From Lachnospiraceae bacterium (lineage in GTDB: Bacteria; Bacillota; Clostridia; Lachnospirales; Lachnospiraceae), in NCBI GenBank assembly GCA_024691425.1, contig JAILNQ010000086.1, positions 1 through 43,879 on the forward strand: DNA of 43,879 nucleotides. Reading direction: 5' to 3'. This document shows, piece by piece, positions 1 through 43,879 of this stretch. How positions within the stretch are numbered: position 1 is the first letter of the stretch; every line of letters starts with the position of its first letter. The translations under genes and the position numbers were made by a program. Below the pieces are notes generated by a model, which did no database searches, was not told the DNA's origin, and worked only from the letters and a program-made list of their open reading frames with translations.

Positions 1-72
1 AAGGCCGCAAGGTGCCTTCTCGATGAATACAGAGCAGGAAGACTCGGCCGGATCAGCCTTGAAACACCGTAG
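1..72 (+). CDS. rbgA: Ribosome biogenesis GTPase RbgA (YlqF), C-terminal end only
   Basis: The window opens inside a reading frame that gives 23 residues ending in LGRISLETP and a TAG stop at 70-72. The pattern LLDEYRAGRLGRISLE resembles the extreme C-terminus of the YlqF/RbgA GTPase, which helps assemble the large ribosomal subunit. The following genes (lepB, rnhB, ylqG, ylqH, yraN) are the usual Firmicute neighbours of ylqF, which supports the call. No catalytic motif lies inside the visible part, so the assignment rests on this tail and on synteny. Confidence 0.65.
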   Translation, partial: KAARCLLDEYRAGRLGRISLETP

Positions 73-99
73 CTTTTATTGCGATTAAGGAGCATATGC

Positions 100-651
100 T
101 TGAAGAATAAAAGAAAAAAGAGAAAAGCCGGCGGCTTTATACGCGGACTTCTTGAAACAGGTCTGTTCATACTTGCGGTACTGCTTCTTACGTTCATCAT
201 GTCCAAGTATGTGATCGAACGTGTCAGAGTCCGCAATCATTCTATGGAACATACGCTCGAGAACGGCGACAGCGTGATGATAGACAAGCTGTCATATCGG
301 TTCCGTGATCCGAAAAGATTTGATATAATCGTATTCAGGCAGAGGGGCACCGGGGAAGAGCTTGTTAAGCGAGTGATCGGGCTTCCCGGCGAAACAGTTC
401 AGATAGAAGACGGCAAGATTTATATCGACGGCGAGGAAATCGAGGACGTTGAAGGCGCAAATGCACCTGAAGATGCCGGAATAGCTTCATCCCCTGTAGA
501 ACTGTCAGCCGGAGAGTATTTTGTTCTCGGTGACAACAGGGTGGAGAGCATCGATTCCCGTTTCGAAGCCGTCGGACTCGTTACTTCCACAAGAATAACA
601 GGCAGGGTTTTTTTCAGGCTTCTGCCGTTTTCAAGAATGAAAATTTTCTGA
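100..651 (+). CDS. lepB: Signal peptidase I
   Basis: Type I signal peptidase, which cleaves signal peptides from secreted proteins on the outer face of the membrane. A very basic N-terminus is followed by one membrane segment (about residues 15-36). The serine nucleophile is S48 in NHSMEHTL (the family usually has SMxPTL, so H replaces the common P). The lysine general base is K90 in LVKRVIGLPGE. The conserved box GDNRVESIDSR follows near residue 142. I chose the TTG at 100-102, because AAGGAG at 87-92 lies 7 bases upstream; the in-frame TTG at 79 has no such site. The length of 183 residues is normal for Gram-positive Sip proteins. It lies 27 bases after rbgA, probably in the same operon. 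Confidence 0.93.
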   Translation: MKNKRKKRKAGGFIRGLLETGLFILAVLLLTFIMSKYVIERVRVRNHSMEHTLENGDSVMIDKLSYRFRDPKRFDIIVFRQRGTGEELVKRVIGLPGETVQIEDGKIYIDGEEIEDVEGANAPEDAGIASSPVELSAGEYFVLGDNRVESIDSRFEAVGLVTSTRITGRVFFRLLPFSRMKIF

Positions 652-661
652 CGGACCGCTA

Positions 662-698
662 TATATAGTGGTTATCAATCAAAAGATAACAATATATA
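662..698. promoter_or_regulatory. AT-rich inverted repeat between lepB and rnhB
   Basis: The lepB-rnhB gap contains GTTATC (671-676) and GATAAC (685-690) separated by 8 bases, flanked on both sides by TATATA runs (662-667 and 693-698). It could form an imperfect hairpin or be a protein-binding site. There is no T-run after it, so it is not a standard terminator. Function is unknown. Confidence 0.3.
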
Positions 699-718
699 TG
701 AAACGGGTATTATCTTAA

Positions 719-1477
719 ATGGCCGAGAGCATAGGTGACATCAAATCAAAATTTAATAACCTGAAAGAGGCCGATTTTCCGCAGTTTATCGAAGAATACA
801 GGTGTGATGAAAGAAGCGGCGTTGCCGCGCTTGTTACGAAAGCGGAAAAGGCATACAGCCGTTATCTTGCCGAGGTCGAAAGAACAGAGCGCATGTTATC
901 CTTCGAAAGGGAATACAGCTGTTATTCGGCAATATGCGGTATAGATGAAGTGGGCAGAGGGCCTCTTGCAGGGCCTGTCGTGGCAGGCGCCGTCATCCTT
1001 CCGGCAGATGAGAGGATACTGTATCTTAACGATTCGAAACAGCTTTCTGCAGCAAAGCGTGACGAGCTCTATGACATCATTTATGAGCGGGCCGTGGCCG
1101 TCTCGGTCGCGAGCGTGGACCATAAGCGTATCGACGAGATAAACATTCTTCAGGCGACATATGAAGCGATGCGACAGGCCATAATGAATCTTCCGATAAA
1201 ACCCGATATATTATTAAATGATGCAGTTACGATCCCGGGTGTGGACATCAGACAGATCCCGATAATCAAAGGTGATGCGAAAAGCGCCTCAATTGCGGCA
1301 GCCAGCATAGTTGCGAAGGTAACGAGAGACCGTTTCATGGAATCAATGGATAAGGAATATCCCGGTTACGGATTTGCATCGAACAAGGGCTACGGCTCTG
1401 CGGATCATATAAACGCCATAAAGACCAAGGGACCGTGTCCGATACACAGAAGATCGTTCATAGGCAATTTCATTTGA
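719..1477 (+). CDS. rnhB: Ribonuclease HII
   Basis: RNase HII cuts the RNA strand of RNA/DNA hybrids and starts removal of misincorporated ribonucleotides. The first two metal-binding acids are D76 and E77 in GIDEVGRGPLAGPVVAGAV, the hallmark of the family. LNDSKQLS (about 103-110) and LLNDAVTIP (about 166-174, carrying the third acid) follow. The family usually has DG where this protein has DA. The roughly 70-residue N-terminal extension before the catalytic domain is typical of the Bacillus/Clostridium form (about 255 residues). The ATG at 719 has only a weak ribosome binding site upstream, unlike most genes here. Downstream, ylqG starts 18 bases later. Confidence 0.95.
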   Translation: MAESIGDIKSKFNNLKEADFPQFIEEYRCDERSGVAALVTKAEKAYSRYLAEVERTERMLSFEREYSCYSAICGIDEVGRGPLAGPVVAGAVILPADERILYLNDSKQLSAAKRDELYDIIYERAVAVSVASVDHKRIDEINILQATYEAMRQAIMNLPIKPDILLNDAVTIPGVDIRQIPIIKGDAKSASIAAASIVAKVTRDRFMESMDKEYPGYGFASNKGYGSADHINAIKTKGPCPIHRRSFIGNFI

Positions 1478-1495
1478 CGTACAGCGGAGAATAAT

Positions 1496-3457
1496 ATGCC
1501 GATATCAATTGACAGCAGTTACGCGAACAGCGACCACGGAAGGATCAGCACATATAACGGTGAAGGCCGTACCGAAAACGTCAGGGAAGGGGCGGTTTCC
1601 CAGAACGATAGTCTTTCCGCGGGGAATACGATAACGGGCGAGATTATTGAAAAGGACGGGGAACAGGTGATGATCCGTCTGTCCAATGACCGCACGATTT
1701 CGGCAAAACTTCAGGGCAATGCCGATATTGAAGTCGGCATGAGACTTACTTTTGAGGTCGCAAAAGGCGGCAGCCAGACAGCGCTGAGACCGTTGTTCGC
1801 AAATCTTTCCAACAGCAATGCGGCCATGTCTGCGCTTCGTGCCGCAGGCCTTCCTATCAACGATACAACTCTTACCATGACAGACAGGATGATGACCGAA
1901 AGCATGCCTGTCAACCGTAATGCGCTCGCGGAAATGTTCAGAAGCGTGTCAGCCCATTCAAACGTATCTCCGGAATCCATAGTTCAGATGACTAAGCTGA
2001 ACATGCCTCTTACCGAATCTAACGTCATTCAGTTCGATAACTACCGCAATTTTGAACATCAGATAACGAACGACCTTCAGAACGTTTCAGAAGGCATAGC
2101 GGACCTTTTCCGTGAAGCCGCAGGAAATGCCGGAGATTCTCAGGTTTTTGCAGGAATGTCAACAGGCTCTGTCATTAATGAAGTTCTGAACCTGATCGAT
2201 ACCGATAGCCTTGAGACGATAATGCCTGACCAGAACGCCGGTATATCGGAGTCTGCCCTGGCCGGACAGTCAGCTGAAACGTCAGTAAATGCGAACATTT
2301 CACTTTCCGCCGAAGAGCAGATGGTTCTTTCGAACGATATTCAGAACCTTCTCATACTTGCCGGGGAGCAGTCCGACATACATGAACCTCTGAATCCGTC
2401 GGAAGTCATAACCGCAGTGAAAAACCTTGTCAATGAATATCCGCCTGATGATATTAAGGTCATCGAGGCAGAGCTTGCCGCATATTCTGAAGAAGCATCC
2501 GAGGCAATGGATGAAGGGAAGCTTCAGAATTCCGCAATGGAGGATATAGCCGCTCTTAAGAATCCTGGCCGTGAGGCGGGAACAGTTACTGATTCTGGCG
2601 TGCCTTCTGCGTCAGCTGAAACCGGATCGGTACGTGAGTCTCTGACCTCACCTGATCTGCAGCATGCCATATCCCATGGATCCGAACGCGTATCTGAAAA
2701 TACAACGGGTTCTCAGAACCCGGCCGTACCAGGAGTACAGACAGAAGACAGCCCCGAGCTTGCCGCGGCAAAACTTAAACATAAGATTACCGAGAAACTC
2801 AGCAGTATCCTGAGATCAGACGGATTTTCGAAGCTCGTAAAGGATTCTGTTAAGGCGCAGATGTCGATAAAGCCTGAAGATGTCGCAAAGCCCGGCAAGA
2901 TAGATGAGCTATATGATAAGATAGTAAGAACGTCCGCGAAGGTCAGTGAGCTCATGGAGAGCATCGGAAGACCTGATTCTGCCGTTGCAAACTCTGCGGG
3001 TGCATTAACGGATAACGTGAACTTCATGAATCAGCTCAACGAGTTCTTGAGCTATGTTCAGCTTCCGCTCAAAATGGCCGGAGAGGATGCAAACGGAGAA
3101 CTTTATGTGTATACGAACAGGAAGAGCCTTTCGGACAGCAACGGGAATTTCACGGCACTTCTGCATCTTGACATGGAGCATCTCGGCCCCATGGATATAT
3201 ATGTGAGCATGCGCGATTATACGAAGGTCAGCACGAATTTCTATCTTCAGAGCGAGGATATGCTGGATTTCATCGAAGCGCATATTGATGAACTCACCAA
3301 GAGGCTTACCGACAAGGGATATAACACGAGCATGAAGGTTACTAAGAAGGATCCGAATGAGCCGATACTCCCGATAGCCGATGAGTTTACGAAAGACGAA
3401 GCTAATGCACAGATGCCGGTCGTGGTGTCGAAGATGAGATTTGACGTAAGGGCTTGA
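1496..3457 (+). CDS. ylqG: FliK-like hook-length control domain protein (YlqG type)
   Basis: A 653-residue protein with no signal peptide or membrane segment. The N-terminal and middle parts are low-complexity, rich in Ser, Ala, Glu and Asn, with a small beta-rich stretch at about 45-100 (ITGEIIEKDGEQVMIRL). The C-terminal region, about residues 510-610, looks like the FliK C-terminal domain: FLSYVQLPLKM, then LHLDMEHLGPMDIYVSM, then helices around LDFIEAHIDELTKRLTDKGY. In flagellar systems that domain contacts FlhB and switches export specificity. The next gene encodes a FlhB-C-like protein, so the pair is preserved outside any visible flagellar operon, as with ylqG-ylqH in Bacillus subtilis. 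CGGAG lies just before the ATG. Confidence 0.72.
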   Translation: MPISIDSSYANSDHGRISTYNGEGRTENVREGAVSQNDSLSAGNTITGEIIEKDGEQVMIRLSNDRTISAKLQGNADIEVGMRLTFEVAKGGSQTALRPLFANLSNSNAAMSALRAAGLPINDTTLTMTDRMMTESMPVNRNALAEMFRSVSAHSNVSPESIVQMTKLNMPLTESNVIQFDNYRNFEHQITNDLQNVSEGIADLFREAAGNAGDSQVFAGMSTGSVINEVLNLIDTDSLETIMPDQNAGISESALAGQSAETSVNANISLSAEEQMVLSNDIQNLLILAGEQSDIHEPLNPSEVITAVKNLVNEYPPDDIKVIEAELAAYSEEASEAMDEGKLQNSAMEDIAALKNPGREAGTVTDSGVPSASAETGSVRESLTSPDLQHAISHGSERVSENTTGSQNPAVPGVQTEDSPELAAAKLKHKITEKLSSILRSDGFSKLVKDSVKAQMSIKPEDVAKPGKIDELYDKIVRTSAKVSELMESIGRPDSAVANSAGALTDNVNFMNQLNEFLSYVQLPLKMAGEDANGELYVYTNRKSLSDSNGNFTALLHLDMEHLGPMDIYVSMRDYTKVSTNFYLQSEDMLDFIEAHIDELTKRLTDKGYNTSMKVTKKDPNEPILPIADEFTKDEANAQMPVVVSKMRFDVRA

Positions 3458-3458
3458 T

Positions 3459-3746
3459 ATGGCGGAAGAGGAAAAGAAAAAGGTAAAACAGGCCGTTGCC
3501 ATTGAATATGATCCGAATGACATGGCTCCTAAGATCGTTGCCACAGGACGCGGCAAGCTTGCCGAACGCATAATCGAGCAGGCTAAGGAAAACGATGTCC
3601 CGATCCATGAGGACGAGAAACTTGCCGGTACGCTTTCGAAGCTTGACATAGGCGACTACATTCCTCCGGAACTCTACGAGGTTGTTGCAGAAATACTCGT
3701 ATTCGTCGACAATATGGAAAAGATCCGGAGCAAACTCGGGAAATAA
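3459..3746 (+). CDS. ylqH: FlhB C-terminal domain homologue (YlqH type)
   Basis: A 95-residue soluble protein matching the cytoplasmic domain of the flagellar export component FlhB downstream of its autocleavage site. Visible family features are AVAIEYDPNDMAPKIVATG, then IIEQAKENDVPIHEDEKLAG and a C-terminal helical part with YIPPELYEVVAEIL. The NPTH autocleavage motif and all membrane segments are absent; the start methionine falls close to where the cleaved fragment of FlhB would begin. It starts 1 base after the ylqG stop and its TAA overlaps the yraN ATG by one base (TAATG), so the three genes are translated as a unit. Function of these stand-alone proteins is not established. Confidence 0.82.
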   Translation: MAEEEKKKVKQAVAIEYDPNDMAPKIVATGRGKLAERIIEQAKENDVPIHEDEKLAGTLSKLDIGDYIPPELYEVVAEILVFVDNMEKIRSKLGK

Positions 3747-4099
3747 TGAACAAAAGAAAAATAGGAACACAGAAAGAAGAGACGGCCGCCGCATATCTTC
3801 GAGAATGCGGGCTGACCATTCTGGAAATGAATTTCAGGAGCAGAATGGGGGAGATAGACATTGTTGCATCCGATGCAGATTATACGGTGTTCGTCGAAGT
3901 CAAATACAGAAAAACCGCTTCCGCGGGAGTACCCGAAGAAGCGGTGGGCATATCAAAAGCAAGAACCATATCTAAAACCGCTGATTACTACAGAGTTCTT
4001 AAGAAACTTCCGCCTGACGCGAAAATCAGATTCGATGTAGTCGCCATCGAGGGCAGTACGATCAGATGGCATAAAAACGCTTTTCCTTATTGCGGTTAG
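3746..4099 (+). CDS. yraN: YraN family (UPF0102) nuclease-fold protein
   Basis: A 117-residue member of the YraN/UPF0102 family. The restriction-endonuclease-like core is visible: a Gly-Glu-Ile-Asp step in MGEIDIVASD (about 33-42), then FVEVKYRK (about 49-56), giving the D-E-x-K pattern of the fold. AVGISKARTISKTADYY is the following family helix. The biochemical role is not firmly known; genome neighbourhoods point to DNA metabolism. The start overlaps the ylqH stop. At the 3-prime end the TAG stop (4097-4099) overlaps the stop codon of the opposing prs gene. Confidence 0.9.
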   Translation: MNKRKIGTQKEETAAAYLRECGLTILEMNFRSRMGEIDIVASDADYTVFVEVKYRKTASAGVPEEAVGISKARTISKTADYYRVLKKLPPDAKIRFDVVAIEGSTIRWHKNAFPYCG

Positions 4100-5301
4100 G
4101 CGTTGTCGTCCGCAAGAAATTCCTGCCCCAGACGCTGATTGTAACGCCGTAGCACCTCGTGTATCTTTTCGGTGTTCGTATGTACTTTCGACATCGCGAT
4201 GTCATGGTTCATATAGTCAATGACAGTTGCGAGGAATTCGCTCATGTCTGCCTCGATGAAGTAAGGCCGCGTATTGATGCTGGGATCGTGATAGCAGAGA
4301 TTCGTGCATATTATCTTATCGAATATGCATTCATCATATGCCTTGTCAAATATGTCGATTCCTTCAGTAAAGAGCCCGAACGTGCAGCATATATAAACCC
4401 TCTTTGCATTCATCGACTTGAGCTGCTTAGCTGTATCTATCATGCTTCCGCCGGAGCTTATCATGTCATCGATTATGATGACGTCCTTTCCGTCGATCTC
4501 ATCTCCTAGAAACTCATGTGCGACTATAGGGTTCTTTCCGTTTATGATCTTCGTATAATCCCTTCTCTTGTAGAACATGCCCGTGTTGACTCCGAGGACG
4601 CCTGCAAAATATACGGCGCGGTCTAGAGCTCCTTCGTCAGGGCTTATAACTACCAGATGATCCTTGTCTATGATGAGGTCCCGCTCATAGTGGATGAGAG
4701 ATGAGATGAACTCGTAAGGAGGGGTGAAATTGTCGAAACCGCACAGAGGCATGGAATTCTGAACCTTAGGGTCGTGAGCATCAAAAGTGATTATGTCATT
4801 GACGCCCATGTCTGCAAGCTCAGCTAATGCCATAGCGCAATCAAGTGATTCACGGAGCGTCCTCTTATGCTGCCGCGATTCATACAGGAACGGCATTATG
4901 ACTGTTATTCTGTGCGCCTTTCCGCCTATGGCGGCGATGACGCGTTTTATGTCCATATATATGTCATCGGGGGACATGTAGTGCACGAATCCGTTGACAG
5001 TAAAGGAATTGCTATGGTTGCAGACATCAGCGAGAATGAAGATATCCATTCCTCGTGAACTGTCGCGCAGGATCGATTTTCCCTCTCCAGTACCGAAACG
5101 AGGCCATTCACAGTCGAGAATGTATGTATCTCTCTCATAACCGAAGAAAGCGCTCGCATCACGGTGATTGAGATTCTGGCGTTTACGGTATTCGGCTATC
5201 CTTTTGTCGACTGCCTGACCGAGCTCTTCGCAGCTCTTGTGAACGATCAGACCGAGAGGAGCAACCGGACGCGTATCCTCGATGTTAAAATGCTCAGACA
5301 T
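4096..5301 (-). CDS. prs: Ribose-phosphate pyrophosphokinase (long form)
   Basis: Makes phosphoribosyl pyrophosphate from ribose 5-phosphate and ATP for nucleotide, histidine and tryptophan synthesis. Conserved elements in order: ATP-contacting SRQHKR, the histidine-bearing FDAHD, SPDEGALDRA, the flexible loop FYKRRDYTKIING and the PRPP loop VIIIDDMISSGGSM. The protein is 401 residues, longer than the usual 310-320, with an N-terminal extension and insertions; this long form is familiar from Lachnospiraceae. The ATG (5299-5301) has AAGGA 10 bases upstream. It is transcribed opposite to both neighbours, and its TAA (4096-4098 on the plus strand reads TTA) overlaps the yraN stop. Confidence 0.92.
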   Translation of the reverse strand: MSEHFNIEDTRPVAPLGLIVHKSCEELGQAVDKRIAEYRKRQNLNHRDASAFFGYERDTYILDCEWPRFGTGEGKSILRDSSRGMDIFILADVCNHSNSFTVNGFVHYMSPDDIYMDIKRVIAAIGGKAHRITVIMPFLYESRQHKRTLRESLDCAMALAELADMGVNDIITFDAHDPKVQNSMPLCGFDNFTPPYEFISSLIHYERDLIIDKDHLVVISPDEGALDRAVYFAGVLGVNTGMFYKRRDYTKIINGKNPIVAHEFLGDEIDGKDVIIIDDMISSGGSMIDTAKQLKSMNAKRVYICCTFGLFTEGIDIFDKAYDECIFDKIICTNLCYHDPSINTRPYFIEADMSEFLATVIDYMNHDIAMSKVHTNTEKIHEVLRRYNQRLGQEFLADDNA

Positions 5302-5362
5302 TGCATAACCATCCTTTCATTTTTTGCAACAATAGTTTATCAACTACTCCTTATTTTTTCTA

Positions 5363-5391
5363 CTGTTATTTTCATAAAAATCATTTATAAT
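5363..5391 (+). promoter_or_regulatory. Probable gltX promoter
   Basis: A perfect TATAAT (5386-5391) lies 47 bases before the gltX ATG, with a poor -35 match CTGTTA 17 bases upstream. The surrounding 137-base prs-gltX divergent region is very AT-rich. I saw no T-box or other leader structure in it. The opposing prs promoter is not clear; TAAACT on the minus strand (5334-5339) is a weak candidate. Confidence 0.5.
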
Positions 5392-5438
5392 ATTTATCGT
5401 GATTTTTTTAGAATATTACGAAGAAAGCAGGAAATGAA

Positions 5439-6890
5439 ATGGCTACAGTAAGAACCAGATTCGCTCCGAGCCCGACGGGCAGGATGCATGTTGGAAACTT
5501 AAGGACTGCGCTCTATGCGTACCTCATTGCAAAACACGAGAACGGGAAATTTCTTCTGCGTATAGAAGATACCGATCAGGAAAGATATGTTGACGGAGCG
5601 GTTGACATAATATATAGAACTCTTGAGAAGACAGGCCTCATTCATGATGAGGGCCCTGACAAGGACGGAGGCGTGGGACCTTATGTTCAGAGCGAGCGCC
5701 AGGCCTCGGGAATCTATCTGAAATACGCAAAGCAGCTCATCGATGAGGGAAAAGCATATTACTGCTTCTGCACAAAAGAAAGGCTTGAAGGCCTTGTACA
5801 GACGGTCGGCGACAAAGAGATCAATGTGTATGACAAGCACTGTCTGTCGCTTTCAAAAGAGGAGATACAGGCTAATCTTGATGCCGGAATGCCTTATGTT
5901 ATCAGACAGAACAACCCCAATACAGGCACAACAACGTTTCATGATGAGATCTACGGCGATATCACAGTGGACAATGCAGAACTTGATGACATGATACTTA
6001 TAAAGTCCGACGGGTATCCGACGTATAATTTTGCGAACGTGATAGATGATCATCTCATGGGCATAACGCATGTCGTGAGAGGCAACGAATATCTTTCGTC
6101 CACACCTAAGTACAACAGGCTCTATGAGGCGTTCGGATGGGATATTCCTGTTTACGTCCACTGTCCGCTGATTACTGACGAGGAGCACAAGAAGCTTTCG
6201 AAAAGATGCGGACATTCGTCATATGAGGATCTTATAGAGCAGGGATTTGTTACGGAAGCCGTGGTGAATTTTGTCGCCCTTCTCGGGTGGTCGCCTGAAG
6301 ATAACGTTGAGATAATGAGCCTTCCGGAGCTTATCGCAAAATTCGATTACACGAAGATGAGCAAGAGCCCCGCGGTTTTTGATTACACCAAGCTCAAATG
6401 GATGAACGGGGAATATTTCAAGGCAATGGATCCTGAAAGGTTCTTTGAAATGGCCAAGCCGTATTTAAAGGATGTCATCACGAAGGACCTCGATCTTCAC
6501 AGGATCGCCGAGATGGTCAGAACAAGGATCGAGATATTGCCCGATATAAAAGATCATATTGATTTCTTTGAGGCGGTACCGGAATATGACATTTCAATGT
6601 ATACGCATAAAAAGATGAAAACGGATGCGGCATCAAGTCTTGCGCTTCTTGAAGAAGTGCTCCCGATGCTGGAACAGTGTGATGATTTTTCAAACGATAA
6701 TCTGTTTTCCCTGCTTCAGGATTATGCTGCAAAGAAAGAATACAAGACGGGGTTTGTCATGTGGCCGATAAGGACTGCACTGTCCGGTAAACAGATGACT
6801 CCGGGTGGAGCGACAGAGCTCATGGAAGTGCTGGGAAAAGAAGAGTCCATAAGCCGTATAGCAGCAGCGATAGATAAACTGAAGGGATAA
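5439..6890 (+). CDS. gltX: Glutamyl-tRNA synthetase
   Basis: Class I synthetase that charges tRNA-Glu. The ATP-binding signature is [19 protein letters not shown] near the N-terminus (HVGN in place of HIGH), followed by [12 protein letters not shown], and the second signature is KKLSKRCGH (KLSKR in place of KMSKS) at about residue 252. The length of 483 residues and the helical C-terminal anticodon-binding part are normal. The ATG has GCAGGA 6 bases upstream. Whether it also charges tRNA-Gln (non-discriminating form) cannot be judged here. After the stop comes a degraded peptidase fragment rather than an intact partner gene. Confidence 0.96.
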
Positions 6891-6897
6891 CGGAGAA

Positions 6898-7078
6898 ATG
6901 ATGAAAAGAAGATGCATATATTGATTTCTTAAAAGCAGGCGCTTCGGCAGATCCGGCATCTCTGCTAGGGATGGCAGGAGTTGATCCGCTTGATGATGCC
7001 ACTTACGAAACTGCAGGAGAGCTTATCGAAAATCTTATCGATGAATTCATCGAGACATCAGATATGATGGCTGAATAG
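6898..7078 (+). pseudogene. Remnant of an M3-family oligoendopeptidase (PepF type)
   Basis: Between gltX and the opposing ktrA gene there is no intact gene, but the frame from 6905 to the TAG at 7076-7078 encodes KEDAYIDFLKAGASADP, then SLLGMAGVDPLDDATYE and a helical ENLIDEFIE tail. This matches the C-terminus of M3B oligoendopeptidase F proteins (FLKAG...P..LL..AGVD). The frame has no start codon and is preceded by a TGA (6902-6904). Eight bases past the gltX stop there is a GGAG followed by ATGATG (6898-6903), in another frame, which may be the surviving 5-prime end of the same gene. The picture fits an internal deletion of several hundred codons. About 54 recognisable codons remain, without the HExxH zinc site. 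Confidence 0.68.
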
Positions 7079-7081
7079 TTT

Positions 7082-7726
7082 TCAAAGCATTCCTTTCATG
7101 TTGTTTTTTTCGGTAACTATAAGAAGTATATCATCCTTTTCAAAAGGTTTTTTCGGGTCAACAAAGTGCAGCGAAACGCCCTTTTTGCGTACTGCCACGA
7201 TGTTGAGCTTCATTCTTCCGCGGAGGTCGAGTTCAACAAGATCCTTTCCGATCCATTCGGGTTTCGGCGCCATCTCTATCATGTACATGTTGTCATCGAG
7301 CTCATAGAAATCTTTGAATATCGATGACATCATGATCCGCGCCGAACGGGCCCCGCCTTCACCTTCGGGGTCGATTATCTTGTCAGAGCCGACTTTCTTC
7401 AGTATAGTGGCCATCCGGTCTGAAGATGTTTTTGAGATCACGATAGGAACCCCCTGCTCTTTGGCTACAGTCACACAAAGGATTGATGCCGCCAGATCGC
7501 CGCCCATCGTTGTCACAACTATATCCATGTTCTTGAGGCCGAGAGAGAGAACTTCCTCTTCATTCGCAAGGTTAGCGCATACCGCTGATGTGCATCTGTC
7601 TGAAAAGTCTTTTACAATTTCCTCATTACAGTCTGCGACGAGAACGTCTGCCCCCATTCTGTAAAGATTTTCCGCAACGCTCTTTCCGTATTTTCCGAGA
7701 CCGAGAACGGCAACTGATTTTTTCAT
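7082..7726 (-). CDS. ktrA: Potassium uptake regulatory subunit, RCK type (KtrA/TrkA)
   Basis: Cytoplasmic gating ring subunit of a Ktr/Trk potassium transporter. Residues 1-120 form an RCK_N Rossmann domain: VAVLGLGKYGKSVAE is the dinucleotide-binding loop and VLVADCNEE holds the acidic residue at the end of strand 2. Residues about 135-214 are the RCK_C domain. The length of 214 fits KtrA/KtrC. The ATG is preceded by AGGAGG, which overlaps the stop of the upstream channel gene (12-base gap), so the two are cotranscribed. The stop lies 3 bases from that of the opposing peptidase remnant. The name TrkA is equally possible, since ligand preference cannot be seen. Confidence 0.92.
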   Translation of the reverse strand: MKKSVAVLGLGKYGKSVAENLYRMGADVLVADCNEEIVKDFSDRCTSAVCANLANEEEVLSLGLKNMDIVVTTMGGDLAASILCVTVAKEQGVPIVISKTSSDRMATILKKVGSDKIIDPEGEGGARSARIMMSSIFKDFYELDDNMYMIEMAPKPEWIGKDLVELDLRGRMKLNIVAVRKKGVSLHFVDPKKPFEKDDILLIVTEKNNMKGML

Positions 7727-7738
7727 TTATTATGCCTC

Positions 7739-9100
7739 CTATCCAACGTGGAATTTTCCATCTGCATGTTTCAACGAATTATCCGAGTTTCCTTTTGCGA
7801 AGAAAATCGCCATTGAGATCGGTCCGATTCTGCCGAGATACATCGAAACTATTATTATTATCCTGCCAAAGCTGTCAAGCCTAGGTGTAAGTCCTCTTGA
7901 TAATCCGACTGTTCCGAGCGCGCTTACGACTTCATAAAGCGCATCTGTTTGAGTTATACCGCCTCTTGACATGAGCATGACTGTCATAATGAATACAGTG
8001 ATGATGCTGAAGAAGAAGATCGCGGATGATTTGCGCATAAGTTCCTCGGGAACGCGTCTATGAAATACAACGGTTTCTTTCTTGCCGTTAATGTATGAGA
8101 ATGCATTCATGATCAGAAGAAAAGCGGTCATCGTCTTGATTCCGCCTGCCGTTCCGACCGGAGACCCCCCGATGAACATCAGAACATATCCGGTCATGCA
8201 AGATATTTCCGTAAGTTTATCCTGAGGTATTGACGCGAAGCCTGCTGTTCGAAATGTAATGGACTGGAAAAGGCTGTTCATTATCCGATCCGGAAGCTCC
8301 ATCATTCCGAGCGTGTCGGGATTACTGTATTCGGCCGCCATTATGCCTGCTGCTCCGAATATGATAAGACCGCAGGTCATAAGAAGAACGATCTTAGTAT
8401 GTTCGGGAAGACGCGACAGCATCTTTCCGAAAGACAGCCGGTAAGAAATAGCGTTTTTAACACCGTCTATTATATCGAACCAGACGACGAACCCGATTCC
8501 GCCGAGGATGATAAGAAGCATGGTAGTTATCATCAGAAGACTGCTCGAGCGCAGTGAGATCATGCTATCAGGACCGACGACATCCATTCCTGCATTGCAG
8601 AATGCGGATACAGACTGGAAAATCGATGCCCATATGCCCTTGGTGGCCCCTAGCAGAGGAATGAAAACGATCATGCACAGAAGAGCTCCTGTTGTTTCGA
8701 CTATGATGACACCTTTGAAGATACGTGTCAGGAACCTGAGAAGATCTCGTTTTTCGTCCACGTTCAATGAATCACCTAGGAGCATCCGGTTTGAGAGATA
8801 GAATTTTCTGCGTGTCATTATCATCAACATCGCACCTACCGAAACGACTCCGAGTCCGCCTATCTGGATCAGGAAAAGTATGACGAGCTGACCGAAGATG
8901 CTCCAGTGCGCGTATGTATCAACAACAACAAGACCTGTAACGCATACAGACGTGGTTGCGGTGAATAGAGCAGTGAGAAATCCTGTTGTTTCGCCGGGGA
9001 CGCTCGAAAACGGAAGCATGAGGAGTGCAGTTCCTGCTAAAATCGCAAGAAAGAAGCTGAGCGGAATATAGTGAACTGGTTTGATCCTGATTCTTATCAA
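7739..9100 (-). CDS. ktrB: Potassium uptake channel subunit (KtrB/TrkH family)
   Basis: Membrane subunit of a Ktr/Trk potassium uptake system, built from four membrane-pore-membrane repeats. The selectivity-filter glycines are visible in each repeat: TTSVCVTGLVVV, SAFCNAGMDVVG, TFRTAGFAS and SALGTVGLSRG. I place the start at a TTG (9098-9100) with GGAG 9 bases upstream. A longer reading frame to 9145 exists, but its first codons contain an extended -10 promoter box, so it cannot be the mRNA start from that promoter. With this start the protein is 453 residues. It is followed by ktrA in the same operon. Confidence 0.93.
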   Translation of the reverse strand: MIRIRIKPVHYIPLSFFLAILAGTALLMLPFSSVPGETTGFLTALFTATTSVCVTGLVVVDTYAHWSIFGQLVILFLIQIGGLGVVSVGAMLMIMTRRKFYLSNRMLLGDSLNVDEKRDLLRFLTRIFKGVIIVETTGALLCMIVFIPLLGATKGIWASIFQSVSAFCNAGMDVVGPDSMISLRSSSLLMITTMLLIILGGIGFVVWFDIIDGVKNAISYRLSFGKMLSRLPEHTKIVLLMTCGLIIFGAAGIMAAEYSNPDTLGMMELPDRIMNSLFQSITFRTAGFASIPQDKLTEISCMTGYVLMFIGGSPVGTAGGIKTMTAFLLIMNAFSYINGKKETVVFHRRVPEELMRKSSAIFFFSIITVFIMTVMLMSRGGITQTDALYEVVSALGTVGLSRGLTPRLDSFGRIIIIVSMYLGRIGPISMAIFFAKGNSDNSLKHADGKFHVG

Positions 9101-9130
9101 AACTCTTATCTCCGATAAAAATTTTTGTAT

Positions 9131-9139
9131 ATTATACCA
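9131..9139 (-). promoter_or_regulatory. Extended -10 promoter of ktrB-ktrA
   Basis: On the minus strand the sequence reads TGGTATAAT (TGn plus a perfect TATAAT), with no good -35 element 17 bases upstream. Transcription would start near 9124, leaving a leader of about 24 bases before the TTG start. The rest of the divergent region to 9221 holds only AT-rich sequence and the helicase ribosome binding site; I could not pick a convincing plus-strand promoter. Confidence 0.6.
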
Positions 9140-9221
9140 CATCAAAAGTTTTGAAGTTCATATTCAGCTTTTTACTGTTAAGCATTTTTACATAGTTTCA
9201 CAGACAACAGAAAGGATTATT

Positions 9222-10637
9222 ATGAAACTTAATAAAGAGCAGTACATAGCCGCTCGTCATAAGAACGGGCCCATGCTGGTTCTGGCAGGGCCCGGAAGCG
9301 GCAAGACACATCTACTCGTTGAGAGAATAACTCTGATGATCGAGGAATATCATATCCCGCCAGAGAGCATAATGGTCATTACCTTTTCAAAAAAGGCAGC
9401 CGTCCAGATGCAGAAAAGATTCGAAAAACGTGTCGCAAAAACATCATATCCCGTAACTTTCGGGACATTTCATGCAGTGTTCTATCACATATTGCAGCAG
9501 TTCGATCCGGGTATTTCAAGACTTATCACAGAAGAAGAGTGCTTTTTGTTCGTAAGAAGCGCTATAGCTGACTGCAGGCCGGATTCAGATTTTTTCAGAT
9601 CAGAAGAAAATACTGACATTATCGCGGGACTTATATCTTCATACAAGAACTTCCGGGAAGAGTTCTTCGAAAGAAATGAATTCGCAAGAGAATTCAAGGC
9701 GCAAGAGGCAGAAGAGTTCGAACGTATTTTTGATCATTACTGCCGGCTGGTAAGAGATGCAGGCCTTATCGACTTTGATGACATGATAATCCGCTGCCAG
9801 GAGGTTTTAAGAAAGCATGAAAGCGTACTTCGCAAGTGGCAGAATCTGTACCGCTATTTTCTCGTTGACGAGTTCCAGGACATAAACGAGGCACAGTATG
9901 ATGTTCTGCGTCTTCTTGCGGGAGATGAGAGAAATGTGTTCGCGGTCGGTGATGATGATCAGTCTATATATGCGTTCCGAGGAGCCAGACCTGAGCTGAT
10001 GAAAAAATTTCTTCATCAGTTTCCAGGATGCAAACAGGTAATACTGAAGATGAACTACAGATGTTCGGCAAATATCATAGGTGCCGCTGATACGCTGGTG
10101 CGGCATAATCTTGACAGACTCGACCGTCCGATGCAGGATCATCTGCCGCAGAAGCGCGGCGGCACCGTAGAGATAATACATGCCGAATCCGCTGAAGTTC
10201 AGGCTGAATATGTATGCGACCGGATCATGTCGCTCATGGAAGATAACGGGTATAGCCGCAGTGATTTTGCCGTTCTTTACAGAAGCGGTCACTGCGCAAG
10301 GATATTTCGGAAGAAGTCGGGTCAAAGAGGGCTGTATGATCCTGTAAAAAGCGCGGGATCGATAAATATGATGACTGCGCATGCGTCAAAAGGACTTGAG
10401 TTCCCGTGTGTTTTCATAATAGGTCTTCAGGAAGGACTTTTTCCGCATTACAGGGACATGGATGGAAACTGCGAGGAGGAGAGGAGGCTCATGTACGTTG
10501 CCATGACACGCGCAAAAGAGCGTCTGTACATGTGCGCTCTCGGAAGCGAACACGGCAAACGCTCTTCAAGATTCATCAATGAAGTTATAGAAAAGAAAAA
10601 ATATATCAGAGACTATATAAACGTCACCAGAATCTGA
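9222..10637 (+). CDS. Compact UvrD/Rep-type superfamily 1 helicase
   Basis: SF1A DNA helicase of 471 residues. Motifs: Q motif glutamine Q7, Walker A AGPGSGKT (K28), motif Ia TFSKKAA, motif II VDEFQD (D216-E217), motif III GDDDQSIYAFRG, motif IV VLYRSG (R354), motif V TAHASKGLEF (H387) and motif VI YVAMTRAKERLY. Only about 30 residues separate motifs IV and V, where UvrD, Rep and PcrA carry the large 2B subdomain, and the C-terminal tail is short. So it is a minimal form rather than a housekeeping pcrA. The ATG at 9222 has AAAGGA 5 bases upstream; the open frame further upstream overlaps ktrB and lacks a ribosome binding site. Its TGA abuts the opposing DUF1292 stop. Confidence 0.88.
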   Translation: MKLNKEQYIAARHKNGPMLVLAGPGSGKTHLLVERITLMIEEYHIPPESIMVITFSKKAAVQMQKRFEKRVAKTSYPVTFGTFHAVFYHILQQFDPGISRLITEEECFLFVRSAIADCRPDSDFFRSEENTDIIAGLISSYKNFREEFFERNEFAREFKAQEAEEFERIFDHYCRLVRDAGLIDFDDMIIRCQEVLRKHESVLRKWQNLYRYFLVDEFQDINEAQYDVLRLLAGDERNVFAVGDDDQSIYAFRGARPELMKKFLHQFPGCKQVILKMNYRCSANIIGAADTLVRHNLDRLDRPMQDHLPQKRGGTVEIIHAESAEVQAEYVCDRIMSLMEDNGYSRSDFAVLYRSGHCARIFRKKSGQRGLYDPVKSAGSINMMTAHASKGLEFPCVFIIGLQEGLFPHYRDMDGNCEEERRLMYVAMTRAKERLYMCALGSEHGKRSSRFINEVIEKKKYIRDYINVTRI

Positions 10638-10955
10638 TCAATTGTCTTTCATGAGTTCGAATTCCTCGTCATCAAGGTATTCATCAAAAGCATCGGCGAC
10701 CATTTCATACTCGTCGTCATCTTCGATATAGAAAAGCTCAGGCTCGACATTCGGATCATTCTCGTCTTCCCTGTATCCGTAGAACCATACTTCGCCTTCT
10801 ACAGACTGACCTTCATCATCGAGCGGAAGCAGAACTATGTAGTCCTTTTCCTTTACCGTGAGAATCGTAACGATCGCGCACTCAACTTTGCTGCCGTCGG
10901 TAAGCTCTATCTCGACGGTCATATCCTCATCATTGTTTTCTTCGGTTTTGCCCAT
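10638..10955 (-). CDS. DUF1292 family protein (YrzB type)
   Basis: A strongly acidic 105-residue protein with the DUF1292 pattern: VEIELTDGSKVECAIVTILTVKEKDYIVLLPL, then a second strand pair EGEVWFYGY and a C-terminal acidic stretch EPELFYIEDDDEYEMVADAFDEYL. Members are small, cytosolic and widespread in Firmicutes; their function is not known. The ATG has AAGGAG 8 bases upstream. It is monocistronic and convergent with the helicase gene, with no bases between the two stop codons. Confidence 0.88.
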   Translation of the reverse strand: MGKTEENNDEDMTVEIELTDGSKVECAIVTILTVKEKDYIVLLPLDDEGQSVEGEVWFYGYREDENDPNVEPELFYIEDDDEYEMVADAFDEYLDDEEFELMKDN

Positions 10956-10993
10956 TTTCTGCTCCTTTTCAGCATCTTTTATGAATTTTCGTG

Positions 10994-11023
10994 ATTATAA
11001 CACAAAAAGAAGACAATAATCAA
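10994..11023 (-). promoter_or_regulatory. Promoter of the DUF1292 gene
   Basis: On the minus strand TTGATT (11018-11023), 18 bases and TATAAT (10994-10999), with TG one base before the -10 box (extended -10). Transcription would start near 10987, about 30 bases before the ATG. An odd palindrome ATAATCAATGATTAT (11016-11030) overlaps the -35 box and may be only AT-rich chance sequence. Confidence 0.65.
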
Positions 11024-11043
11024 TGATTATCAGGCTTTTTTCC

Positions 11044-11072
11044 TTGAAAATAAGCGTATTTATCTTTATAAT
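11044..11072 (+). promoter_or_regulatory. Promoter of the GH13 homologue / trpS operon
   Basis: TTGAAA (11044-11049), a 17-base spacer and TATAAT (11067-11072) make a near-consensus housekeeping promoter. The expected start near 11079 leaves a leader of only about 10 bases before the ATG at 11089, with a weak ribosome binding site (ATAGG). Confidence 0.75.
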
Positions 11073-11088
11073 CATATGATAGGCTTAT

Positions 11089-12993
11089 ATGAAGAAGAAC
11101 ATCATGATCATTACGGACAGAACAGTAAAAAACCATAAACAGGGCCGGGGTTTTCCTATGGGTGCTAAAAGGACCGGAAACGGAGTGCAGTTTACAACAT
11201 GCATTCCTTTCAGGAACACTCTTGAGCTTATTATATATGATGAAAAGTGTGAACCGATGGACCGCGTCAATATGAAAGAATATGCGGCGGCTTCCGGTCT
11301 TTACTCATGCTCTGTGGAATGCGAATGGTCTGACGGGATGTCATACTGCTATGAAGCTGACGGAGTAAGAACTGCCGATCCGTTCATGAAGAATTCATGT
11401 GCAGTCCGCAGGTTCGGCGATGCCGATTCGCAGATAGATAACGCAAAACTCTATGATGACAGTTTTTCATGGGATGATGACAGATTCCCGAACAGGCCGT
11501 ACAACACCGTAATAGCATATCAGCTTCACGTTCGCGGGTTTACCGCTCATTCATCAGCAAAAGCAGGAAAGAACAGGGGAAAGTTTTCGGGGATCGTTGA
11601 CAGGATTCCGTACATGAAGGATCTGGGCATAAATCAGATCGTTCTTATGCCGTGCTATGAATTCGATGAGATAGTCCGTCCATCAGATATCCGCCGCATG
11701 GATAAGCTTGATTATAAGACGGATCCGACAAAGAAAGCGCCCACTAAGATCAATTACTGGGGATTTACGAAGGGATGCTATTACATGCCTAAAGCCGCAT
11801 ATTCTAACGGCGATCCCGTAAATGAATTCAAATCAATGGTCAAGGCGTGTCATGCTGAAAATATCGAAGTCATAATGAGATTCTATTTCCCTGACAGCTT
11901 TAACCGCACATTCATCCCGGATATTCTTAAATTCTGGGCATGCTGCTATCGCGTTGATGGTTTCTTCCTGATGGGATCGGACATTCCGATGGACATGATC
12001 GCCGCCGACATGTATCTGCGCGACAGAAAAATTTACAACAGCTTTTTTGACAAGGATTACATTACGCGTAAGAAGTACGGTTATAATGCGAACATGGCAT
12101 TTGTTAATTCGGACTTCATGAATACTTGCCGTAAGTTCTTAAAGAGCGATGAGAACCAGCTTTCTGATTTTCTCTACAGGCTGAGGCTCAATCCGACGGA
12201 TGTGCACACAGTGAATTTCATGACTGATTACTGCGGATTCACGCTCAACGATCTTGTGACGTATGATTACAAGCACAACGAAGAGAACAATGAAGACAAC
12301 AGCGACGGCGAGAATTTCAATTACAGCTGGAACTGCGGAGCGGAAGGCCCTTCACAGAAGAAGAGCGTGATCAATCTGAGGCTCAAGCAGATAAAGAATG
12401 CACTTCTTTTCCTCTTCATGGCTCAGGGAACACCTATGATCTGTGCGGGTGACGAATGCCTTAATACGCAGGGCGGAAACAATAACCCTTACTGTCAGGA
12501 CAACGAGACAGGATGGGTTGTATGGAAGCAGAATAAGCAGAACGCCGAGATCAGTGCGTTTCTCAAGACGCTCATAAAGCTCCGTACGGAGCATCCGATA
12601 CTTCATCCCGAAAGAGAATTCCGGCTTATGGATTACGCATCCTGCGGATTCCCGGATCTTTCTTATCATGCCGATATGGCATGGAATCCTAGGTATGACA
12701 ACCATCTGCGCCATATCGGCGTGATGATATGCGGTAAATACGCAAGACTGACGCGGACTAAAGAGGATGATTTTTTCTATTTCGCATATAACATGCACTG
12801 GGAAAATCATACATTCGCTCTTCCGAAGCTCCCTAAGGGACTCGAATGGTCAGTGTGCCTTCTTACATGCAATGATGCCGCCGGCGCCATCGTCTATAAG
12901 ACGCTTTGCAGCAGGGACGGAAGCGTAACGATTCCGGACCGCACGACCGCGGTCTTTATATCAAAACCGGCGGAAGAAGAAAATAACAGATAG
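11089..12993 (+). CDS. Catalytically degenerate GH13 (glycogen debranching/pullulanase-like) protein
   Basis: A 634-residue protein with the layout of GlgX-type debranching enzymes: N-terminal beta-sandwich (about 1-120), a GH13 barrel (about 140-520) and a C-terminal beta domain. Similarity is clear in GFTLNDLVTYDYKHNEENN, NFNYSWNCGAEGP and FLFMAQGTPMICAGDE. But every active-site motif is changed. In region I, VILDVVYNHT becomes VIMRFYFPD (Asp to R264, His to D269). In region II, DGFRFD becomes DGFFLM (Arg to F293, nucleophile Asp to M295). In region III, IAEPWD becomes YNSFFD (acid Glu to S318). In region IV, CHDG becomes DYCG (His to Y381, Asp to C382). I infer a non-enzymatic, perhaps glucan-binding or regulatory, protein. 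The reading frame is intact and trpS follows 16 bases later. Confidence 0.85.
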   Translation: MKKNIMIITDRTVKNHKQGRGFPMGAKRTGNGVQFTTCIPFRNTLELIIYDEKCEPMDRVNMKEYAAASGLYSCSVECEWSDGMSYCYEADGVRTADPFMKNSCAVRRFGDADSQIDNAKLYDDSFSWDDDRFPNRPYNTVIAYQLHVRGFTAHSSAKAGKNRGKFSGIVDRIPYMKDLGINQIVLMPCYEFDEIVRPSDIRRMDKLDYKTDPTKKAPTKINYWGFTKGCYYMPKAAYSNGDPVNEFKSMVKACHAENIEVIMRFYFPDSFNRTFIPDILKFWACCYRVDGFFLMGSDIPMDMIAADMYLRDRKIYNSFFDKDYITRKKYGYNANMAFVNSDFMNTCRKFLKSDENQLSDFLYRLRLNPTDVHTVNFMTDYCGFTLNDLVTYDYKHNEENNEDNSDGENFNYSWNCGAEGPSQKKSVINLRLKQIKNALLFLFMAQGTPMICAGDECLNTQGGNNNPYCQDNETGWVVWKQNKQNAEISAFLKTLIKLRTEHPILHPEREFRLMDYASCGFPDLSYHADMAWNPRYDNHLRHIGVMICGKYARLTRTKEDDFFYFAYNMHWENHTFALPKLPKGLEWSVCLLTCNDAAGAIVYKTLCSRDGSVTIPDRTTAVFISKPAEEENNR

Positions 12994-13009
12994 AAATGGG
13001 GAAAGATAA

Positions 13010-14017
13010 ATGATCGGCGACAAAAAGGTATTGTTTTCAGGAATGCAGGCTACAGGTAATCTGACGATCGGGAATTATCTCGGTGCGCTTTCGAACTGGG
13101 TGAAGCTTTCGGACGAATACGAGTGCTTCTATTCGGTTGTTGATATGCACTCGATCACGGTACGGCAGGATCCTGCAGAGCTTCGGAGCAGGGCCAGGAA
13201 GCTTCTGTCGCTCTACATAGCGGCAGGGCTCGATCCGGAGAAAAACTGCATCTACTATCAGTCACATGTATCCGGACATGCCGAGCTTGCATGGATACTC
13301 AACTGTTTCACATACATGGGCGAGCTTTCAAGGATGACACAGTTCAAGGACAAATCATCAAAGCATGCGGACAATATAAACGCAGGCCTGTTCACTTATC
13401 CTGTCCTTATGGCTGCAGACATTCTTCTCTATCAGGCGGATGTTGTTCCGGTCGGTATCGATCAGATGCAGCACCTCGAGCTTACAAGGGACATTGCACA
13501 GCGCTTCAACGCGATATACGGTGATGTCTTCACAGTGCCCGAGCCTTACATCGGAAAGGTCGGAGCAAAGATCATGAGCCTTCAGGATCCGTCAAAGAAG
13601 ATGTCAAAGTCTGACGAAAATCCGAATGCGAGTGTTTATCTCATGGACGATCCGGATACGATAATGCGTAAATTTAAGCGCGCCGTAACCGATTCTGTCG
13701 GTGTTGTGAAGCATGATGAAGAAAATCAGAGCGGCATCTGCAACCTGATCGATATATACAGCGCATGCACCGGCATGAGCGTTGAGGCTATAGAAACGGA
13801 GTTTGAAGGAAAGGGGTACGGTGACTTCAAGACAAAAGTCGGAGAGAGCGTTGTCGAAAAGCTCCGTCCGCTGCAGGAGAAGATGGCAGATCTTGAAAAG
13901 AACAAGGATTACATAGATTCCGTCATAAAGAACAATGCCGAGAAGGCTCAGTATTTTTCAAATAAAACACTCCGCAAAGTCCAGAAAAAAGTCGGATTCC
14001 CGGAGAGAATAAGATGA
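13010..14017 (+). CDS. trpS: Tryptophanyl-tRNA synthetase
   Basis: Class I synthetase charging tRNA-Trp, 335 residues (usual 325-340). The first signature is GMQATGNLTIGNYLGAL (TIGN in place of HIGH), followed by YECFYSVVDMHSIT. Tryptophan-pocket residues lie in the central part with VGIDQMQHLELTRDIA, and the second signature is KKMSKSDENP. The ATG is preceded by GGGGA. It sits 16 bases after the degenerate GH13 gene and 27 bases before the HD-GYP gene, so it is probably cotranscribed with at least the former. No T-box leader is visible. Confidence 0.96.
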   Translation: MIGDKKVLFSGMQATGNLTIGNYLGALSNWVKLSDEYECFYSVVDMHSITVRQDPAELRSRARKLLSLYIAAGLDPEKNCIYYQSHVSGHAELAWILNCFTYMGELSRMTQFKDKSSKHADNINAGLFTYPVLMAADILLYQADVVPVGIDQMQHLELTRDIAQRFNAIYGDVFTVPEPYIGKVGAKIMSLQDPSKKMSKSDENPNASVYLMDDPDTIMRKFKRAVTDSVGVVKHDEENQSGICNLIDIYSACTGMSVEAIETEFEGKGYGDFKTKVGESVVEKLRPLQEKMADLEKNKDYIDSVIKNNAEKAQYFSNKTLRKVQKKVGFPERIR

Positions 14018-14044
14018 TTACCGGAACCGATCTGGAGGAACGGT

Positions 14045-16159
14045 ATGCATAAGATGAGACGCAAGTTTCTTATTGCAGGAGGCATAGTCATAAATGTGCT
14101 TCTGTCCTTTATTATGGACAGGCTCGGCATGCCCTTGTTCCTTGATACTGTCGGAACTATCGGAGTTGCCGCGATAGGCGGCATGATTCCGGGCATTTTC
14201 ACTGCCGTTGCAACGAATGTGGCATGTACTCTTTTCAATGAGAGTGCGATATATTTTGCGGCAATAGATGCATTGCTTGCGATATATTCCGCATGGTTCT
14301 TCAAAAAAGTCAAGAAATGGACTGCAGGCCGCATCATATCTTTCATTCTTTCCATTTCGCTGCTTTCAGGTACGGTCAGCTCATTCATACAATGGGGACT
14401 TTTCGGCGATGCCCAGCATTCGCTTGTCACTGATACGGCCAGGTCCTTCTCGCTTGTGGCAAACCTCCCGTATTTTGCCGCTTTCCTCATAACGAATATC
14501 GTAATAAACATACTTGATAAATCTGCCGCTACAGGGATCACATTCCTGCTTCTGCGCGTAATTCCCGATGATAAGCTTGCCGGAATAGAAAAAGAAGACT
14601 GGATGCAGAAACCTCTGTCTGACGAAGAGTTAAAGTCCATGAAGGAGTGGGGCAAGGATGTAAAATACTCAGTACGGAAAAGAACTGCGCTGACACTTGT
14701 TATCACATCTCTTCTTCTCGTTATTGCGATGGGATGGATCGCTGTCCATCTATACTACAACAACGAAAAGGCTGAAAAGACCGAGGCAGCATATTCTGCT
14801 GTTAAGTTCGCGGCGAGCATGATAAATACTGACCGTATCGAGGACTATATCAATGAGGGCAGAGAAGCCTTCGGATACAACGCCACGGAGGAAATGCTGA
14901 ACAATATAAGAAAATCGGTTTCAGGCGTTGAATATCTGTATGTTCTTCGCATAGAAGAGACAGGATGCCGGTTCATTTTCGATCCGCCGGCGGAAAACAA
15001 TGAGGATCCGTACGCCCCGGGTGAATTCGTTCCCTTCGAGGCGGCATTCGAACCTTATATTCCGGCGCTCATTGCGGGCGAGGAGATAGAGCCTATTGAA
15101 TCAAACGACAGATGGGGATGGATGCAGACAGTATACTATCCGGTAAGGAATGAGAACGGAAGCTGTGTATGCTATGTTGGTGCGGATGTATCGCTCTCAT
15201 ATATGGCAGGATACACAAGGGATTTTGTGCTGAAGGTTATGCTGCTGCTTGCAGGATTCTTCATTCTTGTCATTTCATATACGATATGGACGACATCGAT
15301 CTACACATCTTATCCGATAAGCAGCATAGCATCATGCGTCGACCGTTTTGCGAACTCTGGCGATGACCAGGAAAAACTTGACGAGAATGTAAGATCGATC
15401 CGTGCGCTCGACATAAGGACGGGTGATGAGATCGAGAAGATGTACCAGGCACTGTGCAGAATGACATCGAACCAGGCCGAAAATCTCCGCGATATCAGAA
15501 GGTTGTCCGAATCTACTGCCAAAATGCAGGACGGACTTATCGTAACGATGGCGGACATGGTCGAGAGCCGTGACAGCGACACCGGCGCTCACGTACAGAA
15601 AACATCCGCATACGTAAAGATAATAGTTGAAGGTCTTAAGAAACACGGATACTACTCAGAAAAGATCACACCTAAGTTCATGTCCGATATAGTAAGGTCC
15701 GCACCTCTTCATGATGTCGGAAAGATAAACATTCCGGACGGTATTCTTAATAAACCGGGCAAGCTCGATGATAAGGAATTCGAGATAATGAAAACCCATA
15801 CGACCGCAGGAAAGAAGATCATGGAGAATGCCATAAGCACGGTCCAGGGTGAGAACTATCTGAAAGAAGCAAGGAATATGGCGGCCTATCACCATGAACG
15901 CTGGGACGGCAAAGGATATCCGGACCAACTTGCGGGTGAAGTCATTCCTCTTTCTGCCCGTATAATGTCAGTTGCCGACGTATTCGACGCCTTGACTTCG
16001 CCGCGTATATACAAACCCGCATTCCCGCTGGATAAGGCTCTTTCTATACTGAATGAAGGATCGGGAACACAGTTCGATCCGAAGTGCATAGAAGTTTTCA
16101 TGGATGCCCTTCCTGAAGTGAAAGTCATCCTCAAAAAATATAATCAGACCGTATTCTGA
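14045..16159 (+). CDS. Membrane HD-GYP domain protein with ECF-S-like and Cache-like sensor regions
   Basis: A 704-residue membrane signalling protein. Residues 5-160 are a hydrophobic multi-helix block with GMPLFLDTVGTIGVAAIGG and IPGIFTAVATN, a pattern like the substrate-binding (S) components of ECF vitamin transporters. A further helix (about 212-235) is followed by an extracellular segment (about 240-390) resembling a Cache ligand-binding domain, then another helix (395-417) and a linker. The output is an HD-GYP domain from about 495: HDVGK (H556, D557) and KGYPD (G624-P626) are intact, as are YHHERWDG and DVFDALTS, so cyclic-di-GMP hydrolysis is expected. The start ATG has GGAGGA 5 bases upstream. 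The hybrid kinase follows 14 bases later. Confidence 0.87.
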   Translation: MHKMRRKFLIAGGIVINVLLSFIMDRLGMPLFLDTVGTIGVAAIGGMIPGIFTAVATNVACTLFNESAIYFAAIDALLAIYSAWFFKKVKKWTAGRIISFILSISLLSGTVSSFIQWGLFGDAQHSLVTDTARSFSLVANLPYFAAFLITNIVINILDKSAATGITFLLLRVIPDDKLAGIEKEDWMQKPLSDEELKSMKEWGKDVKYSVRKRTALTLVITSLLLVIAMGWIAVHLYYNNEKAEKTEAAYSAVKFAASMINTDRIEDYINEGREAFGYNATEEMLNNIRKSVSGVEYLYVLRIEETGCRFIFDPPAENNEDPYAPGEFVPFEAAFEPYIPALIAGEEIEPIESNDRWGWMQTVYYPVRNENGSCVCYVGADVSLSYMAGYTRDFVLKVMLLLAGFFILVISYTIWTTSIYTSYPISSIASCVDRFANSGDDQEKLDENVRSIRALDIRTGDEIEKMYQALCRMTSNQAENLRDIRRLSESTAKMQDGLIVTMADMVESRDSDTGAHVQKTSAYVKIIVEGLKKHGYYSEKITPKFMSDIVRSAPLHDVGKINIPDGILNKPGKLDDKEFEIMKTHTTAGKKIMENAISTVQGENYLKEARNMAAYHHERWDGKGYPDQLAGEVIPLSARIMSVADVFDALTSPRIYKPAFPLDKALSILNEGSGTQFDPKCIEVFMDALPEVKVILKKYNQTVF

Positions 16160-16172
16160 AAGGTGTCATTAA

Positions 16173-19100
16173 ATGAGAAACATACGACTGATGCTTATAA
16201 GAATAATAACAGCTGTATCGATCCTGTCACTTTCGGCTCTTGCTGATGTATATGCAGATGAAGCCGAAAACAGGTCTGGCGGCGGATATGCTGCAAGCGC
16301 GCAGATCGATGGCGTAGGATATACGAGCGAGATATATGATGCAACGAACGGGCTGCCCACATCGGACGCAAATTTCATTCTCGGTGCCAGTGACGGACAT
16401 GTATGGATCGGCGGATACAGCGGGATAATAAGATATGACGGCTCTGTATTCGAAAGACTCGATACGTCCGAAGGACTCACGAGCGGCAGGGTTCTGTTCG
16501 AAGACTCAAAAGGCAGGATATGGGTCGGCACGAATGATAACGGCGCGGCCGTGATCGATGGTGAGAAGATAACCTATTTCACATATAAAGACGGTCTTCC
16601 TGCTTCATCCATACGTTCATTCGCAGAAGATTCATTGGGAAATGTCATAATCGGGACAACATCAGGGATTGTTTATGCAGACAAAGATCTGGCTATTCAG
16701 CAGATAAAAGATGAGAGAGTCGATGAAGAAACTGTTCTTAAGCTCGATTCGGACAAGGACGGAAGGATTTTCGGTCAGACGTATGACGGCGGTCTTTTTG
16801 CGATAGATGATCTTACTGTCACTGATTTTTACGAAAACGGAATTCTCGGGAATGAAAGTATTTCAACGTTCATGGCCGATCCTGACAGCGATTCAAAAAT
16901 CTATATCGGAACAGAGAGCGGAAACATTTATTACGGCCGGTTCGGATACAGAATGGACAGCATGAAGAAGCTTGACGTTGAACCGCTTGACAGAATTCAG
17001 TGGATAAGCAAGGACTGCGGAAGAATCTGGGCGGCGTCGAGTTCGCAGGCAGGATATTTCGGACTTAATGACCGGTTCTACCTTCTTTCGGGTATTACTA
17101 TGAACTCTGCTATATCGATGATGACTTCGGACTATCAGGGCAACCTCTGGTTCGCTTCTTCGACGCAGGGGGTTATGAAGGTCGTAACCAACAACTTTGT
17201 CTACATCAATGAGAAAGCGAAAATCCCTGCGGAAGTTACGAATGCGACTTGTATGTATAACGGTAAGCTCTATATCGGAACCGATAACGGTCTTTTTATT
17301 CTTGACAATAATTTCAATAGCATCGAGAACGAGCTGACAGAGTATATAGGAACGAGCAGGGTCAGATGCATCATGGGTGACAGAGCGGATAATCTGTGGA
17401 TTTCAACGTATACTAATGATCTCGGCCTTGTATGCCAGTCAAAAGACGGAAGCATAAAGTCCTATACGAAAGAAAACGGCATGCCCGGAAATGAGATCAG
17501 ATGTACAACCGAGACATCTGACGGTCTTATACTGGTAGGCTCGAATGACGGACTTGTCGTCATTAAGAACGGCAGCATCACACATGCGCTTGATGATAAG
17601 TACGGTATATTAAACCCGGTGCTTCTGACGGTTGCCGAAGGAGCTGACGGAAAAATATATGCAGGCAGCGACGGTGACGGGATTTATGTGATCGACGGAA
17701 CCGATGTTAAAAGGATCGGGAGAGACGACGGACTTACAAGTGATGTCATCCTGAGGATCGTAAAAGATGAAAAAAGGCACGTGCACTGGATCGTCACTTC
17801 GAATTCCATAGAGTATTTAAAGGATGGGAAACTGACGAATGTTTCGTCATTCCCGTACAACAATAATTATGACATATATTTCGACAGCAGCGATAATCTA
17901 TGGATTCTTTCGTCATACGGGATCTACAGAGTTAAAGCTTCGGAGATGCTGGATAATGATGTCAGGGATTACAGACTCTATACGATAGCCAACGGGCTTC
18001 CTTGCTCAGCCACATCGAATTCCTACAGCGCACTCGACAGTAACGGGAATCTGTACATATCAGGAAGAGAAGGCACAAGCCGTGTAAATATCGAAGATTA
18101 TTACAATGATGCGTCATCTATCAAGATCGATGTTGCATCGATATACTGTGATGATGAGAGAATTATTCCGGACGAGGAAGGTATCTTTACCATTCCGCCT
18201 TCTGACGGCCGTATCAAGATAAATACTTCTGTGATGGATTACACCATGTCCAATCCGATGATAAGGGTATTCCTCGAAGGAAGCGGGGATGATGGCATCA
18301 CCGTTCTTCGGAACGAGCTTTCCACTCTTGAATATACGGGACTGTCATACGGCACTTACACGCTGCATGTGCAGGTGCTCGACAATAATGAAGAAGACGC
18401 TGTTCTCGATAGGACTTTCGAGATAGTAAAGCAGCCTCGAATGACAGAACTTCTGACGGTACGTCTGCTCCTTCTTGCGCTCATGATTCTTGCAGCAGGT
18501 GTAATAGTATGGCGCGTGATGAAGTCGACAGTCATCCGCAGGCAGTATGATGAGATACGCCAGGCAAAGGATGAAGCGGAGCGTGCGAATACCGCCAAGT
18601 CGAGGTTCCTTGCGAACATGTCGCATGAGATCCGTACCCCTATCAATACGATCATGGGCATGGATGAAATGATACTGCGTGAGGATGCGAAGGATGTACC
18701 GAAGAGCTATTTCATGTCGGTCGTGAACTATGCTCTCGATATCAGGAAAGCATCGGAATCATTATTGAACCTCATAAATGACCTTCTTGACATTTCTAAG
18801 ATCGAATCGGGCAAGATGCATCTTGTCGAACAGGAATATGATGTTTCTGATATGCTGCGCTCGATCATATCAATGATACGGGTAAGGAGCACGGAAAAAG
18901 AGCTCACGTTCGAGACTGACATAGATCATGCCATCCCGGTCAGGCTTTACGGAGACTGCTCAAAAATCAAGCAGATCGTGCTGAATCTTCTTACCAATGC
19001 GGTTAAGTATACGGACAACGGCGGTTTCGTTCTTTCGGTATCATGCGAAAAAGAGGGAAAGTGCTGCCATATGAGATATTCGGTAAAGGATACCGGTATC

Positions 19101-20384
19101 GGTGTAAAGGAAGAGGATCTTGATAAACTGTTCACCGCTTATGAAAGACTTGATGAAGAGAAGAACAGCGCTATACAGGGAACGGGGCTAGGGCTTGATA
19201 TATCAAGAAGATTCGCTGAGCTTATGGGCGGTGAGCTGAAATGCGAGAGCGTATACGGGGAAGGCTCCGAATTTATTCTTTCTGCAGATCAGGAAATCGT
19301 TGATGAAACAGAGATCGGCGTATTTCTTGAACATGATGACGGACTTGCAAAAGGCCCTTATATACCTCAGTTCGTAGCTCCCGATGCGGATGTCCTTGTT
19401 GTGGATGACAACCCGATGAATCTGAATGTTATAAAGGGACTTCTTAAAGCTACGAAGATATTCGTAACAACTGCAACGAGCGGCGAGGAATGCCTCGACA
19501 AGATCCGGGGAACGCAGTTTAACGTCGTGCTTCTTGACCACATGATGCCCGGTATGGACGGCATTGAGACCTGTGAAAAGATAAGAGAGAGATATCCGGA
19601 TCTTCCGGTGTATGCCCTTACGGCAAATGCCATGGCAGGAGAAGAATTCTATATTTCAAAAGGCTTCAACGGATACCTTTCAAAGCCGATCGACAGCGTT
19701 ACTCTTGAGAAGACTATCATGAAGCATCTTCCTGAAGAAATGATGATGAAACCGATGAAGGAAGATGAGGTCGAGGATATCAGCGAAATCCCCGAGGACA
19801 TGCAGTGGATAAAGGAAACCGAAGGTATAAATGTTGATGAAGCCATCAAGAACTCAGGCGGTATTTCCAATTTCATCTATTCACTTGAGATGTTCCTTGA
19901 TACGATAGAAGATAATTCAAAAGTCATCAAGGACGCATACGATAGCGAAAATATAAGGCTCTATACGATAAAAGTACATGCACTTAAGACGTCCGCGAGG
20001 ATAGTCGGCGCCATGGCTCTTTCGCAGCTTGCCGAAAAGCTCGAAGAGGCTGGAAATCACGAAGACATGGAATTCATATACGCTAATACCGATAAGCTGC
20101 TTTCGGAATATCATGAATTTACGGAAAAACTCGAAAGACTCAAGGCCAAGGAAGAAGCGGATGATGAGGCGGGCAAAGAGCCTATAAGCGAAGAAGAGCT
20201 GGAGGATGCATATGCGGCGCTTCTTGAAACAGTGCCGCAGATGGATTATGATGCTGTAGAGATGATAATTCAGCAGGTGCAGTCATATGCGCTTCCTACG
20301 GAAGATTACGAAAAGATGAAGAAGCTCATGGCGCTTCTGAAGAAATATGAATGGGAAAAAATGGAAGAGCTGATCAGAGGATGA
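16173..20384 (+). CDS. Hybrid sensor histidine kinase with periplasmic-type beta-propeller, receiver and Hpt domains
   Basis: A 1403-residue membrane sensor. A signal peptide (residues 1-29, ending DVYA) leads to an extracellular region with many two-component regulator propeller repeats, e.g. [33 protein letters not shown] and [17 protein letters not shown], probably two propellers, then a Y_Y_Y-like domain (about 655-750). After a membrane helix (760-783) come HisKA (H818 in SHEIRTP), HATPase ([24 protein letters not shown]), a receiver (phosphoacceptor D1122 in [12 protein letters not shown] in LSKPI) and an Hpt domain (H1269 in VHALKTSAR). A helical C-terminal tail (about 1335-1403) is unassigned. 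The layout resembles Bacteroidetes hybrid systems but has no AraC output. The tandem-receiver gene follows 19 bases later and is the likely partner. Confidence 0.92.
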
Positions 20385-20403
20385 TAAGGGGAAGGAGATC
20401 TAT

Positions 20404-21162
20404 ATGACAGACAATCGCATGATCGTCATTGCCGAAAAAGAATCGTTCATTGTCCGTGTGCTCATAAAGAAAACAACTGATGCGCGCATAGGCTGTGAAT
20501 TCGTGCCTCTCGGGATAGATACAATTAATACCAAACTGGACAGCGCCAGTCTTATAACTCTTTTTCTTGAAGATAATTCCTCTGTATCTGAGAACATCAT
20601 CCATTTCCTTTCGGACAGCATGGTCGAGAAGGGACTTCAGATGATCGTCATCGGGCAGCCCGAGGCAGTAGCCGATGTAATATGCTCAGTTCCGCCGGAT
20701 ATTATCTACAAGACTTTTCCGAGGCCCGTGGACAATGATAAGTTTGCCGAAGCTGTCGCGGAATACTTCCATAAGATCGAAGCGGGAGATTTCAAGAAGA
20801 GCATACTTGTTGTTGATGACAATCCTGAGTATCTTTCTCTCGTGCGTGAGTGGCTCAAGGGAACTTATAATGTATCAATGGCAACTTCCGGACTTCAGGC
20901 TATAAAATGGCTAGGGAAGAATAAAGTCGATCTGATACTGCTTGATTATGAAATGCCGGTAACATCCGGTCCGCAGGTGCTCGAGATGCTCCGGAGCGAC
21001 AGCGAGACGTGCTCGATTCCTGTAATGTTCCTCACGGGAAGAGGAGACAAGGACAGCGTCGTATCTGTCCTTGAACTCAAACCCGAGGGATATTTTCTCA
21101 AAACTATACAGAAGGATGAGCTTCTAGAAAAGCTCCATGAATTTTTTATGATCCACAGATAG
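20404..21162 (+). CDS. Response regulator with N-terminal pseudo-receiver and C-terminal receiver, no output domain
   Basis: A 252-residue cytosolic protein. The C-terminal half (from about 133) is a complete receiver: acidic pair D138-D139 in LVVDDNPEY, phosphoacceptor D181 in LILLDYEMPV, FLTGRG and KPEGYFLK. The N-terminal half (1-125) has the alternating strands and helices expected of a receiver fold (MIVIAEKES, MIVIGQPEAV, YKTFPRPV) but no clear phosphoacceptor aspartate. There is no DNA-binding or enzymatic domain, so output is probably by protein interaction. AAGGAG precedes the ATG. It is the last gene of the signalling cluster, and a paralogue with the same two-part plan lies at 34474-35250. 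The stop is 3 bases from the opposing potD stop. Confidence 0.85.
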   Translation: MTDNRMIVIAEKESFIVRVLIKKTTDARIGCEFVPLGIDTINTKLDSASLITLFLEDNSSVSENIIHFLSDSMVEKGLQMIVIGQPEAVADVICSVPPDIIYKTFPRPVDNDKFAEAVAEYFHKIEAGDFKKSILVVDDNPEYLSLVREWLKGTYNVSMATSGLQAIKWLGKNKVDLILLDYEMPVTSGPQVLEMLRSDSETCSIPVMFLTGRGDKDSVVSVLELKPEGYFLKTIQKDELLEKLHEFFMIHR

Positions 21163-21165
21163 AGA

Positions 21166-22212
21166 TCACTGCGATTTGATCTCTTTCCAGAGCTCGTTAT
21201 AGAGGGCGTTCGTTTTTTCGTCAAAAGCCTCATAGACTTCGCAGTTCTTTATCGAATCATCAGTCGGTACTACGGCCGGATTGCTTCTCAGCTCTTCGTC
21301 CATGGCATCAACTGCCGCTTTGTTCGGAGTGGAATAATAAATATATTCAAAATTGGCAGATGCCACATCCTCGCGGCACAGGAAATCAAGGAATTTTCTG
21401 GCTGCGTCTGTATTTTTGCAGTTCTTTGTCACAATCCACGAATCTATCCAGAGGTTGCTTCCTTCCTTCGGAACAACGTATGCAAGATCAGGGTTGTACT
21501 CATTTCCGAGATAAGCTTCACCGGAATAAACAACGGCCATTACCGCATTCTCTGCAACAACCTCATCCCTTGCCTCGTCAACGAGATAGCTAGAAACATC
21601 GCTTTTCTGCTTTTTGAGAAGAGCGGCCGCGTCCTTTATTTCTTCCTCGTTTTTCGTGTTAAGCGAATAACCGAGGTACTTGAGCGCCACCATGAAGGAA
21701 TCGCGCATGCTGTCCTGCATTATGATCTGGCCGCTGTAATCGCCTGAAAAAAGGACGTCCCAGCTGTCCACGGGTTCCTTAACCATCTTTGTGTTATACA
21801 GTATTCCGACAGTTCCCCAGAAATACGGAAGGGAATACTTGTTTCCGGGATCGAAGCTTTCGGAAAGCTTTTCGAATTTCGGATCGATGTTCTTATAGTT
21901 TTCAAGTGAGGAAAAATCAATCTCCTGAGCCTGCCCTTCATCGATCAGCCGTTTGACCATGTAATCGGATGTGCAAAGAAGATCATACGATATCGCCCCT
22001 GAGCTGTACTTAGTATAGAGCTCCTCGGGTGTTGTTGCTTCCTCGTATTTAATCTCGATCCCTGTCTCTTCAGTGAATTTTGCGATCATTTCAGGATCGA
22101 GGTACTCACTGTAGTTAAAGACTGTGAGGCTTCCACCGGAAGAGGATCCCTTGCATCCGCTGAGTGTACAGATCATGGCGATGAGAAGAATAATGGTGAT
22201 TGTTTTTTTCAT
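21166..22212 (-). CDS. potD: Spermidine/putrescine ABC transporter, substrate-binding lipoprotein
   Basis: Extracytoplasmic binding protein of a polyamine importer, 348 residues. A lipoprotein signal peptide ends in TLSGC, giving lipidation at C20. The mature part starts LTVFNYSEYLDPEMIAKFTEETGI, the family opening in which a Trp is more usual than Phe in N-x-x-E/D-Y, and continues with YDLLCTSDYMVKRL, LPYFWGTVGILYN and AVVYSGEAYLG. It is the last gene of potABCD, 31 bases after potC and with its own AAGGAG site. Substrate preference between putrescine and spermidine cannot be read here. Confidence 0.92.
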   Translation of the reverse strand: MKKTITIILLIAMICTLSGCKGSSSGGSLTVFNYSEYLDPEMIAKFTEETGIEIKYEEATTPEELYTKYSSGAISYDLLCTSDYMVKRLIDEGQAQEIDFSSLENYKNIDPKFEKLSESFDPGNKYSLPYFWGTVGILYNTKMVKEPVDSWDVLFSGDYSGQIIMQDSMRDSFMVALKYLGYSLNTKNEEEIKDAAALLKKQKSDVSSYLVDEARDEVVAENAVMAVVYSGEAYLGNEYNPDLAYVVPKEGSNLWIDSWIVTKNCKNTDAARKFLDFLCREDVASANFEYIYYSTPNKAAVDAMDEELRSNPAVVPTDDSIKNCEVYEAFDEKTNALYNELWKEIKSQ

Positions 22213-22243
22213 AATGAATTCTCCTTTGATTGAACATCAATAT

Positions 22244-23029
22244 TCAGCGTCTTTCGCTGTTTTTGTATTCTGATCCTGTAAGAAGGTTCACAACTATCAG
22301 TATTATCAGAACAAGCAGGAACAGAACTGACGAAAGTGCATACATTTCAGGCTTGATACCTTTTCGGATCTCACCGTATATCAGGGTGGAGAGGGTATTT
22401 ACCCCCGCACCCTTAGTAAAATACGTGATAACGAAATCATCCATAGACATGGTAACTGCCATGAAGAATCCTGCCAGGATTCCGGGAATCAGGTCAGGGA
22501 TCATTATCCTTGTAAAAGCATATGCGCTGTTCGCGCCTAAATCCCTTGCGGCTTCGAACTGTCGGATATCCATCGTTTCGAGCTTCGGAAGGATGCACAG
22601 TATGACATAAGGTATGTTGAAAGTTATATGCGCCATGAGCACGCTCGAAAATCCAAGAGGAAGGAATCTTACGAACCAGAGCATAAGCGCGATTCCTGTA
22701 ACGATATCCGCGTTTAGCAGCGGAATGTTCGTGAAGAAAAGCATGATCTTATAATCGCGCCTCTTCATGGAGTAGATCGCAAGCGCCGCGAGCAGTCCGA
22801 TGACACTGGCAATGGCTGCCGAGAGGAAAGCAAGAGCCATTGTCGTCCCAAACGCCTTCATTATCGCGTTGCTGTGGAAAAGCGCGGTGTACCATTTCAG
22901 TGTGAAACCTGTCCATAACACCCTTGATCTTGATGCATTGAAGCTGAGCGCTATCAGAACCATTATAGGTGCATAAAGGAACAGCATTACGATACCGACA
23001 TAAGTTTTTCCGAGTATCTTTCCGATCAT
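22244..23029 (-). CDS. potC: Spermidine/putrescine ABC transporter permease PotC
   Basis: Inner-membrane permease of 261 residues with about six hydrophobic segments. The binding-protein-dependent permease signature (EAA loop) that docks on the ATPase is EAARDLGANSAYAFTRIMIPDLIPGI at about 173-198. Family landmarks are LYAPIMVLIALSFNASR near the start and MSMDDFVITYFT late in the protein, typical of PotC. The start codon overlaps the potB stop by four bases (ATGA), so the two permeases are translationally coupled. Confidence 0.94.
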   Translation of the reverse strand: MIGKILGKTYVGIVMLFLYAPIMVLIALSFNASRSRVLWTGFTLKWYTALFHSNAIMKAFGTTMALAFLSAAIASVIGLLAALAIYSMKRRDYKIMLFFTNIPLLNADIVTGIALMLWFVRFLPLGFSSVLMAHITFNIPYVILCILPKLETMDIRQFEAARDLGANSAYAFTRIMIPDLIPGILAGFFMAVTMSMDDFVITYFTKGAGVNTLSTLIYGEIRKGIKPEMYALSSVLFLLVLIILIVVNLLTGSEYKNSERR

Positions 23030-23850
23030 ATGACGAATCCTTTATCTGTTTCGGAAACGGTTCTCCCGGATATGAGAGTAGTCAGAAGTACAAATATCAT
23101 GAGCGTTACTGAAAGTCCTGATCCTAGATTCCAGTTCATGGTCACGGAGAATTCCTGCTCTATGACATTACCGAGCAGCATGATCTTGCCTCCGCCTAAA
23201 ATGTTCGCGATGACAAACTCGGTCATCGACGGCACGAATACCATTGTTATCCCGCTTCCGATGCCGGAAAGCGAAAGAGGTATGAGGATTTTCGTAAGTA
23301 CAGTGAACCTGTTAGCGCCGAGGTCCTTTGAGGCCTCGATTATATCATCCGGTATCGCGAGAACGCAGTTGAGCACCGGAAGAAGCATGTAAGGAAGATA
23401 GTCGTATACCATGCCGATTATGATCGCGGCTTCTGTATTGATAATAGATATCTTGCCGAGCCCCAGCAGGGAAAGAAAATGGTTGATCAGTCCGTTTTTT
23501 GAGATCAGCATCTGTATAGCCAGAATACGGAGTATGAAGTTCATCCACATGGGAAGTATCATTACGAAGAGAATAATTTTTTTATTCCGGATCTTTGAGG
23601 ACCTGAGTATGAGTGCTACGGGATAGGAAATGAGTATGCAAAGAATAGAACTGATGAAAGCCAGCTCTATTGAAAGAAACAGCGCCTTTCTGTGCACAGG
23701 GTCAAAAATCGCAATGAGATTGCCTGCCGTGAAAGCCCCCTGTGGAGAAGTTACGGCTTTTGCGAACACGAACAGAAGAGGAATCACAGTGAATCCGATG
23801 ATCCAGATGACATATGGAATTGAAAGCACCTGTATTTTTTTACGGTTCAT
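23026..23850 (-). CDS. potB: Spermidine/putrescine ABC transporter permease PotB
   Basis: Inner-membrane permease of 274 residues with about six hydrophobic segments; partner of PotC. It carries the docking loop [26 protein letters not shown] (about 189-214) and the PotB-type [17 protein letters not shown] stretch. Its ATG overlaps the potA stop by four bases and its stop overlaps the potC start by four bases, giving stoichiometric translation of the ATPase and both permeases. Confidence 0.94.
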
Positions 23851-24944
23851 ACGGCATTACCTGCAGAGTAATCCTCTGCGCTCATTATCTCCTCGTCCTC
23901 TGACTGAGGTTTGTGCATTATCTGGAAATTGTCGGGAATTACGCTGATCCCGACATGGCAGCCGATCGGGAAGTTCTGTGTCGTCTGTACCATGAAGTTG
24001 ATCCCGATGGCGCTCTCGACCTGAATCTCGTAATGAACTCCCTTGAATATTATCGATGTGACAGTTCCGGTTGTCATTCCGCCTTCGGGATCTTTGAGTT
24101 CCACATCTTCAGGCCGGATCACGACATCGACCGGTTCGTTAATCCCGAATCCGGTATCAACGCATTCGAAGCTCACCCCGCCTATCTGAACGAGCCTGTC
24201 CTTAAGCATGATGCCGTCGATGATATTGCTCTCGCCGATGAAATCCGCGACAAAAGCATTGGTCGGTTCGTTATAGATGCTCTCCGGAGTTCCTATCTGC
24301 TGAATGTAGCCCTGGTTCATGACAACAATAGTGTCGGACATTGTAAGGGCTTCTTCCTGATCGTGAGTAACGTATATGAATGTTATCCCGAGCTCGTTCT
24401 TGAGTCTGATGAGCTCGTACTGCATTTCCTGGCGGAGCTTTAAGTCGAGCGCGCCGAGAGGCTCGTCAAGAAGAAGTACTTTGGGCTCATTGACTATCGC
24501 TCGTGCAATGGCGATACGCTGCTGCTGACCGCCGGAGAGAGAGTCGGGCATGCGGTTCTCATACCCCGGAAGATTAACGAGATCAAGAGCATATTTTATC
24601 TTTTCTTCGATGTAGCTGCTGCTTTTCTTTTTAATGCGCAGTCCGAAAGCGATATTGTCTGCAACTGTCATATGCGAGAAAAGAGCATATTTCTGGAAAA
24701 CTGTATTAAGCTGACGCTGGTTCGGAGGAAGCTTTGTTATGTCTTCGCCGTCAAAAAAAACACTTCCCACATCAGGCGTTTCGAATCCGCCGATGATACG
24801 GAGGATCGTTGTCTTGCCGCAGCCTGACGGTCCGAGAAGGGTTACGAATTCATTTTCACGTATATAGAGATTAAGCTCGTCGAGGACGAGTGTGCTGCCG
24901 AATGATTTGGAAATATTCTTAAGTTCAATAAGCTTCTTGCTCAA
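23847..24944 (-). CDS. potA: Spermidine/putrescine ABC transporter ATPase
   Basis: ABC ATPase of 365 residues that powers polyamine import. Nucleotide-binding motifs in order: Walker [10 protein letters not shown] (about 39-47), Q-loop in [10 protein letters not shown], signature [14 protein letters not shown], Walker [14 protein letters not shown]-loop [10 protein letters not shown]-terminal TOBE-type domain (about 240-350, [11 protein letters not shown]) follows. The start is a TTG (24942-24944) with GGAGG 8 bases upstream; a nearby ATG at 24946-24948 is in another frame and too close to that site. It is the first gene of the operon. Confidence 0.95.
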
Positions 24945-24978
24945 TCATGCGACCTCCGGATGACATACAGTAATGGAA

Positions 24979-24984
24979 ATTATA
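24979..24984 (-). promoter_or_regulatory. Probable -10 box of potABCD
   Basis: TATAAT on the minus strand, about 35 bases before the potA TTG, in a context CTGTATAATTTCC. No good -35 match is found at 17 bases (TAATTT). Transcription would begin near 24972. Confidence 0.5.
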
Positions 24985-25023
24985 CAGTATATGTGCATTA
25001 AATTAAAGATGTTTCTTAAAATT

Positions 25024-25080
25024 CCGATAATTGTTGTTTATCATGCCGGCAAACAACATATAGCGGTTGACAACAATCGG
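25024..25080. repeat. Nested inverted repeats over the lactonase promoter
   Basis: GTTGTTT (25033-25039) pairs with AAACAAC (25051-25057) across 11 bases. In addition CCGAT plus ATTGTTG (25024-25035, two bases inserted) is the inverse of CAACAATCGG (25071-25080), which overlaps the -35 box. A CAACAA-like half-site therefore occurs three times in 57 bases of the potA-lactonase divergent region. This may be an operator; no regulator can be named. Confidence 0.4.
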
Positions 25081-25095
25081 TAATAAGCGGAAAAT
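25067..25095 (+). promoter_or_regulatory. Probable promoter of the lactonase-vanY-tgt operon
   Basis: A perfect TTGACA (25067-25072) with GAAAAT (25090-25095) 17 bases downstream, 47 bases before the lactonase ATG. The -10 is a partial match. Nested inverted repeats cover and flank the -35 box. Confidence 0.5.
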
Positions 25096-25142
25096 AACTG
25101 TGTATGTATTTTTATAAGAAATTATCTTGAGAGCGGAAAACC

Positions 25143-26270
25143 ATGGCAGAAAGCAGAACAAAAAGCAATAAAGAAGAAACTGTAAATAAGAGCGCAAAAA
25201 AAAGCACTTCAGAGTCAAAGTCAAAGGATAGATATGTCGCATATGTAAGCACATATACGAGAAATGCCGACAAGGGTATTTATATTTTTGACGTTGACGT
25301 TGAGAAAGGGCGTTTTACTCCGAAGGATGAGGTCAAGATCACCAACTCCTCATATCTGACAATAGCTCACAACGGCCAGTTCATGTACGCCATAACTGAT
25401 TTCGGAGTTGAAAGCTACAGGATCAAACCTGACGGCCTTCTCGAGAATATCGGGTCTGCTTCGATAAACGGAATGCGCGGATGCTATCTGTCGACCGACT
25501 ACGAGGACAGGTATCTCTTCGTTGCAGGATATCATGACGCGAAAGTCACTGTTCTGAAAATCAATGATGACGGCTCGGCAGGAGAGATCACCGACGAGGT
25601 TTTCTCCGCAGGACTCGGAAGCATCATAGAGCGTTCGTTCCTCCCGCATGTCACATGCGTCAAGATGACGAGGGATAATAAGTTCCTGTGCGTATGCGAT
25701 ATCGGAATGGACCAGGTCAAGATTTTCTCGTTTGATCCATCTACGGGTAAACTCAAGTTCAAAGACATGATCCACTGCGATCAGGACAGCGGACCGAGAT
25801 ACATCAAGTTCCACAAGAGCGGAAAGTTCGCTTATATAATTCATGAAATGGCGAACAAAGTCGATGTTTATTCATATTCATGCAACGGATCCGAACCTGA
25901 TTTTGAAAAGATAGACTCTGTTTCAACTCTGAATGAGGACTACCGTACGTCCGGGAGCATTTCATGCGCCATGAAGTTCTCTTTTGACCATAAGCTTCTT
26001 CTGTGCTCGGTTGCAGGCGGAAACAGCGTCACGCTTTATAAGATCGATGAGAAGACAGGTCATCTTGAGAAGAGATTCAACCTTCCGGTTTCGGGAGATT
26101 ATCCGAAGGATGTGGCCTTCTTCCCGGATTCAAATCATATCGTCAGCCTGAATCACGAGTCAAACACCATGAGCTTCCTGACGCTGAACCTGAAAGACAA
26201 CACTATAGTTCTTAACGGACCGTTCGTTAAAGTTCCGAGCGGCAACTGCATCATTACTAAGAGAATATGA
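25143..26270 (+). CDS. Lactonase family beta-propeller protein (6-phosphogluconolactonase-like)
   Basis: A 375-residue cytosolic protein of the YbhE/Pgl seven-bladed beta-propeller family. After a Lys/Ser-rich leader of about 30 residues come typical blades: YVSTYTRNADKGIYIFDVD, YLTIAHNGQFMYAI, CYLSTDYEDRYLFVAGYHD, FLPHVTCVKMTRDNKFLCV (the HxxxxxxD-type conserved region), GPRYIKFHKSGKFAYII and GDYPKDVAFFPDS. Some family members hydrolyse 6-phosphogluconolactone; others have unknown substrates, so the exact reaction is not certain. The GAGCGGA site before the ATG is weak. The stop overlaps the vanY start by four bases (ATGA). Confidence 0.85.
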   Translation: MAESRTKSNKEETVNKSAKKSTSESKSKDRYVAYVSTYTRNADKGIYIFDVDVEKGRFTPKDEVKITNSSYLTIAHNGQFMYAITDFGVESYRIKPDGLLENIGSASINGMRGCYLSTDYEDRYLFVAGYHDAKVTVLKINDDGSAGEITDEVFSAGLGSIIERSFLPHVTCVKMTRDNKFLCVCDIGMDQVKIFSFDPSTGKLKFKDMIHCDQDSGPRYIKFHKSGKFAYIIHEMANKVDVYSYSCNGSEPDFEKIDSVSTLNEDYRTSGSISCAMKFSFDHKLLLCSVAGGNSVTLYKIDEKTGHLEKRFNLPVSGDYPKDVAFFPDSNHIVSLNHESNTMSFLTLNLKDNTIVLNGPFVKVPSGNCIITKRI

Positions 26271-27217
26271 AACCTCTGACCTATTACATCGACAAGTTCA
26301 TAACAGCTGTGTATCTTCTCGCTCTTGCGGGAGGAATCATCGTCTGCATGCCCGGATCCGGAGAATCTGAAGAGGGCATTAAGAAGAATGTCAATATCAG
26401 ATATGTTGCAGCCGTATCTTCTGATATGGATTACATGACCGCAGATGATTTTCTTGCCGGTGAGGAAAAGGCCGCCGATAGGGAAGATATCAGGGAGTAT
26501 CTTGAAAAGCTCAAGAGGAACGGCCTCATCGAACAGGAAGAGGAAGAAGATGAGGAAGCAAAAGAGGCCGCTCTCGATAGTGAAGATGATGATGCTTCTG
26601 ACATGGCGGAAGATGATGCGGTTGATGAATCCGATGAGCTTGTTCCGGATCCTGATGACTGGCGCCTTATGCTCGTCAACAAGCAGAATCCGGTGCCTGA
26701 AGGGTTCGAGCCTGAACTTGCGAACATAAACGGTTCCATGTATGCGGACAGACGGATAATCAACGACATTTATAAGATGATGGATGCCGCAGCAGCTGAC
26801 GGCGTTGATCTTATGATATGCAGCGCTTACAGATCGTACGACAGGCAGAAGACGCTTTTCAACAATAAGATAAACAAACTCATGAAAGACGGGATGACAT
26901 ATCTTGAAGCCTACAGGATCGGCTCGATGAACGTGACTGTGCCCGGAACGAGCGAACATCACATAGGTTTAGCACTCGATATCCTGACCGGAAGCTATAC
27001 TGCGATGGATGATGGATTCGGAGAAACTGAAGCGGGTATTTGGCTTGCAAAAAATGCTGCTGATTACGGTTTCATCCTCAGATATCCTTCCGGAAAGGAA
27101 GAGATCACCGGAATAGTTTATGAACCGTGGCACTTCAGATATGTCGGAACGAAGTATTCGAAATACATCACTGAGCAAGGAATCTGCCTCGAAGAATTTC
27201 TGAAGGGCGGATACTGA
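26267..27217 (+). CDS. Membrane-anchored VanY-type D-alanyl-D-alanine carboxypeptidase
   Basis: A 316-residue zinc peptidase that trims the terminal D-Ala from peptidoglycan stems. One N-terminal membrane helix (about 11-31) anchors it outside the cell. Residues 80-135 are a very acidic linker (runs such as EQEEEEDEEAKEA and DSEDDDASDMAEDD). The VanY domain follows: MICSAYRSYDRQ, then zinc ligands H and D in GTSEHHIGLALDI, and E and H in YEPWHFRYVG. All active-site residues are present. It is coupled to the lactonase gene upstream and its TGA overlaps the tgt ATG by one base. No van resistance genes are nearby, so it looks like a cell-wall housekeeping enzyme. Confidence 0.92.
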   Translation: MKPLTYYIDKFITAVYLLALAGGIIVCMPGSGESEEGIKKNVNIRYVAAVSSDMDYMTADDFLAGEEKAADREDIREYLEKLKRNGLIEQEEEEDEEAKEAALDSEDDDASDMAEDDAVDESDELVPDPDDWRLMLVNKQNPVPEGFEPELANINGSMYADRRIINDIYKMMDAAAADGVDLMICSAYRSYDRQKTLFNNKINKLMKDGMTYLEAYRIGSMNVTVPGTSEHHIGLALDILTGSYTAMDDGFGETEAGIWLAKNAADYGFILRYPSGKEEITGIVYEPWHFRYVGTKYSKYITEQGICLEEFLKGGY

Positions 27218-28353
27218 TGTACAGGATTCTTGCGACTGAAGGTGCGGCTAAACGCTGCGAATTTACAACATTCCACGGCACCGTGCAGACGCCGGTCTTC
27301 ATGAACGTCGGTACTGCGGCGGCGATCAAAGGAGCAGTTTCTTCCGAGGATCTTTATGAGCTCGGCTGTCAGATAGAGCTATCAAATACATATCATCTTC
27401 ATGTCCGTCCGGGTGATGAGGTCATAAAAAAGCTCGGTGGACTTCATCGGTTCATGGCCTGGGACAGACCTATCCTGACTGATTCCGGCGGCTTCCAGGT
27501 ATTTTCCCTCTCATCCCTTCGAAAAATCAAAGAAGAAGGCGTATATTTCAATTCTCATGTTGACGGCCGCAAGATATTCATGGGGCCGGAGCAGTCGATG
27601 CAGATCCAGTCGAATCTAGGAAGCACGATAGCAATGGCATTCGATGAATGCCCGTCATCGCTTGCAGAGCGGCAGTATGTACAGGACTCCGTTGACAGGA
27701 CTACGAGATGGCTCATCCGCTGCCGGGATGAACTGAACAGGCTGAATCTGCTTGAGGATACGATAAACCATGAGCAGATGCTGTTCGGGATCAATCAGGG
27801 AGCTATTTTCCCTGACATAAGAATAGAACATGCAAAGACGATCTCAGAGCTTGACCTTCCGGGTTATTCGATCGGAGGGCTTGCCGTAGGAGAGCCGAAT
27901 GAGGTGATGTACAGCATAATCGATGAGGTCGTACCTTACCTTCCGAAGGACAAGCCTACTTATCTTATGGGCGTAGGAACGCCCAGAGATATACTTGAAG
28001 GTGTAAAGCGCGGGGTAGATTTCTTTGACTGCGTATATCCGACGAGAAACGGCCGGCATGGGCATCTTTACACGAACAAGGGTACGGTCAGGCTCATGAA
28101 TGCGAAGTATGAGCTCGATGATTCTCCCATCGAAGAAGGGTGCGGCTGCCCGACATGCAGGAGATACTCAAGAGCCTACATAAGACATCTGCTCAAGGCT
28201 AAAGAGATGCTCGGAATGCGTCTGTGCGTCATGCACAATCTTTATTTCTACAATAAGATGATGGAAGAGATAAGGGATGCACTCGATAACGGATGTTATG
28301 CCTCATATATGAAGAGCAAACTTGACGGCATGGCAGAAGATAATGAAAAATAA
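27217..28353 (+). CDS. tgt: Queuine/preQ1 tRNA-ribosyltransferase
   Basis: Exchanges guanine 34 of tRNAs with GUN anticodons for preQ1 in queuosine synthesis. Landmarks: LSNTYHLHVRPG, the general-base motif LTDSGGFQVFSL, SIGGLAVGEP, and the nucleophile motif FFDCVYPTRNGRHG. The zinc site is intact: three cysteines in CGCPTC with a further Cys/His in LCVMHNLYFYN. The length of 378 is normal. It overlaps the vanY stop by one base (TGATG) and is followed by yajC, the common bacterial tgt-yajC arrangement. Confidence 0.96.
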   Translation: MYRILATEGAAKRCEFTTFHGTVQTPVFMNVGTAAAIKGAVSSEDLYELGCQIELSNTYHLHVRPGDEVIKKLGGLHRFMAWDRPILTDSGGFQVFSLSSLRKIKEEGVYFNSHVDGRKIFMGPEQSMQIQSNLGSTIAMAFDECPSSLAERQYVQDSVDRTTRWLIRCRDELNRLNLLEDTINHEQMLFGINQGAIFPDIRIEHAKTISELDLPGYSIGGLAVGEPNEVMYSIIDEVVPYLPKDKPTYLMGVGTPRDILEGVKRGVDFFDCVYPTRNGRHGHLYTNKGTVRLMNAKYELDDSPIEEGCGCPTCRRYSRAYIRHLLKAKEMLGMRLCVMHNLYFYNKMMEEIRDALDNGCYASYMKSKLDGMAEDNEK

Positions 28354-28355
28354 CC

Positions 28356-28384
28356 TTGAAACATCTATTTATGTACTGTATGAT
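28356..28384 (+). promoter_or_regulatory. Promoter of yajC
   Basis: TTGAAA (28356-28361), 17 bases, TATGAT (28379-28384), starting 2 bases after the tgt stop. The expected start is near 28391, about 29 bases before the yajC ATG. Confidence 0.65.
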
Positions 28385-28392
28385 AGTACATA
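28370..28392. promoter_or_regulatory. Palindromic operator-like site on the yajC promoter
   Basis: TATGTACT (28370-28377) and AGTACATA (28385-28392) are perfect inverted repeats separated by 7 bases that contain the -10 box. The position between -20 and +1 suits a repressor; the sequence could alternatively fold as an RNA hairpin in tgt read-through transcripts. There is no T-run, so it is not an intrinsic terminator. Confidence 0.5.
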
Positions 28393-28419
28393 CGCAAGTA
28401 AAGAACATGGAGGAAAATC

Positions 28420-28749
28420 ATGAATTCAATCATTCTGACAGAGGCAGCAGCCGGCGGTACGAGCAGCATACTGATGATGGTGGGTTATATCGCGATTTTC
28501 GGTGTTGCCATTTATTTTCTTATGATAAGACCCCAGAAAAAGGAGCAGAAGAGGATGGAAGCGCTTCTGTCGACAATGGAACCGGGTGATTCGGTTCTTA
28601 CGACGAGCGGGTTCTACGGAGTCGTCATTGATGTTACTGATGATACGGTTATCGTTGAATTCGGCAATAATAAGAACTGCCGCATTCCCATGCAGAAAAG
28701 CGCGATCACGCAGGTCGAGAAACCCGAGGATGCTGCAGCGACTGACTGA
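28420..28749 (+). CDS. yajC: Preprotein translocase accessory subunit YajC
   Basis: A small membrane protein (109 residues) associated with the Sec translocon. A single membrane helix (about 16-35) ends in the hallmark YFLMIRPQKKEQKRMEALL; the cytoplasmic part has GDSVLTTSGFYGVV and VEFGNNKNCRIPMQKSAI. GGAGG precedes the ATG by 7 bases. It follows tgt, as in many bacteria, but secD/secF are not next to it here. The TGA (28747-28749) is followed by a strong terminator hairpin. Confidence 0.93.
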   Translation: MNSIILTEAAAGGTSSILMMVGYIAIFGVAIYFLMIRPQKKEQKRMEALLSTMEPGDSVLTTSGFYGVVIDVTDDTVIVEFGNNKNCRIPMQKSAITQVEKPEDAAATD

Positions 28750-28801
28750 TCCTTAATATATCATTGTACATTTAAGGATGTCCGCTTAGGACATCCTTTT
28801 T
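28749..28801 (+). promoter_or_regulatory. Possible attenuator: competing hairpins before ilvD
   Basis: ATCCTTAA (28749-28756), overlapping the last base of the yajC stop, is an exact inverse of TTAAGGAT (28772-28779). That second arm is also the 5-prime side of the terminator stem, so the two hairpins exclude each other. The terminator ends 24 bases before the ilvD ATG, and no convincing promoter lies between. Read-through from yajC into ilvD could thus be controlled by which hairpin forms. No leader peptide or T-box sequence is visible. Confidence 0.4.
28774..28801 (+). terminator. Intrinsic terminator after yajC
   Basis: A perfect 10-base-pair stem AAGGATGTCC / GGACATCCTT (28774-28783 and 28789-28798) with a 5-base loop, followed by T to 28801 (run of five). 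This is the only clear intrinsic terminator I see in the window. The A-run that follows could let it work weakly in reverse. Confidence 0.88.
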
Positions 28802-28824
28802 AAAAAATCAGGAGGGATTTATCT

Positions 28825-30489
28825 ATGAAAAGCGATGCAGTAAAAGTCGGCAGCGCTCAAGCGCCGCACAGGTCTCTTTTTCACGCTCTTGGATTCACGC
28901 AGGAGGAGCTCGAGCGGCCTCTTGTGGGCATAGTCAGTTCTTATAATGAAATTGTTCCCGGCCACATGAACATTGATAAGATCGTGGAGGCCGTTAAGAT
29001 GGGTGTCGCCATGGCAGGCGGAACACCTGTTGTATTTCCTGCTATAGCCGTTTGCGACGGAATAGCGATGGGACATATCGGAATGAAGTATTCCCTTGTT
29101 ACCCGCGATCTTATTGCAGATTCTACGGAATGCATGGCGCTTGCTCATCAGTTCGATGCGCTCGTTATGGTACCTAACTGCGACAAGAATGTTCCCGGAC
29201 TCCTCATGGCGGCAGCAAGGATCAACGTTCCGACTGTTTTCGTTTCAGGAGGACCGATGCTTGCAGGCCACGTTAAAGGAAAGAAGAGAAGTCTTTCTTC
29301 TATGTTCGAGGCAGTCGGCGCGCAGGCGGCAGGAAAGATGACTGATGAGGACGTGCTCGAATTTGAGCGCAAAGTCTGTCCTACATGCGGTTCATGCTCC
29401 GGAATGTACACTGCGAATTCGATGAACTGCTTAACTGAAGCTCTCGGAATGGGACTTGCAGGAAACGGCACGATACCTGCCGTTTATTCTGAAAGACTTG
29501 CCCTTGCAAAGCATGCGGGCATGGCCGTAATGGAGCTTTTCAGAAAGAATATAAAACCCCGCGACATCATTACAAAAGATTCGATAATGAATGCGCTGAC
29601 GGTCGATATGGCTCTCGGATGCTCAACGAATTCGATGCTTCATATTCCGGCTATAGCTCATGAGATCGGATTTGATTTTGACATAAAGATGGCCAACGAA
29701 ATTTCTAAGAGAACTCCGAACCTTTGCCATCTTGCGCCTGCCGGCCCGACATACATGGAAGATCTCAATGAGGCCGGAGGTGTTCATGCGGTAATGAAGC
29801 AGCTAGCTGACGCAGGACTTCTGAACACTGACTGCATGACTGTTACCGGTAAGACTTTAGGCGAGAACATAAGCGGATGCGTCAATAAGAATCCTGAGGT
29901 CATCAGGCCTATGGACAACCCTTATTCCGCAACCGGCGGACTCGCCGTACTTTCAGGAAACATCGCCCCTGACGGCTCGGTTGTTAAAAGATCCGCAGTT
30001 GCCGAGAGCATGTTAGTGCATGAAGGCCCGGCAAGAGTTTTTGACTGTGAAGAAGATGCGATTGCAGCGATCAAAGGCGGAAAGATCGTTGACGGAGATG
30101 TTGTCGTAATAAGATATGAAGGACCTAAAGGCGGTCCCGGCATGAGAGAGATGCTGAATCCTACTTCTGCGATAGCTGGAATGGGTCTCGGCGAGAGCGT
30201 AGCCCTCATCACTGACGGAAGATTTTCCGGCGCGAGCCGCGGTGCATCCATAGGGCATGTATCACCTGAAGCCGCAGTTGGCGGGCCCATAGCGCTCATT
30301 GAAGAGGGCGATATCATATGCATTGATATTCCCAAAACATCTCTTTCGGTTAAGGTTTCTGATGAGGAAATGGCCGAAAGACGCGCTAAATGGACGCCTC
30401 GTGAGCCTAAGGTTACGACAGGATATCTCGCAAGATATGAAAAGCTTGTAACCAGCGGTGACAAAGGCGCCGTGCTTAAAGCTGATTAG
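28825..30489 (+). CDS. ilvD: Dihydroxy-acid dehydratase
   Basis: Fe-S enzyme of valine, isoleucine and pantothenate precursor synthesis, 554 residues. Iron-sulfur cysteines lie in [32 protein letters not shown] and [17 protein letters not shown]. Later landmarks are [45 protein letters not shown] and [18 protein letters not shown] lies 8 bases before the ATG. It is followed 22 bases later by ilvB, so two branched-chain steps are adjacent; ilvC and ilvN are not in the window. Confidence 0.97.
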
Positions 30490-30511
30490 ACAGTTCATAA
30501 AGGAGAAAATC

Positions 30512-32185
30512 ATGGAATTAACCGGTTCACAGATTGTAATGGAATGCCTTTTAGAGCAGGGAGTTGATACTGTATTCGGATATCCCGGCGGAACAATTCT
30601 GAACATTTATGATGAATTATATAAATACAGCGACAGGATAAAGCATATTCTCACGAGCCATGAACAGGGTGCTGCTCATGCGGCCGACGGATACGCAAGG
30701 GCAACCGGAAAAGTCGGTGTTGTCATGGCTACGAGCGGCCCGGGTGCGACGAACCTTGTCACCGGAATAGCTACCGCATATATGGATTCAGTTCCGCTTG
30801 TAGCGATAACCGCCAATGTCAATCTGCCCCTTCTCGGAAAAGATACGTTCCAGGAAGTGGATATCGCAGGTGTTACCATGCCTATAACAAAGCACGGATA
30901 CATCGTTAAAGATGTGACGAAGCTCGCGGATACATTAAGGAAGGCTTTTGCGATCGCAAGATCAGGACGACCGGGACCGGTTCTTGTGGACATCACAAAA
31001 GATGTTACCGCAGCAAAATGCAGATACACGAAAAAGGAGCCTTTTGTCCGCGAGATTCCGAAGAGGTACACTGATAAGGATATCGAGAATGCGCTCCGGC
31101 TTATTGAAAAATCAAAGAAGCCTTACATTTATGCAGGCGGAGGAGTTGTTATCTCAGGAGCTTCAAAAGAGCTTTCGGAATTTGCTCACAAGATTGATGC
31201 ACCGGTATGCGATACGCTCATGGGCAAGGGCGGTTTTGACGGAAATGACAGCCTCTACACTGGAATGATCGGTATGCACGGAACGAAGGCTTCCAATCTC
31301 GGAGTCAGTGAATGCGATCTTCTTATCGCTATAGGAGCAAGGTTCTCTGACCGCGTCATCGGAAATGCATCAAAGTTCGCATCCAAGGCCAAAGTTCTTC
31401 ATATAGATATCGATCCGGCCGAGATAAACAAGAACATTAAGACGACCGCATGCATAATGGGTGATGTCAAAGAAGTTCTTACTATACTAGGCGGAAAGCT
31501 TTCGCAGCATTCGAATCCGGAATGGACAGGACATATCGCCGAGCTCAAGGAGAAGTATCCTCTGTCGTATGATAAGAGCAGGCTCACATGTCCGTATGTG
31601 ATAGAAAAACTCTATGAGGTCACGAAGGGCGAGGCCATAATAACGACTGACGTCGGCCAGCATCAGATGTGGGCGGCTCAGTATTACAAGTACAGCGCTC
31701 CGCGTACGTTCCTTTCTTCAGGCGGGCTCGGAACAATGGGATACGGCCTCGGTGCCTGCATAGGAGCAAAAGTCGGACGTCCGGACAAAATAGTATGCAA
31801 CATAGGTGGCGACGGATGTTTCAGGATGAATATGAATGAGCTCGCGACGGCAAGCCGTTTTAATATTCCGATAATCCAGATAGTGATCAATAACTCGGTT
31901 CTCGGCATGGTACGCCAGTGGCAGACCCTGTTTTACGAAAAGAGATATTCGAATACCGTTCTCACCGACAAAGTTGATTACTGCAAGGTAGCAGAGGGCT
32001 TAGGATGCGAGGCGATAAGGGTCACTAAGAAGGAAGAAGTGGTTCCGGCTCTTTCAAAGGCGATTGAAATGAATGCGCCCGTTATGATAGAATGTGTCAT
32101 TGACAGTGATGATAAGGTATTCCCGATGGTTTCACCGGGTGCTGCCATATCTGAAGTGTTCGATGCTGATGATTTAAGCAGATAG
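30512..32185 (+). CDS. ilvB: Acetolactate synthase, large (catalytic) subunit
   Basis: Thiamine-diphosphate enzyme making acetolactate or acetohydroxybutyrate, 557 residues. The catalytic glutamate is in SHEQGAAHAADGYARATG; the FAD/central domain has YAGGGVVISGA and LIAIGARFSDRVIG; the ThDP-Mg site is GGDGCFRMNMNELATA, ending with INN. These features, and the FAD-site positions, mark the biosynthetic rather than the catabolic (AlsS) form. The ATG at 30512 has AAGGAG 6 bases upstream; the frame extends further 5-prime but has no ribosome site there. No regulatory subunit gene (ilvN) follows; serC starts 12 bases after the stop. Confidence 0.95.
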   Translation: MELTGSQIVMECLLEQGVDTVFGYPGGTILNIYDELYKYSDRIKHILTSHEQGAAHAADGYARATGKVGVVMATSGPGATNLVTGIATAYMDSVPLVAITANVNLPLLGKDTFQEVDIAGVTMPITKHGYIVKDVTKLADTLRKAFAIARSGRPGPVLVDITKDVTAAKCRYTKKEPFVREIPKRYTDKDIENALRLIEKSKKPYIYAGGGVVISGASKELSEFAHKIDAPVCDTLMGKGGFDGNDSLYTGMIGMHGTKASNLGVSECDLLIAIGARFSDRVIGNASKFASKAKVLHIDIDPAEINKNIKTTACIMGDVKEVLTILGGKLSQHSNPEWTGHIAELKEKYPLSYDKSRLTCPYVIEKLYEVTKGEAIITTDVGQHQMWAAQYYKYSAPRTFLSSGGLGTMGYGLGACIGAKVGRPDKIVCNIGGDGCFRMNMNELATASRFNIPIIQIVINNSVLGMVRQWQTLFYEKRYSNTVLTDKVDYCKVAEGLGCEAIRVTKKEEVVPALSKAIEMNAPVMIECVIDSDDKVFPMVSPGAAISEVFDADDLSR

Positions 32186-32197
32186 GAGGAGAAGAAG

Positions 32198-33280
32198 TTG
32201 GAAAGAGTATATAACTTTTCCGCAGGTCCCGCAGTTTTACCCGAGGAGGTCCTCAAAGAAGCTGCAGATGAGATGCTTAACTACAGAGGAAGCGGCCAGT
32301 CGGTAATGGAGATGTCACACCGCTCGAAGGTTTTTGATGAGATCATCAAAGAAGCCGAAGCGGACATCCGCGATATTTTAAGCATTCCCGAGAATTATAA
32401 GGTAATGTTCCTTCAGGGCGGTGCTTCGCAGTTTTTTGCGGAGGTTCCGATGAACCTTATGAAGAACAGAAAAGCCGGATACATCATTACGGGACAGTGG
32501 GCCAAGAAGGCTTTTGCAGAGGCAAAGATCTATGGAGAAGCAGTTGAGCTTGCTTCATCGGCCGACAAGACGTTCTCCTATATTCCTGACTGCAGCGATC
32601 TTCCGATAACGGATGATATGGACTATGTATATATATGTGAGAACAATACTATTTACGGAACGAAATATAAAGAGCTTCCGAACACGAAGGGAAAGACATT
32701 GGTTGCAGATGTAAGCTCATGTTTCCTTTCTGAGCCTATGGATGTTACGAAATACGGCGTAGTCTACGGCGGTGTGCAGAAGAATGTCGGACCTGCGGGG
32801 TGCGTTATCGCGATCGTAAGGGAAGATCTCATTACAGATGATGTTTTTCCAGGAACGCCCACGCTTCTCAAGTGGAAGACACAGGCCGACGCTCTGTCGC
32901 TTTATAATACGCCTCCCTGCTATACGATCTATATTTGCGGAAAGGTGTTCAAGTGGATCAAGAAAATGGGCGGGCTTACCGCAATGAAAGAGCGCAATGA
33001 GAAGAAGGCAAAAGTGTTCTATGATTTTCTTGACTCTTCAGAAATGTTCAAAGGTACTGTTGAGAAGGCTTCAAGGTCTCTCATGAATGCTCCGTTCGTT
33101 ACCGGCAATCCGGATCTTGATGCAAAATTTATCAAAGAAGCGGCAGATGCAGGGTTCATCAACCTCAAAGGTCACAAGACTGTAGGCGGTATGAGGGCGA
33201 GCATGTACAATGCTATGCCTATTGAGGGCGTTGAAAAGCTTGTTGAGTTCATGAAAGTATTTGAAAAGGAGAATTCATAA
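32198..33280 (+). CDS. serC: Phosphoserine aminotransferase
   Basis: PLP enzyme that converts 3-phosphohydroxypyruvate and glutamate to phosphoserine, 360 residues. Landmarks: YNFSAGPAVLPEEVL at the N-terminus, MEMSHRSKVFDEI, FLQGGASQFFAEVPMN and the PLP lysine in GGVQKNVGPAG; the C-terminus has GGMRASMYNAMP. The start is a TTG (32198-32200) preceded by GGAGGAG. It is translationally coupled to serA (TAATG overlap), giving the first two steps of serine synthesis. Confidence 0.96.
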   Translation: MERVYNFSAGPAVLPEEVLKEAADEMLNYRGSGQSVMEMSHRSKVFDEIIKEAEADIRDILSIPENYKVMFLQGGASQFFAEVPMNLMKNRKAGYIITGQWAKKAFAEAKIYGEAVELASSADKTFSYIPDCSDLPITDDMDYVYICENNTIYGTKYKELPNTKGKTLVADVSSCFLSEPMDVTKYGVVYGGVQKNVGPAGCVIAIVREDLITDDVFPGTPTLLKWKTQADALSLYNTPPCYTIYICGKVFKWIKKMGGLTAMKERNEKKAKVFYDFLDSSEMFKGTVEKASRSLMNAPFVTGNPDLDAKFIKEAADAGFINLKGHKTVGGMRASMYNAMPIEGVEKLVEFMKVFEKENS

Positions 33281-34443
33281 TGTTCCGGTATACATGCCTT
33301 AATCCGATCGCGCAGGTCGGACTTGACGGCTTTGACAGCCGTTTCGAGAAAACAGAAGAAATAAAAGATGCGGACGGAGTGCTTGTCAGAAGCGCTTCGA
33401 TGCATGACATAGATCTTCCTGAAAAGCTTCTGTGCGTAGCAAGAGCAGGCGCGGGCGTCAATAATATTCCGCTCGAAAAATGCGCCGAAAAGGGAATCGT
33501 TGTGTTCAATACACCCGGTGCTAATGCAAATGGCGTTAAGGAGCTCGTTTTCGCAGGTATGCTTCTCGCATGCCGTGATATCGTAGGCGGCATCAACTGG
33601 GTAAAAGCCAATTGTGAAAATCCCGATATCGCAAAACTTGCTGAAAAGGAAAAGAAGAATTTCGCCGGCATAGAAGTGATGGACAAGAAACTCGGTATCA
33701 TCGGCCTCGGTGCTATAGGTGTTCGAGTAGCGAATGCGGCTAAGCATCTCGGAATGGAGGTATACGGATATGACCCTTATATTTCCGTTGATGCGGCATG
33801 GAATCTTTCAAGGGATATCAAGCATGTTCTTTCAGTCGATGACATATATGCAAACTGTGATATCATCACGATCCATGTGCCGCTGATGGATTCGACGAAG
33901 AATACGATCAATGAGGAAGCCATCAATAAGATGAAGGACGGCGTTATACTGCTCAACTTCGCAAGAGATCTTCTGTGCGACGAGAAGGCAGTTGTTGAGG
34001 GGATCAAAAAGGGAAAGATCGCAAAGTACGTTTCCGATTTTCCGAATCCGGTCACCGCAAATGCCGAAGGCTGCATAGTGATCCCTCATCTCGGTGCATC
34101 AACCGAGGAATCAGAAGACAACTGCGCAAAGATGGCGGTCAAGGAGATGGTCGATTATCTGACGAACGGAAATATCGTCAATTCCGTGAACTATCCGAAG
34201 GCCGACATGGGTGTCTGCCAGACCGGCGGAAGAGTGACCATACATCACAAGAACGTCACCAACATGATCACGAGATTTTCAGGAGTTTTTTCTGAAGCCG
34301 GAATCAATATTTCTGACATGGTCAATTCTTCAAAGGGAGAATACGCATATACGATGATCGACATAGATTCAGAAATCACACAGGAATATGTCGACAAGCT
34401 CAATGCGATCGATGGTGTTATCCGCGTCCGCGTTATAAAGTAG
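33280..34443 (+). CDS. serA: D-3-phosphoglycerate dehydrogenase
   Basis: NAD-dependent dehydrogenase for the first step of serine synthesis, 387 residues (short form). The substrate and NAD domains show ARAGAGVNNIPL, NTPGANANGVKELV, LGIIGLGAIGVRVANAA (dinucleotide loop) and ILLNFARDLLCD (catalytic Arg). The catalytic His is in IPHLGASTEESE, and the Glu/Asp position is in KYVSDFPNP. Residues about 315-387 are an ACT domain (ITRFSGVFSEAGINISDM), the usual site for serine feedback. Its ATG overlaps the serC stop by one base. No serB is in the window. Confidence 0.95.
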   Translation: MFRYTCLNPIAQVGLDGFDSRFEKTEEIKDADGVLVRSASMHDIDLPEKLLCVARAGAGVNNIPLEKCAEKGIVVFNTPGANANGVKELVFAGMLLACRDIVGGINWVKANCENPDIAKLAEKEKKNFAGIEVMDKKLGIIGLGAIGVRVANAAKHLGMEVYGYDPYISVDAAWNLSRDIKHVLSVDDIYANCDIITIHVPLMDSTKNTINEEAINKMKDGVILLNFARDLLCDEKAVVEGIKKGKIAKYVSDFPNPVTANAEGCIVIPHLGASTEESEDNCAKMAVKEMVDYLTNGNIVNSVNYPKADMGVCQTGGRVTIHHKNVTNMITRFSGVFSEAGINISDMVNSSKGEYAYTMIDIDSEITQEYVDKLNAIDGVIRVRVIK

Positions 34444-34473
34444 TTGTAAGTTCCGGATCTAAGGAGACAGTTT

Positions 34474-35250
34474 ATGGATGACAAGCCAAAAAAAATCGCC
34501 ATTGCCGTTTTCCAGTACAGCGTTGTTGTAAAGGGCATTGAGAAAAAGCTGAATGACATCGGTTATGAAGTTTCCATCATGGATGGAGATTTTGAACGGA
34601 TCCGCGAACATGCAGGGGATACGGATGTTTTCATTGCTTATCTTCCCACGGATCTTCTCGATGACAGTGTCAAGATAAAGACGCTGACGAACATCTGCGA
34701 AATGATCAACTCGGCCGGAGCAAAAATGATACTCATAGGTGAGGCGAAATATCATCGCGACCTTCTGACTTTTGTCCCTGTCATCAAGGGTTTTGAGTGG
34801 CTTGACAGACCGGTGGAAATGGACGTTCTGCGTCCGATGATAGAAAAAACGATAAGCGGTACTGGAACATCGGAGGGAAAGAAGAGGATACTCATAGTTG
34901 ATGACGATCCGTCTTATGCCAAAATGGTAAGGGAATGGATAAAGAGCGACTATCGTGTGGACATCGTTACTGCTGGAATGCAGGCGATAAGCTTTCTTCT
35001 TAAAGTTCCTGAGAATGAAAAGATCGATCTGATTCTTCTCGACTATGAGATGCCGGTCGTAGACGGACCGCAGGTGTTCCAGATGCTGAAACAGGATCCG
35101 GCGACTTACAGAATACCGGTCATATTCCTTACGGGACTTGGGACAAAAGAAGCCGTCGAGCGCGTAATGGCGCTGAAACCCGACGGATATGTGCTGAAAT
35201 CCACTACAAGGGCGGATCTTCTGAAATATCTCAGCGGGAAGCTTTCCTGA
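34474..35250 (+). CDS. Tandem-receiver response regulator without output domain (paralogue of 20404-21162)
   Basis: A 258-residue cytosolic protein. The C-terminal receiver is complete: D143-D144 in LIVDDDPSYAKMVREW, phosphoacceptor D190 in LILLDYEMPVVDGPQVF, FLTGLG and KPDGYVLKS. Residues 1-125 look like a degraded receiver (KIAIAVFQYS, MILIGEAKYH, WLDRPVEMDVL) without an obvious phosphoacceptor. The same two-part plan, and wording such as LLDYEMPV.GPQV..ML, occurs in the regulator at 20.4 kb, so the two are paralogues. AAGGAG precedes the ATG. It follows serA by 30 bases, an unusual place for a signalling gene, and no kinase is adjacent. Its TGA abuts the opposing small gene. Confidence 0.85.
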   Translation: MDDKPKKIAIAVFQYSVVVKGIEKKLNDIGYEVSIMDGDFERIREHAGDTDVFIAYLPTDLLDDSVKIKTLTNICEMINSAGAKMILIGEAKYHRDLLTFVPVIKGFEWLDRPVEMDVLRPMIEKTISGTGTSEGKKRILIVDDDPSYAKMVREWIKSDYRVDIVTAGMQAISFLLKVPENEKIDLILLDYEMPVVDGPQVFQMLKQDPATYRIPVIFLTGLGTKEAVERVMALKPDGYVLKSTTRADLLKYLSGKLS

Positions 35251-35517
35251 TCAGACGGGAAAGTCCATGACATCATTCTCGCCGTACTTTTCCTTGAAAG
35301 AAGCATCGGCAGCAACGTTCGCTTCGCTGGCGAGATCCATGTATTTAATAAAAACGTCCTCAACGTTCATCTTATATTCCATGGCCAGAGTCTGCATTAT
35401 CGGACGGAGCTTTAGCAGCTGCTCTGAGACATGAGTCTTCTGGGGGTCTATGTCCCCCAGTTCTTTTTCTGCAAATTCATTTATTCTTCTGAGGAATTCC
35501 ATATCTTCGGCTGTCAT
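35251..35517 (-). CDS. Small helical protein of unknown function
   Basis: An 88-residue acidic protein I do not recognise. It appears all-helical: MTAEDMEFLRRINEFAEKEL, then SEQLLKLRPIMQTLAMEY and DVFIKYMDLASEANV. It has no signal peptide, membrane segment or cysteine. I start it at the ATG at 35515-35517 because CGGAGG lies 5 bases upstream; an in-frame ATG six codons earlier has no ribosome site. A good minus-strand promoter lies at 35563-35591. It is monocistronic and convergent with the tandem-receiver gene (stop codons adjacent). Confidence 0.7.
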   Translation of the reverse strand: MTAEDMEFLRRINEFAEKELGDIDPQKTHVSEQLLKLRPIMQTLAMEYKMNVEDVFIKYMDLASEANVAADASFKEKYGENDVMDFPV

Positions 35518-35562
35518 GACTACCTCCGTATTCATCAGTAAAAATGTTACATTCCGGCATTT

Positions 35563-35591
35563 ATACTATCATTACCTTTAGTTATTGTCAA
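35563..35591 (-). promoter_or_regulatory. Promoter of the small unknown gene
   Basis: Minus strand TTGACA (35586-35591), 17 bases, TAGTAT (35563-35568; TATAAA is reachable two bases further on). The -35 box overlaps that of the divergent plus-strand promoter by five bases. Confidence 0.6.
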
Positions 35592-35614
35592 AGCAGGGAC
35601 ATATTAGGTAAAAT
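35585..35614 (+). promoter_or_regulatory. Promoter of the DUF1015 gene
   Basis: Plus strand TTGTCA (35585-35590), 18 bases, TAAAAT (35609-35614). The start would be near 35621, leaving a leader of about 70 bases in which I see only a weak GCCG/CGGC pairing and a T-run. It shares its -35 region with the divergent minus-strand promoter. Confidence 0.6.
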
Positions 35615-35692
35615 AGAAAAGCCGTAAATGATGTAGATTTTTTTGCGGACGGCACAACATATTGTAGATTCTGGTTGTTTTTGGAGGACAAA

Positions 35693-36940
35693 ATGGCAAA
35701 AGTCAGACCTTTCCGGGCGATAAGGCCGGGGGAGAATGTCGCGGCAAGAGTCGCGGCGCTTCCTTATGATGTTTATAACCGCAGTGAAGCTAAAGCGGAA
35801 GCAAAAAGAGAACCGCTTTCTTTTCTATGCATAGACAGGGCTGAAACTCAGCTTGATGATGAAATAGATACGTATGATGAACGTGTGTACCGGAAAGCTC
35901 ATTCTCTGATGAGGAAAAGGCTTGAGGATAATACGTTCATTCAGGATTCCGAACCGAGTTTCTATATTTACGAACTTGTCATGGACGGAAGAAGTCAGAC
36001 CGGAATCGTAGGATGCGCATCGATTGACGACTATGTTTCAGGCGTTATAAAGAAACATGAGAATACAAGAGCGGATAAGGAAGTCGACAGGATAAAGCAT
36101 GTCGATGCGCTGAGCGCCCAGACCGGCCCGATCTTCCTTGCTTATCGCAGAAGGGATGATATCAAGGACATCATTTCTGTGGTCAAACAGCAAAAGCCCT
36201 TGTATGATTTTACCGCAAACGACGGCATTAGCCACAGAGTATGGATCATAAGGGAAGATAAGTATATAGCCGGAATAGAAAAGGCATTTGCTGAGACGGA
36301 CAGCATATACATTGCCGACGGACATCACAGATGCGCTTCCGCAGTAAAGGTCGGACTTAAGAGAAGAGAAGAGTTTCCGGACTATGACGGAAGTGAGGAA
36401 TTCAACTATTTTCTTTCGGTTCTTTTCTCTGATGATGAGCTCATGATAATGGATTATAACCGTGTATTAAAGGACCTTAACGGATATTCGCCGGATGAGA
36501 TGCTTTCTGAGCTTTCAAAGCTCGGGACGCTTGAGAAGAAAGGCAGCGCTTACTCTCCAAAAGAGAAAGGAACCGTAGGCATATTCCTTGAAGATTCTTG
36601 GTATAAGCTTTCTTTTTCGCCGGAGATAATTCCTGACGGAGCCGTTGAAGGACTTGATGTATCTGTCCTTCAGAAAAATGTTCTAGAGCCTCTTTTTGGC
36701 ATCAAAGACCCTCGGACCGATAAGCGGATAGACTTCGTCGGAGGAATAAGAGGCTTATCCGAGCTTGAGCGAAGGGTGAAATCCGACTGCAGTATAGCTT
36801 TTTCTATGCATCCGACAAGCATCGGCGAACTGTTTTCGGTCGCGGATGCAAATCTTCTGATGCCGCCTAAATCTACGTGGTTCGAGCCGAAACTGCGGAG
36901 CGGCCTGTTCATCCATGAAATAGAACCGGGAATCATGTGA
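35693..36940 (+). CDS. DUF1015 family protein
   Basis: A 415-residue cytosolic protein of the DUF1015 family. It begins AKVRPFRAIRPGENVAARVAA with PYDVYN, then GIVGCASIDDY, KKHENTRADKEVDRIKHVD, AQTGPIFLAYR, and the most conserved motif IYIADGHHRCASA (about 211-223). The DGHHR motif recalls ParB-fold nucleotide-binding proteins, including an archaeal serine kinase; that link is my inference. It lies just downstream of the serC-serA block, a recurring neighbourhood, but is separated here by two other genes and has its own promoter. The ATG at 35693 has TTGGAGGA 4 bases upstream. The biochemical role is unknown. Confidence 0.88.
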   Translation: MAKVRPFRAIRPGENVAARVAALPYDVYNRSEAKAEAKREPLSFLCIDRAETQLDDEIDTYDERVYRKAHSLMRKRLEDNTFIQDSEPSFYIYELVMDGRSQTGIVGCASIDDYVSGVIKKHENTRADKEVDRIKHVDALSAQTGPIFLAYRRRDDIKDIISVVKQQKPLYDFTANDGISHRVWIIREDKYIAGIEKAFAETDSIYIADGHHRCASAVKVGLKRREEFPDYDGSEEFNYFLSVLFSDDELMIMDYNRVLKDLNGYSPDEMLSELSKLGTLEKKGSAYSPKEKGTVGIFLEDSWYKLSFSPEIIPDGAVEGLDVSVLQKNVLEPLFGIKDPRTDKRIDFVGGIRGLSELERRVKSDCSIAFSMHPTSIGELFSVADANLLMPPKSTWFEPKLRSGLFIHEIEPGIM

Positions 36941-36955
36941 ACCGGTTCATATAAT
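36938..36955 (+). promoter_or_regulatory. glgB -10 box with adjoining 12-base palindrome
   Basis: TGAACCGGTTCA (36938-36949), a perfect palindrome centred on CG that begins with the stop of the previous gene, directly abuts TATAAT (36950-36955). The half-site GAACCGG also occurs at 36923-36929, 16 bases upstream in the same direction. No good -35 box is seen. The position in the promoter spacer and the central CG suit a LacI-family operator. Transcription near 36962 would leave about 11 bases before the glgB ATG. Confidence 0.5.
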
Positions 36956-36972
36956 ATATTACGGAGCGTGTT

Positions 36973-39231
36973 ATGGATAAGAAACTGTATAAGATGATGG
37001 ACTGGGCAAGAGTAGAGCAGATCGTCTACTCTGAGGAGGATAATCCGCATGAGTACTTAGGGGCTCATTACGTTAAAGGCGGATGGATGATATCCTGTTT
37101 CATTCCCGGTGCCGATAAATGCAGCGTTATTACAGGAAAAAAGGAATATAAGATGGACATGATGGACGAGGAGGGATTTTTCTCTGTTCTTATCAGGTCC
37201 GTAACGAAATCGAAGATTTCGTACAAGTTCAAAGTCACGAAGGATAAGGATACATTCATTGCCGAGGATCCTTACAGGTTCAGATCAGCTATAGACGCGA
37301 AGACTCTGAAGGCGTTCTCTTCGGGAATATGCTATGACATCTATGAGTATCTGGGTGCGCATGTCAGGAAGACTGAAGGCATATCGGGCGTGAATTTCGC
37401 AGTCTGGGCTCCGAATGCCGTGAGGGTTTCTGTTGTAGGCGATTTCAACGGATGGGACGGAAGGTGCCACCAGATGAGAAGGCTGGGGGATTCAGGTATA
37501 TTCGAGATATTCATACCGCGCGTCCGCCAGGGAGATAATTATAAATACGAGCTCAAGCTGAAGGGCGGGATGATAAGCCTGAAAGCGGATCCATACGGAT
37601 ATTTTGCTGAGCTTCGTCCCGAGACGGCTTCGGTTGTTTTTGATATTGACACATACAGATGGAATGATGATGAATTTGTAAATAACAGGGCAGAGCTCAA
37701 CAGGAAAGACAAGCCTTTATCAATATATGAGATACATCCGGGAAGCTTCATGAAACCGGATGACGGCAGGGATTTCCTGAACTGGACTGAACTTGCGGAT
37801 GAACTCATCCCTTACGTAAAAGAGATGGGATATACCCATGTTGAACTTATGCCGGTCATGGAGCATCCTTATGATGAATCGTGGGGATATCAGGTTATCG
37901 GCATGTATGCGCCGACATCGCGTTACGGAACGCCTGAGGATTTCATGCGTTTCATGGATAAGATGCATGCGGCAGAAATAGGTGTCATTCTCGACTGGGT
38001 ACCCGCTCATTTTCCGAGAGATGCCCATGGCCTTGCGAATTTCGATGGCACATGCCTGTATGAACACCAGGATCCGAGGCGCGGATATCATCCTGACTGG
38101 GGTACGCTCTGCTTTAATTACGGCAGAAGCGAGGTTTCGAACTATCTGATCGCTAATGCGCTGTTCTGGATAAAGAAATACCATGCAGACGGACTTAGGA
38201 TGGACGCTGTCGCATCCATGCTCTATCTTGATTACGGAAGAAGAGGCGGCGAGTGGATACCGAACATATACGGCGGAAATGAAGATCTTGAGGCTTCTGA
38301 GATGCTCCGTCATCTGAATTCGATCAACCGTAAGATGAACACAGGCGCGCTCATGATAGCAGAGGAATCGACCGCATGGCCTAAGGTGACAGGAGATGTT
38401 GAGGATGACGGACTCGGCTTCGACTATAAGTGGAATATGGGCTGGATGAATGATTTTCTCGGATTCATCAGACTCGATCCGCTTTACCGCAGCGGCCATT
38501 ATCATGAGCTGACGTTCTCTATGATATATGCGTACAGCGAGAACTTCATTCTTGTTTTCTCGCATGACGAGATTGTTCACGGCAAAGCTTCCCTGCTTTC
38601 GAAGATGCCAGGGGAGCGGGATCGGAAGTTTGCCAATCTGCGACTTTCTCTCGGCTATATGTTCACTCATCCGGGCAAGAAGCTGCTGTTCATGGGCATG
38701 GACATAGGAGAGTGGGATGAATGGAGCGAAGCAAGAAGTGTACAGCATGACCTTCTCAAGTATGATGACCATATCAACATCAACAATTTCATAAAGGCCC
38801 TGACGCGTTTCTACAAGAGCACGCCCGCGCTCTATGAGCTTGATAATGATGTGGACGGTTTCGAGTGGATAAACAACATATCGGCGAACGAGACGATAAT
38901 CGTCTTCCTCAGAAAGGATAAAGCCGGAAACTGCGTGCTTATTGTATGCAACTTCGCGGACATAGACCGTAATGATTACAAGATCGGAGTTCCCTTCTCA
39001 GGAAAGTACAAAGAAATATTCTCAACGGAGGACGCGGCGTTCGGCGGAAGGGGCAACAATAACCTGCGCGTGAAGAGATCGAAGGAAGACGAATGCGACG
39101 GCAGGCAGTACTCGATCAGGATAAGTGTTCCTGCGCTTTCTGTATCGGTATTCTCGTGCACTTATTTTGAGCAGGAAAACCTCAAGTATTATCACGCTCC
39201 CGTAAGAAAGAGAAATAAGCGCAGACGTTGA
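36973..39231 (+). CDS. glgB: 1,4-alpha-glucan branching enzyme
   Basis: GH13 enzyme that introduces alpha-1,6 branches into glycogen, 752 residues. An N-terminal domain (about 1-110) and a CBM48 (about 115-215; GVNFAVWAPNAVRVSVVGDFN) precede the barrel. The catalytic acids are present: nucleophile D411 in DGLRMDAVASMLY, acid E464 in IAEESTAWP and D532 in FSHDEIVHGK; EVGVIL-type region I is GVILDWVPAHFP. A C-terminal beta domain and a basic tail RNKRRR end the protein. ACGGAG lies 6 bases before the ATG. It contrasts with the degenerate GH13 protein at 11 kb. No other glg genes are adjacent. Confidence 0.96.
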   Translation: MDKKLYKMMDWARVEQIVYSEEDNPHEYLGAHYVKGGWMISCFIPGADKCSVITGKKEYKMDMMDEEGFFSVLIRSVTKSKISYKFKVTKDKDTFIAEDPYRFRSAIDAKTLKAFSSGICYDIYEYLGAHVRKTEGISGVNFAVWAPNAVRVSVVGDFNGWDGRCHQMRRLGDSGIFEIFIPRVRQGDNYKYELKLKGGMISLKADPYGYFAELRPETASVVFDIDTYRWNDDEFVNNRAELNRKDKPLSIYEIHPGSFMKPDDGRDFLNWTELADELIPYVKEMGYTHVELMPVMEHPYDESWGYQVIGMYAPTSRYGTPEDFMRFMDKMHAAEIGVILDWVPAHFPRDAHGLANFDGTCLYEHQDPRRGYHPDWGTLCFNYGRSEVSNYLIANALFWIKKYHADGLRMDAVASMLYLDYGRRGGEWIPNIYGGNEDLEASEMLRHLNSINRKMNTGALMIAEESTAWPKVTGDVEDDGLGFDYKWNMGWMNDFLGFIRLDPLYRSGHYHELTFSMIYAYSENFILVFSHDEIVHGKASLLSKMPGERDRKFANLRLSLGYMFTHPGKKLLFMGMDIGEWDEWSEARSVQHDLLKYDDHININNFIKALTRFYKSTPALYELDNDVDGFEWINNISANETIIVFLRKDKAGNCVLIVCNFADIDRNDYKIGVPFSGKYKEIFSTEDAAFGGRGNNNLRVKRSKEDECDGRQYSIRISVPALSVSVFSCTYFEQENLKYYHAPVRKRNKRRR

Positions 39232-39256
39232 AAAAACAGGCGGTTTCTGATATAAT
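39228..39256 (+). promoter_or_regulatory. Promoter of uppP-ftsK
   Basis: TTGAAA (39228-39233), exactly 17 bases, TATAAT (39251-39256): a near-consensus promoter whose -35 box overlaps the glgB stop codon. The expected start is near 39263, about 42 bases before the uppP ATG. Confidence 0.85.
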
Positions 39257-39304
39257 ATTTCGGGTTTTTGCAGGATATGACATATATTCGCGGAAGGATT
39301 TGAC

Positions 39305-40186
39305 ATGGATATTTTAAAAGCCGTTCTGATGGGATTCATACAGGGCATTACGGAGTTCCTGCCCGTCAGCTCATCAGGCCATCTAGGGCTCATTAAAGGG
39401 CTTTTCGGAATGGAGAGCGAGAGCATTCTCTTTGATGTTCTTCTTCATTTTGCGACGCTCATTGCTATAGTAGCCGTTTTCTATAAAGATGTGTTCAAGC
39501 TTGTTCTTGAATTCATCGGAATATGCAGGGATGTTTTCTATAATATTGCGGCTTTCGGAAGGAGCCTGTCCGGCGGGAAATCCCCGGAGTATGTAAGAGT
39601 CATTTCATCTGCGTACCGCAAGTTTGTGCTTCTGCTCATTATTTCAACGGTTCCTACAGGCATTATAGGAGTGCTGATGAAGAACATAGTTGAGTTCACA
39701 TCAGGAAATCTTCTCGTTACCGGGATATGCCTTATATGCACCGGCCTTATCCTGTTTCTGTCGGACTTTTTGGCGGACGGTGAGAAGAAGCTCAAGGAGA
39801 TGAACAACGGTGATGCATTTGCTATAGGAACAGCCCAGGGGATTGCGACTCTTCCCGGCCTTTCAAGAAGCGGTGTTACTATAGTTGCGGGAGTTCTGTG
39901 CGGACTCGATAGGAAGTTTGCCGCAAAGTATTCGTTCATCATGAGCATCCCGGCAGTGTTCGGAGCACTTATTTTAGAGCTCTTTGATCTCGGCGGTGAA
40001 AATATCACGGGCGGAGATGTCGGATGTTATGTGCTCGGAATGGTGATAGCAGCCGTTATCGGGTATTTCGCGCTGAAGTTCCTGATGAATATCGTAGTAA
40101 ACCGATATTTTAAATTCTTTGCTTATTACTGCGCGGGGATAGGACTTATATCTATAATCACTTTCATCGTAAAGAAGCTGATCTGA
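39305..40186 (+). CDS. uppP: Undecaprenyl-diphosphatase (BacA/UppP)
   Basis: Membrane phosphatase recycling the undecaprenyl carrier of cell-wall synthesis; loss or gain affects bacitracin resistance. The protein has 293 residues with about eight hydrophobic segments. Signature motifs are GFIQGITEFLPVSSSGHL (about 11-28) and GIATLPGLSRSGVTI (about 177-191), containing the catalytic Glu, Ser and Arg residues of the family. It has its own promoter in the end of glgB. The weak GGAAGG site lies about 8 bases before the ATG. ftsK starts 20 bases after the stop and is probably cotranscribed. Confidence 0.96.
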   Translation: MDILKAVLMGFIQGITEFLPVSSSGHLGLIKGLFGMESESILFDVLLHFATLIAIVAVFYKDVFKLVLEFIGICRDVFYNIAAFGRSLSGGKSPEYVRVISSAYRKFVLLLIISTVPTGIIGVLMKNIVEFTSGNLLVTGICLICTGLILFLSDFLADGEKKLKEMNNGDAFAIGTAQGIATLPGLSRSGVTIVAGVLCGLDRKFAAKYSFIMSIPAVFGALILELFDLGGENITGGDVGCYVLGMVIAAVIGYFALKFLMNIVVNRYFKFFAYYCAGIGLISIITFIVKKLI

Positions 40187-40206
40187 ATTAAAGAAGGGGA
40201 GTATAT

Positions 40207-43128
40207 ATGGCTACGGCTTCAAGGGGGAGAAGGGGCACCTCATCAAGGTCCAGAAAAAATCGGAAAAAGAACAATAATCCGGGTATTGCCGAGGAGATAC
40301 TGCTTTTCGGGGCGATAGGTGTATCGCTTCTTATGTTCCTCGGATGCTGCGGTCTGCTCGGCTCTTTCGGAAAGGTTGTCCATAAAGTGCTGATCGGGCT
40401 TTTCGGCATGGTCGGATTTCTTTTCCCGTTCATATTCTTCGCAGTATGCGCGTTCATCATTTCAAACAAATGGGAGAAAGTCGCCAAGATCAAACTTTCG
40501 GCAAGTCTTGTGATGGTGATCGTGTTCTGCATATGCGCACAGCTTATATTTGCGAAAGATATGCCGGCCGTGTCGCTTTCGGATTTTTTCACTGATAAAG
40601 CGAAGAACGGCGGTTTCATCGGAGGCGTTGCGGCAAAATACCTGTGCAAATTCCTCGGAGTTCCGGGAACCGTGGTAATAATCATCGTTCTTGCGATCAT
40701 ATGCATAGTTCTTCTTACTGACAGATCGTTCTTCACCAGCATCAAAGAAGGCACGAAGATTCTGAGCGCGGATGCAAAGCGCAACATGGAGTATCGCAGG
40801 AAGGTTAATGAGGTCCGCAGCATAGAGCGCGAAGAGCGCGACATGGAACGCTGGGCTAAGCGGAATGACAAGCATAACCGGCATGTTGCGAAGCAGGAAA
40901 AGAAGCGGGCCGAGCAGCTTGAAGAAAGAGAAAAAAAGGCAAGGGAGCGTCTGGCCGAAAATGCCGGAAGGATGAATTTTACCGCCAGCGATCTTAAAAA
41001 AGCTAAACCTTCTGACATTAAGGAAGTAGGTTATGACGCCGTAGATGACATTAACGAGATCGAGCCTGTTAACGAAGAGGCGGATGATACTTATACATAT
41101 CCCGGCGAGAGCGTGATCCCTGAAGAGGAACTGCGCGCAATGCAGGGTCCCGAATCTTTATTCTATAAGAATCAGGACTCATATGTTTCCACTGTGAAAA
41201 AGCCTGATAAACCGGCCGATGTCGAAACACCTGGCGGGATAATGGCGGGCACGAAGCTTGATAAGCGTGATTTTTCCGGTGAGGTAACAGAGATAACAAG
41301 CTACTTTGAAGGCGCTAGCGAAGAAGAGATTTTCGGAAAACCCGAGCCGACGGAAACTCCGAAGCCTGAAGTGAAGACAAGCCACAGAATCGTTCTTTCA
41401 AGCGCGGATGAAGCGGCGAGGGCAGAGGCTTACGAACGTGATATTTATGTAGATGATGAGGAAACGTTCGAGGATGATTACAGTGATGTCGCTGAGATTT
41501 TCGACAAGAGAAATGCGAGGTCTGTCACTCCCGGCCAGCGCCCGAAGAATGAGCACTGCATAAATATTGCTAAGGAGAGCGTAAAGAGCACGCCTGAACC
41601 GAATATTGCGGCGAGCGGAAAAGCCGTTAAGGCAAAAAAAGGCGGGAAGTTCAAGCTTCCGACACCTGCTCTTCTTAATGAAGTCAGAAAATCAGACAGA
41701 AGCAATCCTGCTGAAGAGCTTAATGAGACTGCAAGGGAGCTTAAGGAAACGCTTGCCAGCTTCGGTCTTGACATAACGATCCTAGGGTCATCGCGCGGAC
41801 CTGCAGTCACAAGATATGAAGTTCAGATGCCGGTCGGAGTATCCGTCAAGAAGATCACCGGACTTGCAGATGATATCATGATGAGCCTCGGCGCAAAGGA
41901 TATAAGGATTGAAGCTCCGATACCGGGGAAAAAAGCAGTCGGAATAGAACTTCCGAACAAAGAGAGCTCAATGGTCCACTTCAGGGAGCTTATCGAGAGC
42001 AGAGAGTTCAAAAACCTGAATTCAAAAGTTGCTTTCGCAGTAGGAAAGGATCTTTCCGGCGGTAACGTCGTGACTGAGATTTCAAAGATGCCGCATCTTA
42101 TGATCGCAGGAGCTACCGGCTCAGGTAAATCGGTATGCATGAACACGCTCATAATGAGTATTCTCTTTAAAGCAGCACCCGATGAAGTTAAGCTCATCAT
42201 GATCGACCCGAAGAAGGTTGAGCTTTCTGTATATAACGGCATCCCGCACCTTCTCATACCGGTCGTGACCGATCCGAAGAAGGCGAGCTCCGCTCTTGCC
42301 TGGGCTGTCAATGAAATGGAAAACCGCTATACAAAATTCGAAGCGGTCAAGGTCCGTAATATTGAATCATACAATGAACTGGTTACTGCAGATCCGTCGG
42401 TTTCTGAGGACGGGAAGAAGATGCCTCAGATCGTAATTGTCGTAGATGAGCTGGCAGATCTCATGCTTGTCGCCAAAAATGAAGTCGAGGAATCGATATG
42501 CCGTCTCGCGCAGCTTGCAAGAGCGGCAGGCATATATCTCATAATTGCAACTCAGAGGCCGTCTGTTGATGTCATAACCGGTCTTATCAAGGCGAATATG
42601 CCGAGCCGTATCGCTTTTGCCGTATCATCAAATGTCGATTCAAGAACGATACTTGATGCGGCCGGAGCAGAGCGTCTTCTCGGATACGGTGACATGTTCT
42701 TCTATCCGAGAGGTTATAACAAACCTGCAAGAGTGCAGGGCGCGTACGTCGGCGAGGATGAAGTAGCCCGCGTTGTCGATTTTCTGAAAGGCCAGACGGA
42801 TGGCGATGTATATGATAAGGAAGCGCAGTCAAAAGTTGAAGCAGGTGCTTCTTCAGGCGCATCCTCTTCATCCCCGGGGCTTGTGGATCCTAACGGCGCA
42901 TTTGACGATCTGTTCGCGGCGGCAGGGCTTGCCGTTATTGAATCGGATAAGGCGAGCATAGGCATGCTTCAGAGGAGATTCAGAGTAGGCTTCAACAGAG
43001 CAGCGCGCATAATGGACCAGCTCTGCGATGAAGGAGTAGTCGGCGCCGAAGAAGGCACGAAGCCGAGGCAGATACTGATGACCGTTGACCAGTTCAACGA
43101 ACTGTTAGAGGAGAAAAACCATCAATGA
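40207..43128 (+). CDS. ftsK: DNA translocase FtsK/SpoIIIE
   Basis: Double-stranded DNA pump that clears chromosomes from the division or sporulation septum, 973 residues. A basic N-terminus and four membrane helices (about 30-185) lead to a charged linker (about 190-500). The motor domain has Walker A GATGSGKS (K641), Walker [13 protein letters not shown] (D747), and [19 protein letters not shown]. The C-terminal winged-helix gamma domain (about 905-970) has [21 protein letters not shown] for KOPS/SRS recognition. GGGGAG precedes the ATG. FtsK versus SpoIIIE cannot be told apart by sequence alone. The TGA overlaps the fhs ATG (ATGA). Confidence 0.95.
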
Positions 43129-43879
43129 AAACAGACATCGAGATAGCACGCGAAGCACAGATGCTTCCTATAGCTGAGGTCGCACACGGCATGGGGCTTT
43201 TGGATGATGACATCGAGCTCTATGGGAAATATAAGTGCAAAATAACGGAAGATTACTTAAGAAGCCTTGAAGGTAAGAAAAACGGAAAGCTCGTGCTGGT
43301 TACGGCGATAAATCCGACTCCGGCAGGCGAGGGAAAGACAACGACGAGCATAGGTCTTGCAATGGCCCTTAACAGGCTCGGCAAAAAAGCAGTGCTTGCT
43401 CTTCGTGAGCCGTCGCTCGGACCATGTTTCGGACTTAAAGGAGGTGCCGCAGGCGGCGGTTATTCGCAGGTTGTTCCGATGGATGAGCTTAATCTTCATT
43501 TCACCGGCGATTTTCATGCGATCACGAGCGCTAACAATCTGTGCGCAGCACTTCTCGACAATCATATACAGCAGGGCAACGAGCTGAATATTGATACGAG
43601 AAACATCGTGCTCAAAAGATGCGAGGACATGAACGACAGAGTTCTGCGCAACATTGTTGTTGGACTCGGAAGTAAAGCCGACGGATATGTAAGGGAAGAC
43701 CATTTCGTAATCACCGTAGCATCAGAGATAATGGCGATCCTCTGCCTTGCTTCGGATCTCGATGATCTGCGCTCAAGGCTTTCAAGGATGGTAGTTGCAT
43801 ATGACGTTAACGGAAATATAGTTACCGCAGATGATATACATGCAGTAGGTTCTATGATGGCTCTTCTTAAGGATGCCGC
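43125..43879 (+). CDS. fhs: Formate-tetrahydrofolate ligase, N-terminal part
   Basis: ATP-dependent enzyme joining formate to tetrahydrofolate in one-carbon metabolism; the usual length is about 555 residues, of which 251 codons lie here before the window ends. Visible motifs: [15 protein letters not shown] (P-loop), [36 protein letters not shown] and [15 protein letters not shown]. The ATG overlaps the ftsK stop by four bases, with GAGGAG about 11 bases upstream within ftsK. Truncation is by the window edge, not by mutation. Confidence 0.96.

What the first reader, a model, noticed from the sequence alone, without database searches (positions are those of the whole stretch)
11089..12993. GH13 debranching-enzyme homologue with all three catalytic acids replaced
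The structural core is well preserved (GFTLNDLVTYDYKHNEENN, NYSWNCGAEGP, AQGTPMICAGDE), but all four active-site regions are altered: nucleophile Asp to M295, its partner Arg to F293, acid Glu to S318, and the third Asp with its preceding His to C382 and Y381; the region I Asp and His are also lost. The frame is intact and has a near-consensus promoter, so this is a maintained pseudoenzyme, not a decaying gene. It might bind glucans or regulate other glycogen enzymes. The motif alignment is seen here; the role is inference.
Basis: partly seen in the sequence, partly recalled or inferred. Interest (0 to 1): 0.7.

Follow-up and report, generated by a model that had tools for sequence, protein, structure and literature searches.

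The report
Catalytically dead bacterial isoamylase family
A gene that looks like a glycogen-trimming enzyme has lost its cutting machinery, and so have its relatives across a large group of gut and rumen bacteria, so they probably hold or organise glycogen rather than cut it.

Summary
The 634-aa ORF at 11089-12993 is a GH13_11 (GlgX/isoamylase-like) protein with R264, D269, F293, M295, S318, Y381 and C382 at the usual active-site positions. I aligned 116 such proteins (115 besides the window's). None has the nucleophile Asp or the full triad. All share two deletions on the catalytic face (23-24 versus 68 residues; 17-19 versus 32). Of these, 45 were put in a tree with 24 active enzymes, motif columns left out, and one branch separates the two groups (SH-aLRT 99). 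dN/dS is 0.04-0.13 in 45 close pairs, so the gene is maintained. It occurs in 196 of 250 sampled genomes of the window's family (Lachnospiraceae, by relatives' names); 124 of these show no active GlgX. A class-wide sample of 245 found it only in that family. The catalytic strands have drifted, while the beta7 lobe is nearly as conserved as in active enzymes; it holds the counterpart of maize ISA1 W578, a secondary-site glucan contact. Best reading: an independently evolved bacterial counterpart of plant ISA2, a non-catalytic glucan-binding protein. Role, binding, partner and independence are inferred.

The parts
11089..12993 (+). Pseudo-isoamylase (GH13_11-like, catalytic residues lost) ORF, 634 aa
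   Evidence: NCBIfam TIGR02100 284.3 bits, below its 640.9 cut-off; AF2 mean pLDDT 86.6, Foldseek top hits ISA1 and GlgX
11134..11373 (+). N-terminal beta-strand domain (residues about 16-95), where active enzymes have CBM48; not recognised as CBM48 in P0001
   Evidence: strands in the model; Pfam CBM_48 in 3 of 54 members, not P0001; mean pairwise identity 0.25 in the family versus 0.58 in canonical
11860..11895 (+). Degenerate region I (residues 258-269): canonical D and H replaced by R264 and D269
11896..11946 (+). Residues 270-286, where the region I to II loop is deleted: the stretch 267-290 is 23-24 aa long in all 116 pseudo rows, 68 in 41 canonical rows
11947..11979 (+). Degenerate region II (residues 287-297): R to F293, nucleophile D to M295
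11974..12027 (+). Residues 296-313, where the region II to III loop is shortened: 17-19 aa versus 32 in 41 canonical rows
12022..12054 (+). Degenerate region III (residues 312-322): acid E to S318
12208..12246 (+). Degenerate region IV (residues 374-386): HD to Y381 C382
12235..12351 (+). Conserved beta7 lobe (residues 383-421), with N397 and W414, the counterparts of maize ISA1 N561 and W578
   Evidence: mean pairwise identity 0.70 versus 0.77 in canonical; W578 described as a glucan contact in PMC12510319 section 15
12427..12528 (+). Conserved beta8 lobe (residues 447-480), with N464, the counterpart of maize ISA1 N628
   Evidence: mean pairwise identity 0.63 versus 0.79 in canonical
12604..12969 (+). 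C-terminal domain (about residues 506-627)
   Evidence: Pfam Isoamylase_C in 9 of 54 and ISOA1-3_C in 7 of 54 members, neither in P0001
11044..11072 (+). Promoter-like site, 11 of 12, 17-nt spacer
   Evidence: number of such sites not above shuffles

Best explanation
The gene encodes a member of a Lachnospiraceae family of catalytically dead isoamylases that most likely arose once from an active GH13_11 enzyme. SHOWN: the nucleophile, the full triad and two catalytic-face loops are gone in all 116 aligned members; the gene is under purifying selection in the pairs tested; the predicted fold and the beta7/beta8 lobe are kept. INFERRED: the protein still docks on glycogen or another alpha-glucan through that lobe (the equivalent of the maize ISA1 border lobe with site SBS2), does not cut it, and works as a non-catalytic glucan-binding factor that shapes or guards the polymer or recruits other glycogen enzymes, as has been proposed for plant ISA1/ISA2 complexes. 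Because most carriers show no active GlgX, it probably acts alone, as a homomer, or with another partner, not only as a GlgX subunit.
For: D295 0 of 116, E318 12, D382 35, all three 0, two of them in 4 rows; loop lengths do not overlap between 116 pseudo and 41 canonical rows; pseudo and canonical split by one branch, SH-aLRT 99, with motif columns left out (45 + 24 rows); dN/dS 0.039-0.129 in the 45 most similar of 125 pairs; beta7 lobe identity 0.70 versus 0.77 canonical while beta4-beta5 is 0.33 versus 0.75; counterparts of maize R504, N561, W578, N628 kept in 116, 114, 105 and 112 of 116; Foldseek best hits ISA1 and GlgX; glgA over cut-off in 242 of 250 family genomes, so a glycogen-type polymer is likely available.
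Against: No binding data. The four lobe residues are equally conserved in active GlgX and may be kept for folding. The lobe is predicted with lower confidence (pLDDT 62-74 for 391-420, 63 for 461-470). The CBM48-like domain has diverged. The gene lies among housekeeping genes, not in a glg operon. Plant ISA2 keeps the other secondary site (SBS1) and lacks the SBS2 motif, so the parallel is not exact. Of 54 genomes first counted as lacking it, 49 have glgA over cut-off, so glycogen synthesis does not require it.
Confidence: 0.6

Rival explanations
1. Obligate ISA2-like regulatory subunit of an active GlgX: it forms a hetero-oligomer with canonical GlgX and tunes it.
For: Of 78 genomes with canonical GlgX, 72 also have the pseudo form (73 with a fragment at a contig end in G048), against 124 of 172 without; Fisher p 0.0002 for 72. 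In three cases the two genes lie within about 2 kb: L068, G126 and G133.
Against: 124 of 196 carriers show no canonical GlgX. For 80 of these 124 the search was repeated with up to 12 candidates scored per genome: 0 of 80, including the genus-mate G193 at 99% completeness; the other 44 rest, which scored at most 4. In seven further genomes whose places I compared by eye (G035, G046, G067, G079, G104, G182, G232) the genes lie over 40 kb apart or on different contigs. The association is not corrected for phylogeny or completeness.
Confidence: 0.15
2. Partner of another debrancher (type I pullulanase or GH133).
For: Many carriers lack GlgX, so another alpha-1,6 enzyme would be expected.
Against: In a hand-picked set (33 of the 124 carriers without GlgX, 32 of the 48 genomes with neither form), PulA is over cut-off in 4 of 33 and 6 of 32 (Fisher p 0.51); strong GH133 matches (PF06202, E under 1e-100) are in 1 of 33 and 3 of 32, with weak matches in ten more. 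G193 has neither; G000 has no PulA over cut-off and only a borderline PF06202 match.
Confidence: 0.05
3. A re-wired enzyme with new catalytic residues in the old cleft.
For: In 29 of 33 carriers without GlgX there is no PulA over cut-off either, so the dead form is often the only protein of isoamylase or pullulanase type found, although glgA is common. Some acids are commoner in the family than in the 42 canonical rows: D131, E355, D393, E402, D515, D523.
Against: None of these lies at the catalytic strand ends by sequence position. The catalytic positions vary freely (12 letters at 295, 16 at 318), two catalytic-face loops are deleted, and E402 is also Glu in S. venezuelae GlgX and Arabidopsis ISA1. 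Four members keep two of the three acids, but none the nucleophile.
Confidence: 0.08
4. A moonlighting protein unrelated to glucans that reuses the stable isoamylase fold.
For: Housekeeping neighbourhood: UvrD helicase near in 37, DUF1292 in 35, trpS in 33, gltX in 29 of 93 loci; no glycogen operon seen.
Against: Strong retention of the beta7/beta8 lobe, which holds a described glucan contact in ISA1.
Confidence: 0.12

Closest known systems
Plant/algal ISOAMYLASE 2 (ISA2; PDB 9xvi_C, 9j6x_C)
   Same: GH13_11 fold, catalytic residues lost throughout the family, ancient and maintained, non-catalytic (PMC12510319 section 6)
   Different: ISA2 has an extra N-terminal beta-sandwich, keeps SBS1, lacks the SBS2 motif and works bound to ISA1 (PMC12510319 sections 6 and 15). 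Here the lobe with the SBS2 Trp is kept, two catalytic-face loops are deleted, and most carriers show no active GlgX. The A1 profile scores ISA2 219.5 bits, ISA1 410.6 and S. venezuelae GlgX 359.1. Whether ISA2 has the same loop deletions was not checked.
ISOAMYLASE 1 (9xve, 9xvi_A, 9j60, 4j7r)
   Same: Closest solved relatives by profile and fold; border-lobe residues kept
   Different: ISA1 is an active debrancher with the full triad and loops
Bacterial/archaeal GlgX and TreX (7u39, 2vnc, 2wsk)
   Same: Same subfamily fold and beta7/beta8 loops
   Different: S. venezuelae GlgX uses Asp342, Glu378 and Asp450 (PMC9530166 passages); all three are replaced here. TIGR02100 gives 284.3 bits against a cut-off of 640.9
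Butyrivibrio hungatei MB2003 glgX2 (648 aa)
   Same: A second 'glycogen debranching enzyme' of similar length listed without CBM48, beside a 726-aa glgX1 with CBM48 (PMC5716241 table): probably a member of this family
   Different: Its sequence was not seen here; the identification is inference from length and domain listing

Membership tests
Active GlgX / isoamylase (GH13_11 enzyme) | Catalytic triad Asp-Glu-Asp | tested here: not met
   M295, S318, C382; 0 of 116 family rows have all three
Active GlgX / isoamylase (GH13_11 enzyme) | Region I Asp/His and region II Arg | tested here: not met
   R264, D269, F293
Active GlgX / isoamylase (GH13_11 enzyme) | Full-length loops after regions I and II | tested here: not met
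   23-24 versus 68 aa; 17-19 versus 32 aa
Active GlgX / isoamylase (GH13_11 enzyme) | NCBIfam TIGR02100 curated cut-off | tested here: not met
   284.3 versus 640.9 bits; but 28 of the 78 genomes counted as having canonical GlgX also stay under that cut-off, so the cut-off alone is not decisive
GH13_11 fold (descent, not activity) | Sequence and structural similarity to isoamylases over the whole length | tested here: met
   Foldseek E 3.4e-50, TM 0.79 by query for the best hit
Non-catalytic isoamylase (ISA2-like) | Loss of nucleophile fixed across a maintained family | tested here: met
   0 of 116; dN/dS 0.039-0.129
Non-catalytic isoamylase (ISA2-like) | Extra N-terminal beta-sandwich of plant ISA2 | tested here: not met
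   Strands of one domain only (16-95) before the barrel in the model; P0001 is 634 aa, the ISA2 chains are 800 and 870 aa
Non-catalytic isoamylase (ISA2-like) | Complex with an active isoamylase | not testable with these tools
   No complex prediction available; 124 of 196 carriers show no canonical GlgX
Non-catalytic isoamylase (ISA2-like) | Glucan binding without hydrolysis | not testable with these tools
   Only conservation of the SBS2-equivalent Trp
c-di-GMP-regulated GlgX (Streptomyces) | ExR(X)6R c-di-GMP motif | not tested
   Motif read in passages of PMC9530166; the alignment of that N-terminal stretch was not reliable

The most novel reading that the evidence does not exclude
A large family of gut and rumen bacteria uses a stand-alone, catalytically dead isoamylase as a dedicated glycogen-organising protein. 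It would be a bacterial, independently evolved equivalent of the non-catalytic function recently proposed for plant ISA1/ISA2 complexes, working in most species without any active isoamylase partner.
Probability: 0.3. Interest if true: 0.8.

Novelty: new variant of a known kind. Interest (0 to 1): 0.6.

Why it matters
Non-catalytic isoamylases are known from green plants and algae (ISA2), where a role in shaping alpha-glucan independent of activity has recently been argued. A bacterial family with the same loss would let that idea be tested in simple organisms. Practically, members are easily named 'glycogen debranching enzyme' (probably B. hungatei glgX2), so debranching ability may be over-counted in Lachnospiraceae: 124 of 250 sampled genomes carry the dead form and show no canonical GlgX. 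It also leaves open how species with glgA but no recognised GlgX, PulA or GH133 (as in G193) debranch glycogen.

Tried and rejected
Private decay of one gene copy: rejected, all 115 other aligned rows share the loss. Partner inferred from co-occurrence: GlgX is partly associated but not found in most carriers; PulA and GH133 are not associated in the set tested. Glycogen synthesis as predictor: glgA is almost universal (242 of 250). Its absence goes with absence of the pseudo gene in 5 of 8 against 49 of 242 (p 0.013), but several of those genomes are incomplete, so this is inconclusive. Operon context: housekeeping neighbours. Promoter argument: not above chance in number.

Literature, 10 searches: no paper in those listings describes this bacterial family, judged by title, start of abstract and the passages I opened. 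This covers only open-licence PMC papers and those terms. Seen: passages of PMC9530166, PMC12892837, PMC5716241 and PMC10395257; passages plus sections 15 and 6 of PMC12510319; a passage plus section 8 part 1 of PMC6344614. Fan et al. 2025 was not held and is known only through the two plant papers.

48 genomes again gave no match. Five of the six genomes set aside as canonical-only match only where one search has canonical GlgX. The sixth, G048, also has a pseudo-type C-terminal piece cut off by a contig end (184.8 bits with a pseudo profile, 100.6 with a canonical one). The count of 196 and the tests were made before that; with G048 it is 197, of which 73 also have canonical GlgX.

Full report
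WHAT IS THERE. The ORF 11089-12993 (+) is open and 634 aa long. Pfam finds only a short piece of Alpha-amylase. NCBIfam's best model is GlgX, TIGR02100, at 284.3 bits against a cut-off of 640.9. The solved relatives by sequence are S. venezuelae GlgX, plant ISA1, TreX and E. coli GlgX, with plant ISA2 lower.

IT IS A FAMILY TRAIT. One scan of public genomes gave 65 loci encoding relatives, and 250 genomes of the window's family gave more. I aligned 158 distinct rows. Rows with both D295 and R293 were called canonical (42), the rest pseudo: 116, namely the window, 62 from loci and 53 from the genome search. That rule makes '0 of 116 have D295' partly circular, but no row had D295 without R293, and two other separators agree. 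First, loop lengths do not overlap: region I to II is 23-24 aa in all 116 pseudo rows and 68 in 41 canonical rows; region II to III is 17-19 versus 32 (L103, a divergent canonical row, was left out of those figures, and its printed alignment keeps the long loops). Second, a tree of 45 pseudo and 24 canonical rows, thinned by identity and built without the motif and loop columns, splits the two by one branch with SH-aLRT 99 (quick search, unrooted, so 'one origin' assumes the root lies on the active side). Within the pseudo rows E318 occurs in 12, D382 in 35, H381 with D382 in 19, all three acids in none, and two acids in four (L067, L093, L094, L096). A few of the 116 rows are partial. Named isolates carry it too (Blautia sp. 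An249, Lactonifactor longoviformis DSM 17459, Eubacterium sp. AF22-9, Porcincola intestinalis, Lachnoanaerobaculum orale), so it is not an assembly artefact.

IT IS MAINTAINED. For the 45 most similar of 125 pseudo pairs with 66-98.5% identity, NG86 dN/dS is 0.039-0.129. These pairs are not all independent, and dS is above 1 in some.

WHERE IT OCCURS. The profile A1 (54 members) gives full-length pseudo members one long match and canonical GlgX two shorter pieces; some shortened members also come out in pieces. In a class-wide sample of 245 genomes at E 1e-30 it matched 10: pseudo members in 7, all of the window's family (the window's genome included), and canonical GlgX in 3 others. In 250 family genomes, 202 match A1; six were set aside as canonical-only. 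Canonical GlgX was taken as TIGR02100 E below 1e-99 (78 genomes, 50 of them over the curated cut-off in the rows listed, 49 in the tally). Result: pseudo 196, both 72, pseudo only 124, canonical only 6, neither 48. The repeat confirmed the 48 and five of the six, and showed a cut-off pseudo-type piece in the sixth, G048, which would make it 197 and 73. One search scored at most 4 candidates per genome; a repeat on 80 of the 124 with up to 12 scored found canonical GlgX in 0 of 80. Residues were read for the aligned rows, not for all 196. The window's own genome (84% complete) and its genus-mate G193 (99%) have the pseudo form and glgA, and no canonical GlgX or PulA over cut-off; PF06202 (GH133) is not matched in G193 and only borderline in G000.

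WHAT IS KEPT. Mean pairwise identity among pseudo rows (up to 800 random pairs) is 0.33 in beta4-beta5 (canonical 0.75) and 0.25 in the N-terminal domain (0.58), but 0.70 in the beta7 lobe 383-421 (0.77) and 0.63 in the beta8 lobe 447-480 (0.79). In maize ISA1 four missense variants (R504, N561, W578, N628) without detectable activity sit in a 'border lobe', and W578 is described as directly contacting glucan in secondary site SBS2, by overlay with the Chlamydomonas structure (PMC12510319 abstract passage and section 15). I had no maize sequence; the spacing of these four residues fits the rice ISA1 fragment at one place only, and in the Arabidopsis fragment all but the Arg, which is one residue off where that chain is one residue shorter. 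Through the alignments they correspond to R348, N397, W414 and N464 here, kept in 116, 114, 105 and 112 of 116. Active GlgX conserves them too, so this shows retention, not gain.

STRUCTURE. The model (pLDDT 86.6, pTM 0.89) matches ISA1 and GlgX best. The kept lobe has lower confidence (391-420: 62-74; 461-470: 63), as does the variable stretch around 200-220. Coordinates could not be overlaid, so whether the old channel is open is unknown.

SURROUNDINGS. Upstream lie a DUF1292 protein on the other strand and a UvrD-type helicase; a class I tRNA synthetase (W/Y type; trpS by recall) starts 16 bases downstream. Across 93 loci, ABC-F-type ATPase genes (name recalled) are near in 39, UvrD in 37, DUF1292 in 35, an unnamed 184-aa gene in 35 (mostly next downstream), trpS in 33 and gltX (name recalled) in 29; one further locus, L087, could not be indexed. 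Flanks differ in length, so these are lower bounds. A canonical GlgX gene lies within about 2 kb in L068, G126 and G133.

HOW IT PROBABLY WORKS. Shown: lost active site, trimmed catalytic face, maintained gene, kept lobe. Inferred: glucan docking through the lobe, no cutting, a structural or recruiting role in glycogen metabolism. The nearest precedent is plant ISA2, likewise a non-catalytic GH13_11 paralogue under long selection (PMC12510319 section 6). The bacterial family is not ISA2: it lacks the extra N-terminal domain, keeps the other secondary-site motif, scores ISA1 and GlgX well above ISA2, and mostly occurs without a recognised active partner. Independence from ISA2 is inferred from these points; no tree with plant sequences was made.

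PRIOR NOTICE. In the papers found, a second shorter 'glgX2' listed without CBM48 in Butyrivibrio hungatei (648 aa; PMC5716241) and two glgX homologues in Blautia obeum (PMC10395257) are counted as debranching enzymes. These are probably this family (inference; their sequences were not seen). glgX2 is listed as upregulated on pectin, log2 3.27 (PMC6344614 Table 3); that table's printed FDR values look faulty, and its locus tag differs from the genome paper's.

Noticed in passing
36973-39231 +: A second GH13 in the window: a 752-aa GlgB-type branching enzyme (GlgB_N, CBM48, Alpha-amylase_C) with the usual motifs; another GlgB-like gene lies on contig C110 (L008).
   Followed up: partly
14045-21162 +: An HD-domain protein (704 aa), a 1403-aa hybrid sensor kinase (read from its sequence, not scanned) and a response-regulator protein follow the tRNA synthetase directly; not among the commonest neighbour clusters.
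   Followed up: no
10638-10955 -: DUF1292 protein divergent from the pseudo-isoamylase; a DUF1292-type gene is near in 35 of 93 loci.
   Followed up: partly
L164, L168, L171, L172, L174, L175, L176, L179: Subgroup of shortened members (seven with frames of 568-580 aa, L174 630 aa) with only 103-105 residues between positions 196 and 340 (145 in the window protein); part of the missing stretch lies just after region III.
   Followed up: partly
G193: glgA present but no recognised GlgX, PulA or GH133 in a genome given as 99% complete: how such bacteria debranch glycogen is open.
   Followed up: partly
23026-23850 -: Permease of PotB type (name recalled, not scanned); its cluster of related proteins occurs downstream on the minus strand in 16 of 93 loci.
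   Followed up: no
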